Below, piece after piece: positions 1 to 64,000 of a stretch of 64,000 nucleotides of DNA (position 1 is the first letter of the stretch; each line of letters starts with the position of its first letter). Source of the DNA: Crateriforma conspicua (GTDB lineage Bacteria; Planctomycetota; Planctomycetia; Pirellulales; Pirellulaceae); the NCBI RefSeq assembly GCF_007752935.1, contig NZ_CP036319.1:1736001-1800000 (forward strand), read 5' to 3'. The position numbers and the translations under genes are program-made. The notes beneath the pieces are model-generated. The model did no database searches. It was not told the DNA's origin and saw nothing but the letters and a program-made list of their open reading frames with translations.

Positions 1-281
1 TCCCTGTCGATAACCCGCACCGCAACAAGTACCGGATCATCAGCACACCGCATCTGTCGGACAGCTACTACCCCGGTGCCAGTGCTGCCGCGTGGTATCT
101 CTTTGCGAATCCGCAGGTGCTGCCGGCGTTCGAGATCGTGTTCCTGAACGGTCGTCGAACGCCAATCATCGAGCGAGTCGAGATGCCTCCGAACACGCTC
201 GGCATGGGCTTCCGGTCTTACATCGACTTTGGTGTGAACAGCCAAGACCACCGAGCCGCCGTGAAAGTCGCCGGCGAATGA
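1..281 (+). CDS. Phage major capsid protein, C-terminal part (5' end outside window)
   Basis: An open frame (codons starting at position 3) runs to the TGA at 279-281 and encodes the last 92 residues of a larger protein. The stretch around WYLFANPQVLPAFEIVFLNG followed by RTPIIE and a terminal FRSYIDFGVNSQDHRAAVK resembles the C-terminus of phage major capsid proteins, especially the kind fused to a ClpP-like prohead protease, where a late beta-rich domain ends in an F-G-V-x-x-x-D-x-R pattern. The next two genes encode capsid decoration-type proteins, which fits. The protease and scaffold parts would lie upstream and cannot be seen. Another capsid or encapsulin-like shell protein is possible. 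The assignment rests on family resemblance from memory and on gene order. Confidence 0.6.
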   Translation, partial: PVDNPHRNKYRIISTPHLSDSYYPGASAAAWYLFANPQVLPAFEIVFLNGRRTPIIERVEMPPNTLGMGFRSYIDFGVNSQDHRAAVKVAGE

Positions 282-329
282 TCGCCTGTCGACGTTGACC
301 TTCTTCTTTCACCGTAAACACAAAGACCC

Positions 330-659
330 ATGCAAGCTCAATTCATTCACGACGGAAAACAAGTCGACTTCACACCCGACGTCGATGTCCCTGTTGGATC
401 AATCGTCATTCAAGGTGATTTGGTTGGCATCACCAAACGTGATCTGAAGGCCGATGTTCTCGGCTCGATTGCCGTGGAAGGCGTGTTCGACATGCCCAAG
501 GACTCGGCCGATGCGGAGACCTACACCGCTGGACAAAAAATTTATGCAACCACCGACGGCATCGTCACTGATGTGCCCGATGGATCGGTGTTGCTCGGCA
601 AGGTCGTTGCTGACGCCGCGCCGACCGACAACTTCGTTCGCGTTCGCCTGAGCCAGTGA
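330..659 (+). CDS. DUF2190-type capsid decoration protein (copy 1)
   Basis: 109 residues. The pattern is that of DUF2190 proteins: an N-terminal strand ending FTP, a VPVGSIVIQGDLVGITKR block, an AVEGVFDMPK strand, a GQKIY segment and a closing DGSVLLGKVVADA...FVRVRLSQ. DUF2190 proteins sit next to the capsid gene in many siphophages and trim or stabilise the capsid lattice (capsid cement). The gene starts 48 bases after the capsid gene stop. The following gene encodes a second member of the same family, so the pair probably arose by duplication. No signal peptide or membrane segment is present, as expected for a virion protein assembled in the cytoplasm. Confidence 0.8.
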   Translation: MQAQFIHDGKQVDFTPDVDVPVGSIVIQGDLVGITKRDLKADVLGSIAVEGVFDMPKDSADAETYTAGQKIYATTDGIVTDVPDGSVLLGKVVADAAPTDNFVRVRLSQ

Positions 660-668
660 TGACCACCT

Positions 669-1019
669 GTGAGCAACCCCATCATCGCACCCGTCGGGGC
701 GATCTACGTCCACGAAGGCGTGACGGTCCCGATCGTTACCGACGTTGAGATTCCGGCCGGCAATGTCGTTGTCCTTGGCAAGCTGGTCGGCGTTGCCAAG
801 TTCGGCATCTGTGCCAAATCTCGCGGCAGCATCACCGTTGCTGGCGTATTCGATGTGGTGAAAGACCCGACAACCAACATTCCGACCGGCACCATTCTTT
901 ACTGGTCCAAGATCAGTCACCACGTCATCAAGAACGCTTACGAACACTCGATGATCGGCATCGCGGTTGAAGACGCGCCACCGAGTTCGCTGACCGTCAA
1001 AGTCAAATTGATTCAGTAA
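669..1019 (+). CDS. DUF2190-type capsid decoration protein (copy 2)
   Basis: 116 residues starting at GTG, nine bases after the stop of the preceding paralogue. It shares the plan of copy 1: VPIVTDVEIPAGNVVVLGKL, VGVAKF, ITVAGVFDVVKD and a final MIGIAVEDAP...LTVKVKLIQ. The two copies are clearly homologous but well diverged, so they could occupy different positions on the capsid (for example hexon and vertex sites). The middle carries an aromatic and His-rich insertion (YWSKISHHVIKNAYEHS) that copy 1 lacks. The virion role is inferred from the family and the location. Confidence 0.75.
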   Translation: MSNPIIAPVGAIYVHEGVTVPIVTDVEIPAGNVVVLGKLVGVAKFGICAKSRGSITVAGVFDVVKDPTTNIPTGTILYWSKISHHVIKNAYEHSMIGIAVEDAPPSSLTVKVKLIQ

Positions 1020-1042
1020 CCATCCCAACACGAGGTCCTCGC

Positions 1043-1654
1043 ATGGAAGCGAAACTGCGCACGCTTTTCGTCGCATGCTTGCTGCTGATTTGCACAGGCT
1101 GTTTGCCGGAGGGCGATGTTCAAGTCCGCTCGCTTCCGGCACCTCCGCCCGAACAACCGATCGCCAATCTCCCCACTCAGTTGCATCAACGAAATTGGAC
1201 GGGGCGTCTCAACCAAGGTAGCTGTGTTCACGCATCGCTGGTGAATCACCTTCGTTGGCTCAACGAGTTTGAACTCGGCGAGCGTTGGCGAGCAACCTAC
1301 AGCGACGGTGAATGGGATTCACGATTGCGAAACCGACTTGATGCTGCGGACATCGACTACAGCTACACCGTCAAAGCGGATCCTCGTTTCCTTGACTGGG
1401 CAACGGCGACGCGGCGCGGTGCGATTCTGTGGTGGAAGCCGGCTCACTGCTGCACCTTCGTCGGCTGGGTCAATCGCGACGGCCGGCAATACGCAGCCAT
1501 TCTCGACAACAACTATCCCGGCCGATTTGAACTCACACCGCGTGAACAGTTCGTGCGTCTTTGGGCCGGCTACGGCGGGTTCGCCCTGACGGTGATGGAA
1601 GACCCCGCCAGTTCCTTGCCCTACCGAAGCTACGAGGTCATTGATGAAAGATGA
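1043..1654 (+). CDS. Lipoprotein with papain-like cysteine protease signature
   Basis: 203 residues. The N-terminus is a lipoprotein signal (LFVACLLLICTGC, lipid-modified Cys at about residue 20). The mature part has the order of a papain-fold active site: NQGSCVHASLVNHL (about residues 56-69), with an oxyanion Gln before the nucleophile Cys; a later PAHCCTFVGW (about 131-140) supplying the His; then ILDNNYPG (about 151-158) for the Asn/Asp. A membrane-anchored protease or transglutaminase-like enzyme is unusual between head and tail genes. It could act in envelope penetration, lysis or superinfection exclusion; none of these is shown. Two membrane proteins follow at once. It could be a degenerate protease used only as a fold. 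Confidence 0.55.
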   Translation: MEAKLRTLFVACLLLICTGCLPEGDVQVRSLPAPPPEQPIANLPTQLHQRNWTGRLNQGSCVHASLVNHLRWLNEFELGERWRATYSDGEWDSRLRNRLDAADIDYSYTVKADPRFLDWATATRRGAILWWKPAHCCTFVGWVNRDGRQYAAILDNNYPGRFELTPREQFVRLWAGYGGFALTVMEDPASSLPYRSYEVIDER

Positions 1655-2654
1655 AATCCGAATCCGGCTGAGCGTCGGCCTGATTGTAGTCGCAGTGCTG
1701 CATGCGGTGATGCTCGGAGCGGTGTTCACGGCGTTGCACCGAACACCGGCGGCTAACACGAGCGATTCCTGGCGTTTGCCGCCGGCGCGGCCCACAAGCG
1801 AGGTTGGATCGCGAATCCAACAGTTGCCGCAACCTTCGCGTGTCAACTTGGAAGCACAGGGCGAGCTGAAACAGCAGTCTGGTTACTGCCCGCCCTGTCC
1901 GCCGAACACGATTCCCGCTGCGGAGCCGCATCGAATTGTGCAGCCCTATCGTGTGGTGCCAACAGCTCCAACGGTTCCAGCTCCGATCATCGTCACCCCC
2001 GCGTCGAGCAGCACGCGACCCGTGACGCCGCCCGAACAAGCGAAGAATCGCTATCAAATCGCCTTGTTCGTTGCCAGTGACGCCAAAAGCCAGCGTCTGC
2101 TTGACTGGTTCAACACGGACCCAAACCTGGTGAAGTTGAAATCGAAGTGTGCATTTCAGGTCTACACTGAATCCAATGCACTGTATCGAACGCGATATGC
2201 GGACATTGTCCCGGCAAATCAATTCCCTGTGGTGCTATTCCAGGACTCGACAGGCGGGCATGTTCATGCGGCCGGTCACACCATGTTGCCGTCAACTGCT
2301 CGTGAACTCTTCGACGATCTGCGTCACGGATACGAACTCTATCAACAAACGCGGCAGGCCCAACGAACCGGCGCGCTAAAGACGCGAGGCTATTCCTGGG
2401 ACGCTGCGATCTCACCAACGATGCAGCTTTCGTCCGAAGACTGCCCCGATGGTTACTGCCCTATCGAACCCGTCGACAACACTTGGCGGCCGTTCGATCG
2501 GGATCGTGACGGCGACCGCGATCGACTCTTCGACCGAGACTCTAGTGGTCGCAACGCATTGATTTGGGCGGGAGCCGGTGAATTGGCCACCCTCGCGTTG
2601 ATCTTTGTGGCGGTTCTGTTGCTCGGATTCATTCTCATCAAACGAGGCCTGTAA
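1644..2654 (+). CDS. Membrane protein with putative thioredoxin-like central domain
   Basis: 336 residues from the ATG at 1644, which overlaps the upstream stop by 11 bases; a TTG one codon earlier is less likely. An N-terminal membrane segment (about residues 8-30) is followed by a Pro-rich linker, a soluble domain (about 130-235) and a second membrane segment near the C-terminus (about 311-332). The soluble domain has a beta-alpha-beta run (RYQIALFVASDAKSQRLLDWF) and a FPVVLFQDSTGGHVHAAG block that recalls the cis-Pro strand of thioredoxin folds, but no CxxC active site. A CPDGYCP motif and an Asp/Arg-rich stretch (DRDRDGDRDR) precede the last helix. The function is unknown. Coupling to the lipoprotein protease suggests a joint envelope role. 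Confidence 0.5.
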   Translation: MKDEIRIRLSVGLIVVAVLHAVMLGAVFTALHRTPAANTSDSWRLPPARPTSEVGSRIQQLPQPSRVNLEAQGELKQQSGYCPPCPPNTIPAAEPHRIVQPYRVVPTAPTVPAPIIVTPASSSTRPVTPPEQAKNRYQIALFVASDAKSQRLLDWFNTDPNLVKLKSKCAFQVYTESNALYRTRYADIVPANQFPVVLFQDSTGGHVHAAGHTMLPSTARELFDDLRHGYELYQQTRQAQRTGALKTRGYSWDAAISPTMQLSSEDCPDGYCPIEPVDNTWRPFDRDRDGDRDRLFDRDSSGRNALIWAGAGELATLALIFVAVLLLGFILIKRGL

Positions 2655-2659
2655 AACTC

Positions 2660-2938
2660 ATGATTCTTGGAATTGCAACCGTCGTCGTCCTGGTCTTGGT
2701 CGCGTTTGCGATTTTGCCGGCGAAAAAGCGAGATCGCGACGCATCGACCCCGAACTTCGTTCAGTCCTTCACACGGCCAGCGAACTTTCGGCAACAGCAG
2801 CTTAGCGAAGAAGCAGAGGCGATCGCTGACGAATATCAACGTCGAGCTGATGAAGCCTGGCGTGAAGAGCTTGGCGCAAAGGCAACCGTCTTGTTTCAGA
2901 CCAAAACGACAGCAGCATCGAAGCCCCGTAAATCGTGA
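2660..2938 (+). CDS. Small single-pass membrane protein
   Basis: 92 residues. One N-terminal hydrophobic helix (ILGIATVVVLVLVAFAIL, about residues 2-19) is followed by a basic patch (PAKKRDRD) and a charged, probably helical tail rich in Glu, Ala and Arg (EEAEAIADEYQRRADEAWREE). It begins five bases after the previous gene, and its TGA overlaps the GTG of the next gene, so it belongs to the same transcript. A competing frame shifted by one base is discarded because it lacks this coupling. It could be a holin- or spanin-like partner of the lipoprotein protease, but no family is recognised. Confidence 0.55.
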   Translation: MILGIATVVVLVLVAFAILPAKKRDRDASTPNFVQSFTRPANFRQQQLSEEAEAIADEYQRRADEAWREELGAKATVLFQTKTTAASKPRKS

Positions 2939-3315
2939 GTGACATGCTGCATCGAGGCCAGTCTTGGTTAGCTGCAAAGCTGACCAAACATGCCTCGCGA
3001 GACGTGGTGTACCAGCGTGACGAAGTTTCCGTCGAACTGTCCGCCACGATTGGCAAATCAGAATACGAACAGGACGACGGCGAAGGCGTCATCACGCGTG
3101 CTCAAGTTCGAGACTTTCTGATTAACACGAAGGACTTGCTGCAATCCGACATCGGCACCTGGCCTCGCCGCGGCGATCGCATCCTCGAAACCGACGGTGA
3201 CACGACATTCGTTTACGAGCTGATGTCAATTGGCAACGAGCCACCTTGGCGATACAGCGATCCATTCCGCGTCAAACTCCGCATCCACACCAAACTGGTT
3301 GACACGATCACATGA
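2935..3315 (+). CDS. Phage head-tail joining (head closure) protein, putative
   Basis: 126 residues from the GTG at 2935, coupled to the preceding stop. The C-terminal half has the pattern of head-closure proteins: WPRRGDRILETDGD, then YELMSIGNEPPWRYSD and a final LRIHTKLV. In this family a small beta barrel seals the head vertex before the tail docks. It lies in the expected slot between the capsid genes and the tail completion and gp10-like genes. The match is by motif and position only. Confidence 0.55.
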   Translation: MSDMLHRGQSWLAAKLTKHASRDVVYQRDEVSVELSATIGKSEYEQDDGEGVITRAQVRDFLINTKDLLQSDIGTWPRRGDRILETDGDTTFVYELMSIGNEPPWRYSDPFRVKLRIHTKLVDTIT

Positions 3316-3755
3316 CAGCAACGCCTGCAACCGTCATTCAAATTGCCGAAAGCGTCGTCGCGGAAATCAACACCGGCGACTTTAGCAAGACCAACCTCTC
3401 CGCTCAGCGACTCTACGTTCCCAACTTCGATCTCGAGGACATGAAGGAACTGCGAGTCACGGTTGTGCCTCGCGAGGTGGAATACCTCCCGCTCGATCGA
3501 GGATCGAACAAATACCATGCCACGATCGACGTCGCCGTCCAAAAGAAGTTCAGCAAGGGCGATGCCAAGGAAATTGACCCATTGGTGTTCTTTGTCGAAG
3601 AACTGGCCGACTACTTCAGGCTCAAACGACTCAATTCGTTCGTGGCAGCCCGCTGCGTTAAGGTCGAGAACTCAGTCCTGTACTCCTCCGAGCACTGGAC
3701 CCAGTTCAATCAATTCACGAGCCTACTGACGTTGACGTTTGAGCTGGCGAAATGA
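3312..3755 (+). CDS. Phage minor tail / tail completion protein, putative
   Basis: 147 residues; the ATG overlaps the previous stop (ATGA). It is a soluble alpha/beta protein with no signal or membrane segment. The middle (LRVTVVPREVEYLPLDRGSN, then YHATIDVAVQKKF) and a helix LVFFVEELADYFR resemble the gpU/gp11-like tail terminator group that follows head-closure genes in siphophages. The order head closure, this gene, gp10-like, tail tube matches the canonical order, which is the main support. Confidence 0.5.
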   Translation: MTATPATVIQIAESVVAEINTGDFSKTNLSAQRLYVPNFDLEDMKELRVTVVPREVEYLPLDRGSNKYHATIDVAVQKKFSKGDAKEIDPLVFFVEELADYFRLKRLNSFVAARCVKVENSVLYSSEHWTQFNQFTSLLTLTFELAK

Positions 3756-4309
3756 TGCACATCAGGGCTCGCGTGCGATTCACACCGGCCCAACTGAAAA
3801 AGAAGGTCAACCAAGCGACCTTCAAAAGCATGAATCATGCGGCCGGCACCATCCGGATGACCGCCAAACGATCGATCCGCAAACGCAAGAAACCATCCAA
3901 CCCAGGATCGCCGCCCAGTTCACCGACTGGAATGCTACGTCGTGTGCTTCGCTACGAAGTCAATCGGGATCGCGGCGAGGCAGTCATTGGCCCAGTCAAC
4001 GAGATTGCCGGCCGGCTGTGGAACCTGCATGAGTTCGGTGGCGTTGTCACGAAGCGACGCAAACTGAAACGCCATCGGTTTCGCGTTGGCGAATTCGGGC
4101 CGATCCGTGCAAAACAGCCCGGCAAGTTTGCCCGCATCAAACTGCTAACGATCGCCCAAGCCAGCCGAGCCACACGACTAATAGAAGAAGAGAACGAACG
4201 CCGCGGAGCCAGTAAACCACGCCGCTATCCCGCACGCCCGTTCATGAAACCTGCCCTCATTGCCAATCAAGCACGCCTGCCAAAGTTCTGGCGTGACTCG
4301 GTCAAATAG
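3752..4309 (+). CDS. HK97 gp10-like phage protein
   Basis: 185 residues; the start overlaps the previous stop by four bases. HK97 gp10-like features are a Lys/Arg-rich N-terminal helix (MTAKRSIRKRKK), a central LWNLHEFGGVV motif, and a YPARPFMKPALIAN block close to the C-terminus. In this family the HEFGG and PARPFM-type blocks are the most conserved. The protein takes part in the head-tail connection. It is markedly basic and carries an internal insertion of about 40 residues (KQPGKFARIKLLTIAQ and after) that lengthens it relative to short members. Confidence 0.75.
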   Translation: MMHIRARVRFTPAQLKKKVNQATFKSMNHAAGTIRMTAKRSIRKRKKPSNPGSPPSSPTGMLRRVLRYEVNRDRGEAVIGPVNEIAGRLWNLHEFGGVVTKRRKLKRHRFRVGEFGPIRAKQPGKFARIKLLTIAQASRATRLIEEENERRGASKPRRYPARPFMKPALIANQARLPKFWRDSVK

Positions 4310-4336
4310 TCTCTCGACCACGGATGGAATCGAAAC

Positions 4337-4750
4337 ATGTCAGCAGAAGTGAAACTCGGTCTCGATGCCGTCCTGACGATCGACGGTGCCGAGATCAAGA
4401 ACGTCAAGGATTTGACGGTCAATCTCGAGAAGGCCGAAGCCGACGCATCGACTCGTGACAACAACGGCTGGCGAGCCACAGTCGGCACTCTAAAAGACGC
4501 GTCGATCGAATTCACGGTGCTCAACAAGAGCGGCGACACCGCGTTTGGGATGCTGCAAGGACTGTGGAGTAGCGGAACGCCGACTGACGTTGGCATTTCG
4601 GATGCTGGTGGTTCGCTGACACTGACCTGTGAAGTCATGAACTTCAATGTCAATCAAAACCTCGAAGAAGTGGTGTCGGCCGACGTCACCTTGAAGCCAA
4701 CCCAATCTTCGTCTGGCAGCGGCATGAACGTTGGTGGCGGAACGCCCTAA
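4337..4750 (+). CDS. Phage major tail tube protein
   Basis: 137 residues. It is an all-beta protein beginning VKLGLDAVLTIDGAEIKNVKDLTV, with a DASTRDNNGWRATVGTLKDA block and an alternating-hydrophobic C-terminus ending in a Gly/Ser tail. This matches TP901-1/gpV-like tail tube subunits, in which the K-D-x-x-I/V-x-F and T-R-x-x-G-x-x segments pair in the tube lumen. It precedes the chaperone and tape measure genes, the standard position. It is slightly short for the family, with no extra Ig-like domain. Confidence 0.75.
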   Translation: MSAEVKLGLDAVLTIDGAEIKNVKDLTVNLEKAEADASTRDNNGWRATVGTLKDASIEFTVLNKSGDTAFGMLQGLWSSGTPTDVGISDAGGSLTLTCEVMNFNVNQNLEEVVSADVTLKPTQSSSGSGMNVGGGTP

Positions 4751-4772
4751 GTAATCCTCGGAACGGAACTCC

Positions 4773-5273
4773 ATGCAGAAATTCATTGATCGTCGTGGTC
4801 GTGTCTGGATCGTTGACATCGACAATACGACGCTTCGCCGCGTGAAGGCACTCACCGACGTGCGATTGCTGGACGCGATCGACGGCGACCTTGTCACGCG
4901 ACTTTCCAGCGATCCGTTGTTGCTCGGTGATGTGTTGTTCGCGATCTGCAAACCGCAAGCCGATCAACAAGACGTTGACGACGAAGCGTTCGCCGAGGGA
5001 CTGGCGGGCGACTCGATCGACGAAGCCTGCAAGGCATTGGTGGATGCGTTGGTCGCGTATTTCCCGGAGTCCCGCCGCCGCCTTCTGCGGAAGGCGGCCG
5101 ACAAGCAGAAGATGATCGAGACGCGGGGATTGGAAGCGATCGAGAAGCGACTGGACGATCCCAATCTGGTGGACCGGATTGTGGAGGACCTGGAACGCAA
5201 GCTCGCGGTGCAGACATCGAGCGACTCATCATCCGACTCGCCGGCATCATCGGAGTCGACCCCGGACCACTGA
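4773..5273 (+). CDS. Phage tail assembly chaperone, first frame (gpG-like)
   Basis: 166 residues, between tail tube and tape measure, where lambda-type phages encode tail chaperones G and GT. The N-terminal 125 residues look like a compact domain (FIDRRGRVWIVDIDNTTLRRVK, LLGDVLFAICKP, EACKALVDALVAYFP) with a helical segment to about residue 145. The last 20 residues are low-complexity Ser/Asp/Pro. Over that same stretch the -1 frame reads as well-formed protein (see the next entry). The Ser-rich tail may therefore be the terminated product, and the extended product may come from frameshifting. The function is assigned by position. Confidence 0.6.
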   Translation: MQKFIDRRGRVWIVDIDNTTLRRVKALTDVRLLDAIDGDLVTRLSSDPLLLGDVLFAICKPQADQQDVDDEAFAEGLAGDSIDEACKALVDALVAYFPESRRRLLRKAADKQKMIETRGLEAIEKRLDDPNLVDRIVEDLERKLAVQTSSDSSSDSPASSESTPDH

Positions 5274-5293
5274 CGCTTCGGCAACTCGTCCAA

Positions 5294-5554
5294 ATGGCCG
5301 AAGCGAAACGCCAGCACGATTGGCACATCGCATCGAGCGTCATGGCACTGACGGCCGAGATCAATCGCGATCGCAAACGTCGTCGAAAACCGTTTAAGCC
5401 CGATGACTTCAATCCCTACACGGTCACTCGACCGGTTCCAGTGAAAGCCACTGTTGAACAAGTCGCCCATCTACTCGGCGCAGTCTTCCAGCCCCGTGAG
5501 AACGAGTCTCCATGTCCCAAGTCCGAGCCGGATCCGCCTACGTCGAATTGCTGA
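5294..5554 (+). CDS. Tail assembly chaperone second frame (gpT-like), probably made by -1 frameshift
   Basis: 86 residues if started at the ATG at 5294. The same frame is already protein-like upstream from about 5216 (IERLIIRLAGIIG, then VDPGPLTLRQLVQ), but no ATG, GTG or TTG codon precedes it there, and it lies at -1 relative to the upstream chaperone gene. That is the arrangement of gpG/gpGT. VDPGPLTLRQLVQMAEA is a typical tail chaperone helix for phages in which the second domain binds the tape measure protein. It overlaps the tape measure start by 43 bases. No canonical slippery heptamer was found in the overlap, so independent initiation at 5294 stays possible. Confidence 0.6.
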   Translation: MAEAKRQHDWHIASSVMALTAEINRDRKRRRKPFKPDDFNPYTVTRPVPVKATVEQVAHLLGAVFQPRENESPCPKSEPDPPTSNC

Positions 5555-8500
5555 CCAAGGATTCAGCATTCGTCAAAGGTCTTCGATCCGCTCAAAAGCG
5601 ATTGGAATCATTCGGTGCGTCAACGCGGTTGCTCGGCACCAAACTGATGGGACTCGGCGCGGCTGCCGCAACACCATTGGCCGGTAGCGTCGCAATCTTC
5701 TCCAACTTCGACGATGCCATGCGAGGCGTCGCCGCGATCACACAAGCGACTGGATCGCAGCTTGAATCGCTTCGCAATACGGCAAAGAAGCTCGGAGCAA
5801 CCACCAGTTACTCTGCCAGCGAAGTCGCCTCGCTGATGACCGAACTCGGTCGCGCCGGATTCAAGCCGGAGCAGATCGAGAAGATGACGGCGGCCGTGAT
5901 GAACATGGCCCGTGCGACGGGAACTGATGCGACGCAGGCGTCCGGCATCATGGCAGCGACGATTCGTCAGTTCGGAATGGAAGCCGGCGAAGCAACGCGG
6001 GTTGCGGATGGCCTGACCGCCGCGGCGAACAAGTCGTTCAACACGGTGGAATCTCTTGGCGAGGCTTTGTCCTATGCCGGCCCCGTCGCTGCCGATGCGA
6101 ACATGAGTCTCGAAGAGACACTCGCGATCCTCGGTACGCTCGGCAATATGGGTATCCAGGGTTCATCGGCCGGTAATGCGATGCGTCGTTTGCTGACGAT
6201 CAGTGCCGCCGAATCGGAGAAATTCAAAACCACATTTGGCGTCACGACCAAGGATGCGAAAGGCAATGCCCGATCACTCGTCGACATTCTCGGCGAAGTC
6301 GCTGCTGCAACCGAGAAGATGGGAACGGCCGAAAAGGCTGAGAAACTGAACGAGGTGTTCGGGCTGCTGGGCATCACCGCTGCCAGTTCGATTGGAAAGA
6401 GCGTGGCCGATACCCGCGAGTTGTATTCCGAGCTGCAAAAGGCTGGCGGGATCGCAGGCAAGACTGCTGAGGAAATGGAAGGCGGACTCGGCGGAGCGTT
6501 CCGAATCCTGAAGTCTTCCATCGAGGGCGTGGCGATTGCGATCGGTGAATCACTCGAAGGCAGCGTCACCACGATGGTGCAAGCCTTCAGCCGCGCCGCG
6601 TCAGGTGTGATCGAGTGGATCAACAAGAATCAGAAGATCGTCAAGATTGCCGCTGCGAGTGCCATCGCCATCTTCACGATCGGCGCGGCATTGTTCGCTC
6701 TTGGTTCGTTCGCTGCCGTTGCGTCGTTCGCGGTTGGTGGGCTCGCAACCATTTTCTCATTCATCGGTGGTGCCATCGGCGTCATCGTCTCGGCGGTCGG
6801 AATGTTGTTCACACCGCTTGGCCTTGTTGTCGCGGCGGTTGCAGCGCTTGGTGGCTACTTCCTCTACTCCACAGGAATCGCCGGCCAAGCAGTCGAGTAT
6901 CTGAAAGGTCTATTTGAAACACTCAAAGCCGACACGCTCGCCGCCTTTGGTGCTATCGCCAACGCGCTAGCTGCTGGTGACATCACTGCGGCGACCGATG
7001 TGCTGTGGACCTACTTGAAACTCCAATGGGTCAAAGGAACGAGCTACATCAAAGGTATCTGGGCGGACTTCACTCAATATATCTCAGACGTGTGGGCCGA
7101 CTCCGCCTATGCGATCGGGGATGTTCTCATTGGTGCCTTGTCCGGGCTCGCTGGCGTATGGAACAGCACGCTCGGATTCATGGCAGACGGTTGGACGATC
7201 CTCACGTCCGCCGTGCAGAAGGGTTGGAACAACACAATTGGGTTTCTTAAGAAGGGATTCCTAAAACTTCACGAACTCGTTGACATCGCCGGCGACGTAT
7301 CGGTGCAGATCGGCGGAGTGCTCATCAACGCATTGGCCGGCGTTGAGAACGCTTGGGTTGAAACCGTCGATTATCTTGCCGACACATGGACCGTGTTCGT
7401 TGGTCAAGTGAAGTCAATGTGGAACTCGACCGTCGGATTCTTGAAGAAAGCTTGGATCAAGCTCAAAGGCCTGTTCGACGACGACATCAATGTCGACGTC
7501 GAAATGGCGAAAATTGACGCTGACACTCGAGCGGCCGATTCTGCCGAGGAACGACAACGCCAGCAGGCGATCATCGAGCGCCAGCGTCGCCGGTCCAAAC
7601 GCAAGGAGCAGATCGAAGCCAACCGCGTAGAAATGCAAAAGGGCATCGCCGCACAACTCGAAGCGCGACGCAAGGCTCGCGAAGGTCAAGACATCGACGC
7701 CGACATGCGGGCGATCGACGATGAGACCGACGCAAAGAACGCGGTTGTCGATCAATCCAAGGAACAACAGCTCCGCGAAAACGATGCGGCGCAGAACAAT
7801 CGCCAACAAATCATCGACGACACGACCGTCGGGGTGCAACGGACGCTCGATCAAATGCGAGCGGAAGCGAAAGCGGCACGCGAGGCTGGGCGACCAACCG
7901 TTGAAGATCGCAACAAGGAACGCGACGATCAAATCGCAACCGCGCAGGCCGAGTTCGATGCTGCGGTGCAACGAGCCAACAACGCGACGGCCCCTTCCGA
8001 TGCTGAGCCGAAACCCGACGAGGCCGCTCCGCCGGAACCACCAGTCGCTCCGCCCAAGATACCTGAGCCCGGTTCAGTCGACATTCCCAAGGTCGATCTC
8101 CCCGGCATCGACGATCCCGAGTTGCAGCCCCCCAACGCGAAAGACCTACGTCTCGACCTGAACCCAAACGCTCAGGCAGCGATGGATCAGTTCGCTGACG
8201 GTCCCGAAACTGATCGAACCGAAGTCGCCGGCAATTTTGATGCGAGAGGTTTGGGGCTCGGCAGTGGAGCTTCGACGATTCCGCAACGGGCTCCTGAGCC
8301 ACTCAAGAAGCTGGAGCCGATTGCCGCTGAGAACGATTTCGTAGAAGTCATCGTTGCGCCGCAGTTGAGGTTGGAGCCTGAACAAGCCGACGATCCGATC
8401 GTGAGCGGCGAGCAAGACAACAAGGTCATCGCCGACAACCAGGTCGATGTCCCGTTCGATCTGCCAGAGCCTATGAATCAGTCCGAGCCGACTGATCTGG

Positions 8501-8730
8501 AATCCTCACCGACGCTGGACGTTGCCGCGATTACCGAAGCATTCGCTTCCGTTGGACGTTCACTTGCGGCGTTTGACTCTGCGATCACAAACAGCACTTC
8601 GCAATTGCAATTACCTGCGACGTCCGGTGGCGAATTCAGCGAGGACATGAAACGTGCAATCATCCAAACCGCTGAGAACACTCGACGCCTTGTTGAGCGT
8701 TCGCAGTCGGGAGGATTGGTGTTTAGCTGA
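5512..8730 (+). CDS. Phage tail tape measure protein
   Basis: 1072 residues. The N-terminal 330 residues are a TP901-type tape measure core: SAYVELLTKDSAFVKGLRSAQ, MRGVAAITQATGSQLESL, KKLGATTSYSASEVASLM, and an AGPVAADANMSLEETLA block. Hydrophobic segments at about residues 378-455 are those that enter the membrane during DNA ejection. Next come Trp-rich repeats of about 130 residues (WNSTLGFMADGWTIL, WNNTIGFLKKGFLKL, WNSTVGFLKKAWIKL), a long Arg/Gln/Glu coiled coil (about 660-830), a Pro-rich stretch and a short helical tail. It sets tail length; at about 1.5 A per residue this suggests a tail near 160 nm (inference). Confidence 0.9.
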   Translation: MSQVRAGSAYVELLTKDSAFVKGLRSAQKRLESFGASTRLLGTKLMGLGAAAATPLAGSVAIFSNFDDAMRGVAAITQATGSQLESLRNTAKKLGATTSYSASEVASLMTELGRAGFKPEQIEKMTAAVMNMARATGTDATQASGIMAATIRQFGMEAGEATRVADGLTAAANKSFNTVESLGEALSYAGPVAADANMSLEETLAILGTLGNMGIQGSSAGNAMRRLLTISAAESEKFKTTFGVTTKDAKGNARSLVDILGEVAAATEKMGTAEKAEKLNEVFGLLGITAASSIGKSVADTRELYSELQKAGGIAGKTAEEMEGGLGGAFRILKSSIEGVAIAIGESLEGSVTTMVQAFSRAASGVIEWINKNQKIVKIAAASAIAIFTIGAALFALGSFAAVASFAVGGLATIFSFIGGAIGVIVSAVGMLFTPLGLVVAAVAALGGYFLYSTGIAGQAVEYLKGLFETLKADTLAAFGAIANALAAGDITAATDVLWTYLKLQWVKGTSYIKGIWADFTQYISDVWADSAYAIGDVLIGALSGLAGVWNSTLGFMADGWTILTSAVQKGWNNTIGFLKKGFLKLHELVDIAGDVSVQIGGVLINALAGVENAWVETVDYLADTWTVFVGQVKSMWNSTVGFLKKAWIKLKGLFDDDINVDVEMAKIDADTRAADSAEERQRQQAIIERQRRRSKRKEQIEANRVEMQKGIAAQLEARRKAREGQDIDADMRAIDDETDAKNAVVDQSKEQQLRENDAAQNNRQQIIDDTTVGVQRTLDQMRAEAKAAREAGRPTVEDRNKERDDQIATAQAEFDAAVQRANNATAPSDAEPKPDEAAPPEPPVAPPKIPEPGSVDIPKVDLPGIDDPELQPPNAKDLRLDLNPNAQAAMDQFADGPETDRTEVAGNFDARGLGLGSGASTIPQRAPEPLKKLEPIAAENDFVEVIVAPQLRLEPEQADDPIVSGEQDNKVIADNQVDVPFDLPEPMNQSEPTDLESSPTLDVAAITEAFASVGRSLAAFDSAITNSTSQLQLPATSGGEFSEDMKRAIIQTAENTRRLVERSQSGGLVFS

Positions 8731-9521
8731 TGTCAATATCTACTGGTGGATACGACTTCGAGGTCGCGGCTCTTTCCGAAAAGGCCTCACGCGGTAAATC
8801 ACACTCCGACTTCACTTCTTATGTTGCGACGAATGGCGGGGCTGTCGATCCGGCCGCAGCTGCGAGTGCTTTGTATCAGTACTACAAAGCGAATCACAAG
8901 GAGCTGATCCCGTATCTGCAAATCGACTCGGAGTTCATCAACCAAAAGCATGCTCTGGTCAGCGTCACGATCAACAAGACCAAGCTCGATCCGGTTTCAT
9001 TCAGTACAACGGGAGCGACAACCCATCTGAATCAGTCATTGCAGACTCGAGGCATCTACTCCGCGCCGGGGATCGCGGCTCCCGTCTATCACGGAGCGAT
9101 CGGCGTCAGCGATTCTGGCGTTTCCGGAGTCGACATCACGGTTCCAGCGTTTGAGTTCTCCGTTCGCAAGAAGTTTGAGTTCGTCTCGACGGCTTATCTG
9201 CTTGCGATGGTGTCGATGACCGGCCGAGTGAATTCGACAGCGTGGTCAATCTTCTCTCCTGGCGAAGCGTTGTTTCTCGGTGGCGAAGGAGGCGAGGATG
9301 AGCAGAACTGGGTCGATGTGACTTACCACTTCGCCGCTCGTCCGAACGAGTTCGCGATGACGGTTGGAAACATCTCCGGGATCAGCAAGCAGGGTTGGGA
9401 CTACTTGTGGGTTAAACACGGCGAGAAAGTGGTCGGCGATCGCGTGCTGCAAGTTCCTGAGGCAGCGTACGTTGAACAGGTCTATCACGGAGGAAACTTC
9501 AACGTGTTGGGGATCAGCTAG
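8730..9521 (+). CDS. Distal tail-region protein, family not recognised
   Basis: 263 residues; the ATG overlaps the tape measure stop (TGATG). It is soluble, rich in aromatic beta-strand patterns, and has no signal peptide. A central VPAFEFSVRKKFEF segment is followed by a GEALFLGGEGGEDE loop and a C-terminal half with DVTYHFAARPNEF and WDYLWVKHGEKVV. This last block, with a Trp-rich YxxxxYxxxG pattern, looks like a structural or capping domain. Position directly after the tape measure gene suggests a distal tail or hub protein, although canonical Dit and Tal motifs are not visible. Confidence 0.55.
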   Translation: MSISTGGYDFEVAALSEKASRGKSHSDFTSYVATNGGAVDPAAAASALYQYYKANHKELIPYLQIDSEFINQKHALVSVTINKTKLDPVSFSTTGATTHLNQSLQTRGIYSAPGIAAPVYHGAIGVSDSGVSGVDITVPAFEFSVRKKFEFVSTAYLLAMVSMTGRVNSTAWSIFSPGEALFLGGEGGEDEQNWVDVTYHFAARPNEFAMTVGNISGISKQGWDYLWVKHGEKVVGDRVLQVPEAAYVEQVYHGGNFNVLGIS

Positions 9522-12433
9522 TGACCCGGCGCGTAAAACCAGGCGATCAGTTTGCGATCACCGCCGCTGAATACAACCGATTGCTTGTTGCTGCCGAAGC
9601 CTCTCATCGCAATCGGCTGCCAGGAGGAGGTGGTCCTCGCACGCATCTGCGAAACGCCGCAACCGTTCGCGTTCACAACCTATCGGCAACCACGGTTCCG
9701 ATTGGCGGAATCGTCGGCTTTGAGTCGCCGCTGACCGATCCGACCGTCGGGCCAATGGAACTGGCCCGCTTTGTTCGCGACGCAACGATCGAGTGCGTGC
9801 GCCCGACCGAGGATGAACACACAGGTCGCGTTGGGGTCGCCATCGAACCGATCGCGGAAGACAAGGTCGGCCGCGTGGTGTTCGATGGCGTGGTGGCCGC
9901 GCGAGTCAACGTCGTCAAGACTTGGCATAAGTTTGCAGACGTTGGCGAATCGGCCGGTGACACGCTGCAATCGAAACCAGATGGATCGGCACAGATTCTG
10001 TGGCGACGTGACCTTAACCAACTCGGTGACCAATGGGCAGTCGTTCGTGTCGGGCGGCCTGCTGATCCGGTTTACCTTGTCGAGGTTCCGACCGGCGGTA
10101 TCGCTGGTCGCCGAGGAATGCGGACGGGCAGTGCGGACTGCGACCTCTATCAACTCGATAAAGCGGGCGAGATCGAAGCGGTCACAGATCCGGCTGGGGA
10201 CACAGTACGAATCACCGCTCGGAATCACTCGGCGCAGCGTATTCGCGGACCGATCGCCGATTCGCCGAAGCAATACCTGGAAGTGCAGTTCGACGGTCAA
10301 CGATCCTGGGTGATCGACCCGCCCAAGCAAACGCTTCTGTGCAAGCCGACGAAACGCATCAAAGCAAAGTCGTGGGGAACGGCTCGTGAACTTCGATTTG
10401 ATGGCGGATGGAAACCGATTGGCCCTGCCGTCTCGGTTTACAACGTGTGCGACTACGCGTTGCTGGCGAGCCAACAGATCGTCTGCCACTTTCACGAAGA
10501 CACATCGGCGTACTTGACGATTGGTTGCCGTTGCTGCGATGGCAGCAGTAGCTCGAGCAGCTCATCAAGCTCCAGCAGTTCGTCGAGTTCAGGTTCCAGC
10601 AGCAGTTCTAGCAGCGATTCTTCTTCGAGCAGTTCTTCATCGTCGCCCTCGTCATCATCTTCATCCTCGTCATCGGGAAGCTCATCAAGCAGCAGTGGCT
10701 CGTCGAGTAGTTCGAGCATGAGCAGCTCAAGCTCATCGAGCATGTCGTCGAGTTCCAGCAGTTCTCTGTCCTCCTCCAGTAGCAGTTCTTCAGGTTCTAG
10801 TTCGTCGAGCAGCGGATCACCCTCCTCGTCGTCCGGCAGCCCGTCGTCTTCGTCGTCATCAAGCAGTGGTTCGTCATCGAGCAGCCCGTCGTCGTCATCA
10901 AAGTCGTCGTCGAGTAGTCAATCATCCTCCGACTCTTCGTCATCCAACAGCAGCGATTCTTCCGTTAGTTCGTCCGCATCTAGCAGCAGCGAATCGAGCG
11001 ACAGTTCAAAGTCTTCATCGAGCAGCGACAGCAGTAGTCAATCGAGCGATTCGTCGGACAGTAGCGATTCAAGCACATCGACAAGTCTGCCGAGCGTAAG
11101 CAGTTCATCCAGCTCCGATGGTTCATCGTCAGCATCGAGCGATTCATCCGGAAGTTCATCAATTTCTCAATCAAGCGATTCATCCAACAGCGAGTCCAGT
11201 GACTCGAGCGATTCGACCAGTCTGCCCAGCGTCAGTGGTTCATCAAGCTCCGATGGGTCGTCGTCCGGATCGAGTGATTCGTCAAATAGTTCGTCCAATT
11301 CCCAGTCCAGCGACTCATCGACAAGCGAATCGAGTGATTCCAGTACGTCGATCAGCATGCCAAGTGCGTCCGCGTCCAGTTCATCGGCAAGTGCGTCTTC
11401 GTCGAGCGATTCACATTCAAGCGACTCAGGTTCGTCGAGCGATTCGTCCGCCTCACAATCGAGTGAATCAACCAGCACGCCATCCATTAGCAGTTCGCAA
11501 TCGTCCGCATCCGAGAGTGTGTCTTCCGCTAGCGAATCATCGACATCTGAATCCAGCCAGTCTGAATCAAGCACATCCGAAAGTGAATCACGTAGCGAGT
11601 CCGGATCGGAGAGTGCGCCTTCGTACAGTTGGAATTCGTCGACAAGCAGCCAAAGCGACTCTGAATCAAGCGGTTCCGAATCGGAATCCCAATCGCAATC
11701 AACGTCCGATTCCACATCGCAATCGGCAAGCGAGTCGGGAAGCGAATCCCAAAGTGAATCCCAAAGCGAATCAAGCATCGACCGAAGTTCGGACTCACAA
11801 AGCTACTCAGCGAGTGCTTCAGCATCGTACTCGGACAGCGCCTCCGCCAGCGAAAGCCAAAGTGGTTCTGCATCAGGCAGTGAATCAGGGTCAGGCAGCA
11901 CAAGTGCATCCGAATCAGATAGCCGCAGCGGATCTGCTTCCGATTCACGATCAACGAGCGGGTCGGAATCCGGGAGTGACTCACGAAGTGATGACTCCAC
12001 CAGCGTGCCTACATCATCCAGCGTCTCTGAATCCGATTCAACATCGCGGTCGACGAGTGATTCGGGCTCAGAAGGCTCTGACAGTGATCGGCCAAGTGCG
12101 AGCGACGATCCTAGCGTCGGTGATTCATCTGGAAGCGATAGCGATCAACCATCCGAAAGCAACGACTCGACATCCGGCTCAGACCCACCCAGCGACGGCT
12201 CCGATCGACCCAGCGAAAGTGCGTCCGATAGCAGCGACGGCTCCGATCGGCCGAGCGAAAGCGATTCAACCGAGGAACCTTCCGAAGACAGCAGCGGATC
12301 AAGTGAACCTTGCAACAGCACCTGGATTTGGTCGTGCGGTTGGGAATTGGTGAGCAGTGATTGTGAAGACCCTGGCGATCCACCGAGTTCGTCTGGTTCA
12401 TTCGATGGAGCAGTAGCGGGGATGACAGCATGA
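9521..12433 (+). CDS. Tail-tip/fibre-like protein with a 590-residue serine-rich domain
   Basis: 970 residues from the GTG at 9521 (overlapping the upstream TAG). Residues 1-340 are a mixed folded domain without recognised family (GDQFAITAAEYNRLLVAAE near the start, HFHEDTSAYLTIGCRCCDG at the end, with a Cys pair). Residues about 342-928 are almost only Ser with Asp, Glu, Gly, Pro, Gln and Thr. The last 42 residues form a short capped domain with CNSTWIWSCGWELVSSDC, probably disulfide-bonded. No signal peptide is seen. Length, position after the tail genes and the four glycosyltransferase genes that follow suggest a surface stalk or receptor-binding fibre whose Ser residues are glycosylated. 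This is inference by analogy with serine-rich repeat adhesins. Confidence 0.6.
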   Translation: MTRRVKPGDQFAITAAEYNRLLVAAEASHRNRLPGGGGPRTHLRNAATVRVHNLSATTVPIGGIVGFESPLTDPTVGPMELARFVRDATIECVRPTEDEHTGRVGVAIEPIAEDKVGRVVFDGVVAARVNVVKTWHKFADVGESAGDTLQSKPDGSAQILWRRDLNQLGDQWAVVRVGRPADPVYLVEVPTGGIAGRRGMRTGSADCDLYQLDKAGEIEAVTDPAGDTVRITARNHSAQRIRGPIADSPKQYLEVQFDGQRSWVIDPPKQTLLCKPTKRIKAKSWGTARELRFDGGWKPIGPAVSVYNVCDYALLASQQIVCHFHEDTSAYLTIGCRCCDGSSSSSSSSSSSSSSSSGSSSSSSSDSSSSSSSSSPSSSSSSSSSGSSSSSSGSSSSSSMSSSSSSSMSSSSSSSLSSSSSSSSGSSSSSSGSPSSSSGSPSSSSSSSSGSSSSSPSSSSKSSSSSQSSSDSSSSNSSDSSVSSSASSSSESSDSSKSSSSSDSSSQSSDSSDSSDSSTSTSLPSVSSSSSSDGSSSASSDSSGSSSISQSSDSSNSESSDSSDSTSLPSVSGSSSSDGSSSGSSDSSNSSSNSQSSDSSTSESSDSSTSISMPSASASSSSASASSSSDSHSSDSGSSSDSSASQSSESTSTPSISSSQSSASESVSSASESSTSESSQSESSTSESESRSESGSESAPSYSWNSSTSSQSDSESSGSESESQSQSTSDSTSQSASESGSESQSESQSESSIDRSSDSQSYSASASASYSDSASASESQSGSASGSESGSGSTSASESDSRSGSASDSRSTSGSESGSDSRSDDSTSVPTSSSVSESDSTSRSTSDSGSEGSDSDRPSASDDPSVGDSSGSDSDQPSESNDSTSGSDPPSDGSDRPSESASDSSDGSDRPSESDSTEEPSEDSSGSSEPCNSTWIWSCGWELVSSDCEDPGDPPSSSGSFDGAVAGMTA
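10544..12306 (+). repeat. Serine-codon-rich coding repeat region, with three 45-codon tandem units
   Basis: This stretch encodes the Ser-rich domain. It has four zones. The first (to about 10,930) is near-pure Ser. The second has SSDSS-type runs, including three units spaced exactly 135 bp (TSLPS at 11081, TSLPS at 11216, ISMPS at 11351). The third (about 11,480-11,960) has alternating SES, SGS and SQS. The fourth (to 12306) has a SDRPSES/DGSDRPS motif. Ser codons of the TCN and AGY types are mixed throughout, so DNA-level repeats are imperfect; that would limit slippage. Long frames on other strands here are composition artefacts. Confidence 0.9.
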
Positions 12434-13002
12434 TGCATTGCCCACATCTGACACCTGACAACCAATGCGAAGTGGCGTGCCAACTCGCTGGATGCCGCGT
12501 GCAAACGACTCCGGCCGCCTGTAACGCATGCCAAACCAACGACAACCCGTGCGCGATCAACGTCGTCACGATCGGCATGGCATTGGTCAACAAGAAGCGG
12601 CGCAAACAAGACATCACCGAGTTGGAAGCACTGCTTCGCAACTACATGCCGGACGACGATCTGATGCCGGCGACGTTGAAGATGAGCAGCTACCGGCCAG
12701 GCCCCGGCAACGAACTGAAAAAGATGATCGCTTGGTTTGCCAAGCCGAGCGAAACGTGCAACTGCGAAACCCGCGTCGACACGATGAACGACTGGGGTGC
12801 CGATGGATGCCGCCGAAACATTGACACGATCGTCGATTGGTTACTCGAAGAAGCCCAAGCAAGAGGACTCCCGCATGGAAGGTTTACCGCCACAGTCGCC
12901 CGCAGTCTCGTCAGCACTGCCATCCGCAAGTACGAGCGAAAATTCCCCGAAGGGGCACCCGAACCAGACCAAGACGATCCGGAGGACGAATTCGATCGTT
13001 GA
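12430..13002 (+). CDS. Cys-rich N-terminal, helical protein of unknown function
   Basis: 190 residues; the ATG overlaps the upstream stop (ATGA). The N-terminal 42 residues hold eight Cys (HCPHLTPDNQCEVACQLAGC, then AACNACQTNDNPC), which suggests a zinc-ribbon or iron-sulfur site. The rest is helical and basic, with GPGNELKKMIAWFAKP and a CNCETRVDTMNDWGADGC block, then NIDTIVDWLLEEAQARGLPHG. Its 3' part overlaps the next gene by 128 bases. Its place at the start of the glycosylation cassette suggests an accessory role for the Ser-rich protein, but nothing in the sequence proves this. Confidence 0.5.
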   Translation: MMHCPHLTPDNQCEVACQLAGCRVQTTPAACNACQTNDNPCAINVVTIGMALVNKKRRKQDITELEALLRNYMPDDDLMPATLKMSSYRPGPGNELKKMIAWFAKPSETCNCETRVDTMNDWGADGCRRNIDTIVDWLLEEAQARGLPHGRFTATVARSLVSTAIRKYERKFPEGAPEPDQDDPEDEFDR

Positions 13003-14350
13003 ACGTTGCTTCTTGATGAACCTCGATCGACGCGATGATCGGCTGCGTGACTGGATGCGGCAGCTTCCCGATCCGTGGCCGTTCCCCGAACCCGAACGGT
13101 TCACCGCGATCGACGGCCGTCGCGTGGCCACGCCCCCGCAGTGGCGGGCTGGGAACGGAGCGTGGGGGTGCTACCGATCTCACTTACTGATTCTCGAAAA
13201 GTGTTTGCTCGAACACATCGACTCGTATGTCGTCTTTGAAGACGACGCCGGTTTCGGCGATGACTTTTGCGAACGACTGCAGCAGTTCATTGCGGAATTG
13301 CCGGCTGACTGGGGCATGGCGTATCTCGGCGGCCAACATTTATACGCCGGCAAGAACCCGCCGTACAAGGTCAGCGAACACGTCTATCGTCCGTACAACG
13401 TGAATCGCACGCACGCGTTCATGGTGCGAGGACGCGAGGCGATGAAAACACTCTATCGTCATTTGACTTGGAACGATTGGCACACCAAGCATCATATCGA
13501 CCATCACCTCGGTCGATTGATCCAGCGCCGTTACCAGGCACTCGTGCAAGGTAAGAACATCCAAAAGGAATCCATTGCGGTTTACACGCCCGATCGCTGG
13601 CTCGTTGGACAACTGCCGACCAAGTCAAATATCTGCGGTCGCAAATGGAGTCAAACGCGGTTCTTCAATGACGCCAAGAACGCGGACCATTCGGACGCAC
13701 CGTTCTTTGCGGTCCTCGGCCCGCACCGCGCCGGCACGTCGTGTGTCGCAATGGTGATGCATCACCTGGGCGTTCACATGGGCAACCAACTCGGCGGCTA
13801 CGAAGCGACCGGAGGCGGCGAGGCAGTTGGACTGGCACAGCTTTGCGAAAAGGTGATGCGTTTCCCGGCTACCGATCCGAATGTTAGCGACGACCAACTG
13901 ACTCAAATGCTCAAGTCGTGGATCGTTAGCCGCAAATCGGAAGCCAATCGCGACAAGACAGTCGCTGGAGCGAAGTATCCGCACTTGTGTCGGTTCGTGA
14001 CTCACCTTCACGCGGGGCTTGGTGATTCACTGCGAATCATCTCTGTCGAACGAGATATCGAGGCGTCGATTCGATCGCTGCAAAACCGAAGCGAGAAACA
14101 CCGTGGCCAGTGGTTCGCGGCGAACGACGAGGACTGTGAGGTTCTGCAACGCAGTCTCCGCGACCACCGAGACAACTTCATCTCCGAGCATCCCGACGTG
14201 CCGGTGTTCCGGATCGAATTCGCCGAGTTGGTGACGTATCCCGAGGAAGTGATTGGCAATCTCATCGAGTTCCTCGGCATCACGCCGACCCAGGATGAAA
14301 TCCAGTCGGCAATCGAACACGTCAATCCAGATCTTCGGAAGTTTGGGTGA
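12875..14350 (+). CDS. Glycosyltransferase family 25 - sulfotransferase fusion
   Basis: 491 residues from the ATG at 12875, chosen because AGAGGA (12862-12867) lies seven bases upstream and the first strand of the fold needs a start before 13000. The longer frame from 12797 lacks such a site. Residues about 47-270 are GT25-like (ERCFLMNLDRRDDRL, GAWGCYRSHLLILE, YVVFEDDAGF), as in LPS GT25 enzymes. Residues about 280-490 are a sulfotransferase-type P-loop domain: VLGPHRAGTSCVAMVMHHLG for phosphosulfate binding, a SVERDIEASIRSL helix, and FRIEFAELVTYPEEV. It may add a sugar and then sulfate it. The enzymes probably act in the cytoplasm before export or assembly. Confidence 0.75.
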   Translation: MEGLPPQSPAVSSALPSASTSENSPKGHPNQTKTIRRTNSIVERCFLMNLDRRDDRLRDWMRQLPDPWPFPEPERFTAIDGRRVATPPQWRAGNGAWGCYRSHLLILEKCLLEHIDSYVVFEDDAGFGDDFCERLQQFIAELPADWGMAYLGGQHLYAGKNPPYKVSEHVYRPYNVNRTHAFMVRGREAMKTLYRHLTWNDWHTKHHIDHHLGRLIQRRYQALVQGKNIQKESIAVYTPDRWLVGQLPTKSNICGRKWSQTRFFNDAKNADHSDAPFFAVLGPHRAGTSCVAMVMHHLGVHMGNQLGGYEATGGGEAVGLAQLCEKVMRFPATDPNVSDDQLTQMLKSWIVSRKSEANRDKTVAGAKYPHLCRFVTHLHAGLGDSLRIISVERDIEASIRSLQNRSEKHRGQWFAANDEDCEVLQRSLRDHRDNFISEHPDVPVFRIEFAELVTYPEEVIGNLIEFLGITPTQDEIQSAIEHVNPDLRKFG

Positions 14351-15111
14351 GCACTATGTCGAATAGCATTTCAACGGCAGACATCACCTTCTGCATCAAG
14401 ACGATTCACCGGCCTTGGTCCTGCCATCGGCTGGTCCAGTCGCTGCGCGAGCAAATCGCCGACCCGACCATTGTCGTCGTCGATGACGGTCGCCCCGAAC
14501 TTCGCTTCAGCGAGAAGTATCCCGAAACCGCCAAGCATTGCGAGGTCATCAATCTCGATCGGCACGATGTGGGCGTCGGAGTCGGACGCAATGCAGCGAT
14601 CGACGCGGCGCAGACCGAGTACATCTTTCTGCTCGACGACGATCACGTAATCACCGCTGATTTCCAAATCGACCGCGTCTGCGAGTACTTCGTAGACCAC
14701 GAACTCGACATCCTCGCAGTGCGCCAAGGAGGAGGCGGTCGGCCAACCATGCTCTCACCGTTGATGAACGGTAAACGCATCTGGATGCACCGCGGTGAAA
14801 AGAAGCGAGTTGGCTCGGTCGCCTGGTGCGACATGGTCAGCAACGCATTCCTCGCTCGCAGGGAGACGATCGCGACGCTCCGTTGGGACGAAGCCCTGAA
14901 GACGTACGAGCACTGGGAGTTCTTCTACCGGGCGAGCCACCTAGCCAAGCTGCAAATTGCGGTCGCCACCGATTGTTCCGTCGTCCACGCCCATGTTGCC
15001 GGAACCGGCTACCGCGATTTGCGTGGGCGATCGAAGTTCCGTGCGATGGGACTTCGTAAACACGGTTTCCATTCATTGCGCTATCCAGGAGGTCAAATCG
15101 TCCGTGCGTAA
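14347..15111 (+). CDS. Family 2 glycosyltransferase (copy 1)
   Basis: 254 residues starting at GTG, which overlaps the preceding stop (GTGA); an ATG four codons in is an alternative. It has a GT-A fold: TFCIKTIHRPWSCHRLVQSL, TIVVVDDGRPELRFS, VGVGVGRNAAIDAA, and the nucleotide-sugar/metal motif LLDDDHVITADF (DDD at about residue 98). An acidic catalytic region RWDEALKTYEHWEFFYR follows. It is a paralogue of the next gene, with TFCIKTIHRP and the DDG.PELRFS motif shared. The acceptor is unknown; the neighbours suggest the Ser-rich protein or a phage surface glycan. No membrane segment is seen. Confidence 0.75.
   Translation: MSTMSNSISTADITFCIKTIHRPWSCHRLVQSLREQIADPTIVVVDDGRPELRFSEKYPETAKHCEVINLDRHDVGVGVGRNAAIDAAQTEYIFLLDDDHVITADFQIDRVCEYFVDHELDILAVRQGGGGRPTMLSPLMNGKRIWMHRGEKKRVGSVAWCDMVSNAFLARRETIATLRWDEALKTYEHWEFFYRASHLAKLQIAVATDCSVVHAHVAGTGYRDLRGRSKFRAMGLRKHGFHSLRYPGGQIVRA
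15087..15092 (+). promoter_or_regulatory. Strong ribosome binding site deciding the start of GT2 copy 2
   Basis: AGGAGG, perfectly complementary to the anti-SD, lies 11 bases before the GTG at 15104 and inside the 3' end of GT2 copy 1. It supports a GTG start rather than the upstream ATG of the same frame (14957), which would overlap copy 1 by 155 bases. Confidence 0.7.
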
Positions 15112-15817
15112 TCAAGCCACCTTCTGCATAAAAACGATTCACCGTCCACATTGCTGTGCGGCACTCGTTCGCAGCATTTACGAACACTATGGCGACGACC
15201 GTCCGCTGATCCACGTCCTCGATGACGGCAAACCGGAACTGCGATTCTCGGCCGTTTGTCCAGACGAAGCCGCCATGGTCGATCGACTAATCGAGACCGA
15301 GTACGACATTGGTCTATCGGCCGGTCGCAACAGACTGCTCGATATTGGCGACACGCCGATCGTTATCTTCGCCGATGACGATCATCTCGTGACGAATCAA
15401 ACGCGATTGCCAGAGCTGATCGCGACGCTCAATAAACATCACGATCTCGATCTGCTGGCGGCGCTCAGCAACAACGAAGAGCGTCCTCGCATGTTACGTG
15501 TCGACGGCAGAACCCTGCGTATCGCCTTCGGAAGCTACCGACAGCGGCGTTCGATTCGCTGGTGCCATTACGTCGGCAACTGCTTTGTTGCCTATCGCGA
15601 CATTCTGCAAGCGATCCGCTGGGACGAGTCACTCAAGGTCGAAGAGCACTGGGACTTCTTTTGGCGAGCAAAGATCGCCGGAATGAACGTCGCAGTCGAT
15701 CTAAATCACTCGTTCAAACATGAGCACGTCGACCCGCCCGGCTATCAACGACGGCGACCGGAGTTCTTGAAAGCCGGTTTGGACAAACACGGACTGGAGA
15801 AAGTTGTATGGAAATGA
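15104..15817 (+). CDS. Family 2 glycosyltransferase (copy 2)
   Basis: 237 residues from the GTG at 15104. This start is set by a strong ribosome binding site AGGAGG at 15087-15092 and by the alignment of TFCIKTIHRP with the paralogue just upstream. The GT-A fold motifs are LIHVLDDGKPELRFS, DIGLSAGRNRLLD, and IFADDDHLVT with the DDD metal site. A C-terminal RWDESLKVEEHWDFFWR matches the copy-1 block. The C-terminus differs (GYQRRRPEFLKAGLDKHG). It overlaps copy 1 by eight bases and the next gene by ten, so all are co-translated. It is probably a second step on the same acceptor. Confidence 0.75.
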   Translation: MRNQATFCIKTIHRPHCCAALVRSIYEHYGDDRPLIHVLDDGKPELRFSAVCPDEAAMVDRLIETEYDIGLSAGRNRLLDIGDTPIVIFADDDHLVTNQTRLPELIATLNKHHDLDLLAALSNNEERPRMLRVDGRTLRIAFGSYRQRRSIRWCHYVGNCFVAYRDILQAIRWDESLKVEEHWDFFWRAKIAGMNVAVDLNHSFKHEHVDPPGYQRRRPEFLKAGLDKHGLEKVVWK

Positions 15818-16833
15818 AACGAGTGATTGCGGTCCTCGACTTGCCACCACGGCGAGCATCGCAGAACGTACGAGAAAGCTATGAGGCTGCCGCGAAACGA
15901 TGGGGCGCGGAGGTGCTTTGGATTGACGATCACCTTCAACCCGTGCATCCATTCTGGCAGAAGATGTTTGTCTGCGATCACGTGCATCAAGAGTTCGGGC
16001 CGGCGCACGTGCTGCAACTAGACAACGACATGTTGATCCGATCGGACTGTCCTTCGCCGTTTGATCTGCTGACCCCGAAGCAATTCGGAATGGTTGCCGA
16101 GCGTCAATCAGCCAATAATCGGATCGACAATGGAGGTTGGCAGCAGCGGGCGCAAGAGATTTGGGCGAAGCGATGCGGTGTGCGGCCGGCACCGACATGG
16201 CTGCATCCGAACGGTGGACTCTATCTGTATGGCTCAGAAATGTATGGGCCGATGTTCGCTCGCATCATTAGGCATTTGATTCCGACGTGGGGTGCCAGCG
16301 ATCAGGCCACCGACGAGTCGTTGATCGTCAACCAACTTTACAACGACCATCCGGGCTACATCAAATTCTTGCCGCCCGATTTCAACGTCAGCATGGTCTA
16401 CTCGCCTGCCTGGGCCATCAATCCGGTCATGCAATCTTACGTCTACCATTTTGTTGGGCGATCAAAGGCTCACATTGATGAATGTCATTGGCGACGACGT
16501 GATCCACCGGAGCTACCGTTTCCAGGCAACGCTCAAACGCAAGAACTGATTCAGCTATGGAGAGACGATCCGCCGGCCGAATACGACATCGGCTCGATCT
16601 TCACTCCACAACTTGCCGCGAACCTGCTTGCCATCTATCCGAATTTGGTTGTCACTGGCCAGTGGTCAGACGAGCCATACCAATTGGATCGACGGATGCT
16701 CAGTCATACGGAAACCGGTTCGTCGCATTTGGTGCTAACCCGCTTTCTGTTGCAGCTAGGCATCAACGCTCGACGCTTTCGACTTCGCGTTAAGGAGGAC
16801 AACAATGCAACGACACAACTTGCCAGCACTTGA
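15808..16833 (+). CDS. GT8-like glycosyltransferase
   Basis: 341 residues starting at ATG, overlapping the previous gene by ten bases. A GT-A metal site (HVLQLDNDMLI, Asp-x-Asp at about residue 72) is followed by WLHPNGGLYLYG, the motif in GT8-like enzymes where the Gly pair contacts the sugar donor. Also seen are DESLIVNQLYN and a HFVGRSKAH block with a conserved His. It begins VIAVLDLPPRRASQNVRESYEAA, an unusual N-terminus that may bind the acceptor. No membrane segment is seen. It forms an operon with two GT2 enzymes and the GT25/sulfotransferase. Confidence 0.6.
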   Translation: MEMKRVIAVLDLPPRRASQNVRESYEAAAKRWGAEVLWIDDHLQPVHPFWQKMFVCDHVHQEFGPAHVLQLDNDMLIRSDCPSPFDLLTPKQFGMVAERQSANNRIDNGGWQQRAQEIWAKRCGVRPAPTWLHPNGGLYLYGSEMYGPMFARIIRHLIPTWGASDQATDESLIVNQLYNDHPGYIKFLPPDFNVSMVYSPAWAINPVMQSYVYHFVGRSKAHIDECHWRRRDPPELPFPGNAQTQELIQLWRDDPPAEYDIGSIFTPQLAANLLAIYPNLVVTGQWSDEPYQLDRRMLSHTETGSSHLVLTRFLLQLGINARRFRLRVKEDNNATTQLAST

Positions 16834-17614
16834 GTATCACCTAGCGCACGGTTGCAATTTGTCTTGTCAGCAATGCAGCCACTACAGCGACCACCATTTG
16901 CGCGGCGCGATGCCCACGATCGAGCAAGCCGATGCCGATTACCAGAAGTGGTCGCATCGTCTGAAGCTGACTCGGTTCGCGTTGCTCGGTGGCGAGCCTC
17001 TATTGAATCCCGCCATTTTGGAACACATCAAGCTCGCTAGGCAGCATTGGGACAGCGACTTGATGCTCGTTACCAACGGATTCTTTCTACATCGGTTTCC
17101 CGAACTGCCGAAAGTGCTCGTGGAAACGCACTGTCGACTCGAAGTCAGCCAGCACGGAGCGCACGCCGAATATGTCAAACGCTTTCGCGAAGTCAAACAC
17201 CTGGTTTGGCGCTGGCGAGAACAGTTTCCCGGCATTCGCATCAAGATTCGACAATCGCACCGCGGCTGGATGCGTCAGTACAAGGTAGCGAATGGCAAAC
17301 CAATGCCGTTCAACTCCAGGCCCAACGCCGCGTTCAAAGTCTGCATGCAGAAAACCTGTGCACAGCTCTACGAAGGCAAGCTTTGGAAATGTCCCGCGCT
17401 GGCCTACTTTGCCAAGCTCGAATCCAAGCTGCGTCTACATGAATTGCCGCAGTGGCAACTCTTCCGCGACTACCAAGCGTGTTCACAAGACGCCACGGAT
17501 GAAGAACTGCAAGCCTTCATCGAAACCAAATCCATTCCGCAGTGCGGATTATGCCCCAGCAAACGCACCGCATTCTCCCATCCCGATCCTCTGCAACGGA
17601 GTGCCCTGCAATGA
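16805..17614 (+). CDS. Radical SAM protein
   Basis: 269 residues. A very good ribosome binding site AAGGAGG (16792-16798) lies six bases before the ATG, inside the GT8-like gene. The radical SAM cluster motif is CNLSCQQC (about residues 17-24), with ALLGGEPLLNPAIL (about 59-72) as the GGEP SAM-binding motif and MLVTNGFFL after it. Extra cysteines late in the chain (CMQKTC, KCPAL and CGLC near the end) suggest SPASM-type auxiliary clusters. Radical SAM enzymes of this architecture modify peptides or sugars. The context suggests a modification linked to the Ser-rich protein or its glycan. Confidence 0.8.
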   Translation: MQRHNLPALEYHLAHGCNLSCQQCSHYSDHHLRGAMPTIEQADADYQKWSHRLKLTRFALLGGEPLLNPAILEHIKLARQHWDSDLMLVTNGFFLHRFPELPKVLVETHCRLEVSQHGAHAEYVKRFREVKHLVWRWREQFPGIRIKIRQSHRGWMRQYKVANGKPMPFNSRPNAAFKVCMQKTCAQLYEGKLWKCPALAYFAKLESKLRLHELPQWQLFRDYQACSQDATDEELQAFIETKSIPQCGLCPSKRTAFSHPDPLQRSALQ

Positions 17615-18066
17615 CGTATCCTTCCGACTATCCGGAAATGCCGCCTTACCCATTCGTCCCGCCGTTTGATCCGCCCGGCAGCGAACCACCCTACGATCCC
17701 GAGGAAGACGACGACGGTCCAATCATTCTCACTCCGCCGCCATTGCCACCACCGCCGGTGTGGCCCGACGACTATCCGCCAGGCACTCCCGATCCCGGCC
17801 CGCGTCCGCCTTGGTGGCCAGACGATTACCCTTGGCCGCCGCCTCCCGAAGAACCGGTGGTGATCGAGTCACCGCCGCCGATTCACGTTTGGCCGCGACT
17901 GCCGCCGGACCATCCCTATCACGTCCCGCCGGGTTACTCTGCGCCAGACAACCTTCCGCCAGGTCACCCCGGCGAAGCCTATCCTGGTATGCCCGATTAT
18001 CCCGTCGTTCATCCCGGAGACTGGGGCGACGATTGGCCGAGCTATCCAGGCATCCTCGACGAGTGA
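17611..18066 (+). CDS. Proline-rich protein, last gene of the phage cassette
   Basis: 151 residues from the ATG at 17611, which overlaps the radical SAM stop (ATGA); the longer frame from 17542 lacks a site and overlaps more. About 30 percent of the residues are Pro, with DYP..PP and PPPP runs (PPPLPPPPVWPDDYPPG, WWPDDYPWPPPP) and many Tyr, Trp and Asp. No signal peptide or membrane segment is present. It is likely an unstructured or polyproline II rod. It could be a tail-associated or adhesive accessory protein; the function is unknown. Confidence 0.55.
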   Translation: MTYPSDYPEMPPYPFVPPFDPPGSEPPYDPEEDDDGPIILTPPPLPPPPVWPDDYPPGTPDPGPRPPWWPDDYPWPPPPEEPVVIESPPPIHVWPRLPPDHPYHVPPGYSAPDNLPPGHPGEAYPGMPDYPVVHPGDWGDDWPSYPGILDE

Positions 18067-18117
18067 CCGCCGACCGTTGACGAAAACGAATAGCGTTACT
18101 CTACCAAGGCAATAAAC

Positions 18118-18154
18118 AAAACGCCGGCGTCCCACATCGGGGCGTCGGCGTTTT
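18118..18154. terminator. Bidirectional rho-independent terminator
   Basis: An imperfect inverted repeat (AAAACGCCGGCGTCCC and GGGGCGTCGGCGTTTT with a five-base loop) ends in a T-run on each strand. It separates the + strand phage cassette from the - strand copper storage gene, and marks the border between the phage module and the metal region. Confidence 0.8.
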
Positions 18155-18179
18155 GTGCGTTTTGGGATTTCGGCTGGTG

Positions 18180-18512
18180 CTACGCCGCCATCGACGAACA
18201 GCTCTCGTGGCACTTGCGGCAGCATTCGACGCACTTGTCCATATTTCCGACCTTCTCACAGCTGTCGGCGCAGGCCTTGCAAATCGCTGCGCAAGCTTTG
18301 CAGTAGTGCGCATGGTGATCGCTATTGCGGCTCATGAAGTCGACGCAGGCAGCACAGGCCGCGATGCAGTCGAGCATCAGCTTGACGTGCGTTTGCTCGA
18401 CGTGGTCGCCGCCTTCGGACAGGCAATGACTGGTCAGCATGTCAGCACAGGTCGTTTGGCACTCTTGGCAGTTTTCGATGCACTCTTTCATGGATGCGGT
18501 TGCGGTACTCAT
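18180..18512 (-). CDS. Cytosolic four-helix bundle copper storage protein (Csp3-like)
   Basis: 110 residues without a signal peptide. The spacing of Cys on four helices is that of copper storage proteins: KECIENCQECQTTCADML, MLDCIAACAACVDFM, YCKACAAICKACADSC and KCVECCRKCHESC. Csp3-type proteins bind many Cu(I) ions inside the bundle and buffer copper in the cytosol. The gene is divergent from a Cu(I) ATPase, with the shared operator at 18578-18594 between them. A good site (AAAGGAGA) lies upstream of the ATG. It probably serves as a copper sink when efflux is limiting. Confidence 0.85.
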   Translation of the reverse strand: MSTATASMKECIENCQECQTTCADMLTSHCLSEGGDHVEQTHVKLMLDCIAACAACVDFMSRNSDHHAHYCKACAAICKACADSCEKVGNMDKCVECCRKCHESCSSMAA

Positions 18513-18563
18513 TCGTTTCTCCTTTAGAAATTGTTGTTACGGCCCCGTTGCCGCTGCATTAGC

Positions 18564-18594
18564 GGTATGCAACTTGCATACCACTACGGGGTAT
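18564..18594. promoter_or_regulatory. Divergent copper operator: CsoR-type dyad plus 9-bp palindrome
   Basis: The dyad ATACC-N7-GGTAT (18578-18594) matches the CsoR-type operator found at three other places in the window. It overlaps a perfect 9-bp inverted repeat GGTATGCAA/TTGCATACC with one base between (18564-18582), so the ATACC half is shared by two dyads. Location between the storage protein gene (start 18512) and the copper ATPase (start 18630) indicates that one repressor switches both. The -10 and -35 positions are not certain. Confidence 0.7.
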
Positions 18595-18629
18595 ATTGGA
18601 GAATGACTTTTTGACAGCCTGGAGAAATC

Positions 18630-21038
18630 ATGGACCACGATAAGAAACACGAGTCGTCCTTGCCGGTCGCCGATCCGTCAACGCAGATCGACCCGGTTTG
18701 TGGAATGACCGTTTCGGCGGATAGTCCACGATCGGCTGAGTTTGGTGGCAAGAACTACGTTTTTTGCAGCGACGGATGCTTGAAAAAGTTCCAAGATGAT
18801 CCTGCAGAGTTTAGTAAGGAGTCGGGAGTTGGGAGTGAGGAGAAAGCCGAACACTCATGCTGTGGATCCAAGACGACCAAATCGAACGGTCATCACTCAA
18901 CGCTCCCCTCTCCCAACTCCCAGACTCTTTTCACCTGTCCAATGCACCCAGAAGTCGAGCAGGTCGGCCCCGGCGACTGCCCGATTTGTGGGATGGACTT
19001 GGAGCCGAAGGTCGTCTCGTTGGATGAAGAGGGTGAAGATAAACAATACGCCGACATGAAACGTCGCTTTTGGGTTGGCGTTGCGTTGTCGGTGCCATTG
19101 CTCGTGATCGCGATGGGGCCGATGGTCGGATTGCGGGTCGCGGATTGGATGAGCCAGACGGTGTTTGGCTGGGTGCAGTTGGCTCTGGCGACGCCAGTTG
19201 TGTTCTGGTGCGGATGGCCCTTGTTGGTTCGCGGAGCCAAGTCGTTTCGCACGATGAACTTGAACATGTTCTCGTTGATCGCCGTGGGAACATTGGCGGC
19301 ATATCTGTTCAGTTTGGTCGTTGTGTTGCTTCCCGGTGTGATCCCAGAAGCCTTCTTCGAGAACGGTGTTCCACCTCTCTATTTTGAAGCCGCGGCGGTG
19401 ATCATCACCTTGGTGTTGCTCGGGCAAGTATTGGAGCTGCGAGCACGACAGCAGACGGGCGGAGCGATTCGGGAACTCATGAAGCTTGCGCCCGAGACGG
19501 CACACCGAATCACAGACGATGGCGAGGAAGATGTCTCGCTCGATTCAGTCCACAAGGGCGATCGGCTGCGAGTACGACCTGGCGAGAAAGTTCCGGTCGA
19601 TGGGAAAGTTCTTAGCGGGTCGAGCAGCGTCGATGAGTCAATGTTGACGGGCGAGCCGATGCCGGTGAAGAAGGCGGAAGGTGACGAAATCACGGGCGGA
19701 ACGTTGAACCAGACTGGTGCGCTCGTCATGGAAGCTGTCGGTGTTGGCGGGGACACGGTTCTGAACCGCATCGTGCAAATGGTTGCGGACGCACAGCGGA
19801 GTCGTGCTCCGATTCAGAAACTGGTCGATGTGGTCGCGCGTTACTTTGTGCCGGCGGTGATCGTTTGTTCGATGGCAGCGTTCATCGGCTGGGCGGTGTT
19901 TGGTCCAGAGCCGCAACTGGCTCATGCGTTCGTAGCGGCCGTTGCGGTGTTGATCATTGCTTGCCCGTGTGCGTTGGGGCTGGCGACGCCGATGTCCGTG
20001 ATGGTGGGTGTTGGCCGAGGAGCGAAGGAAGGCGTGCTGATCAAGAACGCTGAAGTCCTCGAAGTCATGGAGAAGGTTGACACGATTGTTGTCGACAAGA
20101 CAGGCACACTGACGCAGGGACGACCGGAAGTGACGGGTGTCGAGACGTTTGCTGACTGGAATGAGAACGATGTGTTGACGTTGGCTTCTGCTGTCGAAGC
20201 ACAGAGCGAGCATCCGTTGGCTCAGGCGGTCGTTCGCCGAGCGAAGGCGGATGAGTTGCAGCTTGTGGAGGCGAGTGAATTCAATAGTATAACCGGTGGT
20301 GGCGTTCGCGCTCGCGTCGATGATCATGATGTGTTGATTGGCAAGGCTGACTTGTTGGACGAACAAGGCATCGAGGGCGTTGATGCGGGGCGAGACAAAG
20401 CGGGATCGCATCAGGTCGAAGGTGCGACGGTTGTGTTCGTGGCGATCGACAACAAGCTGGCGGCAATTCTCGCCATCACTGACCCGATCAAGCAAAGCAC
20501 GCCTGCAGCGCTAAAGACGTTGCATGAACTGGGGTTGAGAGTGGTGATGTTGACCGGCGATGCCGAACCGACCGCGAAAGCCGTCGCATCCAAACTGGGC
20601 ATCGACGAATTTCATGCTGGGGTTTCGCCCGAGGAAAAGCATGACTTCGTTCGCAAGCTGAAGCAGGAAGGCAAGACAATTGCGATGTGTGGCGATGGGA
20701 TCAACGACGCTCCTGCACTTGCCGAAGCGAACGTTGGCATCGCCATGGGCACCGGGACGGGCGTTGCGATTGAGTCTGCCGGTGTCACGCTTGTCGGTGG
20801 CGATCTTCGCGGTGTGGCTGCGGCGGCAAACTTGAGTCGCAAAACGATGAGCAACATTCGTCAGAACTTGTTTTTCGCTTTCATCTACAACACCCTGGGA
20901 ATTCCGGTCGCAGCTGGGTTGCTGTATCCGATCTTCGGCGTGTTGCTCAGCCCCATGATTGCAGCAGCAGCGATGAGTTTTAGCAGTGTGTCGGTGATTG
21001 CGAATGCGTTGAGATTGCGGGCAGCCAAGCTCACGTAG
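18630..21038 (+). CDS. copA: Cu(I)-exporting P1B-1 ATPase with YHS and heavy-metal-binding N-terminal domains
   Basis: 802 residues. N-terminal YHS domain (DPVCGM at about 21-26, FCSDGC at about 45-50), a linker, then a heavy-metal-binding module ([20 protein letters not shown]). There is no CxxC HMA domain. Membrane transport region: [13 protein letters not shown] (CPC, about 445). DKTGTLT (about 488) is the phosphorylation site, GDGINDAP (about 687) the hinge. The FIYNTLGIP and MSFSSVS motifs of the last helices (YN, MxxSS) indicate Cu(I) specificity (P1B-1, SilP-like domain order). The 38-codon insert at 18816-18929 sits between the two N-terminal domains. The gene is divergent from csp with a shared operator. 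Confidence 0.9.
18816..18929. repeat. Hairpin element inserted in frame in the copper ATPase gene
   Basis: A 114-bp (38-codon) segment is bounded by inverted arms: GGGAGTTGGGAG at 18824-18835 pairs perfectly with CTCCCAACTCCC at 18910-18921, and the flanks extend the match to about 27 bases per side. It lies between the YHS domain and the metal-binding module, a linker that tolerates extra residues. The same kind of arm occurs at 37817-37920 and, degenerately, at other sites in the window. Confidence 0.7.
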
Positions 21039-21133
21039 TTCCGGTTGGTCGATTTGCGACCAGCGCATAGGCTCGGTAGACCGTACAACTGAACCCCTTT
21101 TCGCAAATGACTTCCAGAAAGTTCACTGCAAAC

Positions 21134-21150
21134 ATACCCCTCGCAGGTAT
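21134..21150. promoter_or_regulatory. CsoR-type operator upstream of the TolC-oxidase-CsoR operon
   Basis: ATACC-CCTCGCA-GGTAT, the same 5-7-5 dyad as at 18578 and 37330. It lies 59 bases before the GTG at 21209. A weak -35 (TTCACT, 21122-21127) would place the dyad between -35 and -10, so a bound repressor would block RNA polymerase. The csoR gene downstream has no box of its own, so it would be autoregulated through this site. Confidence 0.7.
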
Positions 21151-21208
21151 CTAGCCGATCTGAAAAGCAAGCCAACATGCCGCTGCTCAGATCAAAGGAG
21201 TGATTTCA

Positions 21209-22732
21209 GTGCGATCGTTTTTGTTCAAGTCCGGACTATCAGTCATTGCGACTGCCGGAATTTTTTGTACCGCTGCCAGTGCCCAAATGCCTTCGATTGG
21301 TAACACGGCTTCGGCGATCGGTCGCACATTCACGCCTCCACCACCTGTGCCATCGGCACCCTACGGTTTAGATCAGCTCGATCCAAGCGGGCCACTATTT
21401 CCCGGTGTTCGCATCGACGGCAGCGACTTCGGTAGCGCGCCAGCTCCTGTTTACGTCGACGGCGAAATGATCTCGGAGACGTTCCCAACGGAAACAGAAG
21501 TCCAAGGATACAGGCTAGATGATTTCCTGACTCTGGCGGCTCAGAACAATCCCACGATCCGTCAAGCTCGACTGCAGATTTCAGCACAGACCGCCAAGGC
21601 ATTGCAGGCAGGTTTGTACCCCAACCCGACTCTGAACTACATCGGCGAACAGATCGGAGTTGATGTCGAAGGCGACAAGGATTCGCCGGGCGAGTTTCAG
21701 GGTATGACAGTGAGTCAACGTTTTGTCACTGCCGGCAAGCTAAAATTGAGTCGTGAAAAATACATGCGCCGTGCTCATATCTCCGAACACCTCGCGATGG
21801 CTCAACAGTTCCGCGTCTGCAATGACGTGCGGATTCACTTCTTCCGAGCGTTAGCGGCTCGCGAAATCGTCGAGCTGCGAAAGGAGCTGTTGAAAACGGC
21901 CGAAGATGGTGCTGTCACTGCACGCGAGCTTTACAACCAAGGCCAAGCAACACGTCCACAAGTTCGCAAATCGAGCATTGCGTTGCAGCGGGCGAGGCTA
22001 GACGTGTTGTCCGCAGAGAATCACTACCGCGAATCATTTCGACGGTTGGTTGCGATCGTTGGTGTCGACTTGACCGACGGTGTCGTGTCCGGCGAGCTGA
22101 TGCCGCAAGGTGAACCGCTTTCTTATCAGGAGGCGATGTCTTTGGTGCTGACGGAAAGCCCAGAACTTGCCGCCGCCCGAGCGAAGTTGGCGGCGGACCG
22201 CGTCACCGTCAGACGTGAACAAGTCGAGTGGGTTCCGGACATCGTTGCCGAAGGCGGAGCCGGATACAACTTCGAGGCCAAAGAAACCACGGCAGCGGCC
22301 GGAGTCTCGATCGAATTGCCTGTGTTTGATCGGAACCAGGGCACCATTCGCCAAGCCCAACTGGATTATCGCCGGCAACAAGAAGAGATTCGCCGCACCG
22401 AGTTGATGCTGCAGCAGCAGATGGCCAACGTCTACCAACAGTATTTGACGGCACTGCAAATCGCGACGGAATACGATCGGGTGATCATTCCCGAAGCCGA
22501 ATTGGCCTATCAAGAATTGCTCGAAAGCTACAAAGCGAACCGAGTTGATTGGCCGACGGTACTGGACGCACAGATGGATTACTTCGATTCACGTTTGACC
22601 CGAGTCCAACATCTCGAACAAGTCCGCACGAACGAAGTTCTCGTCAGAGGCTACCTGTTGCACGGCGGTTTGATGGCAGCCCCTGGTCCAACGCCACCAG
22701 GTCACATCGACGCCGTTGCGAAGCCTCGTTAA
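21209..22732 (+). CDS. TolC-family outer-membrane efflux protein
   Basis: 507 residues from the GTG at 21209: AAAGGAG at 21194-21200 gives the right spacing for it, while the GTG at 21200 overlaps that site. A signal peptide (LSVIATAGIFCTAASAQ) ends at about residue 23. Two OEP repeats follow (LDDFLTLAAQNNPTIRQARL and YQEAMSLVLTESPELAAARA), with outer-membrane strand and loop features (NPTLNYIGEQIG, SQRFVTAGKL, ELPVFDRNQGTIRQ) and coiled-coil helices. It is part of a copper operon with a multicopper oxidase and CsoR, so it may serve a copper RND pump encoded elsewhere in the window. It resembles CzcC/CusC-like factors. Confidence 0.85.
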   Translation: MRSFLFKSGLSVIATAGIFCTAASAQMPSIGNTASAIGRTFTPPPPVPSAPYGLDQLDPSGPLFPGVRIDGSDFGSAPAPVYVDGEMISETFPTETEVQGYRLDDFLTLAAQNNPTIRQARLQISAQTAKALQAGLYPNPTLNYIGEQIGVDVEGDKDSPGEFQGMTVSQRFVTAGKLKLSREKYMRRAHISEHLAMAQQFRVCNDVRIHFFRALAAREIVELRKELLKTAEDGAVTARELYNQGQATRPQVRKSSIALQRARLDVLSAENHYRESFRRLVAIVGVDLTDGVVSGELMPQGEPLSYQEAMSLVLTESPELAAARAKLAADRVTVRREQVEWVPDIVAEGGAGYNFEAKETTAAAGVSIELPVFDRNQGTIRQAQLDYRRQQEEIRRTELMLQQQMANVYQQYLTALQIATEYDRVIIPEAELAYQELLESYKANRVDWPTVLDAQMDYFDSRLTRVQHLEQVRTNEVLVRGYLLHGGLMAAPGPTPPGHIDAVAKPR

Positions 22733-22783
22733 TCAACGCTTCGTCGTCACCAACATCCATTCACATTAAGCAGTCTCAATCTC

Positions 22784-24298
22784 ATGCCCAGTCCAGAAGA
22801 TCGTCGTAAGTTTTTGAAAGTAGGCTCGTTCGCCGCAGCAACTGGTTTCGTTGGCAATTTGCTGGGACGCGATGCCAACGCGCAAGAACCCATGCAGCAC
22901 AGCGGCATGAAGCAACACGACAACATGCCGCAGCCAATCGGCAACGCCTCGGCTCGCCCTGAAATCCCGGCCTCATCGGAGGTCGCCGCGGAATACGAGG
23001 GATTCTCTCGCTTCAAACCCAGTCGCGGTCTCGATCCAGACTCGGACTATTACATCGGCAAGCTGGTTCCAGGGTTTCGCAAGGCTTCCGATGGCCCCGC
23101 GCCATTTGAGGCTCCCGACATCCCAACGTTGCCCTACAAGATGGACAACGGTGTGAAGGTGTTTGAACTTGTGCCGATGGCAGTTCAGCAAGAGTTTCAT
23201 CCTGGCGTGAAGATGAACGTCTACGGCTACAACGGAAGCATGCCCGGCCCGACGATCGAAGTCACTCAAGGCGATCGAGTTCGCATCGTTGTCACCAACG
23301 AACTGCCGGAAGATACGTTCGTGCATTGGCACGGTTTTGAGCTGCCCGTTCAGTATGACGGAGCCGCCACGTTGACACAGAACCCCATCAAGCCTGGAAA
23401 GACGAAGGTCTTTGAGTTCGACATCCATGAAGAAGGCACGTTTTTCTATCACTCGCATGTTGCGATGCAAGAAGCGTTTGGGCAAGTCGGATGGTTCATC
23501 GTCCATCCCAAGAGAGTCTTCGACCCGCCGGTGGATCGCGATTTTGGATTGCTGTTTCAGAACTTTCATATTCCGCCGACGCACACGATTAGCGATTCGT
23601 GGTCGATGGACTGGAATTGGCACACGATCAACGGCAAGAGTGGCCCCTACACGACACCGCTTGTATGCAAACATGGCGAGCGTGTTCGTGTGCGACTGTT
23701 GAACTTCGCCCCGATGCAACACCATCCGATCCACCTGCATGGGCATACGTTTTGGGTGACCAGTCACGAAGGGGCTCGCATTCCCAAGAGTGCCTGGGTT
23801 CCACGCAACAACGAATTGGTCGGTGTCGCTCAGGCTTCGAGCTTCGAGTTCATCGCCAACAACCCCGGCGATTGGATTTTCCATTGTCACATGATTCACC
23901 ACATGATGAACCACATGGTCAAACAAGTGGGACCGCGAATGCGCGATGACGCTTCGGTCGATCAGTACCTCGCGAATCTCAGCAGCCGCCCGCAGGTCGA
24001 CGCTTCACGAAGTGACAAATTTGCGACGCCAGGCTACCCACAGAAGATGCAGGGCATGGAGATGTCCGAGGATTTTATGAACGCGATTTGGAGCCGAAAG
24101 GAAGTTCGCGGAATGCGAGCGAACTATGCGATGTCGGTCAAAGGATTGATGACCGTGCTGCGAGTTCTGCCAGACGATCTGTATGAGTTGGTAATGAACA
24201 GCGACCAGCCGGTTGAAAAGGGAGCGGTATTCGCTGAAATCGTTCGTCGTTTCGGTGACCCCGGTAAGTACGAAGCTGCGCCCAGGATGATGATGTGA
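22784..24298 (+). CDS. Tat-exported multicopper oxidase (CueO/CopA-like)
   Basis: 504 residues. A twin-arginine signal (DRRKFLKVGSFAAATGF) targets it to the periplasm folded. All four copper-binding blocks are present: HWHG, HSH (in FYHSHVAMQE), HHPIHLHGHTFW and HCHMIHHMMNHM; the last block gives the type 1 and type 2/3 ligands. A Met/His-rich segment after the signal (MQHSGMKQHDNM) may bind Cu(I). It probably oxidises Cu(I) to Cu(II) in the periplasm. It lies between the TolC-like protein and CsoR. The C-terminal extension of about 110 residues after the copper ligands is longer than in CueO. Confidence 0.9.
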   Translation: MPSPEDRRKFLKVGSFAAATGFVGNLLGRDANAQEPMQHSGMKQHDNMPQPIGNASARPEIPASSEVAAEYEGFSRFKPSRGLDPDSDYYIGKLVPGFRKASDGPAPFEAPDIPTLPYKMDNGVKVFELVPMAVQQEFHPGVKMNVYGYNGSMPGPTIEVTQGDRVRIVVTNELPEDTFVHWHGFELPVQYDGAATLTQNPIKPGKTKVFEFDIHEEGTFFYHSHVAMQEAFGQVGWFIVHPKRVFDPPVDRDFGLLFQNFHIPPTHTISDSWSMDWNWHTINGKSGPYTTPLVCKHGERVRVRLLNFAPMQHHPIHLHGHTFWVTSHEGARIPKSAWVPRNNELVGVAQASSFEFIANNPGDWIFHCHMIHHMMNHMVKQVGPRMRDDASVDQYLANLSSRPQVDASRSDKFATPGYPQKMQGMEMSEDFMNAIWSRKEVRGMRANYAMSVKGLMTVLRVLPDDLYELVMNSDQPVEKGAVFAEIVRRFGDPGKYEAAPRMMM

Positions 24299-24375
24299 AG
24301 CGGACTAACTGCGGAGCCGTTTAGAGGCTAAAATCGGGAACTCCGCGAAACCAACCTGACTAAAAGTCTCCACGA

Positions 24376-24654
24376 ATGCTGACCGACGACGAGAAAAAGA
24401 AGCTCAACAACCGACTTCGACGTGTCATCGGACAAGTCGAAGCGGTTGGTCGTATGATCGAGGATGAGGAATACTGCGTCGATATCCTTATGCAGTTGTC
24501 CGCCGCGACGGGAGCACTCAACAAAGTCGGCCAGATCGTCCTAGAGCAGCACATCCGATCCTGCGTCAGCGAGGCGATCAAGAGTGGCAGTGCCAAGGAC
24601 CGCGACGAGAAGATCGAAGAGCTGATGACAGTCTTTCGGAAGTACGGCGAGTGA
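24376..24654 (+). CDS. csoR: Copper-sensing repressor CsoR
   Basis: 92 residues, all-helical, CsoR/FrmR family (LNNRLRRVIGQVEAVGRMI). The Cu(I) ligands of CsoR are in register: Cys in YCVDILMQ, then His and Cys in LEQHIRSC (the C-H-C pattern that separates CsoR from FrmR and RcnR). On binding Cu(I) it releases DNA. It is the likely reader of the ATACC-N7-GGTAT boxes found at 18578, 21134, 37330 and, with one mismatch, 39740. A dyad GCGGAG...CTCCGC (24311-24346) precedes it, perhaps a weak attenuator. Confidence 0.9.
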   Translation: MLTDDEKKKLNNRLRRVIGQVEAVGRMIEDEEYCVDILMQLSAATGALNKVGQIVLEQHIRSCVSEAIKSGSAKDRDEKIEELMTVFRKYGE

Positions 24655-24666
24655 GTTATTAACGCG

Positions 24667-25698
24667 ATGAATTGGTTCCTGACTACTGGTGGGTTTCTGG
24701 TGACCTGCCTTGGCGTCTGGGAAACCTTCATGGCAGTTCTGCATCCTCGTGCGACGGTTGGCCCGATCACGAAAGGCATCAATCGTGGCTTTCACTTTTT
24801 AGTCCGAACGCGAATGTTCGCTCATCCGCGAGTTGTGGTTTACTGCGGACCGGCGTTGATAGCGACGCAGGTGTTGTGTTGGGCGACGCTACTGTTGCTT
24901 GGAGTCAGCCTGATCGTATGGCCTCAGCTCGGCACGGGCATCACGGCAACCGGACTGACACCGACGGATACGGATTTTGCAATCGCGGTGTATTACGCTG
25001 GTTTCACGATCACCACTCTGGGTGTGGGCGACTTGGTGCCGCGAACGCCAGCAATGCAGTTCTTGACAATCACCGCTGCCGGCTTGGGGTTCAGCTTCTT
25101 TACGCTCGTGTTGGCTTATGTCATTTCGGTCTATTCAACCCTGGCCCGTCGCAACCAGTTTGCCAACGAAATTGAGTATCGCACCGGACGAACGGGCGAC
25201 AGCTTTGGCTATTTGCGAGCGTATCTGACCGGGAACGATCCTTCGTTAGTCAACCAAGACCTATACACGATGTCGTCGAACATGGCGGACTTGTTGGAGT
25301 CGCATCATTTCTATCCGGTCCTGCATTACTTTCGATTTAGCGAACCGCGGTATGCAATGAGCCGAATGCTGAGATTCTGCCTGGAGGTATCTTCGATGAT
25401 GCGAGCGGTGCGGCAAGTCGATGCGGCCAAGCTCCCCGCCAGCTCCGAGGCTGTTGATCGGCTTTGGCACGCTAGCATGCAGATGCTGGAGGAGACCAAA
25501 CGGCATTTCGTGATCTGTCACTCGACGCATGACGCGCCCGACCCACGGTTGGCGATCGAGATTTCACCGTTGATCGGCGACTCTGACGATTTATTGGACC
25601 AGCTAAAAGCTGCCTTTGTCGATCAGCAATCCGAGTGGCTTCACGACCTGAACGCGCTAGCCGTTTGCACCAGAAGCGAACCCCGAAAAGAATCCTGA
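24667..25698 (+). CDS. Two-pore-domain type K+ channel-like membrane protein
   Basis: 343 residues, starting 12 bases after csoR. The membrane part (about residues 1-160) has helices flanking a pore loop with TITTLGVGDLVP, a K+-selectivity filter variant (TVGYG in the classical form, here TLGVGD). The remaining 190 residues are cytoplasmic and helical, ending in a charged tail; no RCK domain is seen. Co-transcription with csoR is unusual, and may compensate membrane potential changes during copper stress, though this is a guess. The filter departs from the consensus Tyr, so selectivity is uncertain. Confidence 0.7.
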   Translation: MNWFLTTGGFLVTCLGVWETFMAVLHPRATVGPITKGINRGFHFLVRTRMFAHPRVVVYCGPALIATQVLCWATLLLLGVSLIVWPQLGTGITATGLTPTDTDFAIAVYYAGFTITTLGVGDLVPRTPAMQFLTITAAGLGFSFFTLVLAYVISVYSTLARRNQFANEIEYRTGRTGDSFGYLRAYLTGNDPSLVNQDLYTMSSNMADLLESHHFYPVLHYFRFSEPRYAMSRMLRFCLEVSSMMRAVRQVDAAKLPASSEAVDRLWHASMQMLEETKRHFVICHSTHDAPDPRLAIEISPLIGDSDDLLDQLKAAFVDQQSEWLHDLNALAVCTRSEPRKES

Positions 25699-25806
25699 AA
25701 TCTTTTCACGAAGTCGTGAAGAAGCGTCGGGGCCGTGCATCCAAAGAGCATCAAAGAAGAGATTCCCTCAGTGGGAGTCCTCTGAAAGCTCTTGGAACTG
25801 TCCGCC

Positions 25807-26187
25807 ATGAACCGTCGTCACACCAATGCTGCCACTCGATTGTTTGCTGCTTTTGCAGTGATCGCGGTGCTGTTGGCGTCCTCACCGGCCGCCCGAGCAG
25901 GATCAAACGACGCGAAGCCTTGCCTTCATGCGTGCTGCCAACCGCAGCATGTCGGGCACGGCTGCTGTGACAGTGATCCTTTGCACGAATGTCCCGCGAT
26001 GGCTTCGTGTGAATTAACGGTTTGGCTGCCGCCGAGAACTTCCACCAACGATCTGACGCCTCGCGGTTTGGACCGCAGTGACTTCTTACGGATTGACTGG
26101 AGGACGGAGTCGGTCGCACTCGTGCGGTCGGTCTCGTTGGTTCATCCTAGCTCTCTGATTGATTGGCACATTCGTCTTCAGATTTAG
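25807..26187 (+). CDS. Small secreted Cys-rich protein
   Basis: 126 residues from the ATG at 25807; the TTG five codons earlier is less likely. A signal peptide (LFAAFAVIAVLLASSPAARA) is followed by CLHACCQPQHVGHGCC and HECPAMASC, giving seven Cys and several His in 35 residues. The C-terminus (SLVHPSSLIDWHIRLQI) resembles the ends of the proteins at 36757, 46080 and 59023, which all lie at the head of metal-efflux loci. It may bind Cu or Zn in the periplasm. A short dyad at 25705-25720 precedes the gene. Confidence 0.6.
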   Translation: MNRRHTNAATRLFAAFAVIAVLLASSPAARAGSNDAKPCLHACCQPQHVGHGCCDSDPLHECPAMASCELTVWLPPRTSTNDLTPRGLDRSDFLRIDWRTESVALVRSVSLVHPSSLIDWHIRLQI

Positions 26188-26301
26188 CAGTCGTCTCTGC
26201 TTCGACTTGCGAAGCCAGACCAAGTCAAAAATGAAGATGTCTCTGTTCCCCAATCGGTGCATGTCGATGTCGGCTGCGCCATCAATCCTGGAGTTTCCAA
26301 A

Positions 26302-26712
26302 ATGTTAGCGACTGTATTCCCTGCTGTTTTGTTTGCCGTTTCGCTGGTCCCTGCTGGTGATGTTGGCACCGCCGCATCGGCTGAGCCGACGTGTTGTGCC
26401 AAGCATGCATACTGCTGCACCGTCCAAGCGGCGTGCTGTGGAAAACAAGCGGAAACGACAGCAACCACTGACGAAGTGGCCGGCGCAACTTCTCAACCCA
26501 CCTGCTGTGCCAAGCGTGCCTATTGCTGTTCGGTAAACGCACGATGCTGTGGGAAGCACGCTGGAACGAACGCGGCAACCAGCGACATTGCCAGCTCGGC
26601 AGGTAAACCGACCTGTTGTGCAAAGCGAGCGTACTGCTGCAGCGTCGGTGCGGCCTGCTGCGGAAAAGGATCGGTAAGTGCAACGGAAGCAAAATTGGCT
26701 GAACTCAGCTAA
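26302..26712 (+). CDS. Secreted protein with three Cys-Cys repeats (CCAK..YCC..CCGK)
   Basis: 136 residues from the ATG at 26302 (GGAG just upstream). The signal peptide runs through VPAGDVGTAASA. Three repeats of 39-40 residues follow, each with PTCCAKxAYCCxVxAxCCGK, giving 18 Cys in nine adjacent pairs. Between the repeats are Thr/Ala/Ser-rich spacers. This arrangement suggests a metallothionein-like secreted metal trap, probably for Cu(I) or Zn; I do not recognise a named family. The DNA of the repeats is similar but not identical, indicating an old tandem duplication. A terminator follows at 26743. Confidence 0.65.
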   Translation: MLATVFPAVLFAVSLVPAGDVGTAASAEPTCCAKHAYCCTVQAACCGKQAETTATTDEVAGATSQPTCCAKRAYCCSVNARCCGKHAGTNAATSDIASSAGKPTCCAKRAYCCSVGAACCGKGSVSATEAKLAELS

Positions 26713-26742
26713 TCGCGTCTGATTCCGTTCGATCTCATATCG

Positions 26743-26775
26743 GCCGGACGAGCCTAAAAAACTCGCCCGGCTTTT
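26743..26775 (+). terminator. Rho-independent terminator
   Basis: GCCGGACGAG pairs with CTCGCCCGGC (one G-T pair) around a nine-base A-rich loop and is followed by TTTT. It ends the transcript of the Cys-repeat gene, 30 bases after its stop and before the phosphatase gene. Confidence 0.75.
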
Positions 26776-26793
26776 CTCTGTTAGGTTGCCGTG

Positions 26794-28242
26794 ATGGAAG
26801 CGTTCAAATACCGATGGCATCAGCTGCCGATCAGCCGGCAACTGCTTGTCCTCGTCAATGCGATTCTCTTTGGGTTTGTCGTTCTGTTTCTTCTCGTTGA
26901 CTACCGCGTGAGGATGGATCGGCATTTGAACGAGAAGCAGATCGCGTTGACCGAAGAAGCGAAAACGATGTACGAATCGCTGTTGGTCGCTGAACCTCAC
27001 GGCGGCGAGGCGATTCAAAATCTGGTCGACAACGTCTGCGCTCGAATGAATACTGACGATTCGCCCGGTCACCATATTGCTGCGGATTGGCGAGGGCTTC
27101 CGTACCAAGCTGTCTCGCATGGGCATGCTTCCGACGAAATGCTCCTGGCAATGCGGTCGGCTGCTGATTCAACCCTCTCCAGATCAAACGCTACCGGCGC
27201 GCTCGTTGTCGGGTCTTTCACTGGATCAGCGGGCACGGTCTACATTTCAGAGAAACGTTCAGCCGTTGTGGGCGCAACACGCCGCTCGTTGTTGATCCAA
27301 ATGTTCGGAGTCCTATTGCTGGGAGGGATTACTGCCTTCGTGGTCAGCGCGGTACTGCGGCAATTGATCGCCAAACCAATCCAAGGTTTCGTTTCGGCGC
27401 TGCGGAGTGTTGCCGCCGGAGACCTAAGCGTGATTGCACGTACGCGAAGCTGTCGAGAACTGAGTTATCTCGCCGATCAAATCAATTCGATGACCGAGGC
27501 TTTGGATCACGCTCAGCGCGACCATCGCGTTCACATGGAAAAGGCACGTCAAATTCAACAGAACTTACGACCGACGGTGAATGGATTGGTTGGAATCGAC
27601 GTCGCCGAATTGTTCGAGCCGGCCGACGATGTTGGCGGTGACTACTACGACGTGATTCCATTGTCTGATGGACAATATCTACTTTGCGTCGCGGATGTGT
27701 CGGGTCATGGAGTGCCGGCCGCGATGGCGGCGACATTGCTGAAGGCGTTTGTGTCGGAAGCGGCAAAGAAATCGTCCAGCCCTGCCCAGATTCTGACAGA
27801 TGTCAACGAGCGATACTGCGAGTACGTGATGATGGGACACTTTGCGACGATGACGCTACTGGTCGTTGACCCAAAAAGGCGACAACTGACCTACGCCAAT
27901 GCAGGCCATGAATTTCCGTTCTTGCAGATTGGACGCGAAACACCGGTGCGATTGAATGTGGGCGACCTGATCTTGGGCGTCGAAGAGGATACCCAATACA
28001 ACGAAGATACAATCCAGCTCGGTGATGCGGCCCGTTTAGTCATTGTTAGCGACGGAGTGACTGAAGCGTTTGACCCGAGTGAAGAACAGTACGGAACCGA
28101 GCGGATTGAGCAGTTGATGAACACGGTCAAACGCTGCAACGCTCGGGAACTGGTTGAAGCGTTTGAGTCGTCCATCGAAACGTTCCGCAAGGGGCGCAAG
28201 GCCTTCGATGACACCACGCTGTTGGTGGCTCAGTTAACTTGA
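26794..28242 (+). CDS. HAMP-PP2C (RsbU/SpoIIE-type) sensor phosphatase
   Basis: 482 residues from the ATG at 26794 (a GTG one codon earlier is also possible). Two membrane helices (about residues 19-40 and 168-192) enclose a small periplasmic sensor, then a HAMP domain (about 193-245), a linker coiled coil and a PP2C phosphatase (about 265-482). Catalytic acid motifs are seen: DVGGDYYDV, VADVSGHGVPAAMAA, SDGVTEAFD and FDDTTLLV. Such enzymes dephosphorylate anti-anti-sigma factors in partner-switching. Neither an anti-sigma nor an antagonist gene is near, so its target is elsewhere. Its end overlaps the convergent acetyltransferase by nine bases. Confidence 0.8.
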   Translation: MEAFKYRWHQLPISRQLLVLVNAILFGFVVLFLLVDYRVRMDRHLNEKQIALTEEAKTMYESLLVAEPHGGEAIQNLVDNVCARMNTDDSPGHHIAADWRGLPYQAVSHGHASDEMLLAMRSAADSTLSRSNATGALVVGSFTGSAGTVYISEKRSAVVGATRRSLLIQMFGVLLLGGITAFVVSAVLRQLIAKPIQGFVSALRSVAAGDLSVIARTRSCRELSYLADQINSMTEALDHAQRDHRVHMEKARQIQQNLRPTVNGLVGIDVAELFEPADDVGGDYYDVIPLSDGQYLLCVADVSGHGVPAAMAATLLKAFVSEAAKKSSSPAQILTDVNERYCEYVMMGHFATMTLLVVDPKRRQLTYANAGHEFPFLQIGRETPVRLNVGDLILGVEEDTQYNEDTIQLGDAARLVIVSDGVTEAFDPSEEQYGTERIEQLMNTVKRCNARELVEAFESSIETFRKGRKAFDDTTLLVAQLT

Positions 28243-28905
28243 ATGGGCTGCGGTATCGTCGCCGAGATATCGTCCGATTGTGAATCCAACATCTTTTGAA
28301 AGCGTCGGGTAGGTTGATCGACTGAGTGGTCCGATGCGAAAGAACGATGCTTGGCCGACTTTTTGGAATTGCATTCGCTCGACCGCTCGCAGGGCGTTGT
28401 GGTTCGATCCTTCGGTCGTCAGCACCAGGTGTCGGATGCCGTCGCGTTGCAATTCGTCGGCCATCCTGCTCAAGATCGCCGCGTACAGTCGTCGTCCTCG
28501 GTAGGCAGGAAGCACCAAGACTTGGAATACGAAAGCGGCTTCGTCGGAGAGTTGGATTGGCAGACCAGTTTCGGGCTTGCCGTCGTGGTTCATTTCACCG
28601 GGTATGTTTCCAAAGGCGACCCAAGCGAACCCGGCGAGCGAATCGGCTTGAAAGGCTGCAATGCATTTGGCTGCGCCGGCGTCCAGCATTTCCAAGTCCC
28701 GCTCTGGGATTGCGTAATCCAACTCGGATGCGTGTTCTCGTAGCCGTTTGGATGAACACGAACCAATCGTGTAGCTGTCAGGCGTCGGCGTTCGCGGCAT
28801 CGTGTCGATCGGCGACTGATAGAAGTGACTGACGTTCGCGATCGCAAAACGACGGACCACTCGATACGCCAACCAACGTATCGAGCGTGTAGATTGAGAC
28901 TTCAT
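28234..28905 (-). CDS. GNAT-family N-acetyltransferase
   Basis: 223 residues from the ATG at 28905; the frame is open further upstream to 29031, but that would overlap the neighbour and lacks a site. The acetyl-CoA binding motif is VLPAYRGRRLYAAILSRM, followed by HLVLTTEGSNHNALRAVERM and QFQKVGQASFF, typical GNAT motifs A and B. An N-terminal extension rich in Arg (about 25 residues) has no signal peptide character. The substrate cannot be predicted. It lies between the phosphatase and a lipoprotein gene and is probably not part of the metal system. Confidence 0.75.
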   Translation of the reverse strand: MKSQSTRSIRWLAYRVVRRFAIANVSHFYQSPIDTMPRTPTPDSYTIGSCSSKRLREHASELDYAIPERDLEMLDAGAAKCIAAFQADSLAGFAWVAFGNIPGEMNHDGKPETGLPIQLSDEAAFVFQVLVLPAYRGRRLYAAILSRMADELQRDGIRHLVLTTEGSNHNALRAVERMQFQKVGQASFFRIGPLSRSTYPTLSKDVGFTIGRYLGDDTAAHSS

Positions 28906-28924
28906 GGTAGAACGTGCTCCTGCG

Positions 28925-29200
28925 TTAGTGGCAACAGCTTTCGCCGCCTGATGAGGGACGCTGCGAAACTGAAGTGGGAGCGGTTGTGAACGAATTTGCT
29001 GCGGGCGGTTGATAGTCGGTGTCGAAATCAACCCTCGTGTCGTATTGAATGTTGGCGGCAGCTTGCTCGGCGTATTGCTGAGCGGTCATTGCCGGTTCGT
29101 CTTTTCGATTGCCCAGCCAGGGCAGCGAACGGCATCCGGCGGATAGCGAGAGGGGCAAAACGAGCGCTGCGGTTGCGCAATATTTCCATAGCGATTTCAT
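28925..29200 (-). CDS. Small lipoprotein
   Basis: 91 residues from the ATG at 29200 (codon 11 of a longer open frame). A lipoprotein signal (LVLPLSLSAGC) gives a lipid-modified Cys at about residue 23. The mature chain is low-complexity (AQQYAEQAAANIQYDTRVDF) and ends in a Cys-Cys-His tail. No family is recognised. It precedes the acetyltransferase gene by only 19 bases, so the two may be co-transcribed. Confidence 0.55.
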   Translation of the reverse strand: MKSLWKYCATAALVLPLSLSAGCRSLPWLGNRKDEPAMTAQQYAEQAAANIQYDTRVDFDTDYQPPAANSFTTAPTSVSQRPSSGGESCCH

Positions 29201-29225
29201 GACGACGTCCTTGTCGTAAGTTGAA

Positions 29226-29291
29226 AACAAAAAGGCAGGGACGGCGTGGTGACGTCATCACTTGCGTGAATCAGCCGCGACACCGCCCCCG
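29226..29291 (-). terminator. Probable terminator of the four-repeat protein gene
   Basis: On the - strand a GC-rich imperfect stem (GGGGGCGGTGTCG paired with CCACGCCGTCCC) is followed by CCTTTTTG. It lies 44 bases after the stop of the four-repeat gene. A TGACGTCA palindrome sits in the loop region. Pairing is imperfect, so the call is tentative. Confidence 0.35.
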
Positions 29292-29334
29292 CGTGAGTCA
29301 GATCGAAAGCGAGCAGTTCTCGCTCCCGAGTTGA

Positions 29335-30714
29335 TTAACGAATCAATGGAGCATCAACTCCTTGAGACTTCAGAACAGCCAACCACTTTTGCGGCTCGGC
29401 CGCAATCTTCTTCGCGCATCCAGGGCAACAGATATAGATCGCCTTTCCATCCGCATTGACTTTGTATGGCCCACCCATCGCATCAAGCGGTTCGTCCATC
29501 ACAGGACATTTCTTTTGTGCGGCAATGAACGGCGCATCGGCAGAAACGACCTTGAAGATGCCTTCCCGAACTTGTTCGGTACCTGCGGGAACGGACGCTT
29601 GATTACCGCTGCCGTAAACCATTGCCAAATACTTCGCTGGCTCTGCCTGAATCTTCTTGATGCATCCTTTGCAGCACAGATAGATCGGCTTATCGCCGAC
29701 CATCACCTTGATCGGTATACCCATGCCACCAAGTGGTTCATCCATGACGGGGCAGGTCTTCTGGGCCGCAATGGCCGCTGCGTCGGCTTGGGTTGAGGTC
29801 GAGACAGTGATCTTTGCCGTCGTCGTGGCAGCAGGCTGGGCACTGGCTTGCGTGCCGTTGCCATAAACCATCGCCAAATACTTCGCGGGCTCGGCCTGAA
29901 TCTTCTTGATGCATCCCTTACAGCACAGATAGATCGGCTTGTCACCAACCATCACCTTGATCGGTGTCCCCATGCCGCCGAGCGGTTCGTCCATGACGGG
30001 GCAAACCTTCTGGGCGGCAATGGCTGCTGCATCAGCTTGGGTCGCTGTGGTGACCGTGATCTGCGGGCGACCGGCGGCATACTTAGCCGGGTCCGACTTG
30101 ACCGCGCCCACACAGCCTGCACAGCAAACGTAGAGCTTCTGTCCGTTGACATCGACGGCGACGGGATCACCCATGCTGCCGAGCGGTTTGCCGCTGACGG
30201 GACAGATCTTTTGTCGTGCGATCGCCGCGGCTGCCAGTTGTTGCTCGCTGGCCGGAACGGTGGCGACTTCGTTGAAAGAGATTGTGCTGGCCGCAATACC
30301 GACCAATTGCACATCGACGTCAATCTGTCGACCAGCGATTTGCGACAAGTTCACAGGAGCAGTCAACGCTCCTTTGCCATCGGGTAACAGGTCGTAGCGA
30401 TAGCGTTTCGCATTGCCTTCGACTCGTACCGAAACGGCACCGCGTCCCCGGTCAACCGAAACCGGCTGACCAGCGCGGTCATAGACGAACATTTGCAGCC
30501 CGCCTTGTGAAACAATCGTTTCGATTTGCAGGTTGCCGGTTTGTTTCAAACTGCCGCCATGCGGCCCTGCTTGCGTCGCTTCGCGAGCCTGCGTCATGCC
30601 GGGCATCACGTGGTTGTGCCCAGCGTGATTGTGCTGCGATTGAATCGTCTGCCCAAACACGCCCGATGTGGACATCGCGAGTGAGAAAGCGGTGATGATG
30701 AGTGTTCGTTTCAT
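29335..30714 (-). CDS. Secreted protein with four CPVM-CCxGC metal-binding repeats
   Basis: 459 residues. A signal peptide ends at VFGQ (about residue 21) and a His/Met-rich stretch follows (HNHAGHNHVMPGM). An N-terminal beta domain of about 130 residues has DLLPDGKGALT and a QIETIVSQGG strand. Four repeats follow, each with CPV(S/M)xxPLxxMGxP, a KxIYLCC or similar, GC and a K(I/V)xxEPxKY helix. The repeats are related to TRASH/YHS-like metal domains. Repeats 2 and 3 are nearly identical in DNA (about 29,600-29,780 and 29,840-30,020), so a recent duplication or conversion is likely. It is the last gene of the CusBA locus, and may hand copper to the pump. Confidence 0.7.
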   Translation of the reverse strand: MKRTLIITAFSLAMSTSGVFGQTIQSQHNHAGHNHVMPGMTQAREATQAGPHGGSLKQTGNLQIETIVSQGGLQMFVYDRAGQPVSVDRGRGAVSVRVEGNAKRYRYDLLPDGKGALTAPVNLSQIAGRQIDVDVQLVGIAASTISFNEVATVPASEQQLAAAAIARQKICPVSGKPLGSMGDPVAVDVNGQKLYVCCAGCVGAVKSDPAKYAAGRPQITVTTATQADAAAIAAQKVCPVMDEPLGGMGTPIKVMVGDKPIYLCCKGCIKKIQAEPAKYLAMVYGNGTQASAQPAATTTAKITVSTSTQADAAAIAAQKTCPVMDEPLGGMGIPIKVMVGDKPIYLCCKGCIKKIQAEPAKYLAMVYGSGNQASVPAGTEQVREGIFKVVSADAPFIAAQKKCPVMDEPLDAMGGPYKVNADGKAIYICCPGCAKKIAAEPQKWLAVLKSQGVDAPLIR

Positions 30715-30828
30715 GGGAGAACTCCGTTGTAAAGTTTCAGGACACCGTCCGTTGGGTCCGTCGATCTTGGTGAGGTTGATTGATTGGATGCCTGAGTCGT
30801 GAATTCCTTCACGGTCAAACGAAAAGTT

Positions 30829-33800
30829 TTATGCCGCTTTCATGAGTTCCTCCTCCGGCATCGCTTCGGTGCCTTCCCAAAGCTCGTCTTGAAATCCGAA
30901 ACGCATTTTCAATTCCAGGTAGCCGCAATAGAGCGTCGGCACAATAAACGACGTGAACGGTTCAGCTAACATGCCACCGAACACGGGAATCGCCATCGCT
31001 CGGGCGACGTCAGCACCACGGCCTGTCGCAATTAACACTGGAATCAACGCGGCAAGCGTCGTCACCGTTGTCATCATGCAAGGTCGAATGCGTTTCAGTC
31101 CAGCTTCGTAGACTGTGTTGCGGATATCTTCGACCGTTTCGACTTTACGTTTCTTCAGCAGTTGATGGATGTAGGTCGCCATCACCACGCCATCGTCGAC
31201 GGCTAGTCCGAACAACGCGATGAAGCCAACCCATACTGCCGTATTGAGTTCGACGCCCATCGTTGCCACTGCAATCATGCCACCAGCGAAGGCGACGGGG
31301 ATACCGGAGAACACGGCCAACGAAATCGAGAGGTTTCGGAACTCCATGTAAAGCAACATCAGATTGATGCAGATCACCATCGGAATGATCCACATCAAAC
31401 GCCTGTTGGCTTCGATCTGATTTCGGAAGCTACCAACGGCCTCGAGAGAGTATCCCGCTGGCAGCGATAACCGATTCGGGTCCGACGGAGGCAGCGACTG
31501 AGCCTCGCGGAGCTGTTCTTCGATCGCGGAGACGGATTCCAAATCGCCCTTGCTGCCATTGGTCATGAAAGAAACGTGAGCGACCAGTCGGCCATTCTCA
31601 CTGTTGATTGCACCCGGCCCCCAAGTCGTTTCCAGCGTCGCGAGTTCTTCGAGCGGTACGACCGCCCCCGAATGTGTGACGACGGGTAAGCGTTTCAGGC
31701 CGTCGATCTGTTCGCGGAGGTCGCGGTTGTAACGGAGCCGCACTGGATAACGCTCACGTCCTTCAACGGTCTTGATTAAATTCATCCCGCCGAGTGCGGT
31801 CTCGATGACTTGGTTCACCATCGACGAACTCATCCCGTACCGCGATGCCGCCTCACGATCGACGGTGAACTCGACGTAGGGTTTGCCAAGCACGATATCG
31901 GGATTGACGGTGCCGGCGTTGATCAGCGGCGACTTCTTCAGCTCAGCGGAGACATTCATGGCCGCGTCAGCCAACTCGTCGAGTTCGTTGCCGTAAACTC
32001 GAATGGCCATCGGTGCCTTGATGCCAGACTGCAACATCACGACTCGGCCCTCGATCGGTTGTAACGCCGACGCGGGCGTGACACCGGGCAACGTGGCGAC
32101 TCGGTTGATTTCGTCCCACACGTCGCGAGCCGTGACGCCTTCTCGCCACTCGCTTTCGGGTTTGAGCATCACATAGGTTTCGACCATCGCGGCCGGCGCG
32201 GGGTCGAGTGCCGATTCGACGCGACCGATCTTGCCAAGCACATCTTTGACTTCGGGAATCTGGCCGATCAAAACATCTTGCGTCTGCAACACTTGCATCG
32301 CTTGCGAGAAACTGGCTGCCGGGTACAGCGTCGGCATGTAGAACCAGCTTCCTTCGTCTAGGGCGATCCAGTCGTCGCTCTGCAACCCCGTAAAAACATG
32401 CTTGGCATCGACGTAGCCGGGAAAGTCATTCAGATCGGCACCGAACAAGTTGGCGAACTTTTCGACCGGACGGAGCACGGTTGGCATTCCGACGTAGGCA
32501 CCCACGCCGATGATCAACAGCATCAACGGAAACGAAAGCGCAACCGCTTTGTGGTTCAGGGCGTATCGCAATCGGGCTGCGTAAATCCAACGAACGAAGC
32601 GACTGGAAGGAATCTCTTCGATTGGCCGAATCCGCTCTCGCAGCAATTGCCAACCGGCAATGAATCCGATCACTGCGGCGACGGTGGTCACGATCCAGGT
32701 TTCCAAGCCGAATCGCTCTGCGAGTCGCGACCCCCAAAGGAAATGCGAAGCCACACCGAGAAGTCCGGCCAGCGAAACGCCAGCGAGCAAAGCCGCACTC
32801 TTGCGACGCACATTGCTTCGCAGCATCAAACGGCACAGTGCCGGCACAATCGTGACGGCGGTGATCATCGCCGCAGCAATCGCAAATGTCTTGGTGTAAG
32901 CCAGCGGAGAGAACAGCTTGTAATCGCGACCGGTCAAAAAGAAGACCGGCAAGAAACTGACAATGGTTGTCGCCACGGCGGTCACGACGGCCGGTGCGAC
33001 TTCAACCGTTGCCTCGTAGACGACTTCCGTGCGAGGTTGTTTGATCCGAGCCTCTTCGCTACCAGACTCCCAATCCGAAAGATGCTGGTAGATGTTCTCC
33101 GAAACAATGATCGCCATGTCGACCATCGTGCCGATCGCGATCGCGATCCCCGCCAGCGACATGATGTTCGCTCCGACGCCGACGAACCGCATCGCGATGA
33201 ACGACATCAGCACGGCTGCCGGCAAACAGATCGCGACAACGAAACTGCTGCGGATGTGCAATAGAAACAAGAGGATGATGATCGCCGTGATGATGATCTC
33301 GTCGCGTAACGCATGCGTCAGCGTCGCCATCGTCTCGTCGATCAGTCCGCTGCGATCGTAGACGCCATGAATGGTCACTCCTTGTAGCGATGGCGTTATC
33401 GCGGCGATCTTGGCTTTCACGCGGTCGATGACGACTCGAGGATTTTCGCCGTATCGCATCACGACCACGCCGCCAACTGCTTCGGCTCCGTTGTAATCCA
33501 ATGCACCGCGACGAAAATCAGGGCCAATCTGCACATTGGCAATGTCGCGGACGCGAACGGGAACTCCGTCACGCTGCATGATGACGGTGTCCTCGATGTC
33601 CTCAACCGCTTTGTCTTTGTCACCGCCAGAGCCGAGGAACCCCTTGCTGCGGACGATGAACTCCATGCCGGTCGTTTCGACTGTCTTAGCACCGACGTCC
33701 AAATTCGATCCCTTGATCGCCATCGCCAACTTGTCGAGCGATACGTTGTGAAAGCGAAGCTTGTCGGGATCGACTTCGATTTGATACTGGCGCACGTAAC

Positions 33801-34344
33801 CGCCGATCGACGCGACCTCGCTGACCCCTTCGACCGCCTGCAATTCGTACTTCACAACGAAGTCTTGCATGCTGCGAAGTTCCGCCAGCCCCATGCCTTC
33901 CTCGGGTGGCTGAAGCGTGTAGTAGTAAACCTGTCCCAATCCGGTCGCGTCCGGGCCAAGTTGTGGCACGACGCCATCGGGCAACTGTGACGCGGCACTG
34001 CCGAGTTGCTCAGAAACTCGGCTGCGTGCCCAGTAAAAGTCAATTTCGTCCTTGAACGTGACCTGCACAAAGCTGTAGCCGAACATGCTCTTGCCACGCA
34101 CCGATTCCGCACCGGGAACAGCGAGCAACGAAACGCTCAGCGGATAGGTGACTTGGTCTTCGATGTCCTTTGGCGAGCGACCCGGCCAAGGCGTCAACAC
34201 GATGACTTGGTTCTCGCCAATGTTGGGAATCGCGTCGATCGGAATCGACTTGAAGCTGACCCAGCCAGCGACGCTTAGACCAATGGTCAGCAATACCACC
34301 AGCCAAGGTTCTTTAACGCAGAAGCGAATGATTAGATTAAGCAT
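30829..34344 (-). CDS. cusA: HME-RND copper/silver efflux pump, CusA-like
   Basis: 1171 residues; a good site (AAGGAG) lies before the ATG. Twelve transmembrane segments are expected; the first is around residues 10-30 (WLVVLLTIGLSVAGWVSF). Family motifs are PIDAIPNIGENQVIV, the TM4 proton-relay motif GTMVDMAIIVSEN, and WVGFIALFGLAVDDGVVM near the end. Met in VVMLQSGIKAPMAIRV and SRYGMSSSM are in positions expected for CusA-type Cu(I) sites. It is longer than CusA (about 1047), from an insertion near residues 500-590 that adds hydrophobic segments. It is encoded just after the adaptor gene and works with the TolC-like factor at 37445 or 21209. Confidence 0.9.
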   Translation of the reverse strand: MLNLIIRFCVKEPWLVVLLTIGLSVAGWVSFKSIPIDAIPNIGENQVIVLTPWPGRSPKDIEDQVTYPLSVSLLAVPGAESVRGKSMFGYSFVQVTFKDEIDFYWARSRVSEQLGSAASQLPDGVVPQLGPDATGLGQVYYYTLQPPEEGMGLAELRSMQDFVVKYELQAVEGVSEVASIGGYVRQYQIEVDPDKLRFHNVSLDKLAMAIKGSNLDVGAKTVETTGMEFIVRSKGFLGSGGDKDKAVEDIEDTVIMQRDGVPVRVRDIANVQIGPDFRRGALDYNGAEAVGGVVVMRYGENPRVVIDRVKAKIAAITPSLQGVTIHGVYDRSGLIDETMATLTHALRDEIIITAIIILLFLLHIRSSFVVAICLPAAVLMSFIAMRFVGVGANIMSLAGIAIAIGTMVDMAIIVSENIYQHLSDWESGSEEARIKQPRTEVVYEATVEVAPAVVTAVATTIVSFLPVFFLTGRDYKLFSPLAYTKTFAIAAAMITAVTIVPALCRLMLRSNVRRKSAALLAGVSLAGLLGVASHFLWGSRLAERFGLETWIVTTVAAVIGFIAGWQLLRERIRPIEEIPSSRFVRWIYAARLRYALNHKAVALSFPLMLLIIGVGAYVGMPTVLRPVEKFANLFGADLNDFPGYVDAKHVFTGLQSDDWIALDEGSWFYMPTLYPAASFSQAMQVLQTQDVLIGQIPEVKDVLGKIGRVESALDPAPAAMVETYVMLKPESEWREGVTARDVWDEINRVATLPGVTPASALQPIEGRVVMLQSGIKAPMAIRVYGNELDELADAAMNVSAELKKSPLINAGTVNPDIVLGKPYVEFTVDREAASRYGMSSSMVNQVIETALGGMNLIKTVEGRERYPVRLRYNRDLREQIDGLKRLPVVTHSGAVVPLEELATLETTWGPGAINSENGRLVAHVSFMTNGSKGDLESVSAIEEQLREAQSLPPSDPNRLSLPAGYSLEAVGSFRNQIEANRRLMWIIPMVICINLMLLYMEFRNLSISLAVFSGIPVAFAGGMIAVATMGVELNTAVWVGFIALFGLAVDDGVVMATYIHQLLKKRKVETVEDIRNTVYEAGLKRIRPCMMTTVTTLAALIPVLIATGRGADVARAMAIPVFGGMLAEPFTSFIVPTLYCGYLELKMRFGFQDELWEGTEAMPEEELMKAA

Positions 34345-34355
34345 GGTTCGTCTCC

Positions 34356-36479
34356 TTATTGCACCGTGCGCGCGATTGAGGGAACCATGCCCGCGGGCAT
34401 TGCCATATCACGAACTACTTCGCCGCACGTCAGCATCTCGCTGCCCCAATATGGGTTCTGCAAGTCGCCGCCGGGCTGCATCCAGTCGCCACCGCCGCCG
34501 GGAACCATCGGGCAGTAATAGTGCGTCAACTTCACAGCCGTCTTCGGCCCGCGAGCCACCGTGGCCGCTCGCAACATTGCGTGACTGACACCGCGATAGG
34601 CCTCGCGAGCCGTTTCTAACGAACCGTCCATGCGTGACGCCGCGCGGCGAGCAGTTGCGAACCGCCGTTGAGCTTCATCGGGAACATTGGCCAACATTTC
34701 CAGTTCGCGGAGACCTTCGATCAGCGTATTCAACGCAACGGGCGGAGGCGTTTGGTCGGCCGCCATTGCGCATTGGATTTCAAAGTACGCGTCGTAGGTT
34801 CGATCAAGCGTTTTGCCAGCGTCGCTGGCCAGCATGACAGGAGTAGTATTGGGAAGTTCCAGCGGTCCCGGCGAATAGCTCGGTGCTTTCGTCGGGTCCA
34901 TCAACGAAGGATTGCCGGCGAGCTGCATTTGTGAGTCGATCAGGAAATTGCCGCCCGTCGCAACCGTCTCACCAGCCGAAAGTCCTTCCACAATCACCGC
35001 TTCTTTGCGATTCATGGGACCGACCGCAACTCGGCGAATCTCAAAACGTCCCGGTTCGGTTTCGACGTAGATCACGCTGTTTTCACCAGCCAGAAGCACG
35101 GCATCGCGCGGAACGGTCACGACTTGTTGCATCGGCAAGGGTTCTGATGCGAACCCAAGCTGCGACGTCGGCACCAAATCCATGTCACAAAGCGGACACT
35201 TACCGGGTTCGTCGCGGATGACTTGCGGGTGCATCGGGCTGATGAATTTGTTCGCCAGTGCCGGATCGTAAACTTGGTCCATTGGGATCGCCGGCACGGT
35301 CACCCGAGCAGTGGCATAGTCGCCCGGTCGCAGCTTGCCGTCGAAGTTCATGATCTCGACACGGACGCGAACCGTTCGCGTCTTCGGGTTCACGGTGGGG
35401 TCAATGAAAGCGACGCGGCCCGTGAATACTTCGCCCGGCATCGACTGAATTTCCGCTTCAACTTGTTGGCCGAAACGAACAGCCGATGCGTCGTCGGGGA
35501 ACAGATCAAGCATCAGCCAAACACTGCTTAGGTCGGCTACACGGTAAAGCTTGTCTCCCGTTTTCACGTAGTCGCCCTCAACCGCTGACTTTTCGATCAC
35601 GGTTCCTCTCTGCGGTGACTTGATGCGGATGCGCGACATTGGTTTACCCGACTTCCCCAACTGCTCGATCTGACTTTCCGTCATCCCCAGTTCCGTCAAA
35701 TTTTCCCGTGCCATCTTGTTCAAATCGCCGCCAGAGATTTGAAAGCGACCAATCTTGCCATCGCTGTTCATGCTGGTGATGAATTCGGTTTGAGCGGTGT
35801 AGAGCTGCGGGCTGTAGATCAATGCCAGATCATCGCCTTCCTTGACCTTCACTCCGGCATAGTTCGCGTACATCTTTTCCAAGCGGCCGTCGATGTAGGC
35901 ACTGATAGTCGATAGTTGGCTTTCGTCGTAGTCGATCGAGCCGATCGTGCGAATGGTGCGATTGACTTCACCCATCTTTGACATCGCGGTTCGAATGCCG
36001 ACCAATCGTCGCGCCGATGATTCAATCGTGACCGAGATGCCGTCGCCGCCTCCACCTCCAGTTGCTTCAACCAGTTCCATCGCACACACGGGACACCGTC
36101 CGGGTTCCGTCGACGGTGGCGTACACATCATTGGACAGATGTATCGCTTGTCTTCGCCACCGCCGGATTCTGCAACGGATTCGCCTTGGCCCCCGGAAAA
36201 GCCATCCGCAGTCAGCCACTTCGTTCGCTGTGCGACACCGAGCAGAAAAAATACGAGTCCGACTACGACGACGACCGTTGATGCTTGCACAGCAGTGCGC
36301 ACCAGCCACTTCATCCCGCCATCACTTTGCGGTGGGGTCGGCTTGGCTTCAATAGGCGTGGTCGTTTCTTCGGCCACCGCTTCCACTGGCTCGCTATCGG
36401 TCGGCGCATCCGTATCCACGCTGCTGACTTTATCGTCAACGTCGGCTTTGTTGGGTTCGATTGGTTCGTCCTGATTCAT
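34356..36479 (-). CDS. cusB: Periplasmic adaptor (CusB-like) with two metal-binding modules and C-terminal DUF3347-like domain
   Basis: 707 residues from the ATG at 36479; a GTG at 36506 would add nine. An acidic N-terminus leads to one membrane helix (about residues 65-82). A first heavy-metal-binding module (ICPMMCTPPSTEPGRCPVC) is followed by the adaptor core: VGIRTAMSKMG, barrel-sandwich DYDESQ, a helical hairpin, and RIKSPQRGTVIEKSA. A second module sits inside the barrel region (SPMHPQVIRDEPGKCPLCD). The C-terminus has a helical and CPMVPGGGGDWMQPGG block with NPYWGSEMLTCGEV, like DUF3347. It links the RND pump to the outer-membrane channel and probably delivers Cu(I). The gene overlaps no neighbour (11-base gap to cusA). 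Confidence 0.85.
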   Translation of the reverse strand: MNQDEPIEPNKADVDDKVSSVDTDAPTDSEPVEAVAEETTTPIEAKPTPPQSDGGMKWLVRTAVQASTVVVVVGLVFFLLGVAQRTKWLTADGFSGGQGESVAESGGGEDKRYICPMMCTPPSTEPGRCPVCAMELVEATGGGGGDGISVTIESSARRLVGIRTAMSKMGEVNRTIRTIGSIDYDESQLSTISAYIDGRLEKMYANYAGVKVKEGDDLALIYSPQLYTAQTEFITSMNSDGKIGRFQISGGDLNKMARENLTELGMTESQIEQLGKSGKPMSRIRIKSPQRGTVIEKSAVEGDYVKTGDKLYRVADLSSVWLMLDLFPDDASAVRFGQQVEAEIQSMPGEVFTGRVAFIDPTVNPKTRTVRVRVEIMNFDGKLRPGDYATARVTVPAIPMDQVYDPALANKFISPMHPQVIRDEPGKCPLCDMDLVPTSQLGFASEPLPMQQVVTVPRDAVLLAGENSVIYVETEPGRFEIRRVAVGPMNRKEAVIVEGLSAGETVATGGNFLIDSQMQLAGNPSLMDPTKAPSYSPGPLELPNTTPVMLASDAGKTLDRTYDAYFEIQCAMAADQTPPPVALNTLIEGLRELEMLANVPDEAQRRFATARRAASRMDGSLETAREAYRGVSHAMLRAATVARGPKTAVKLTHYYCPMVPGGGGDWMQPGGDLQNPYWGSEMLTCGEVVRDMAMPAGMVPSIARTVQ

Positions 36480-36675
36480 GACAGTTCTCGCGGCGTTTTC
36501 CGGCACGCGTTTGTGGTTCCATCCACGAACGTCAGCTCAAGAGGTGACTGGCCGACGACGCGACGGAGGGGATCGCATCATCGACCAGTCATCGCCTCCA
36601 GGCTGTGACCGGTTCATTGTTTTGGTGACGCGATCAAATCGCGTAGGGATTGCATCTGGATAGACTTCATTCGGA

Positions 36676-36738
36676 ACGAGCGCGCAGCATCATTCGCGTG
36701 AAAGCCAACTTGAAAACGAAGAGCTACGAGCGCGCAGC
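36676..36738. repeat. Direct repeat in a non-coding leader (36480-36756)
   Basis: ACGAGCGCGCAGC occurs twice, at 36676-36688 and 36726-36738, in the 277 bases between the Cys-rich head gene and cusB. The second copy is also flanked by GAGCT and AGCTC, able to form a small hairpin. No reading frame with protein character is seen in this stretch. The role is unknown. Confidence 0.4.
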
Positions 36739-36756
36739 TCTCCTATCGAGACGACG

Positions 36757-37311
36757 CTAGATGCGCCAGATGCAAAGAAACCGCTGAGAGAAATGCGGTG
36801 AGTGATCGCCGATCGGCAATCGTGACATCAGTTGATCTGGACGAATTGAAAGTCCAGCCTCGGATGCAACGTGATCCAAGTACGCAATCACGACCAAATC
36901 ACGAACCTGAGGAACAGGTACGCGATGTGGTGCCGGTGCTAGCGGTTCTGATCGAATGCCACACATGCACGATGACAACGCAAATTGGTCTTGAACCAAT
37001 TTCTCGTCGTCGGATTTCGGTGGCTCGGGCACGACATCAGAAATTTCACCGAACAGGTCGTCGTGCTTTGATTGTTCGCCTTTCTTCGTGCAGCAACTGC
37101 TGGCGTCTTCTTCATTGCCGCTACAGCAACCGCACAGTTCGCCGTCCGTTTTCACTTCACAGCATTTGCAAGCGTGGCAGACCGTCTCGGCCTCGCAGCA
37201 CTGACCTTGAGCACATGTTCCCTGCGCAGCCACCAACGCCATCGGCTGAATCACCATTGCAGCGATCAGACAAAGATTAACGGCGGTGCGAATTAGGGGG
37301 AAGTTGTTCAC
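36757..37311 (-). CDS. Small secreted Cys-rich protein heading the cusBA locus
   Basis: 184 residues from a GTG, with GGAAGG six bases upstream. A signal peptide (LCLIAAMVIQPMALVAAQG) is followed by a Cys-rich zone, with CAQGQCCEAETVCHACKCC, CGCC and a CC pair in about 50 residues, then an acidic linker and a C-terminal half ending SQRFLCIWRI. The Cys density suggests metal binding. Similar secreted Cys/His-rich genes lead the other pump loci (46080, 59023). The CsoR-type operator at 37330-37346 lies 19 bases upstream. A ligand or sensor role ahead of the pump is possible. Confidence 0.65.
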   Translation of the reverse strand: MNNFPLIRTAVNLCLIAAMVIQPMALVAAQGTCAQGQCCEAETVCHACKCCEVKTDGELCGCCSGNEEDASSCCTKKGEQSKHDDLFGEISDVVPEPPKSDDEKLVQDQFALSSCMCGIRSEPLAPAPHRVPVPQVRDLVVIAYLDHVASEAGLSIRPDQLMSRLPIGDHSPHFSQRFLCIWRI

Positions 37312-37329
37312 TATGGCCTTCCGAAATAG

Positions 37330-37346
37330 ATACCCATGCCCGGTAT
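37330..37346. promoter_or_regulatory. CsoR-type operator between the cusBA locus and the TolC-like gene
   Basis: ATACC-CATGCCC-GGTAT. On the - strand it lies within a promoter-like arrangement: TTCACA (-35), 17 bases covering the dyad, then TATTTC (-10), 19 bases before the GTG at 37311. The + strand TolC-like gene starts 98 bases to the right, so the box may serve both genes. Confidence 0.7.
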
Positions 37347-37444
37347 GTGAACTGTATCGGAAATCTGGCCGAAAAGTTCAATAGGAATCACCCGGTTAGG
37401 CAAACTTTGACTTCTTCAGTGTAACGGAACAGGACGGAAATGCC

Positions 37445-39115
37445 ATGGATCGGCAATATTGGACACCTGCTACGAAACAAACCAAGCGAATATTGCTTGG
37501 TGCACTGATCGCCGCCTCCATGTCCGGTTGTGCGACCCAAAGAGGCGTCCAAATTGCCTCGGACACCCAAAAAGCGACCTCATTCGTCGCCGCTGAAACA
37601 GTCTCAACGAACACGCGGCCGGAGGCAATTGCCTATCGATCTGTCGAAACGCCAGTGCAATTGGCTGGCTTCAACGATGGCATGGTCGTCGCCTCGCCCG
37701 CCGCGTTCACGCTGCCACAAGACAACGACGGTGAGCTGGGATTGGACAGCGAAGAGGCAGATGTATCGAGCCGCAGCTTCAGCGACTTCCTGCAATTGGA
37801 TCCACCTGAAGAAGATGGGGAGAGGGGGAGTCAGGGAGATGGGGAGAGCGATGAAGATGAAGTTCGAAACACCGACTCCCAGACTCCCCCTCTCCCAGAC
37901 TCCCCCACTCCCAGCTCCCCCACCGCCCCAGTCGAGTTCTTCGTCAACGAAGCACTATCGCGGCACCCGAAAATCCTTGCCGCACGACAGCGAGTCGCCG
38001 CCGCATCAAACGTCATCCCGCAAGCCAAAGCACTTCCCGACCCAACGTTCAACAACACGTTCTGGCCGTTCCATGACAACGCGTTGCAAACCGCAGGCGG
38101 TCGTGTCGGAAATCAGATGTCGGTTAACCAGAAAGTCCCGTTTCCCGACAAGCTAAAAACGAAAGCCATCATTGCGAGTCGCGAAGTCCAGATCGCTCAA
38201 ACCGAAGTCGACGGAATCGCTCGCGAGATCACTGAGTCCGTACGACTGGCATACTACGAAGTCTGGTTTGCCACACGTGCGATCGCGATCATCGAGGAAA
38301 CCAAAGACCTCGTCGCTGACTTGACTGACGTTGCCGAAGCCCGCTACCGCAGCGGTGGTTCGCAACAAGACGTGCTGCGCGCTCAGCTTGAAACCGATCG
38401 CCTCGACGAACAACTCATCACGCTTCGCAGACAAAAGCAAGTCGCCCAAGCCGACCTCGCAACGCTGCTGCAACAACCTGTTGACTTGCTTCCCGAAGCA
38501 ACGGATGAACTCGGTATCACTGACACGCCCCAGCAAATTGAAGAATTGATCGCGTTGGCCGAACAATGCAATCCAAAACTGCGGGGTCTTGCGTGGGAAA
38601 TTCAACGCGACCGCGACAAGGAACGCTTGGCGTGTTTGCAGCAGTATCCTGACTTCAATGTCGGCCTCAGCTGGGGATTGATCAGCGACGGTCACGATGT
38701 GATCAGTCCTGTCGCCAACGGGAACGACAACCTGAGCATCAGCTTTGGGACGACGCTGCCGATCTGGCGGGAAAAGATTAACGCCGGCATCCGCGAAGCC
38801 GCTCACCGACGCAGCAGCACCACCCGTCGCCTCGAAGCCGAACGCGACGAACTCTACGGAAAGATCCGTCGCCTGATCGTTCAAGCCGACGCATTGGCGG
38901 AACAACGCGATATCTATGAAAACCGCATCATTCCCCGCACCGAAGGCACACTTGAACTTTCGATCGCCGACTACCGTGGCAAACGCACGGACTTCTTCAC
39001 GCTGATAAAAACCTACCGCGAGCTCTTAATGTTCGAGACCCAACTCGCCCGCATCGACGCTACGCTAGCCGGCACGATCGCCCAGTTGGATCGCACTGTA
39101 GGTTGCCCTCAATAA
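37445..39115 (+). CDS. TolC-family outer-membrane lipoprotein (CusC-like)
   Basis: 556 residues. A lipoprotein signal (LLGALIAASMSGC) ends with the lipid-modified Cys at about residue 29. An N-terminal low-complexity region (to about 170), partly encoded by a hairpin insertion (see 37817-37920), precedes two OEP repeats (EALSRHPKILAARQRVAAAS, QIEELIALAEQCNPKLRGLA). Channel motifs include NQMSVNQKVPFPDKL and ARYRSGGSQQDVLRA. The C-terminus ends LDRTVGCPQ. It is divergent from the cusBA locus with a shared operator, so it is probably the outer channel of that pump. Confidence 0.85.
   Translation: MDRQYWTPATKQTKRILLGALIAASMSGCATQRGVQIASDTQKATSFVAAETVSTNTRPEAIAYRSVETPVQLAGFNDGMVVASPAAFTLPQDNDGELGLDSEEADVSSRSFSDFLQLDPPEEDGERGSQGDGESDEDEVRNTDSQTPPLPDSPTPSSPTAPVEFFVNEALSRHPKILAARQRVAAASNVIPQAKALPDPTFNNTFWPFHDNALQTAGGRVGNQMSVNQKVPFPDKLKTKAIIASREVQIAQTEVDGIAREITESVRLAYYEVWFATRAIAIIEETKDLVADLTDVAEARYRSGGSQQDVLRAQLETDRLDEQLITLRRQKQVAQADLATLLQQPVDLLPEATDELGITDTPQQIEELIALAEQCNPKLRGLAWEIQRDRDKERLACLQQYPDFNVGLSWGLISDGHDVISPVANGNDNLSISFGTTLPIWREKINAGIREAAHRRSSTTRRLEAERDELYGKIRRLIVQADALAEQRDIYENRIIPRTEGTLELSIADYRGKRTDFFTLIKTYRELLMFETQLARIDATLAGTIAQLDRTVGCPQ
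37817..37920. repeat. Hairpin element inside the TolC-like reading frame
   Basis: GGGAGAGGGGGAGTC (37818-37832) pairs perfectly over 15 bases with GACTCCCCCTCTCCC (37882-37896), with further related CTCCC runs to about 37920. The element encodes a Glu/Gly/Ser then Pro/Ser/Thr linker (EEDGERGSQGDG, PPLPDSPTPSSP) in an otherwise folded outer-membrane protein, without breaking the frame. It resembles the element in the copper ATPase gene (18816-18929). Confidence 0.7.
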
Positions 39116-39120
39116 GAAGT

Positions 39121-39183
39121 AGGGGTGTTGGGGGTGAAGGAGAAGGGAGAACACAACTCGCTCCTCCCTCACTCCCGACTCCC
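39121..39183. repeat. Degenerate GGGAG/CTCCC hairpin between convergent genes
   Basis: Imperfect inverted arms (GGGGGTGAAGGAGAAGGGAG and CTCCTCCCTCACTCCCGACTCCC) lie between the TolC-like stop (39115) and the sigma factor stop (39169); the right arm also encodes the last residues of the sigma factor. It may act as a two-way terminator. Pairing is imperfect. Confidence 0.45.
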
Positions 39184-39723
39184 ATCTATCAACCTCCGCA
39201 ATTCACGCCGTGCCCGGTTCAACCTCGATCCAACAGTACCTTCGGGGATGTCTAGCGTCTGGGCGATCTCTTGGTATGACAGACCGCTCTCTTCTTTGAG
39301 CGTGAAGATCGCCCGTAGTTCCGGATCGAGTTGATCGAGTGCCTGGCGTACCATCGCGACTCGTTCGTCTTGCTCAATGTGGTCGGTTTGGTCAGCGGTC
39401 GGCTCGACCACCAGTTCTTCGGTCCGCCGATGTTTCTCGCGGCGCAGATGTTGCAATGCCTCGTTGGTGGCCAGTCGATACAGCCACGTTTCAAACTTCG
39501 ACTCGCCACTGAATTGATCGAGCTTCGTAAACGCTCGGACGAAAGTTTGCTGCGTTAAGTCATCGGCGTCCTGCTGACCGACCATCCGAACCATCAAGCG
39601 AAACACACGATCCGACGTCGCCTGGTAGATCGAGCGCAACGCAGAACGATCTCCAGATATCGCAGCGGCGATTGTCTCGGAGGCGATCGTTTCGGTCGAT
39701 TTGCGTTCATCGGGCTGGCCCAT
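39169..39723 (-). CDS. ECF-type RNA polymerase sigma factor, probably copper-controlled
   Basis: 184 residues from the ATG at 39723; the longer frame to 39864 lies upstream of the promoter and is not expected. Sigma region 2 is seen (SIYQATSDRVFRLMVRMVG, DADDLTQQTFVRAFTKLDQF, ESKFETWLYRLATNEAL) and region 4 as LDPELRAIFTLKEESGLSYQ with QTLDIPEGTVGSRLNRARREL. No anti-sigma gene adjoins it. The CsoR-type dyad at 39740-39756 sits between its -35 and -10, and the transcript would start only a few bases before ATG, so it may be leaderless. A copper-activated sigma would widen the regulon beyond CsoR targets. Confidence 0.85.
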   Translation of the reverse strand: MGQPDERKSTETIASETIAAAISGDRSALRSIYQATSDRVFRLMVRMVGQQDADDLTQQTFVRAFTKLDQFSGESKFETWLYRLATNEALQHLRREKHRRTEELVVEPTADQTDHIEQDERVAMVRQALDQLDPELRAIFTLKEESGLSYQEIAQTLDIPEGTVGSRLNRARRELRRLIDGSRE

Positions 39724-39730
39724 TGAAGAA

Positions 39731-39759
39731 GTTATACCAATACCCACCGGGGGTACCAA
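39731..39759 (-). promoter_or_regulatory. ECF sigma gene promoter with embedded CsoR-type operator
   Basis: Reading the - strand: TTGGTA (-35, 39754-39759), 17-base spacer, TATAAC (-10, 39731-39736), then the ATG at 39723, seven bases after the -10. The spacer and -35 contain the dyad ATACC-N7-GGTAC (39740-39756 on the + strand; nine of ten arm bases match the other boxes). A repressor there would overlap the polymerase site. Confidence 0.65.
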
Positions 39760-39850
39760 TGCGGCTGGTCGCCGGGCAGGATTGCATTGACTTGAGAGCG
39801 GCTCTTGTTGTCTATCATGATTTCGTCGTCTTTTGTCTATTACGAAAAGC

Positions 39851-39895
39851 GGCTCCCGACCCAACGAGGGCTAGTCGTATGATGGGTCGGGAGCC
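39851..39895 (-). terminator. Strong terminator of the 40939-39983 gene pair
   Basis: A perfect 13-bp stem (GGCTCCCGACCCA and TGGGTCGGGAGCC) with a 19-base loop. On the - strand it is followed by GCTTTTCG, about 90 bases after the stop at 39983. The stretch 39724-39982 holds otherwise only the sigma gene promoter. Confidence 0.7.
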
Positions 39896-39982
39896 TTGCC
39901 GTCTACGGTGAGACACCGCACACGACTGGAGCAAATTGTTTAATGCTCAATTGGTCAATTATCAGTTGTGGATTTCACGTTC

Positions 39983-40492
39983 TTAGTGGTCATGATCGTG
40001 ATCATGCGAAATCTTGCCTGTGTAGGATTTGCCTTCGATTTGCACGATGACCGCACCTTCGGCCTCGGCTTCGAGCCACTGGTCCATTTCGGCATTGGTC
40101 GAAGCGAATCGTGACGACTTGCCAGCTGCGTCTTCGCCTTGCGGGTCGGCGGGAAGCTCGAACGACTTCACTTTGCCATCATGCTTTAGGCTGACCGTTA
40201 GCTTTTCGGCTTCGATCGCGACCGGCTGCGTTGCCGAACCATCAAGGACATACATGGCGACCGCTCCGGTGCCGTGCATCATTTCGATGTGGAACGCTTC
40301 TTTGCCTAGTTCGACCAACTCGCCGCCGTGGGGTCCGTGCTCGGGATGCCCATCCATCTCAATCATCGGTGGCATTTCGTCTATCTCGACAGGGCCAGAT
40401 GCTTCCGGAGCTTCGGAGACCTGCACGTCCTTCTTTGAACATCCGAGAAGAGTGAAGCAAGCGAGGGTCAGAGCGAATAGATGAATTTTCAT
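39983..40492 (-). CDS. His-rich periplasmic lipoprotein
   Basis: 169 residues. Lipoprotein signal with LACFTLLGC (lipid Cys about residue 18). An acidic segment leads to DGHPEHGPHGGELVELG, then KEAFHIEMMHG and MYVLDGSA, with a C-terminus of alternating His and Asp (HDHDHDH). The His and Met clusters suggest Cu, Zn or Ni binding. The GPHGGELVELG block also appears in a related form (AGPHGGSLKQTG) in the four-repeat protein at 29335. It ends the CzcA-type pump locus upstream and is followed by a strong terminator. Confidence 0.65.
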   Translation of the reverse strand: MKIHLFALTLACFTLLGCSKKDVQVSEAPEASGPVEIDEMPPMIEMDGHPEHGPHGGELVELGKEAFHIEMMHGTGAVAMYVLDGSATQPVAIEAEKLTVSLKHDGKVKSFELPADPQGEDAAGKSSRFASTNAEMDQWLEAEAEGAVIVQIEGKSYTGKISHDHDHDH

Positions 40493-40541
40493 TTTGGATA
40501 CCGATGAGAGGATGGGGATGAGCGGATGAAAGTCAGGGAAT

Positions 40542-40580
40542 GGAATGGGGGATAGAACGAAGTTCCCTATCCCCCATTCC
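40542..40580. repeat. Intergenic hairpin element
   Basis: GGAATGGGGGATA (40542-40554) pairs perfectly with TATCCCCCATTCC (40568-40580); GAAC (40555-40558) and GTTC (40562-40565) extend the stem. It lies between the gene at 40595 and the lipoprotein gene, both on the - strand. It may cap the upstream transcript or set the ratio of the two products. It has the GGGGA character of the in-frame hairpins elsewhere. Confidence 0.6.
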
Positions 40581-40594
40581 CAATTCCGCGATTC

Positions 40595-40939
40595 TTAGTG
40601 AGCGTGTTTGGTCTCGAAGCCGAGCTTCTTTAACCATGCTTCCCACTGGTGAGCTTCTTCGTGGCTTTTCAACGCCATCTGCTGCCACTTTGGACAGCGG
40701 TAGTTGACGTCCATGTGTCCGCCGTGCGAGCCGACTTTGACTTCGCAGCGAAGTTTCTTCAGTGTGCCGACCAACTTGTCCGCCTTCTCGCCTTCGCTGT
40801 GTGTGGTCTTCCACTTCTCCAAGCGATACGACACCAGTTCTTTGGCAGCCGTGTTCGGCTCAGCGGCCTTCGCCAACATGCCACCCAACGAAATCGATGC
40901 GACCAAAGCCGCGACTGCAAACATCCGTAAATTCAACAT
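40595..40939 (-). CDS. Small secreted protein of the pump locus
   Basis: 114 residues; GGAGGA stands six bases before the ATG. A signal peptide ends at MLAKAAEP (about residue 26). The mature part is basic and helical (AAKELVSYRLEKWKT, EEAHQWEAWLKKLGF) with LRCEVKVGSHGGHMDVNYRC in the centre, two Cys that could form a disulfide, and a HAH tail. The pattern is not a family I can name. Close spacing to the RND gene (67 bases) suggests a chaperone or periplasmic helper for the pump. Confidence 0.55.
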   Translation of the reverse strand: MLNLRMFAVAALVASISLGGMLAKAAEPNTAAKELVSYRLEKWKTTHSEGEKADKLVGTLKKLRCEVKVGSHGGHMDVNYRCPKWQQMALKSHEEAHQWEAWLKKLGFETKHAH

Positions 40940-41006
40940 TTCAAATCCTCCGTGGAAACCTTCTCAAACAGAAAACATCACTCCGGCAACGCACCGGAAC
41001 AAACAA

Positions 41007-44000
41007 CTAACTTGTGACCAATTCAGGTTCAGGACTGAGGTGTTCACTCCCCATGCCCGATTTCTCATCTCCTATGTCTCCCGCGTGATCGCGAACAATC
41101 TGCTGGCCCGCGCCGACACCGATCGTCCAAAACAACGCCGGTCGAACGAAGAACTCCGCCAACGTGCTGGTCAACAATCCGCCAACGATCACGGTGGCGA
41201 TGGGATACAAAATCTCTTTGCCGGGTTCGCCCGCGGCGAGTGCGAGCGGAAGCAAACCGATGCCGGACGTCAGTGCCGTCATCAGCACTGGAGCCATCCG
41301 TTCTTGGCCCGCGCGACGCACCATCTCACCCGTCCACGATTCGCCTTCGTGTTCGACCAAGTGGATGTAGTGGTTCAGCAGCAGGATGCCGTTGCGACTG
41401 GCAATGCCGCACAACGAGATGAAACCGACCATCGCTGCGACCGTTAGGTTTTGATCCGTGATGACGAGTGCCGCGACCGCTCCGATGAACGCCGTCGGCA
41501 ACGCAACCAACACCTGCATCGAGAAGTTGACGTTGCCAAACAACGTGTAAAGCACCAAGAACATGCCTAGCAACGCGACGCCCGAAAGAATCATCAATCG
41601 ACGCGTTGCCGATTGCTGGCTTTCAAATTGGCCGCCGTATTCGATGAAGTAACCCGGCTCCAATTCCAAATCTGCCAGTCGCGTTTTGATTTCGCTGACA
41701 ACGTCCACGACGCCTCGCTCGGAAACGTTGGCTTGCAACACGATTCGACGCCGTACCTGTTCGCGCTTGATCATGTTCGGCCCGCCGCTCTCGTAGATGT
41801 TCGCCACCGCCTCAAGCGGCAACGTGCCTCCATCGGGAAGTGGGACGGCAAGACGCTTGAGTTTGGTGACGTCCTCGCGGTACGGTTCATCCATTCGTAA
41901 CATCAGATCAAACGTGCGTTGGCCGAGCAGCACTTGGCTAATGACCTGCCCGTTCATCGCGGTCTCGACCAGTTCCATGACGTTGGCCGGTCGCAGCCCG
42001 TTTTGCGTTAGAGCCTTGCGATTCAGCTCGATGCGAAGCTGTGGAATGTTGGTCTGTTGTTCGATCATCACGTCGGCCAAGCCCGGCACGTCCGCGATGC
42101 GTCTCTTCATCTCCTCAGCCTTGTTCCGCAACACGTCTAGATCGTCGCCGAAGAGCTTGATGCCGATTTGCGCCTTGACACCCGAGATCATGTGACTGAT
42201 CAGGTGCGCCAGCGGTTGCTCGGTACTCGACACCACGCCCGGAATGTCCTCCATCGTTTCGCGAATCTGCTGGATCGTGCCTTCGCGATCTGCGTCGTCA
42301 GCGATCTCCAAGAACAACTCGGTGACGTTGACGCCTTCGGCATGTTCGTCAAGCTCCGCTCGGCCTGTTCGACGCGCGACCGACTTGACCGATTCGATCT
42401 TCATCAACTCCTCTTGCACGCTCTGCCCGATCTGGTTGCTCGTCGCCAGCGATGTGCCCGGTGCAAGCAACGCGTTGACCTGAACGGCTCCCTCGTTGAA
42501 CGGCGGCAAGAAGTCACGTTCGAGTTGCGAAACCGCGAACAACGCGAACGTCACCATGACGGCCGCGACGCCCAACACGGGACCGGCGAATTTGGTACTG
42601 AAGTTAATCGCCAAACCGGCAATGCCTTTGAGTCCCTCCAGCAACCGGCCTTCTTCGGCTTCGGGACCACCCAGCAGTCTTTCGATCACTTGAATCAGAA
42701 CCCAAACCACTGGCGTCAGGACGAGCGACCACCACAGTGGATTACCCGGCAGTTCAAACGGCAAGTGCAGAATGTGAATCGCTCGCGGGACGACCCAGTA
42801 CATCGTTAACGCAGCGATGCCGAAAGCTAGAATCGGTACAACGATTTGCCAGACGCGCCGGCCGACCAACAGTAACGATGCCAGTACCGGCGTGACGGTC
42901 AGCGAAACGCCCAGCGACGCGATCAACGAGACAACGTACCCCATCGCCAACGGCACAAAGAGCTTGCCTTCCATGCCTTCGAGAGCGAACAGCGGGATGA
43001 ACACCAGAACGACGATCGCCGTCCCGTAGACCACGCTGCTCCGTACCTCGATGCTGGCGTCGTAAACCACCGCAAGCGTCGGTCGTGGGGATTCGCAGTG
43101 GCGGTTTTCTTTCAAGCGGCGGAAGATATTTTCGACGTCAACGATCGCATCGTCGACCAGTTCCCCGATAGCAACCGCTAACCCGCCGAGCGTCATTGTG
43201 TTGATCGACAGACCAAAAGCAGCAAACACGCACGCGGTTGCGATGATCGACAGCGGAATTGCGGTGAGCGTGATGAACGTCGTGCGAAAGTTCAGCAAGA
43301 ACAGAAACAAGATCACCAAGACCAGCACGCCGCCATCGGCAAGCGCTTCGACGACGTTGTCGATGGCTCGGTCGATGAATGATCGCTGCGAATAGACGTT
43401 GGCGATTCGGATGTCGTCCGGCAAGGACACCTTCAATTCTTCGAGCGCTTCGGCAATCGCTTGATCGACGGCGCGAGTGTCGCTGCCGGGTTGCTTGTTG
43501 ATAGTGAGAACCACCGCCGGTCCGCCTTCGACTTTTCCATCGTCGCCGCGAAGATACGCGGACGAATCGCCACGCATGACTTGCGGGCCTTCAACAACTC
43601 TGGCGACGTCACCCAAAGTGATCGGGCGACCGTCCCGCAATGTGATCGCAATCTCCTTCAGGTCCGCTAGGCTGGTGATTCGCCCGAGTCCGCGAACCAG
43701 CAATTCGTTCGCGCCACGCTGATCTAGATAACCACCGGTCGCATTCAGGTTCGACTCACTGACGGCCGTGTGGACATCGTCCATCGTCAGTCCGAATTCA
43801 CGCAGCAAGTCCGGATTCACCAGCACTTGGTACTGCATCCGGCCGCCGCCCATTGAAAAGACTTGTGACACGCCGGGAATCGTCAGCAATCTTTGACGGA
43901 CGACCCAATCGGCCAGCGTGCGAACCTCCATTGGCTCGGCTTTTCCGCCTTCGCTCCACATGCCGTACATGAGAATCTGTCCCATGATTGACGAGATGGG

Positions 44001-44390
44001 TGCGAGTGTTGGTTTCACGCCGTCGGGCAATTGCTCAGCGGCAAGTTGCATACGTTCATTGACGACTTGTCGGTCGTTGTAGATGTCGGTGTCCCACTCG
44101 AACTCGACATAGATCACTGACAGACCGATGCCGCTGCTGCTGCGGACTGACTCAACGCCGCTGGCACCGTTGAACGTGGTCTCCAACGGAAACGTGATCA
44201 GCGTCTCGACTTCCTCTGGTGCCATCCCCGGCGCTTCTGTGATGACCACTACACGCGGCCGGTTCAAGTTTGGAAACACGTCGATCGGCAATTGCAAGGA
44301 TTGCCACGCACCAACGCCCAGCATGATCGCGGCAACCGCGAGCACGATCAGTCGATTGTTCAGCGAGAAGTGAATGATTTTATCTAGCAT
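41007..44390 (-). CDS. czcA: HME-RND divalent cation efflux pump, CzcA-like
   Basis: 1127 residues, 12 transmembrane segments expected. Motifs: LPIDVFPNLNRPRVVV, the relay GELVDDAIVDVEN (two Asp, as in Zn/Co/Cd types), and HMISGVKAQIGIKLFGDD in the porter domain. An insertion with two or three hydrophobic stretches (about residues 505-590) lengthens it relative to CzcA. It lies 39 bases after the adaptor gene and 67 before a small secreted protein gene. The adaptor upstream is His-rich, which fits divalent metals such as Zn, Co, Ni or Cd. The outer-membrane partner is likely the TolC-like gene at 46708. Confidence 0.85.
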   Translation of the reverse strand: MLDKIIHFSLNNRLIVLAVAAIMLGVGAWQSLQLPIDVFPNLNRPRVVVITEAPGMAPEEVETLITFPLETTFNGASGVESVRSSSGIGLSVIYVEFEWDTDIYNDRQVVNERMQLAAEQLPDGVKPTLAPISSIMGQILMYGMWSEGGKAEPMEVRTLADWVVRQRLLTIPGVSQVFSMGGGRMQYQVLVNPDLLREFGLTMDDVHTAVSESNLNATGGYLDQRGANELLVRGLGRITSLADLKEIAITLRDGRPITLGDVARVVEGPQVMRGDSSAYLRGDDGKVEGGPAVVLTINKQPGSDTRAVDQAIAEALEELKVSLPDDIRIANVYSQRSFIDRAIDNVVEALADGGVLVLVILFLFLLNFRTTFITLTAIPLSIIATACVFAAFGLSINTMTLGGLAVAIGELVDDAIVDVENIFRRLKENRHCESPRPTLAVVYDASIEVRSSVVYGTAIVVLVFIPLFALEGMEGKLFVPLAMGYVVSLIASLGVSLTVTPVLASLLLVGRRVWQIVVPILAFGIAALTMYWVVPRAIHILHLPFELPGNPLWWSLVLTPVVWVLIQVIERLLGGPEAEEGRLLEGLKGIAGLAINFSTKFAGPVLGVAAVMVTFALFAVSQLERDFLPPFNEGAVQVNALLAPGTSLATSNQIGQSVQEELMKIESVKSVARRTGRAELDEHAEGVNVTELFLEIADDADREGTIQQIRETMEDIPGVVSSTEQPLAHLISHMISGVKAQIGIKLFGDDLDVLRNKAEEMKRRIADVPGLADVMIEQQTNIPQLRIELNRKALTQNGLRPANVMELVETAMNGQVISQVLLGQRTFDLMLRMDEPYREDVTKLKRLAVPLPDGGTLPLEAVANIYESGGPNMIKREQVRRRIVLQANVSERGVVDVVSEIKTRLADLELEPGYFIEYGGQFESQQSATRRLMILSGVALLGMFLVLYTLFGNVNFSMQVLVALPTAFIGAVAALVITDQNLTVAAMVGFISLCGIASRNGILLLNHYIHLVEHEGESWTGEMVRRAGQERMAPVLMTALTSGIGLLPLALAAGEPGKEILYPIATVIVGGLLTSTLAEFFVRPALFWTIGVGAGQQIVRDHAGDIGDEKSGMGSEHLSPEPELVTS

Positions 44391-44429
44391 CTTGATCCCT
44401 CAAAGATTTGGTTTGGCAAAGCGAACAAC

Positions 44430-45956
44430 TCAGTGGTTGTGCCCTGCGTGGGGATCAATGGCTCCGCCCGCCTGGTTCTTCATCGCCATCTGCAATTGAT
44501 GAGCACCGCTAACGGCGATCGTCTGACCGGGCCAAACTTGGCCGTCGTTCTTGATCGCGACGTTGACGCTGTCCGACGCAATGACTTCCACCGGAACACG
44601 ATCAAAGTGATCTCCGTTCTCGACGAACAAGAATCGCTCGGGGCCTTCTTCGGCAACCGCGTCCTTGGGAACAACAATCGCGTCGGCGACTTGCGACTGT
44701 GGAAGCCGAACGGTTAGCCGTTGGCCGGGCTTGTATCGCCAACTGACGTAGCGTTTGTCGCCACGCTGTTCGCTGCGTTCGATCTCATTGGTCAGTCCGA
44801 CATAGAACGGCAGCGACCGTGATTCAGTACCGACTTCGTTTCCGATGTAGACCACGTTCAATCCCGTGATCGTTTCGACTTCGTCGCCCGCACCGGTCAT
44901 CGTGGCTTGCAATTCAGCACCCGAATCGGCAGCCTTTCGCAACAGACCTGCGTCACGCTGGTAGGCTTGGCCTTCGATTAGCAAGCGGCTGTAATTCGAC
45001 AGCTGCGCGATCTGCTGACCGGCGCTAACAGATTCGCCGCGTCGAACACTCAGTTCTGTGACCAAGAACTCAGCGTCAATGTGATTGTGCGAAGGCAGCG
45101 ACATCGGCGGTGGTTGTATTGCCGCTAATCTTGCACTCGGGTTGCCCGAGACTCGGTTGTTCGCTTCGCCCAGCGATTCGTGATGCAGTGAATTGTCTTC
45201 TTCGACCAAGGGGGCCGTCACGACGACTTCGCGGACCAACGTGCGAGTGCGTTCGATGCTTGCGATTTGGTCTTCACTCAAACCGTGCAGCAACATTGAC
45301 TGCTTCGCCGCACGGATTTTCGCCTGCAATTTGTCGCGTTCGTACTCGCGGGTTATTCGCGTTTTCCCAGCGATCGCGCCCGAACGGGACGCCGAAGTCA
45401 GCCGCTGAATCTCCCGCTCCTCGACATCCAGTTGCCCGAGCTGCGAGAGGAAGTCTTCTTGCGTATTGACGAGGTCTTGGTGCGTCAGCCGAAGCGTGAA
45501 CAACGGCTCGCCGCTCTTAATCATCTCGCCACGAGAGATATTGATCTTGTTAATGACGCCCGTCAGTGGCGACGTGATCGACACATGCGTTTCACCGGGC
45601 CAGCGCGTCACCATGCCGGGGACCTCGATGTAGCTCGTGTACGGTCCAACGGTGACGGCCTCAGTCTTCAACCGCAAGTTCGCACGAGCCTGCTGGCTCA
45701 ATTCGATCGACTGACCCGCTTCGTGACCATCGTGATCATGTCCGGCATGGTCGTCGTCGCCGTGGTCATCGTGTTCACCTGGACCGTGATCGTGACCCGC
45801 GTGCGGATCAGACTCAACGATTGCAGTGGCAACGAGGCCAAATTGTTGTGGATAGTCGGTAAAGGCGAACGCGCCGACGACGATCGCGATTGCCATCGCC
45901 AGGACGGTCAAAACGGGGCCGCGCAGGCGCACCAGCCAAGCTCTTAGCGTGGACAT
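44430..45956 (-). CDS. czcB: Periplasmic adaptor with His-rich N-terminus (CzcB-like)
   Basis: 508 residues. One membrane helix (about residues 12-32, VLTVLAMAIAIVVGAFAF), then a very His/Asp-rich loop (SDPHAGHDHGPGEHDDHG and more) that would bind Zn or Cu; a second short copy (DPHAGHNH) closes the C-terminus. The core has LRLKTEAVTVGPY, VPGMVTRWPGETHVSI and the barrel-sandwich INKINISRGEMIKSG, with a long helical hairpin and RLTVRLPQSQVADAIVV. It joins the CzcA-like pump to an outer-membrane channel. The hairpin-forming region 45970-46079 separates it from the head gene. Confidence 0.85.
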   Translation of the reverse strand: MSTLRAWLVRLRGPVLTVLAMAIAIVVGAFAFTDYPQQFGLVATAIVESDPHAGHDHGPGEHDDHGDDDHAGHDHDGHEAGQSIELSQQARANLRLKTEAVTVGPYTSYIEVPGMVTRWPGETHVSITSPLTGVINKINISRGEMIKSGEPLFTLRLTHQDLVNTQEDFLSQLGQLDVEEREIQRLTSASRSGAIAGKTRITREYERDKLQAKIRAAKQSMLLHGLSEDQIASIERTRTLVREVVVTAPLVEEDNSLHHESLGEANNRVSGNPSARLAAIQPPPMSLPSHNHIDAEFLVTELSVRRGESVSAGQQIAQLSNYSRLLIEGQAYQRDAGLLRKAADSGAELQATMTGAGDEVETITGLNVVYIGNEVGTESRSLPFYVGLTNEIERSEQRGDKRYVSWRYKPGQRLTVRLPQSQVADAIVVPKDAVAEEGPERFLFVENGDHFDRVPVEVIASDSVNVAIKNDGQVWPGQTIAVSGAHQLQMAMKNQAGGAIDPHAGHNH

Positions 45957-45969
45957 GCAAACACATTGA

Positions 45970-46079
45970 TGATTTGAGATTGAAGAATGTAGATTTCAAA
46001 AGAGGACTGAAGGATTCAACAATCTGGCGACGCGCAAACGCCTTTCCAAATCGTCAATCTTCAATCAACAATCTTCAAT
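45970..46079. repeat. AT-rich inverted repeat between adaptor and head gene
   Basis: GATTTGAGATTGAAGAATG near 45970 and TCGTCAATCTTCAATCAACA, ATCTTCAATT near 46050-46079 are imperfect inverted copies; the right arm also holds a direct repeat of ATCTTCAAT. The stretch has no protein-like frame. It resembles the GC-rich hairpins elsewhere in layout but not in sequence. Confidence 0.45.
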
Positions 46080-46580
46080 TCAAATGATCCACGTGCAGAG
46101 AGAAGCACAATGGGAGAGAGAGTCCGTCGCAACCTGCGGCGACCGCTGATTCAAATGACGGGCCGATAGCGAACTAATGAAGCTCAGCATCGGATCGTGC
46201 TCATAAGTCACGAACGCGACCAACGGAGCATCAATGATGAACACGACATCACTTGAAGGCACAAAACTGCATTCGACGACGCCATGGCACCCCGGATGGT
46301 TTCCATCACAGGGTTGCGACTCGCAGGCACAACACGGAGCCGCTAACTCGATCGCATTGTGGATCGAATCCACCGTCTCTTCTTCACCCGAGCAATCATG
46401 CTCGTGATCGTGGCCACACGCGTGATCGTCGTGGACACTTGGTGAATCAGCCGCTGAACAGGTGTGCTGGCATCCGTCATGGTCGTGGTGCCCACACGCG
46501 TCAGCATGATGCAGCGAACACCCGAAAATCAGGTGCAGCAGTAATGCGGCGACGGTAGTGAGACGACAAACGACAGACAC
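46080..46580 (-). CDS. Secreted His/Cys-rich protein heading the CzcBA-like locus
   Basis: 166 residues from the GTG at 46580, chosen because AAGGA stands seven bases before it; the ATG at 46640 lacks a site. The signal (VAALLLHLIFGCS) may be a lipoprotein signal, with Cys in LIFGC. The mature part is packed with His and Cys: HHADACGHHDHDGCQHTC, HDDHACGHDHEHDC, then CCACESQPC and CHGVVEC. It ends in SLSHCASLCTWII, like the other head proteins. It probably binds zinc or copper. It is followed by the adaptor and pump genes. Confidence 0.65.
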   Translation of the reverse strand: MSVVCRLTTVAALLLHLIFGCSLHHADACGHHDHDGCQHTCSAADSPSVHDDHACGHDHEHDCSGEEETVDSIHNAIELAAPCCACESQPCDGNHPGCHGVVECSFVPSSDVVFIIDAPLVAFVTYEHDPMLSFISSLSARHLNQRSPQVATDSLSHCASLCTWII

Positions 46581-46707
46581 AAAAACATCCTTCGGGTACG
46601 GTACAACGGTATTATCGGTCGATACGGTGGAAACGACCATACCAGTCCAATAGTAATGTCAAACTTTCGTCAGATTACGCATCTTCTGGTGGCGGTATCG
46701 CGGGAAA

Positions 46708-48264
46708 TCACAGGCTCAGAGTCACCAACAGGCCTTCGATTTCCGCAGCAGCCTGCTTGGCTTGTCCGGCGGCATCCAGGACGTTCAATTGAGTCGTGAA
46801 GAGTGTTCGCTGTGCTGTTAACAGTTGTAGGAAATCGGTTTCGCCCGCATCAAATGCCTCCAACGAGAGCTTGTAGGTTTCCTCCGAGGTCGGCACGACC
46901 GATTCCTGCAAGCGGGTGTAGCGTTCCAACGCGACTTGGTAGCGGCCGACGGCTTCGGCGAGCCGGGCTTCTAGGCTGAGTTGCGTGCTCTGGATCGCTG
47001 CCGACGCTGCGGCGATGTCGGCTCGGGCACTGCGTATGTTGCCCTGATTGCGGTTGCGAATGGGAAGCGGAACGCTGACGCCAATGACCGCGAACGTATC
47101 ATCCGTAGCGGCATCGACACCAACACCGACGGTTCCCGTCACGTTCGGCGTCACTTGGGCACAGGCAAGTTGCAACGACCATTTAGCTCGCTCAAGCTCC
47201 GATCCGGCCCGCGATAGTTCGGGACTGTTGGTCGAGATTTCGGCGAGCAATGCTTCCCACGGCGCGCCGGTCAGATCGTCACCCACGTTGCCGCTAAGCG
47301 GTCCGGGCGGCAGTGTTTGCATCCCGGCAGCAGCGGCAAGCGTCCGCAGGTTGGCTTGCAACTGCGTTCGAGCGTTCTCCGCCGTAATCCGCGCTTGCTC
47401 AGCTTCAACGCGAGCCTGCAACAAAGCAATTTTGGAAACCTCTTCGGCTTCCAACAGGGCATTCACTGATTCGATCGACTTCTCAGCCAACTCGACAATC
47501 TGGTCAGCAATGTTGGCCCTTCGCTGCGATACGATGGCTGTCGCAAACGCAGCACGAACGCGAGTCAAAACGCGAAGCTCCGCAATTCGCAGCGCAGCTT
47601 GCTGTTTTTGGATCTCGCGGGCCTGCACCTGTTGAGCAATCCCCAGCTTGTTGGCGGTAACGAACTGCTGAGACATCTGCACCGAATGCAGACCGGTGGC
47701 ATCTTCGTTGCCGATCTCATCCGACTGATATTGCAGCACCGGATTGAACGGCAAGCCCGCTTGAACGTATTGCCCGCGAGTTGATTCGACACGAGCACGA
47801 GCTTCCGCGATGGCCGGATGCGAACCCAATGCCATCGACTCAATTGACTGAAGCGTCAGTCCGGCGGGTTGCTCAAAACCGTAGGAATACTGGTCCTGAA
47901 TGAACGGAGCGGTTTCAACCGTCTCGTTCGCCGCGTCCAAAGCCATCGCGTCGCGTAGAGACGCGGGATCGTTGGCAGAGGCACCACCATCCGAATCCAA
48001 ATCATCAAGCTCGACGTCGAGTTCGTCCAATTCATCAAGATCTCTGACCTGCAAGTCGTCATCGTCCGTGAACGCAACCGTCCGCACGGTGATAGGCGGT
48101 TCAACAACCCGCGTTTGGTTCGTCGCCGAGACGTGTTCGCTCGAAGTCGATTGAGCGACATGCTGCCCAACCGACTGGCAACCACTCGTGAAACCCAAAG
48201 CCGCCAAAAGCAACAAGCGTCTTGCTCGCCGCCGGCGCGTACTGGTCCTATCGTTCGCGATCAC
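46708..48264 (-). CDS. TolC-family outer-membrane lipoprotein
   Basis: 518 residues from the GTG at 48264: GGAGGA lies seven bases before it. The frame is open to an ATG at 48357, which has no site and would delay the signal. Lipoprotein signal LLLLAALGFTSGC. An acidic linker (DDDDLQVRDLDELDELDV) follows, then two OEP repeats (SIESMALGSHPAIAEARAR and LLAEISTNSPELSRAGSELE). Channel motifs are SDEIGNEDATGLHSVQMSQQ and VPLPIRNRNQGNIRSARAD. It stands between the ZntA-like and head genes, so it may serve the CzcBA pump downstream. Confidence 0.8.
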   Translation of the reverse strand: MIANDRTSTRRRRARRLLLLAALGFTSGCQSVGQHVAQSTSSEHVSATNQTRVVEPPITVRTVAFTDDDDLQVRDLDELDELDVELDDLDSDGGASANDPASLRDAMALDAANETVETAPFIQDQYSYGFEQPAGLTLQSIESMALGSHPAIAEARARVESTRGQYVQAGLPFNPVLQYQSDEIGNEDATGLHSVQMSQQFVTANKLGIAQQVQAREIQKQQAALRIAELRVLTRVRAAFATAIVSQRRANIADQIVELAEKSIESVNALLEAEEVSKIALLQARVEAEQARITAENARTQLQANLRTLAAAAGMQTLPPGPLSGNVGDDLTGAPWEALLAEISTNSPELSRAGSELERAKWSLQLACAQVTPNVTGTVGVGVDAATDDTFAVIGVSVPLPIRNRNQGNIRSARADIAAASAAIQSTQLSLEARLAEAVGRYQVALERYTRLQESVVPTSEETYKLSLEAFDAGETDFLQLLTAQRTLFTTQLNVLDAAGQAKQAAAEIEGLLVTLSL

Positions 48265-48397
48265 CGCGTCTTCCTCCGTGAAAATACAGACCAGCCCATG
48301 CTTTCCATCGGATGGGTACGATCGGATTGTTAGTTGCGATTCCGCAAGTGCGAACATTCGGAAGAATCCGCGATCGGGTTGTAACGATTTTAACGTC

Positions 48398-50536
48398 TCA
48401 GCAGCGGAGCAGCCTCAGACCATTGGCGATCACCAGTAGGGAAGCGCCCATATCGGCCGCGATGGCGGCCCACAGTGATGCCACTCCCGCCAAGGTCAGC
48501 ACGACGAACAATGCTTTGATTGCCAGTGAAAACCAAATGTTCTGGCGAATGATGGACAACGTTCGTCGCGAGTGCTCGATCAGCCAAGGTAGTTTCGACA
48601 GGTCGTCGGACATGAGGGCGATGTCTGCTGTTTCAATCGCGGCGTCGCTTCCCGCCGCTCCCATCGCAAGTCCCAATGAAGCCCGGGCTAGGGCGGGTGC
48701 GTCATTCACGCCATCGCCTATCATCGCGACATGCTCGTAACGTGAAACGAGTTGTTCGACCGCCGCGACTTTGTCTTCAGGCAACAACTCCGCGTGGACT
48801 TCGTCGATACCGGACTCCTTGCCGATCGCTTTGGCGGTGCCTTCGTTGTCGCCGGTCAGCATCACGATTTGCTTGATGCCGACTTGGTGCAAAGTCTTGA
48901 TTGCCTCTCGAGTCTCGTCACGGATGGCATCGGCCAGCGTAATGAAGCCGCAAACGTGCTGGTCATTGCCGATCACGACGACGGTTCGCCCGGCCTCCTG
49001 CATCGCTTCGAGTTGCTGGTGAACCTCCGGGGTTTCCTGACCGCGTTGTTCCAAATAGCGATGCGAACCGAGCCAGTAGCTTTTACCATTAATGACTCCG
49101 GTCGCCCCCTTGCCTTGAATCGTTTCGAACGATTCGGCTGGCGGCATCGTCATGCCACGTTTCTTGGTTTCATCAACGATGGCTCGTGCGAGCGGATGGT
49201 TGCTATTGAGTTCCAAGGCTCCGCCGCGCGTTAGCAATTCTTCTTCGTCGTGGTCGTTCATCGGAACGACGTCGATGACTTCGGGGGCACCCTTGGTTAG
49301 CGTCCCGGTCTTATCCATCGCGATCGCGACCAGCTTACCAGGTAGCTCGATGAACACGCCGCCTTTAACCAACACGCCATTGCGTGCAGCGGCGGCCAGC
49401 GATGCAACGACCGACACCGGTGTAGAAATGACCAATGCACATGGGCAGGCGATGACCAGCAACACCAGCGACCGATAGATCCAAACCGACCATGGTTGTC
49501 CGAGCAGCAAAGTCGGAATTAAAAGCATCAACAACGCGACCGCCATCACCACCGGTGTGTAGACCGCGGCAAACTTCTCTACCCACTTTTCTGACGGAGC
49601 ACGCTTCGATCCGGCGTCGCCGACCATCTGAATAATGCGGGCCAACGTCGTGTCTTCAGCGGCTTTGGTGCTTCGCATTTCCAGCAAGCCGTCGCCGTTA
49701 ATCGTTCCAGCGAACACCTCACTACCGACCTGCTTTTCGACTGGCACGCTTTCGCCGGTGATCGGTGCCTGATTGACGTCGCTAATGCCCACGGTGACTT
49801 CCCCATCGAGCGGTATTTTCTCGCCCGGTCGAATGATCAGGGTCGAACCAACCGGCACCTCGGCAGGAACAACGTCGCGGACTTCTCCAGATTCGTGTCG
49901 CAGGTGAGCGACCGGCGGCGTCAGGTCCATGAGCGAAGCGATCGCCCGTCTAGCCCGACCGATGCTCCATGATTCCAGCAACAACGACAGCGAAAACAGG
50001 AATGCGACCGCCGCTCCCTCAAACCATTCGCCGATCGCGATCGCCCCGATCACCGCGACCGACATCAGCAAATTCATGTCAGGCCGCAAGGTGACCAGTG
50101 CTCGCCAAGCTTTCGGTAGCACCAAATACAGCCCGGCCAAAATTCCGATCAGGTAGCAAACGATCGCGGGCGTTGCGACGGCCCCGTCGAATCCGCCTGA
50201 GAGCAAATGAATCACCAGCCCGATCCCGCCGAACACACCGCTAATCGCGGTCATGATCGCCCGCTGATGCTTGACCCAGAACGATTGGTCGTCGGAGGAC
50301 TGTTGTGCGTTCTCCCACGTTTCAGCTTTCAACCCGGTTCGCTCGATCGCCGCCAACACGTCACCGGAAGTAACGTCAACGCCATCGAGGTCGACGGTTA
50401 GTCGACCACTTAGCAAGTCGAAACCCAAACGCTCATCGCCACCGAGCAGCGGCACCAGTTCGCGTTTGATCAACGATACTTCTTCGGCACAATCCATGCC
50501 GTGAATTTTAAGTTGCATGTTGTTTGTATCACTCAT
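48398..50536 (-). CDS. zntA: P1B-2-type Zn/Cd/Pb exporting ATPase
   Basis: 712 residues from the ATG at 50536, with GAGGAAG upstream; it overlaps the CDF-like gene end by eight bases. One HMA domain begins KIHGMDCAEEVSLIKREL: the first metal Cys is kept but the second is Glu (MDCAEE), an arrangement known from some Zn ATPases. Transport part: IACPCALVISTPV (CPC), MDKTGTLTKG, MIGDGVNDAPALA. FSLAIKALFV (Lys) and DMGASLLVIANG (Asp) in the last helices indicate divalent cation (P1B-2) specificity. It exports Zn2+, Cd2+ or Pb2+ from the cytosol. Confidence 0.9.
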   Translation of the reverse strand: MSDTNNMQLKIHGMDCAEEVSLIKRELVPLLGGDERLGFDLLSGRLTVDLDGVDVTSGDVLAAIERTGLKAETWENAQQSSDDQSFWVKHQRAIMTAISGVFGGIGLVIHLLSGGFDGAVATPAIVCYLIGILAGLYLVLPKAWRALVTLRPDMNLLMSVAVIGAIAIGEWFEGAAVAFLFSLSLLLESWSIGRARRAIASLMDLTPPVAHLRHESGEVRDVVPAEVPVGSTLIIRPGEKIPLDGEVTVGISDVNQAPITGESVPVEKQVGSEVFAGTINGDGLLEMRSTKAAEDTTLARIIQMVGDAGSKRAPSEKWVEKFAAVYTPVVMAVALLMLLIPTLLLGQPWSVWIYRSLVLLVIACPCALVISTPVSVVASLAAAARNGVLVKGGVFIELPGKLVAIAMDKTGTLTKGAPEVIDVVPMNDHDEEELLTRGGALELNSNHPLARAIVDETKKRGMTMPPAESFETIQGKGATGVINGKSYWLGSHRYLEQRGQETPEVHQQLEAMQEAGRTVVVIGNDQHVCGFITLADAIRDETREAIKTLHQVGIKQIVMLTGDNEGTAKAIGKESGIDEVHAELLPEDKVAAVEQLVSRYEHVAMIGDGVNDAPALARASLGLAMGAAGSDAAIETADIALMSDDLSKLPWLIEHSRRTLSIIRQNIWFSLAIKALFVVLTLAGVASLWAAIAADMGASLLVIANGLRLLRC

Positions 50537-51173
50537 CGTTGTCTTCCTCGTCGATTTGAACTTGCCATGCGTCGCGTCCAGACTCGTAGGCTTCCCAAGC
50601 CACATAGGGAACGATCAACAGTGCAGCCACCGGATCGGCCCACCACCAACCTTGCCACTGCACCAGACCGACGCCGATCAGCACGACAATGGTTTGGTAC
50701 TCGCAGATCATCGTGTCAATGGCGTCGTATTTCAGAGTCGCCGAATCGGTCTTCTTGCCGTAGCGATACTTGCCCCATGCCAGCATCGGGTTGACGACCA
50801 ACGACACCAGCAAGATGCCAATGCCCCACCACGACATCGACGCAGTTTCTTGGCTGATGAACTTGCTGATCGCCTCGTAACAGATGAATAAGACAGCAAT
50901 CGTAAAGGCACCCGAGAGAACCCCTAACGCGATCTTCTTTCTCTTCCGCTTGTCTCGCTCGTTGATACCTTTGGCTTCGCCGTTCAATTGCCAGATCATG
51001 AACGCGGCGGAGTTCGCTTCGACGATGCTATCGACGCCCCAACTGATCAGCGCCGAACTGCCCGTCATGAATCCGGCCGTTAGCGAAATGGTCACTTCGG
51101 TGATGTTGTAGATCAGGCTGGCAATTTCGACATTGCGACCCCGGCGTATCAATTTTGCTCGTTCCTCGCTCAT
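50529..51173 (-). CDS. CDF-like cation diffusion facilitator, divergent active site
   Basis: 214 residues. Six membrane helices of the cation efflux family are recognisable, with SLTAGFMTGSSALISWGVDS, TSxxxx-like VEANSAAF, and YDAIDTMICEYQTIVVLIGV and WADPVAALLIVPYVAWEAY in the second half. The Asp pair of TM2 (D-x3-D) reads VDSIVE and the TM5 metal site (H/D-x3-D) reads DAID, so the usual ligands are altered or spaced differently. The C-terminal cytoplasmic domain is absent, which is short for a CDF. The gene overlaps the P450 gene by four bases and zntA by eight. Confidence 0.7.
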   Translation of the reverse strand: MSEERAKLIRRGRNVEIASLIYNITEVTISLTAGFMTGSSALISWGVDSIVEANSAAFMIWQLNGEAKGINERDKRKRKKIALGVLSGAFTIAVLFICYEAISKFISQETASMSWWGIGILLVSLVVNPMLAWGKYRYGKKTDSATLKYDAIDTMICEYQTIVVLIGVGLVQWQGWWWADPVAALLIVPYVAWEAYESGRDAWQVQIDEEDNDE

Positions 51174-52429
51174 CGCACTTCTCTTAGCAGTTGAATGTTC
51201 GTCATGGCAAAGTGGTCAGCGGGAATGGCGGGAAGTCGATCAATCGCAATTTGCAAATCCTGTTCCGGGATCTCGTAGCTGCATCGGTTGACGAGCACGT
51301 CGGTGGCCGCTTTCATTTGCTCGATCGCGATCCATTCGCCGGGGCAGCGGTGGTTCTGGTAGTGATCGCCGCCGCCTTGAGGTATCAAGGTGAATGGATT
51401 CCCGTCCCATTCGCGAAAACGGGATGGTCTGAACGATTCTGGCTGGTTCCAAGGACGTGGATCATGGTTGGTGCCGTATAGGTCCAGCAGCACCTTCCGA
51501 CCGCTCGGAAAGTGGTAACCGTGCCACTCGAATGATTCTTTCACCTTTGCTCCGGCAAACGGAAAGAATGGATAGTAACGCCGGACCTCCTGCACAAAGC
51601 AATGCAAATCATCCGGGGAGCCATCGCGAAGTTGTTCGCGAATCACAGGATGCTCGTTCAAGGCGTGCGCACACTGAACGATGTAAGCCGACACGGCGAC
51701 CGTTGGACGCAAAATGTTGTTTAGCTCGACCGCAGCGATTTGAGCGTCGAGCAAGTTTCCATCGAGATCGCGATGGTTGGCGACGATGAATGCGGCGGTG
51801 TCTTCGAGGGGTTGATAGGTTCCAGCACGAATTTGTTCGATGATTCCACGCAGCCAAGCCTCGTTGCGTTTGCGTGCGATCCTTGCCCACCAATGGTTTG
51901 GACCAATACTGCCTGCATAGTCAAAAAGCGCCGCCAGCTCGCTGGTCCTGCGATCCACATCGGCGGGATCGAGCGGCACGCCTGCCCACTGACAAACCGC
52001 TTCGGTGAGAACTTCCTGAGCCTGTCGGTAAAGCACGACCTGATCCATGCGTGACCATTGCAGAATTCGACGGTTCCAAATGTCACGAGCAAGCCTCGTC
52101 AGTCCGCCCTTTTTGTCTTCGGTCAGCAACGACATGAACATCATCTTGCGATGACGATGGGCCTTGCCGTCCATGCCCTGTACCCCGCCGCGTCCGAACA
52201 AAGTCTTGGCGATTCGCGGCGGAGCGACACCGACGCGGGTGAAACGCGAGGTGTCGTAAAACGCCTTGGCGGCTTCCTCGCCTCGTATGCAAATGACCTT
52301 TTGCAGCAACAGCCGAGTTTCAAATGCGTCGGTGTTGAACTTCTCGCATCGTGACGAAACAAAACGGTACGGATTGCGTGCGAGCGCAAGTGTGCTATCG
52401 AGTCTTGTTTCTACAGGCAGCTTGCTCAT
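51170..52429 (-). CDS. Cytochrome P450, CYP152 (fatty acid peroxygenase) family
   Basis: 419 residues. The heme-thiolate loop is QGGGDHYQNHRCPGEWIAIE (Cys as the fifth ligand), and the I-helix reads RPTVAVSAYIVQCAHAL, with the Arg-Pro pair that replaces the acid-alcohol pair in CYP152 enzymes. RRYYPFFPFAGAKV is the K-helix region. Such enzymes use hydrogen peroxide to hydroxylate or decarboxylate fatty acids and need no reductase. Finding one co-translated with a Zn ATPase and a thioredoxin lipoprotein is odd. It may deal with peroxide or repair lipids under metal stress, but this is inference. Confidence 0.85.
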   Translation of the reverse strand: MSKLPVETRLDSTLALARNPYRFVSSRCEKFNTDAFETRLLLQKVICIRGEEAAKAFYDTSRFTRVGVAPPRIAKTLFGRGGVQGMDGKAHRHRKMMFMSLLTEDKKGGLTRLARDIWNRRILQWSRMDQVVLYRQAQEVLTEAVCQWAGVPLDPADVDRRTSELAALFDYAGSIGPNHWWARIARKRNEAWLRGIIEQIRAGTYQPLEDTAAFIVANHRDLDGNLLDAQIAAVELNNILRPTVAVSAYIVQCAHALNEHPVIREQLRDGSPDDLHCFVQEVRRYYPFFPFAGAKVKESFEWHGYHFPSGRKVLLDLYGTNHDPRPWNQPESFRPSRFREWDGNPFTLIPQGGGDHYQNHRCPGEWIAIEQMKAATDVLVNRCSYEIPEQDLQIAIDRLPAIPADHFAMTNIQLLREVR

Positions 52430-52878
52430 CGTTGTTTCTCCACGGCTACATGATTTGATAGCGCGTCGAGTAGTTGCTCGTGGGTTTCGCTTCCCACAAG
52501 TCTTTGCACCTCGATGCCATCGACGAAAATCAATAGCATCGGATACTTGTCAATGTCATACTTTTGTTGAATGAACGGGTTCTCTTCAATGTTCAATTCG
52601 GCCACTTTCACATCTCCGGACAACTCCGATGCAAGTCGCTGTATCGTCGGCTTCATCGCGATGCAGGGCTGGCACCACGGTGCCCACATATCGACCAACA
52701 CCGGGAGTTCGCTTTCAAGGACTTCAGCTTGAAACGAATCATCCGTCAACTGAATCGGTCCCGCGCTGGTCGGTGACGGAACTACATTCGTTGGCGATGA
52801 GTCGCGATCGCATCCGACGGTTAGCAAAACGAGAGCGATCAACGCGGCGGCGATGTGGTGAGTTTGGTGAAATGGCAT
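52426..52878 (-). CDS. Thioredoxin-like lipoprotein
   Basis: 150 residues from the ATG at 52878; the frame extends upstream but without a better start. Lipoprotein signal AAALIALVLLTVGC. Then a thioredoxin domain: FQAEVLESELPVLVDMWAPWCQPC (active site WCQPC), VKVAELNIEENP, IDKYPMLLIFVDG (cis-Pro). It probably keeps periplasmic thiols reduced in the many Cys-rich metal-binding proteins encoded nearby. The stop overlaps the P450 start (ATGA), so the two are translated together. Confidence 0.85.
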   Translation of the reverse strand: MPFHQTHHIAAALIALVLLTVGCDRDSSPTNVVPSPTSAGPIQLTDDSFQAEVLESELPVLVDMWAPWCQPCIAMKPTIQRLASELSGDVKVAELNIEENPFIQQKYDIDKYPMLLIFVDGIEVQRLVGSETHEQLLDALSNHVAVEKQR

Positions 52879-52974
52879 AGGTGGTTGTTGGCTTCCGACA
52901 TTCGTTGGCCGACTGCCGCCGATGCGGAAGAAGTCTCCACATCGGCGGCGTATCAATTGAGAGTCGGTGTGAGA

Positions 52975-53322
52975 CTATTGCTTCGGTTTGGACGTGAACG
53001 TTCCGCTCGGCCCGACGAGCTTCACTGGTTCCTTACCGGCCTTCTCGATCGCTTCCCAAAGTTTCAACGGCGACGGGGTCGCGTTGCTTTTGGGAACGAC
53101 GGTCGCGGTCTTGGATTTGACGTCCGTCTTGACGCTTTCGACGCCGGGAACTTCGTTCAACTTGGCCGCCACCTTCTTGGCGCAGTTCTCGCAGGTGAGA
53201 ACCTTCAAGGTGATGGTGGTTTTGGTCGTCGAAGCACCAGCGGCATTGGCCACTCGGCTTTGGGCGGTCATGCAAACGGCAAAGGCGAACGTCAGGGCAA
53301 GGCAGAGGGAGGTGCGGTACAT
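52975..53322 (-). CDS. Secreted HMA-domain metal-binding protein
   Basis: 115 residues from the ATG at 53322, with GGAAGGA eight bases upstream; the longer open frame begins in unrelated sequence. The signal peptide ends at RVANAAGA (about residue 29). One HMA domain follows: LKVLTCENCAKKVAAKLNEV with the CxxC in ENC, then VESVKTDVKSKTATVV and a KLWEAIEKAG helix. It binds soft metals such as Cu(I) or Zn. A coupled short frame (53325-53396) stands directly upstream. Confidence 0.7.
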   Translation of the reverse strand: MYRTSLCLALTFAFAVCMTAQSRVANAAGASTTKTTITLKVLTCENCAKKVAAKLNEVPGVESVKTDVKSKTATVVPKSNATPSPLKLWEAIEKAGKEPVKLVGPSGTFTSKPKQ

Positions 53323-53324
53323 TT

Positions 53325-53396
53325 TCAGATTCCTTCCAGGTAACAGATTGTGGTTTTCAAAATGGTCAGTCCTTTCGGATGGGGGCTGAGTGTCAC
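53325..53396 (-). CDS. Possible 23-codon leader ORF
   Basis: GTG at 53396, preceded at eight bases by AAGGAG (53405-53410), opens VTLSPHPKGLTILKTTICYL and three more residues; its TGA ends two bases before the ATG of the HMA protein. This spacing is typical of translational coupling. Its product has one Cys. It might be a regulatory leader. It could also be chance, given only 72 bases. Confidence 0.35.
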   Translation of the reverse strand: MTLSPHPKGLTILKTTICYLEGI

Positions 53397-53506
53397 ATGG
53401 CGATCTCCTTTTGAGTTGGGAGTTGGGACGAAAGAGTGACTGGGAGCGAGCGTTTTCAACGGGCTGGTCGAAGCCACCACACCCCCAGCCACTTGGCTCG
53501 AGCAAA

Positions 53507-53869
53507 TTACTCGGTCGGTTCGGGCGGTTGGTGACCGGTCTTCGCTTCGTAACGTGCGACAAACTTTTCGGCGCGTTTGGGGCTGCAAATGAAACACTGC
53601 GACTCGGGACGCTCGTGCTCGTCGCACCAATCGCCCGCTTCCTTGAACTCGGACACCAGCGTTTTGTCGCATCGGGGACATTCCTCCTCGGGCACGCCGT
53701 GTTCGACGCACCACCAACCACCGTGGCTGTGGTCCACGTTTGTGGCCGCGACGGGTTCCGCCACGCCCGGTTCGGTAGCAACGTCGTCGCTATTGCATCC
53801 TGCCAGTCCGATCGCCGCTGTTACCAGCAAACCAAACATCAGGCCGCGTCCATTCATCATCCAATTCAT
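53507..53869 (-). CDS. Small lipoprotein with two WC-EH-C-C metal motifs
   Basis: 120 residues; AAGGAG stands before the ATG. Lipoprotein signal LLVTAAIGLAGC. Two similar motifs follow, each a Trp-Cys, Glu-His, Pro-Glu, Cys-x-x-Cys: WWCVEHGVPEEECPRCD (about 52-68) and WCDEHERPESQCFICSP (about 81-97). The adaptor at 57155 shares the motif (DWCEEHAVPESICVECD). Three Cys and one His per motif suggest zinc or iron binding. It lies between the RND pump and the HMA protein and may pass the metal to the adaptor. Confidence 0.65.
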   Translation of the reverse strand: MNWMMNGRGLMFGLLVTAAIGLAGCNSDDVATEPGVAEPVAATNVDHSHGGWWCVEHGVPEEECPRCDKTLVSEFKEAGDWCDEHERPESQCFICSPKRAEKFVARYEAKTGHQPPEPTE

Positions 53870-53899
53870 CTTGTTCTCCTTCGGCTCAGGGCCGAATTT

Positions 53900-56800
53900 C
53901 TAGGGGGTGACCGTCGTCGGTTCGGACCAACGTTGTGACTCTCGCTCTTGCGAAGCATCAAACTCCAGTCCGGCCTCCGGGTCGGTCGGTTCTTCCGGCT
54001 CAAGACAATGACCGTCATCGTCTCCTCCATCGTCATCGTGGCTCTCGGTGGGCATGTTGAAGACCACGTAAAGCACACGAAGTACAAGCAGGCTCATGAT
54101 CATGGCGCTGCAAACGCCACCGATCACGACCGTCGCCAGCGGTCGTTGCACTTCCGCTCCCATGCCCGTGCTGAAGGCCATCGGCACAAAGCCGAGGCTG
54201 GCCACCAACGTGGTCATCAGGATCGGACGCAATCTTGTCATTGCCGCTTCCTCGACGGCTTCATCCAGCGAACGCCCACGCCGTCGCAGTTGTCGGATCG
54301 TTGAAACCAGCAGCATGTCATCGAGCACCGCGACGCCGGACAAGGCGATGAAGCCAACAGCGGCCGAAATCGAAAACGGCATGTCGCGAATCCACAACGC
54401 CAGCACGCCGCCGATCCATGCGAAGGGAACGCCCGTGAACACACGAAACGAGTCGATCCAGTTGCGGTACGTTGTGTAGAGCAATGCCAAGATCAACAGC
54501 AGCGCGATCGGCACGACGATCATCAACCGCGTCTGTGCTCGCTCGAGGTTTTCAAACTGCCCACCCCACTCGATGCGATAGCGACCGGCGGGCAATTGAA
54601 CCTTGGCATCGACGACTTGCTGTGCCTCGGCGACGAAACTGCCAAGGTCGCGGCCACGCACATTCGCCTCGATCGTGATGCGACGTTGATACCAGTCGCG
54701 TTTGATCGTGTTGAAACCTTCCACACGCTCGATCGAGGCCAGACGCGAAAGCGGAATGCGTTGGCCCGACGGCGTCGCGACCAAAATTTCACCGATGGCT
54801 TCCGGGTCAGACCTTGCTTCTTCTGGCAATCGAATCACCAACGGAAATCGCAGTTGCCCTTCGTAGACTTCGCCGACATGATTGCTTCCCAAGGAGCGGA
54901 CGATGTTCATCACCGTGCTGGCGGGGATACCGTAGCGAGCGATCTGATCCTGTTTGACTTGAATTTGCAAAACCGGCTGACCTGATATCTGCTCGATCTT
55001 CACGTCCGAAGCCCCGGCAATCGAATTCAATGCCCGTTCAATCTCGATTGCTTTCTCGTTCATCAGATCGAGATCATCGCCGTACAGGATTGCCGCGACG
55101 TCCGAGCGAACGCCCGAGATCATCTCGTTCATTCGCATCTCAATCGGTTGCGACAACGCCAAACGCGGCCCCGGCAAATCGCGAAGCTCCCGTTGCACCA
55201 GAGTCGTCAGTTCCTCTTGCGTTTCCGCCCGCGTCCATTGCTCGCGGGGATGCAGCGTGATGAACAGGTCGGTAAGTTCAGTCCCCATCGGATCGGTGGC
55301 GACTTCGGCGGTCCCGATGCGGCTCCAAACTTGGTTGACTTCGTCAGGGAACTTTTCCAGTAGCACCTGCTCCATCCGCGTGTTGTAACGCATGGATTCT
55401 TCAAGCGGCGTGCCCGCCAAACGCACAACATTGAGCGTAATGGCTCCTTCGGAAAGTCGAGGCACGAACTCGCTGCCGAGGTTAGGTGCGACGAGGGTGA
55501 AAACGCTGACCAACAACAGCACGGCCGAACCAATCACGAACGCCTTGTGATGCATGGTGAACCGCAGCACCGGGGCGTACAGCCATTTCAGAACGCGGAT
55601 CAACCAAGGTTCCGTTTCCTTGATGTTTTTGGGCAAAAAGATGCTCGCCAAAACGGGCATCAACGTCAGCGAAAGAATCATCGAACCGGCGAGTGCCATG
55701 ATGACGGTCAACGCCATCGGCCTAAACAGTTTTCCTTCGATGCCTTCCAGGGTCAGGATCGGCAAATAGACGATCATGATGATCAGTTCGCCAAACATCG
55801 TCGGCTTGCGAACTTCAATGGCTGCATCGCGAATAATCTCCAAGCGGCTCTTACCGTCCCGGTTGTGTGCTAAATGCCGCACGCAGTTCTCGATCATCAC
55901 GACACTGCTATCGACAACCAATCCAAAGTCGATCGCACCGAGACTGAGCAAACTCGCGGCGATGCCAAACTTCAACATTCCCGAGAACGCGAACAGCATC
56001 GACAACGGAATCGCCAAAGCCACGATCAACCCGGCTCGCAAATTGCCAAGAAAAATGAACAGGATGGCGATGACCAGCAGGCCGCCCTCAAACAAGTTTT
56101 TCTGCACGGTATGGATGACGTGGTCGATCAGTTCCGTCCGATCGTAGACCGTTTGAATCGTTACACCGGCAGGCAGGGTTTCCTTAATCTGTTCGAGCTT
56201 TTCCTTCAGTGCCCATGTGACCTCGTCACTGTTCTCGCCCATCAGCATGAAACCGAGACCCAGCACGGCTTCGCCTCGACCGTTGGCCGTGACCGCACCA
56301 CGACGAATCTCGTGACCGATCTGTACCTCGGCCACGTCGCGAACACGAACCGGCACACCGTCTTTGGCCGTGATGATGACTTCTTCGATTTGTGCAATGT
56401 TCACCGTCCGACCAACACCGTGGACCAACAGCATCTCACTGCCATCGGTCACCGTACCGCCGCCGACGTTTTCGTTGTTCTCCTGAATTGCCTCGCTGAC
56501 TTGCTCGAACGTCAGTCCGTATTTGAGCAGTAGGTCCGGGGCGATCCGCACCTGATACTGTTTTTCATATCCGCCCCAACTGTTGACCTCCGCCACACCA
56601 CGCACCGAACGAAGCTGCGGCTTGATGACCCAGTCATGAATGGTGCGAAGTTCGGTCAGTTGCTTGACGCGTTGCTCGCGCGACACCTGCGAAAGATCAA
56701 CGCCTTCGTTGACCACGACGTAGTGAAAGACCTCGCCCAAGCCCGTGGAGACCGGTCCCATTTGGGGCCGCCCGATTCCGTCGGGCAATTCCACCGTCGA

Positions 56801-57142
56801 AAGCCTTTCGTTGATCAATTGCCGAGCGAAGTAGATGTCGATGCCATCATCAAAGATGACCACGACTTGCGACAAACCGAACTTGGAAATCGACCGCAGT
56901 TCGTGCAGTCCCGGCAAACCGCTAATGGCTTGCTCGACGGGAAAGGTGATTTGGCGTTCAATCTCTTCGGAGGCCAGTGACGGCGCAACCGTGTTGATTT
57001 GAATCTGTACCGGAGTCGTATCGGGAAATGCGTCAATGTCGAGTTGTTGCAGCGAGAAACCGCCGACAACCGCAAACAACAACGCCGCCACAATCACCAA
57101 CCCGCGGTGCTTGAGCGAAAAATCAATCAGCCAATTAAGCAT
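53900..57142 (-). CDS. HME-RND efflux pump, CzcA-like (second type)
   Basis: 1080 residues, with AAAGGAGAG before the start. 12 transmembrane segments expected. Motifs: LDIDAFPDTTPVQIQI, a divergent relay LGLVVDSSVVMIEN, porter motif IEMRMNEMISGVRSDVAAIL, and GFIALSGVAVLDDMLLV near the end. Close in length to CzcA/NccA, with no large insertion. It belongs to the set from head gene 59421 through the adaptor at 57155. A divalent metal is likely. C-terminal 40 residues are acidic (MPTESHDDDGGDDDGH) and may contact metals in the cytoplasm. Confidence 0.85.
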   Translation of the reverse strand: MLNWLIDFSLKHRGLVIVAALLFAVVGGFSLQQLDIDAFPDTTPVQIQINTVAPSLASEEIERQITFPVEQAISGLPGLHELRSISKFGLSQVVVIFDDGIDIYFARQLINERLSTVELPDGIGRPQMGPVSTGLGEVFHYVVVNEGVDLSQVSREQRVKQLTELRTIHDWVIKPQLRSVRGVAEVNSWGGYEKQYQVRIAPDLLLKYGLTFEQVSEAIQENNENVGGGTVTDGSEMLLVHGVGRTVNIAQIEEVIITAKDGVPVRVRDVAEVQIGHEIRRGAVTANGRGEAVLGLGFMLMGENSDEVTWALKEKLEQIKETLPAGVTIQTVYDRTELIDHVIHTVQKNLFEGGLLVIAILFIFLGNLRAGLIVALAIPLSMLFAFSGMLKFGIAASLLSLGAIDFGLVVDSSVVMIENCVRHLAHNRDGKSRLEIIRDAAIEVRKPTMFGELIIMIVYLPILTLEGIEGKLFRPMALTVIMALAGSMILSLTLMPVLASIFLPKNIKETEPWLIRVLKWLYAPVLRFTMHHKAFVIGSAVLLLVSVFTLVAPNLGSEFVPRLSEGAITLNVVRLAGTPLEESMRYNTRMEQVLLEKFPDEVNQVWSRIGTAEVATDPMGTELTDLFITLHPREQWTRAETQEELTTLVQRELRDLPGPRLALSQPIEMRMNEMISGVRSDVAAILYGDDLDLMNEKAIEIERALNSIAGASDVKIEQISGQPVLQIQVKQDQIARYGIPASTVMNIVRSLGSNHVGEVYEGQLRFPLVIRLPEEARSDPEAIGEILVATPSGQRIPLSRLASIERVEGFNTIKRDWYQRRITIEANVRGRDLGSFVAEAQQVVDAKVQLPAGRYRIEWGGQFENLERAQTRLMIVVPIALLLILALLYTTYRNWIDSFRVFTGVPFAWIGGVLALWIRDMPFSISAAVGFIALSGVAVLDDMLLVSTIRQLRRRGRSLDEAVEEAAMTRLRPILMTTLVASLGFVPMAFSTGMGAEVQRPLATVVIGGVCSAMIMSLLVLRVLYVVFNMPTESHDDDGGDDDGHCLEPEEPTDPEAGLEFDASQERESQRWSEPTTVTP

Positions 57143-57154
57143 CCGTGCTCTCCT

Positions 57155-58852
57155 TTATTCAGCGACGCAGTCGCAGCCTGCACCAAGATTGTTTTTCAGT
57201 AACTGCGCCTTTAGCACGTCGCTACCAGCGGTCGCGATGACCTCGCCGGGCAGGACACCGGAGATGACTTCCGTGACGTCGCCGTTTTGGGCACCCAATC
57301 GAACCGAGCGGACGTGGAACAGCTTGTAGCTGTCGGGGCCGGAGAAATAATCCTTGTCGCGAACAAAGACGACTTGGCAACAGCCTTCCCAATGTGACGC
57401 TCCGGTCGGAATGACAATCGCATCGGCTTCCTCACGCAGGATGATCTCTCCCATGCCGAATGTTTCGTTGCGAAGCCGCCCGCCATCATTGGCCAGCACC
57501 GCCCGCACCTCCAACATGCGAGTGTCTTGATCGGCCGACGTGTCGATCCAGTCCAGCACGCCTTCGACGTCCTGACGACTGCCATCGGGTGCGAACCGGA
57601 TGCGTTGCCCGATCGCCAATTGGTCCATGTTTTCCAGCGGCACGCTCAGTTGCAGCCACATCTGGCGAGTGTTACCGATTTGAAATAGCATCCGCGACGG
57701 ATTGACCACCTCGCCCGGCGTCACGGTTCGCTCGATGACGATCCCATCCATCGGCGACGCAAGCGGTAGCAGATTGGCAGTGTCGCTTTGTGCGTCGAGT
57801 TGCGAGCGGATTGACGAAGGAATACCGATGAAACGCAATTCATCGAGCACCTGTTGTTCGTCCATTCCCCGAAGCCGTTTGACGTCAACCGGCAACCCCA
57901 GATTCCGCAACGATTGCTCCGCACTCAAGACATCCGCACGTGCTTTAGCCAGCGCCGCCTCTGCATCCAGAACTCTCGCCCCCGCAATCGCGCTTCGTGC
58001 CTTGGTCAAACGCGATACGTTCTGTTGTTGCAACTTCTCTTCGGCGAGCGAACGCAGCAGCGAGGTTTTTAATTCCCCGACTTCGACCGCGTCGACGACC
58101 ACCAACACTTCGCCCTTGGAGACTTTGTCCCCCACATTCTTGAAAACTCTCCAAACGCTGCCCGGCACGCGAGACGCCAGTTTGGCTTGCCGCGTCGGGT
58201 CGTAGACAATTTCACCATTGCCAGAAATCGACTCCACAATCGGATGCCGCTCAACCAGTTCGACATCAACGCCCGCCTGCATCACAGCTTCAATCGACGC
58301 GAACTGAATCCGCGTTTGGTAGATCTTGCAGCCGCTGTTGTTTTCCTTGCGCGGGGCAATCGCCAACGCACGGGCCGCACGCTGCAAGTCCGCCGCAAGC
58401 TCGCCCCGCGATGGCGGCTGCTTGAGTTGCGCGACATCGGGATGATCCAGCACGCAGTTGTGAACGCCATGATCCGAACACCAACCGTAGTCCGGTCCTT
58501 TGGGCATCAACGTCGGATCGCACTCGACGCAAATGGACTCCGGCACCGCGTGTTCCTCACACCAATCATCGACAACCGGTTCGACTTCGCCGGTTAACGC
58601 GGCGAATTTGGGAATCCGCCAATCGTTGTGATGCCCATACCAAAACACGGCAGCGAAACCGGCCAGAACCAGCGTCGGTCCGATACTACCGAGCACGAAC
58701 GAGATACCGCGGCGAACGGGACCGCGAGGTTTTGATTTCCCGTCCTGAGTAATTTCAGTTTTGGCGTCTGGAACCTTGTGTCCGTTGACGGACGGCTTCA
58801 CGGGTTCTTGCCGAGGATTTTTTCTCGGCGCATGGGGAATCGGATGACTCAT
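57155..58852 (-). CDS. Periplasmic adaptor with WC-EH-C-C metal motif
   Basis: 565 residues from the ATG at 58852. A basic N-terminus leads to one membrane helix (about residues 58-75, VLGSIGPTLVLAGFAAVFWY). The first periplasmic part carries DDWCEEHAVPESICVECD and a second half-motif, YGWCSDHGVHNCVLDHP, like those in the lipoprotein at 53507. The adaptor core follows: VELVERHPIVESISGNGEIV, SRVPGSVWRVFKNVGD, a long helical hairpin and IVIERTVTPGEVVNPSRML. It ends GAGCDCVAE, with two Cys. It serves the pump at 53900 (12 bases away). Confidence 0.8.
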   Translation of the reverse strand: MSHPIPHAPRKNPRQEPVKPSVNGHKVPDAKTEITQDGKSKPRGPVRRGISFVLGSIGPTLVLAGFAAVFWYGHHNDWRIPKFAALTGEVEPVVDDWCEEHAVPESICVECDPTLMPKGPDYGWCSDHGVHNCVLDHPDVAQLKQPPSRGELAADLQRAARALAIAPRKENNSGCKIYQTRIQFASIEAVMQAGVDVELVERHPIVESISGNGEIVYDPTRQAKLASRVPGSVWRVFKNVGDKVSKGEVLVVVDAVEVGELKTSLLRSLAEEKLQQQNVSRLTKARSAIAGARVLDAEAALAKARADVLSAEQSLRNLGLPVDVKRLRGMDEQQVLDELRFIGIPSSIRSQLDAQSDTANLLPLASPMDGIVIERTVTPGEVVNPSRMLFQIGNTRQMWLQLSVPLENMDQLAIGQRIRFAPDGSRQDVEGVLDWIDTSADQDTRMLEVRAVLANDGGRLRNETFGMGEIILREEADAIVIPTGASHWEGCCQVVFVRDKDYFSGPDSYKLFHVRSVRLGAQNGDVTEVISGVLPGEVIATAGSDVLKAQLLKNNLGAGCDCVAE

Positions 58853-59022
58853 TGGAAAACCTTGCTGGCTAGAGACGGTGCAAGCAGCGCACGCAACAAC
58901 CGCGAGCGCATACAACGACTAAAATCGCAGCCAACCAGAAGGGAGAACCCAAGCGCGAAAATCCGTAGCCGGAATTACAAACCGAGTTCGCCGGTCAGCA
59001 GACGAAGTGACCTAGTCGCGGC

Positions 59023-59421
59023 TCAGAGCAGCCAAGAAGAGTGCGCAACGCGCACCGAGCGACCCGTCAAGAGATTGAATGGACGTGGTTGATGCTCGAA
59101 TCGAGAAACCAAGACCTCAGAGAGATCAAGCGACTCCAATTTCAGCGGAGCGAGATCCAAGGCGAGCTGAAAATCAGCAATCGTTCGGTGGTTCAGCTCA
59201 GGCGTGACCTGGCACTCACATCCCGTTTCGCAAGGGCAAGGCGATTCCACCGGTGGAACGCTATCGTCATCACAAGGCGCGTTCTGTTCACCAGAACAAC
59301 CACAAGAATGATGCACAACTGCCACATCGCTCACAAAACGATCATCAGACCCACCCAGGCAAAACACCGGGCACGCGACAACTCGCAATGCGATAAACGA
59401 TAGTAAAAGCAGCCGAAACAT
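59023..59421 (-). CDS. Small secreted Cys-rich protein heading the 57155-53900 locus
   Basis: 132 residues. Signal peptide LLLLSFIALRVVACPVF; the Cys in it may be processed as a lipoprotein. Then HHSCGCSGEQNAPC and a strong Cys cluster, SPCPCETGCECQVTP, followed by a C-terminal half (LDLAPLKLESLDLSEVLV) ending RSVRVAHSSWLL. The ending recalls the other head proteins. It precedes the adaptor by 170 bases, likely in one transcript. The region 59422-59622 contains only a short AGGCTA...TAGCCT dyad. Confidence 0.6.
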   Translation of the reverse strand: MFRLLLLSFIALRVVACPVFCLGGSDDRFVSDVAVVHHSCGCSGEQNAPCDDDSVPPVESPCPCETGCECQVTPELNHRTIADFQLALDLAPLKLESLDLSEVLVSRFEHQPRPFNLLTGRSVRVAHSSWLL

Positions 59422-59622
59422 CGTGTCAGTTGGTTCTTCTTAATAGGTAGGCCATCAAAAAGATTGTAGGCTACAACTAGCCTTGCGACCAGTCCAGTTT
59501 ATCGGCAAATGCTTGCCGCGTTGTTCTGTCATTCTTGCATGGCCAGCCGCAAATCAAGCAATTCGCATACCAACACGCCCACTTGGGAGTCTGATTAACC
59601 CAGCTTCACTCCCCATCTTCCC

Positions 59623-62600
59623 TCAAGCGTCCTTCGCAAAGCGTTCGTCTCGGATACCCAGCCGCAACTTCCACTCCATCGCACTGCAATACAAAACCGG
59701 CACGATAAACATCGTGATGATTGCGATGAGCATGCCGCCGAAACTGGGGATCGCCATCGGCACCATAATGTCGCTGCCACGGCCGGTCGATGTCAGGATT
59801 GGAATCAATGCCAGGATTGTCGTCGCCGTGGTCATTAAACACGGTCGAACGCGTCTCATGCCGGCAGCCACAGTGGCTTCGCGAGCGTGCTGGGCGTTCT
59901 CGATGCGATCCTTGCGGAAGCTTTCGTCAAGGTACGATGCGATCACGACGCCATCGTCGCTGGCGATGCCGAACAGGGCCAAGAAGCCGACCCAAACGGC
60001 AACACTTAGGTTGATCGTTTTGACTTGGAACAGCTCACGCATGTTGGTGCCGAGTAAGCTGAAATCGAGGAACCATTCGGTCCCGTACAACCATAGCATG
60101 ATGAAACCGCCCGCCCACGCGATCAGGATGCCACTGAAGACTAGCGATGTTGTGATGGCTGATTTGAATTGCAGGTACAGAATCAAGAAGATGATCCCGA
60201 GTGCGAGTGGTAACACGATTGCCAGCGTTTTTTGCGATCGGATTTGGTTTTCGTAGTTGCCTGCGAACGTGTAGGTGACTCCAGCGGGCAGCGTGAACTC
60301 GCCCGAGTCAATCTTCGATTGCAAAAATGCCTGAGCATCCTCAACGACGTTGACTTCCGCTTCGCCCGGCTTCTTGTCGAACAAAACGTACCCAAGCAAG
60401 AACGTGTCTTCGCTCTTGATGACTTGCGGACCTCGCGTGTAGCGAATGTCGGCGAGTTGTCCGAGCGGGATTTGCGATCCGGTCGGCGTTGGAACTAGAA
60501 TCCGTTCGAGCGATTCGAGATCGTCCCGCAGTTCGCGGGCGTAACGCACTCGCACCGGGAAACGCTCACGACCTTCGACGGTCGTTGTGATCTGCCGGCC
60601 GCCAATCGCAACTTCGATCACGTCCTGCACGCTGCGAATGTGCAGTCCGTATCGTTTGATCGCATCGCGGTCGATGTCGATCTCCAAGTACGGCTTGCCG
60701 ACGATGCGGTCAGCGATGACGGCTGACGATTGGACCGTTGGAATTTGCTTCAACAGCGATTCCAATTCCAAGGCAACCCGCTCGATCGTTTCCAGGTCCG
60801 GGCCTTTCACCTTCATCCCCATCGGCGCACGCATGCCGCTCTGCAGCATCACGATCCGAGCCGCGATCGGTTGCAGTTTAGGAGCGGACGTCGTGCCTGG
60901 AATCTGGGCCGCCGTCGTGATGGCTTGCCAAATGTCGTCAGGCGTGCGTATTTCGTCTCGCCATTGCCGGAACGGACGACCGGTGGGATCAAGGATCAGC
61001 TCACCGTCGTCGTCGCGGATATACTCGTTTGCTTCCGTGTCATAGCGGAAGTTCAGCCGGTGACCGTCTTCGTCGGTTTTGTATTCCGACTTGTAGGTGA
61101 TGTAGGTTTCGATCATCGACACGGGTGCCGGATCAAGCGGAGTGTCGGCGCGACCAATCTTACCGACGACCGATTCGACTTCGGGGATCGAGACGAGCAG
61201 TTGGTTCTGCAACTGCAACACGTCCATCGCTTCACCGATCGAAGCGTGCGGCATCGTGGTGGGCATGTAGAGGAACGAGCCTTCGTCGAGCGGCGGCATG
61301 AATTCTTTGCCGAGTCCCGGTAGCACGTTGGTTGCTGTTCTCCAAGGACCGGACTCCCGAACAGTCGAATCTGAAATGCCAACCATCGAGAACGCCTTGG
61401 GAACGAAACCAAAGACCTTGTCGAAACCCAACCAAGCCGATCCACCGAACAACAGGATCGCAGTTGGCAAGCAGAGAAACGCGAGCTTGTGATTCAGGCA
61501 CCAACGCAGGATCGGTTCGTACAGGAATCGTTGAAAGACAGTAAAGAAGCCGAGGATGCCGCCAATCAATCCGCCGACGAACAGCAAATTCAGTAGCAAA
61601 CCTTTCTGCGGTCCCAGCGGCAACCACTCCTGCGTCAGCAGAACACCGACGACTATCGCCGCGAGTGCACTGGCCGCGTACGGTCCGAAACGGTGGTAAC
61701 GCTCAGGAATCCGTTCTTCGTACAGTTTGTATGCGGACAGCACGATCAAGATTGCACCGACCCACCACGTCAACATCATCGACGCCGCAATACCGAGAAT
61801 CAGTAACGCGAACCAAGCCCCACGACGCAAACTCTTTGACTCAATGCGCCCGCCCATCAACACGTGGGCGGCTGGCGGAATGATTGTCAGCGCCACAATG
61901 ACGGATGCCGTGAGTGCAAACGTCTTGGTGAATGCGAGCGGACGAAACAGCTTTCCTTCCGCACCGATCATCGTGAATACTGGCAGAAAACTGACCACGG
62001 TCGTTGTCACGGCGGTCAGCACCGCACCGGCGACTTCGTGAGCCGCTTTGAAGATCACCGTCAACTTGTCGTCTTCGGGCGCAGCTTCATCCAGGTATTT
62101 GAGAATGTTCTCGGTGAGAATAATCCCCATATCGACCATCGTCCCGATCGCAATCGCGATGCCAGACAACGCCACGATGTTTGCGTCCACGCCAAACGTC
62201 TTCATGGCGATGAAGCACATCAAAACGGCCAGCGGTAGTAGCGCACTAATAAGAAATGAGCTGCGTAGGTGGACGACCATCACCAGGATCACGATGATTG
62301 TCACGAGGATTTCTTCAAACAGCGCTGTGTTCAACGTGCCCAGCGTCTCGTAGATCAACCCCGTGCGATCGTAGAAGGGCACGACCGCGACTTGACTGGT
62401 CGTAATCCATGTCGGCCACTGTTCTTGGGGCATGCCACGAAGATGCTTGACCCAGGCATCGCTACTGGCCGTCGCTCCCGTGATCGGTTCCAGGTCATGC
62501 CGGTCGGCGTAGAGATCAACTTCATCGGCCGACGTCTTTGTGTAATCGACAAGCACCTTCGTCGGCAGGCCCGGCGAAACTTCCTTGATACGCTGTTTGA

Positions 62601-63600
62601 TGTTCTTGATCGCTGCCAGCGGGTTGTATCCGTAACGCACGACCGCGACTCCGCCGACGGCTTCCGCACCGGCCTTGTCGAGCGCACCACGTCGGAGAGC
62701 CGGCCCGAGTGACACGTTGGCTACGTCGGCCACCGTGATCGGCACGTTGTCCGTCACTTTTACGACCGTCTTCTCGATGTCTTCGATATCCTCGATGAAG
62801 CCGAGACCGCGGATGACGTATTCCGCCTTGTTCAGTTCGATCGTCCGAGCACCCACATCAACGTTCGTCATGCGAATCGACTCAAACACCTTCGCAAGCG
62901 TCACTCCAGCGGCCCGCATCGCATCGGGATCAACGTCGATTTGGTACTCCTGAACGAAGCCGCCGATCGACGCGACTTCGCTGATCCCTTCCGCTGAAGT
63001 CAACGAATAGCGAACGTAGTAGTCTTGAATCGTTCGCAGCTCTCGCAAGTCCCAACCGCCGGTCGGGTTGCCATCAGGATCGCGGCCCTCGAGCGTGTAA
63101 AGATAAATCTGCCCCAATGCTGTCGCGTCCGGTCCGAGAGTCGGTTGCACGCCATCGGGCAAGGTACCGGCGGGCAAGCTGTTCAGCTTTTCCAGCACTC
63201 GCGTTCGCGACCAATAGAAGTCTGCGTCTTCGCCGAAGATGATGTAAATCGACGAGAAGCCGAACATCGAATAGCTGCGGATCGTCTTGACTTCGGGAAT
63301 GCCCAACAGCGCAACCGTCAACGGATAACCGATCTGGTCCTCGACGTCCTGTGGGCTGCGACCCATCCACTGCGTGAACACAATTTGTTGGTTCTCGCCA
63401 ATGTCGGGAATCGCGTCGACCGGCACGGGATCGCGAGGCAACACGCCGGTGTCCCAGTCAAACGGCGCGACCATGACGCCCCAGCCTAGCGTGGCAATGA
63501 CCAGCAACAGGACAACGAGCTTGTTGGTCAAGCAGAACCAGATCAGCCGGCCGAGGATCGAGCGTTTTGCGTATTCAATGGTTTCATCGTTGTCAGTCAT
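59623..63600 (-). CDS. cusA: Extended HME-RND copper/silver pump, CusA-like (second copy)
   Basis: 1325 residues, about 280 longer than typical CusA. N-terminal TM1 region LVVLLLVIATLGWGVMV; PVDAIPDIGENQQIVFTQW; relay GTMVDMGIILTEN. An 80-residue insertion in the first porter region (after DYTKTSADEVDLYAD) contains HLRGMPQEQWPTW. A second insertion (around 600-690) adds hydrophobic segments, and a third is seen around EYKTDEDGHRLNFRYD. Met motif VMLQSGMRAPMGMKVKG suggests Cu(I)/Ag(I). It is encoded 15 bases after an adaptor gene that runs off the window. Confidence 0.85.
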   Translation of the reverse strand: MTDNDETIEYAKRSILGRLIWFCLTNKLVVLLLVIATLGWGVMVAPFDWDTGVLPRDPVPVDAIPDIGENQQIVFTQWMGRSPQDVEDQIGYPLTVALLGIPEVKTIRSYSMFGFSSIYIIFGEDADFYWSRTRVLEKLNSLPAGTLPDGVQPTLGPDATALGQIYLYTLEGRDPDGNPTGGWDLRELRTIQDYYVRYSLTSAEGISEVASIGGFVQEYQIDVDPDAMRAAGVTLAKVFESIRMTNVDVGARTIELNKAEYVIRGLGFIEDIEDIEKTVVKVTDNVPITVADVANVSLGPALRRGALDKAGAEAVGGVAVVRYGYNPLAAIKNIKQRIKEVSPGLPTKVLVDYTKTSADEVDLYADRHDLEPITGATASSDAWVKHLRGMPQEQWPTWITTSQVAVVPFYDRTGLIYETLGTLNTALFEEILVTIIVILVMVVHLRSSFLISALLPLAVLMCFIAMKTFGVDANIVALSGIAIAIGTMVDMGIILTENILKYLDEAAPEDDKLTVIFKAAHEVAGAVLTAVTTTVVSFLPVFTMIGAEGKLFRPLAFTKTFALTASVIVALTIIPPAAHVLMGGRIESKSLRRGAWFALLILGIAASMMLTWWVGAILIVLSAYKLYEERIPERYHRFGPYAASALAAIVVGVLLTQEWLPLGPQKGLLLNLLFVGGLIGGILGFFTVFQRFLYEPILRWCLNHKLAFLCLPTAILLFGGSAWLGFDKVFGFVPKAFSMVGISDSTVRESGPWRTATNVLPGLGKEFMPPLDEGSFLYMPTTMPHASIGEAMDVLQLQNQLLVSIPEVESVVGKIGRADTPLDPAPVSMIETYITYKSEYKTDEDGHRLNFRYDTEANEYIRDDDGELILDPTGRPFRQWRDEIRTPDDIWQAITTAAQIPGTTSAPKLQPIAARIVMLQSGMRAPMGMKVKGPDLETIERVALELESLLKQIPTVQSSAVIADRIVGKPYLEIDIDRDAIKRYGLHIRSVQDVIEVAIGGRQITTTVEGRERFPVRVRYARELRDDLESLERILVPTPTGSQIPLGQLADIRYTRGPQVIKSEDTFLLGYVLFDKKPGEAEVNVVEDAQAFLQSKIDSGEFTLPAGVTYTFAGNYENQIRSQKTLAIVLPLALGIIFLILYLQFKSAITTSLVFSGILIAWAGGFIMLWLYGTEWFLDFSLLGTNMRELFQVKTINLSVAVWVGFLALFGIASDDGVVIASYLDESFRKDRIENAQHAREATVAAGMRRVRPCLMTTATTILALIPILTSTGRGSDIMVPMAIPSFGGMLIAIITMFIVPVLYCSAMEWKLRLGIRDERFAKDA

Positions 63601-63615
63601 GTTGAATTACTTGGC

Positions 63616-64000
63616 CTACAACTTTTCGACTTTGTCGGCACACTTCAGCATCGACGGGCCGTAGTACGGATTGCGAACTGCATCGTCGGACTGAATCCAA
63701 GATGCACCACGTCCCTCAAACGCCATCGGGCAATGCAGTTCGTAAAGAGCCGCGTCGGTGGGAAGGCCGAACATCCGCTCCAGGCTCAGCATCTGCTCAG
63801 ACAGCAACGCGAATCCGCTCCGCAAGGCGGCGAGGTCGCTTGCTTTCTGCATTCTTGCGACGATCTCGGACAAGTCGCGTTTCTCTTTGTTCCACATTTC
63901 GACCGCTTTGGACTCAGAGACGATCGGCAGCAATGAAGCCAATCGCTGATGCAACGGCTCGACGGCTTGCTTCGCACCCTCCAGATCGTCGGCCGCGAGC
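63616..64000 (-). CDS. Periplasmic adaptor, C-terminal DUF3347-like domain (5' end outside window)
   Basis: The frame is open to the window end and encodes at least 127 C-terminal residues: a helical region (LLPIVSESKAVEMWNKEKRD, LLSEQMLSLERMF), then LYELHCPMAFEGRGASWIQ and NPYYGPSMLKCADKVEKL. This matches the end of the adaptor at 34356 (HYYCPMVPGGGGDWMQPGG, NPYWGSEMLTCGEVV). So it is the C-terminus of a second CusB-like adaptor that pairs with the RND pump just downstream. The rest of the protein, including its barrel domains, is beyond the window. Confidence 0.75.
   Translation of the reverse strand, partial: LAADDLEGAKQAVEPLHQRLASLLPIVSESKAVEMWNKEKRDLSEIVARMQKASDLAALRSGFALLSEQMLSLERMFGLPTDAALYELHCPMAFEGRGASWIQSDDAVRNPYYGPSMLKCADKVEKL

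Follow-up and report, generated by a model that had tools for sequence, protein, structure and literature searches.

Why does a phage tail operon in a planctomycete end in a protein built largely of serine, followed at once by overlapping genes for glycosyltransferases and other enzymes? The question arises in a window of 64,000 nucleotides (the whole stretch of DNA analysed, bases 1736001-1800000 of the single-contig 7.18 Mb genome of Crateriforma conspicua). We think it probable that the Ser-rich protein is a phage fibre which, before it is assembled, receives O-glycans and possibly sulfate in the host cytoplasm; this is a prediction from sequence.

PHROGs profile matches place a terminase and a portal protein just upstream, on the 5′ side of the window, and decoration, neck and major tail proteins within it. 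Together with the tape measure protein (Table 1), they bear out the phage tail setting that a sequence-only reading of the locus had proposed. The order of a tailed prophage (terminase, portal, capsid/protease, tape measure) is found, with the capsid-protease part taken from a second genomic copy; the capsid-protease gene scanned with PHROGs is that of the second copy, the window's homologous gene spanning the window edge (G000 1734200-1736281). The whole operon is present a second time at 2117-2139 kb, and the Ser gene and the cassette of enzymes form the 3′ end of the tail operon. The host genome also has a third, divergent tail module (L013/L014, G000 about 7118660-7131000, near 7.12 Mb), with a short 254-aa homologue and without a Ser stalk. 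None of the cassette enzymes gave an in-frame match in this third module, where the Cys protein alone matches; from this distribution, the Cys protein may belong to the tail and not to the glycosylation machinery.

Past the element, at window positions 18630-24298, a metal P-type ATPase (from 18630), an outer membrane efflux protein and a multicopper oxidase were recognised by eye and are probably host metal resistance genes. Three consecutive minus-strand ORFs upstream of the terminase (L004:10372-13576; 333, 329 and 412 aa) look recombinase-like by eye. Loci of the same family carry the names Rhodopirellula, Stieleria, Rubripirellula and Aporhodopirellula, all of which we take to be Pirellulaceae; Rhodopirellula rubra CECT 8075 alone has four loci. 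Relatives of the operon also occur on IMG/VR viral contigs. The N-terminal domain of the Ser-rich protein is 95-100% identical across several named genera (L046-L052, L071-L075), a sequence similarity that points to recent spread of the phage across genera.

Table 1. Features of the tail operon end, in window coordinates
Feature	Position	Strand	Evidence
Tape measure protein, 1072 aa	5512..8730	+	PhageMin_Tail 8e-47; PHROG tail length tape measure 3.6e-80
Conserved tail protein, 263 aa, directly 5′ of Ser gene, survey anchor	8730..9521	+	
Ser-rich protein, 970 residues	9521..12433	+	
N-terminal domain, residues 1-341, likely tail-attachment part	9521..10543	+	
Ser-rich stalk, residues 342-910	10544..12250	+	355 Ser/569 residues (62%)
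C-terminal cap	12251..12433	+	Cys/Trp motif WSCGW
Cys-containing protein, 190 aa	12430..13002	+	conserved Cys and PGPG motif
GT25-sulfotransferase fusion, start codon uncertain	12797..14350	+	Pfam
GT2 glycosyltransferase a	14347..15111	+	PF00535 1.4e-13
GT2 glycosyltransferase b	15104..15817 (ORF opens 14957; start near 15104 by eye)	+	PF00535 1.3e-7
GT8-like enzyme, 341 aa, accessory	15808..16833	+	indirect homology; D-N-D motif conserved
Radical SAM enzyme, extra C-terminal Cys motif	16805..17614	+	PF04055 8e-11
Proline-rich protein	17542..18066	+	

The Ser-rich protein has three parts. Its N-terminal domain falls in a single blastp cluster that lies directly 3′ of the anchor in 69 of the 88 anchored loci, whether a stalk is present or absent. 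A search of 50,697 deposited phage records and 72,556 plasmid records returned no relative of this domain; for the GT25 enzyme there were three matches, all weak and partial, to records of uncultured phages. The sequence-only reading had put the Ser-rich residues at about 590, a fair estimate, since one rule gives 569 and a looser window rule 618. The commonest spacers between the serines are D, G, E, A and T. A chance or microsatellite origin of the poly-Ser is unsupported, as all six Ser codons are used in the stalk at 7-25% each, near the background mix of the neighbouring genes. The WSCGW cap is found in 40 of 45 distinct relatives (the window protein is outside the 45), with stalks of 139-710 residues. 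In L062, L063, L070, L103 and L104 the stalk has only 85-87 residues and the C-terminus is different. An LPxTG wall anchor occurs in none of the 45 distinct relatives, and is absent from the window protein too.

The ORFs confirm that the Ser-rich gene is followed by overlapping enzyme genes, in the order Cys protein, GT25-sulfotransferase, two GT2 enzymes, GT8-like enzyme, radical SAM enzyme and Pro-rich protein. The long overlap between the Cys and GT25 genes depends on the choice of start codon, as does the long N-terminus of the second GT2. Pfam supports the fusion, both GT2 calls and the radical SAM call made earlier from the letters, with scores above cut-off: one ORF matches GT25 (3e-9), Sulfotransfer_1 (2.8e-7) and Sulfotransfer_3 (1.3e-6). 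GT2a and GT2b are paralogues. The GT8-like call fared less well; this enzyme has neither a direct Pfam match nor a solved relative, and is linked to the family through a protein of L120, which is 30% identical to it over 259 residues and itself matches GT8 at 6.7e-6. The Cys protein exists as described, although "Cys-containing" fits it better than the earlier label "Cys-rich". Neither it, nor the 263-aa tail protein, nor the proline-rich protein has a Pfam, PHROG or NCBIfam match.

For each enzyme, motifs that we take to be catalytic are conserved across 16-35 distinct sequences. The FEDD motif of GT25 and the PAPS-loop-like motif of the sulfotransferase (a GPHRxGTS loop) are conserved in 35 and 34 distinct sequences, respectively; the conserved motifs of the other enzymes are DDD (both GT2s), D-N-D (GT8-like) and CxxxCxxC with GGEP (radical SAM). 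In the cassettes of L197, L198, L200, L201 and L202 we note an additional ORF of ~148 aa, nucleotidyltransferase-like by eye.

Within the family the cassette is tightly linked to the Ser gene. Clustering of ORFs in 39 loci with at least 6 kb of downstream DNA (the window and second copy included, with three or more R. rubra loci counted twice) found the Ser protein, Cys protein and GT25-sulfotransferase in 39/39. GT2 was found in 38, the radical SAM enzyme in 28, the proline-rich protein in 26 and the GT8-like enzyme in 16; many loci end earlier. In-frame tblastn of 25 loci with at least 8.4 kb downstream (one R. rubra locus counted twice, L054/L081) gave the Cys protein, GT25 and sulfotransferase each in 25/25, the radical SAM enzyme in 23/25 and the GT8-like enzyme in 12/25. 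The proline-rich protein matched in 21/25, a loose count because of its low complexity. At least one GT2 is present in 24/25 loci and two distinct GT2 genes in 22/25; L070 and L105 have one GT2 alone, and L107 has none.

The sequence-only reading implied that the Ser gene should not regularly occur without the enzymes, nor the enzymes regularly in unrelated surface-polysaccharide loci. Across 241 family genomes, 41 of 49 strong N-domain matches (weaker matches left out) are followed by GT25-sulfotransferase. Of the eight exceptions, L224 and L227 are truncated Ser genes, and the other six are, by their coordinates, apparently cut by contig ends. The reverse count, over full-length GT25-sulfotransferase matches of at least 69% identity in the same genomes (partial matches left out), places 41 of 49 behind an N-domain. 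Here L204 has cassette and stalk without the N-domain, L228 has Ser-rich sequence at a contig edge, and L226 and two matches in G096 (starting near base 200 of their contigs) lie at contig edges. The remaining three, L205, L206 and L225, are cassettes with no stalk in the DNA seen, which for L225 includes 4.6 kb upstream. The proposed co-occurrence of enzymes and Ser gene thus largely stands for GT25, stalkless cassettes and distant homologues elsewhere apart, and is looser for the radical SAM enzyme: 40 of its 69 matches (at least 50% identity over at least 233 residues) lie behind an N-domain and 29 away from it.

Seven of these 29 were inspected (L204; L207; L217-L220 and L222). Five of them, L217-L220 and L222, are stalkless remnants of the 3′ end of the cassette; in another remnant, L221, part of GT25 is left together with the sulfotransferase and a GT2. 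The partial cassettes L217-L222, mostly the GT2/radical SAM/Pro-rich end, sit elsewhere in five genomes and could, on their sequence, be either remnants or a reservoir for exchange. L205 and L206 contain, ~12 kb from the first, a second, inverted cassette with GT25-sulfotransferase and GT8-like genes (L205:6027-9222, L206:10375-13450); both are stalkless with only a partial Cys-gene match, and each is possibly a spare or a relic. In L207 the radical SAM match lies beside two other Ser-rich ORFs.

Distant GT25 homologues number about 28 (31-48% identity), and ten were fetched (L207-L215, L223). By tblastn the nine loci L208-L215 and L223 have no tail genes and no other cassette genes. In L210, L211 and L214 a Ser/Thr-rich ORF lies nearby, and its sequence suggests, by eye, a surface protein of the host. 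At L207:12061-14117 and L112:4377-7103 (reverse-complement coordinates), sugar enzymes are flanked by proteins rich in Ser or Thr that have a CECCK motif close to their N-terminus. In L207 these enzymes are, by tblastn, GT25-sulfotransferase, two GT2s and radical SAM; in L112 they were recognised by eye. Such proteins, outside this tail family, are possibly a second type of acceptor.

Distant GT25 homologues in other chromosomal settings, and the existence of stalkless cassettes, would suit lysogenic conversion, in which the prophage enzymes alter the surface polysaccharide of the host, for example to exclude other phages. Phage glycosyltransferases can alter host surface polysaccharide according to the account in PMC12619734. 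We consider this improbable for the present cassette, in which no exporter, flippase or polymerase family is among the Pfam matches. In a simple hydropathy scan the cassette proteins peak at a 19-residue value of 1.32 and the tape measure protein at 2.30, which makes a membrane segment in the cassette unlikely. The cassette genes moreover overlap a tail gene, and the pairing tracks the Ser stalk and not the tail module as such. A fibre modified by its own cassette remains our preferred reading.

Tail modules with and without a stalk provide a natural control for this pairing. Modules were found by alignment with the 263-aa tail protein as anchor, relatives of which occur in 61 of 241 family genomes and in 42 of 392 genomes across the phylum. 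The control loci were hand-chosen; divergent modules and long contigs were favoured, and most near-identical loci of the window type were left out. From 94 stretches fetched, nine were dropped, eight with little downstream DNA (L163, L173, L176, L177, L193, L118, L121 and L123) and one with no anchor match (L112); the window and the second and third own copies were added to give 88 loci. A stalk was defined as at least 60 residues covered by 40-residue windows that each contain 16 or more Ser. By this definition 26 loci have a stalk and 62 do not, L172 having been moved by hand to the no-stalk set (its short Ser-rich ORF is 7.9 kb away).

A glycosyltransferase at Pfam level lies nearby in 21 of the 26 stalk modules and in at least about six of the 62 no-stalk modules, the latter a lower bound with 144 of 282 non-redundant no-stalk ORFs scanned (Fisher 1.2e-10, a value that overstates independence since the loci share ancestry and were hand-picked). 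For loci with 6.5 kb downstream the counts are 20/25 and 6/56 (Fisher 1.6e-9). Counted by genome, with 6.5 kb seen, they are 17/20 and 4/39, one untraced glycosyltransferase (TOD1_MUCI70) being outside the count. The positive stalk loci are 11 of the window type with L111, L113, L114, L124, L116, L120, L133, L142, L144 and L152; some were scored by homology to a scanned member or by sequence from pooled scans. L117, L127, L140 and L141 have an MptE-like protein alone, with a sub-threshold or no Pfam score (L141 by homology). L122 has a stalk and no glycosyltransferase was found there. The no-stalk glycosyltransferases number at least three: a GT9 (the L153-L155/L157 cluster), a GT4 (L160) and the one TOD1_MUCI70 without a traced locus.

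On the stalk side the Pfam scan of 63 of 118 non-redundant ORFs under-counts, as de-duplication kept over-long representatives, and the 47 proteins of another Pfam scan are a biased sample of hand-picked candidate enzymes. When proteins of stalk loci were compared by phmmer with 365 no-stalk ORFs, no homologue of a cassette glycosyltransferase was found among these ORFs apart from one weak match (E 9e-4); it involves the fusion of GT8 and methyltransferase in L120 and probably runs through the methyltransferase part. One stalkless module, L119, has a radical SAM protein and a protein with a phosphoribosyltransferase domain (L119:7499-10148), together with a small ORF that is similar to a P-loop protein from L122.

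The same comparison bears on whether the stalk is the acceptor at all. The target of the enzymes might be a different protein of the virion (tail tube, capsid, decoration or Pro-rich protein), the Ser stretch being an unmodified flexible linker. Marine enzymes include some with poly-Ser linkers that are not known to carry glycans, and L070, with its short stalk, still keeps GT25-sulfotransferase and one GT2. Mycobacteriophage glycans are known, from the account in PMC12619734, on capsid and tail tube subunits. We hold this alternative to be unlikely, as stalkless modules too contain the 263-aa tail protein and the genes around it, and there glycosyltransferases are rare among the scanned proteins. 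We infer instead that the stalk is the acceptor.

Stalks are paired with different enzyme sets. GT4 and a GT64-like enzyme occur with GT2 in L124 (the L111 group), Mannosyl_trans3 with FkbM in L116, GT32 with an MptE-like protein in L133, GT8 with a sulfotransferase-like protein in L120, pyruvyl transferase with GT32 and GT25 in L142, and GT2 in L152. As we group them, sugar enzymes accompany about seven of the eight stalk types. GT25 is shared with the window type by the L142 type and the GT8-like enzyme by the L120 type; the other sets are unrelated. Because the enzyme sets differ between stalk types, the pairing of stalk and enzymes probably arose several times, as read from these sequences.

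Within the window type, the GT25 of L067, L105 and L107 is 80-86% identical, whereas two tail neighbours are merely 43-54% identical. Its in-frame dN/dS is 0.01-0.03, and on this sequence measure GT25 is under strong constraint. Positive selection on GT25 and sulfotransferase was rejected: a signal of high dN with near-zero dS is a frame artefact. In L074 and L050 the radical SAM-ProR end has been exchanged (dS above 1), and in L075 the divergence jumps past the Cys gene. The cassette is, on these patterns of divergence, a mosaic.

Such mosaic contents, with the 3′ end swapped in L074 and L050, could also be expected of a slot that terminates the tail operon and collects morons as cargo, its link to the Ser gene reflecting common ancestry alone. 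The slot does hold unrelated genes in stalkless loci, and detached cassette remnants exist. Several stalk types with different enzyme sets and the strong constraint on GT25 argue against hitch-hiking of this kind, and we regard it as very improbable. A functional pairing of stalk and cassette, as in a glycosylated fibre, is the reading that we carry forward.

Between the window and L051, whose N-domains are 99% identical, there are 344 Ser-Ser pairs in the stalk, 130 of them through different codons, and eight Ser-other pairs; 51 of 204 non-Ser pairs differ, and there are seven gap runs. Comparison with L050 gives 229 Ser-Ser pairs, 37 Ser-other pairs and 204 gap columns. Ser identity is thus mostly kept between relatives despite codon changes. 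L052, with flanking genes nearly identical to those of the window, has a stalk with 80 changed Ser codons and eight gap runs; repeat shuffling therefore contributes, and the codon differences are not all point changes. As evidence of selection, Ser conservation is partly confounded by this shuffling.

Three known systems may be compared. In mycobacteriophages, phage-encoded glycosyltransferases decorate the phage's own capsid and tail tube (Freeman et al. 2023, Cell Host Microbe, as cited in PMC12619734 and PMC13313380). Here too glycosyltransferases are encoded in a phage, as judged from the Pfam matches and the IMG/VR relatives. The acceptors in those accounts are capsid and tail tube subunits, whereas the acceptor proposed here, read from genes, is a long Ser-rich tail fibre; the present locus also differs, as far as those accounts describe the mycobacteriophage system, in having a sulfotransferase and a radical SAM enzyme beside the acceptor gene.

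The sequence-only reading had likened the locus to the serine-rich repeat (SRR) adhesins of Gram-positive bacteria. The shared logic stands, in that a Ser-rich acceptor gene adjoins its own glycosyltransferases (described for SRR adhesins in PMC6973325 and PMC5207161), and the long Ser-rich region of these proteins has its counterpart here in 355 Ser among 569 residues. Membership of the group does not: unlike SRR adhesins, the protein has no LPXTG and no membrane-like N-terminal segment, and it is encoded in a planctomycete phage tail operon. A general Pfam scan found no GtfA/GtfB or accessory Sec genes among the matches of the window cassette proteins. Solved GT25 enzymes (PF01755; relatives 8xlz and 8xc8) share the GT25 profile match and an acidic motif with the cassette enzyme, which differs from them in being fused to a sulfotransferase; the similarity to them is weak (E 0.006).

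These observations can be assembled into a model. The region would be the distal tail of a siphovirus-type prophage and its fibre a mucin-like stalk. The N-terminal domain would dock beside the 263-aa tail protein, the Ser-rich stretch would form an extended stalk and the short Cys/Trp cap would close the tip. The enzymes, translated from the same overlapping genes, would modify the stalk in the cytoplasm before assembly. In this scheme GT25 and the pair of GT2 enzymes may build short O-glycans on the stalk serines, to be sulfated by the fused sulfotransferase. GT25 perhaps acts early, because it is present throughout and is the most conserved, an order of enzymes that is guessed from conservation. 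Variation or editing of the glycan would fall to the GT8-like enzyme and perhaps to the radical SAM enzyme; the part of the latter in the pathway is the least certain because its linkage is looser. We infer in the same way the chemistry and site of the glycan, its presence in the virion and its role; the decorated stalk might serve to hold the fibre in an extended, soluble state, to shield it, or to join in host binding.

We found no description in the open-access literature of a Ser-rich planctomycete phage fibre with such a cassette. There is about an even chance that planctomycete phages have repeatedly evolved virus-encoded mucins, that is, Ser stalks with exchangeable, self-contained cytoplasmic pathways of glycosylation and sulfation in which the glycan type is swapped by enzyme replacement and the stalk and tail are retained. 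If the fibres are glycosylated as proposed, these phages would possess a full system for protein O-glycosylation that is portable and brings its own acceptor, and with it a new way to build and vary phage adhesion devices. The cassettes would then supply cytoplasmic enzymes able to glycosylate and sulfate poly-serine, and the fibres a testable model for virus glycans shaping host range.
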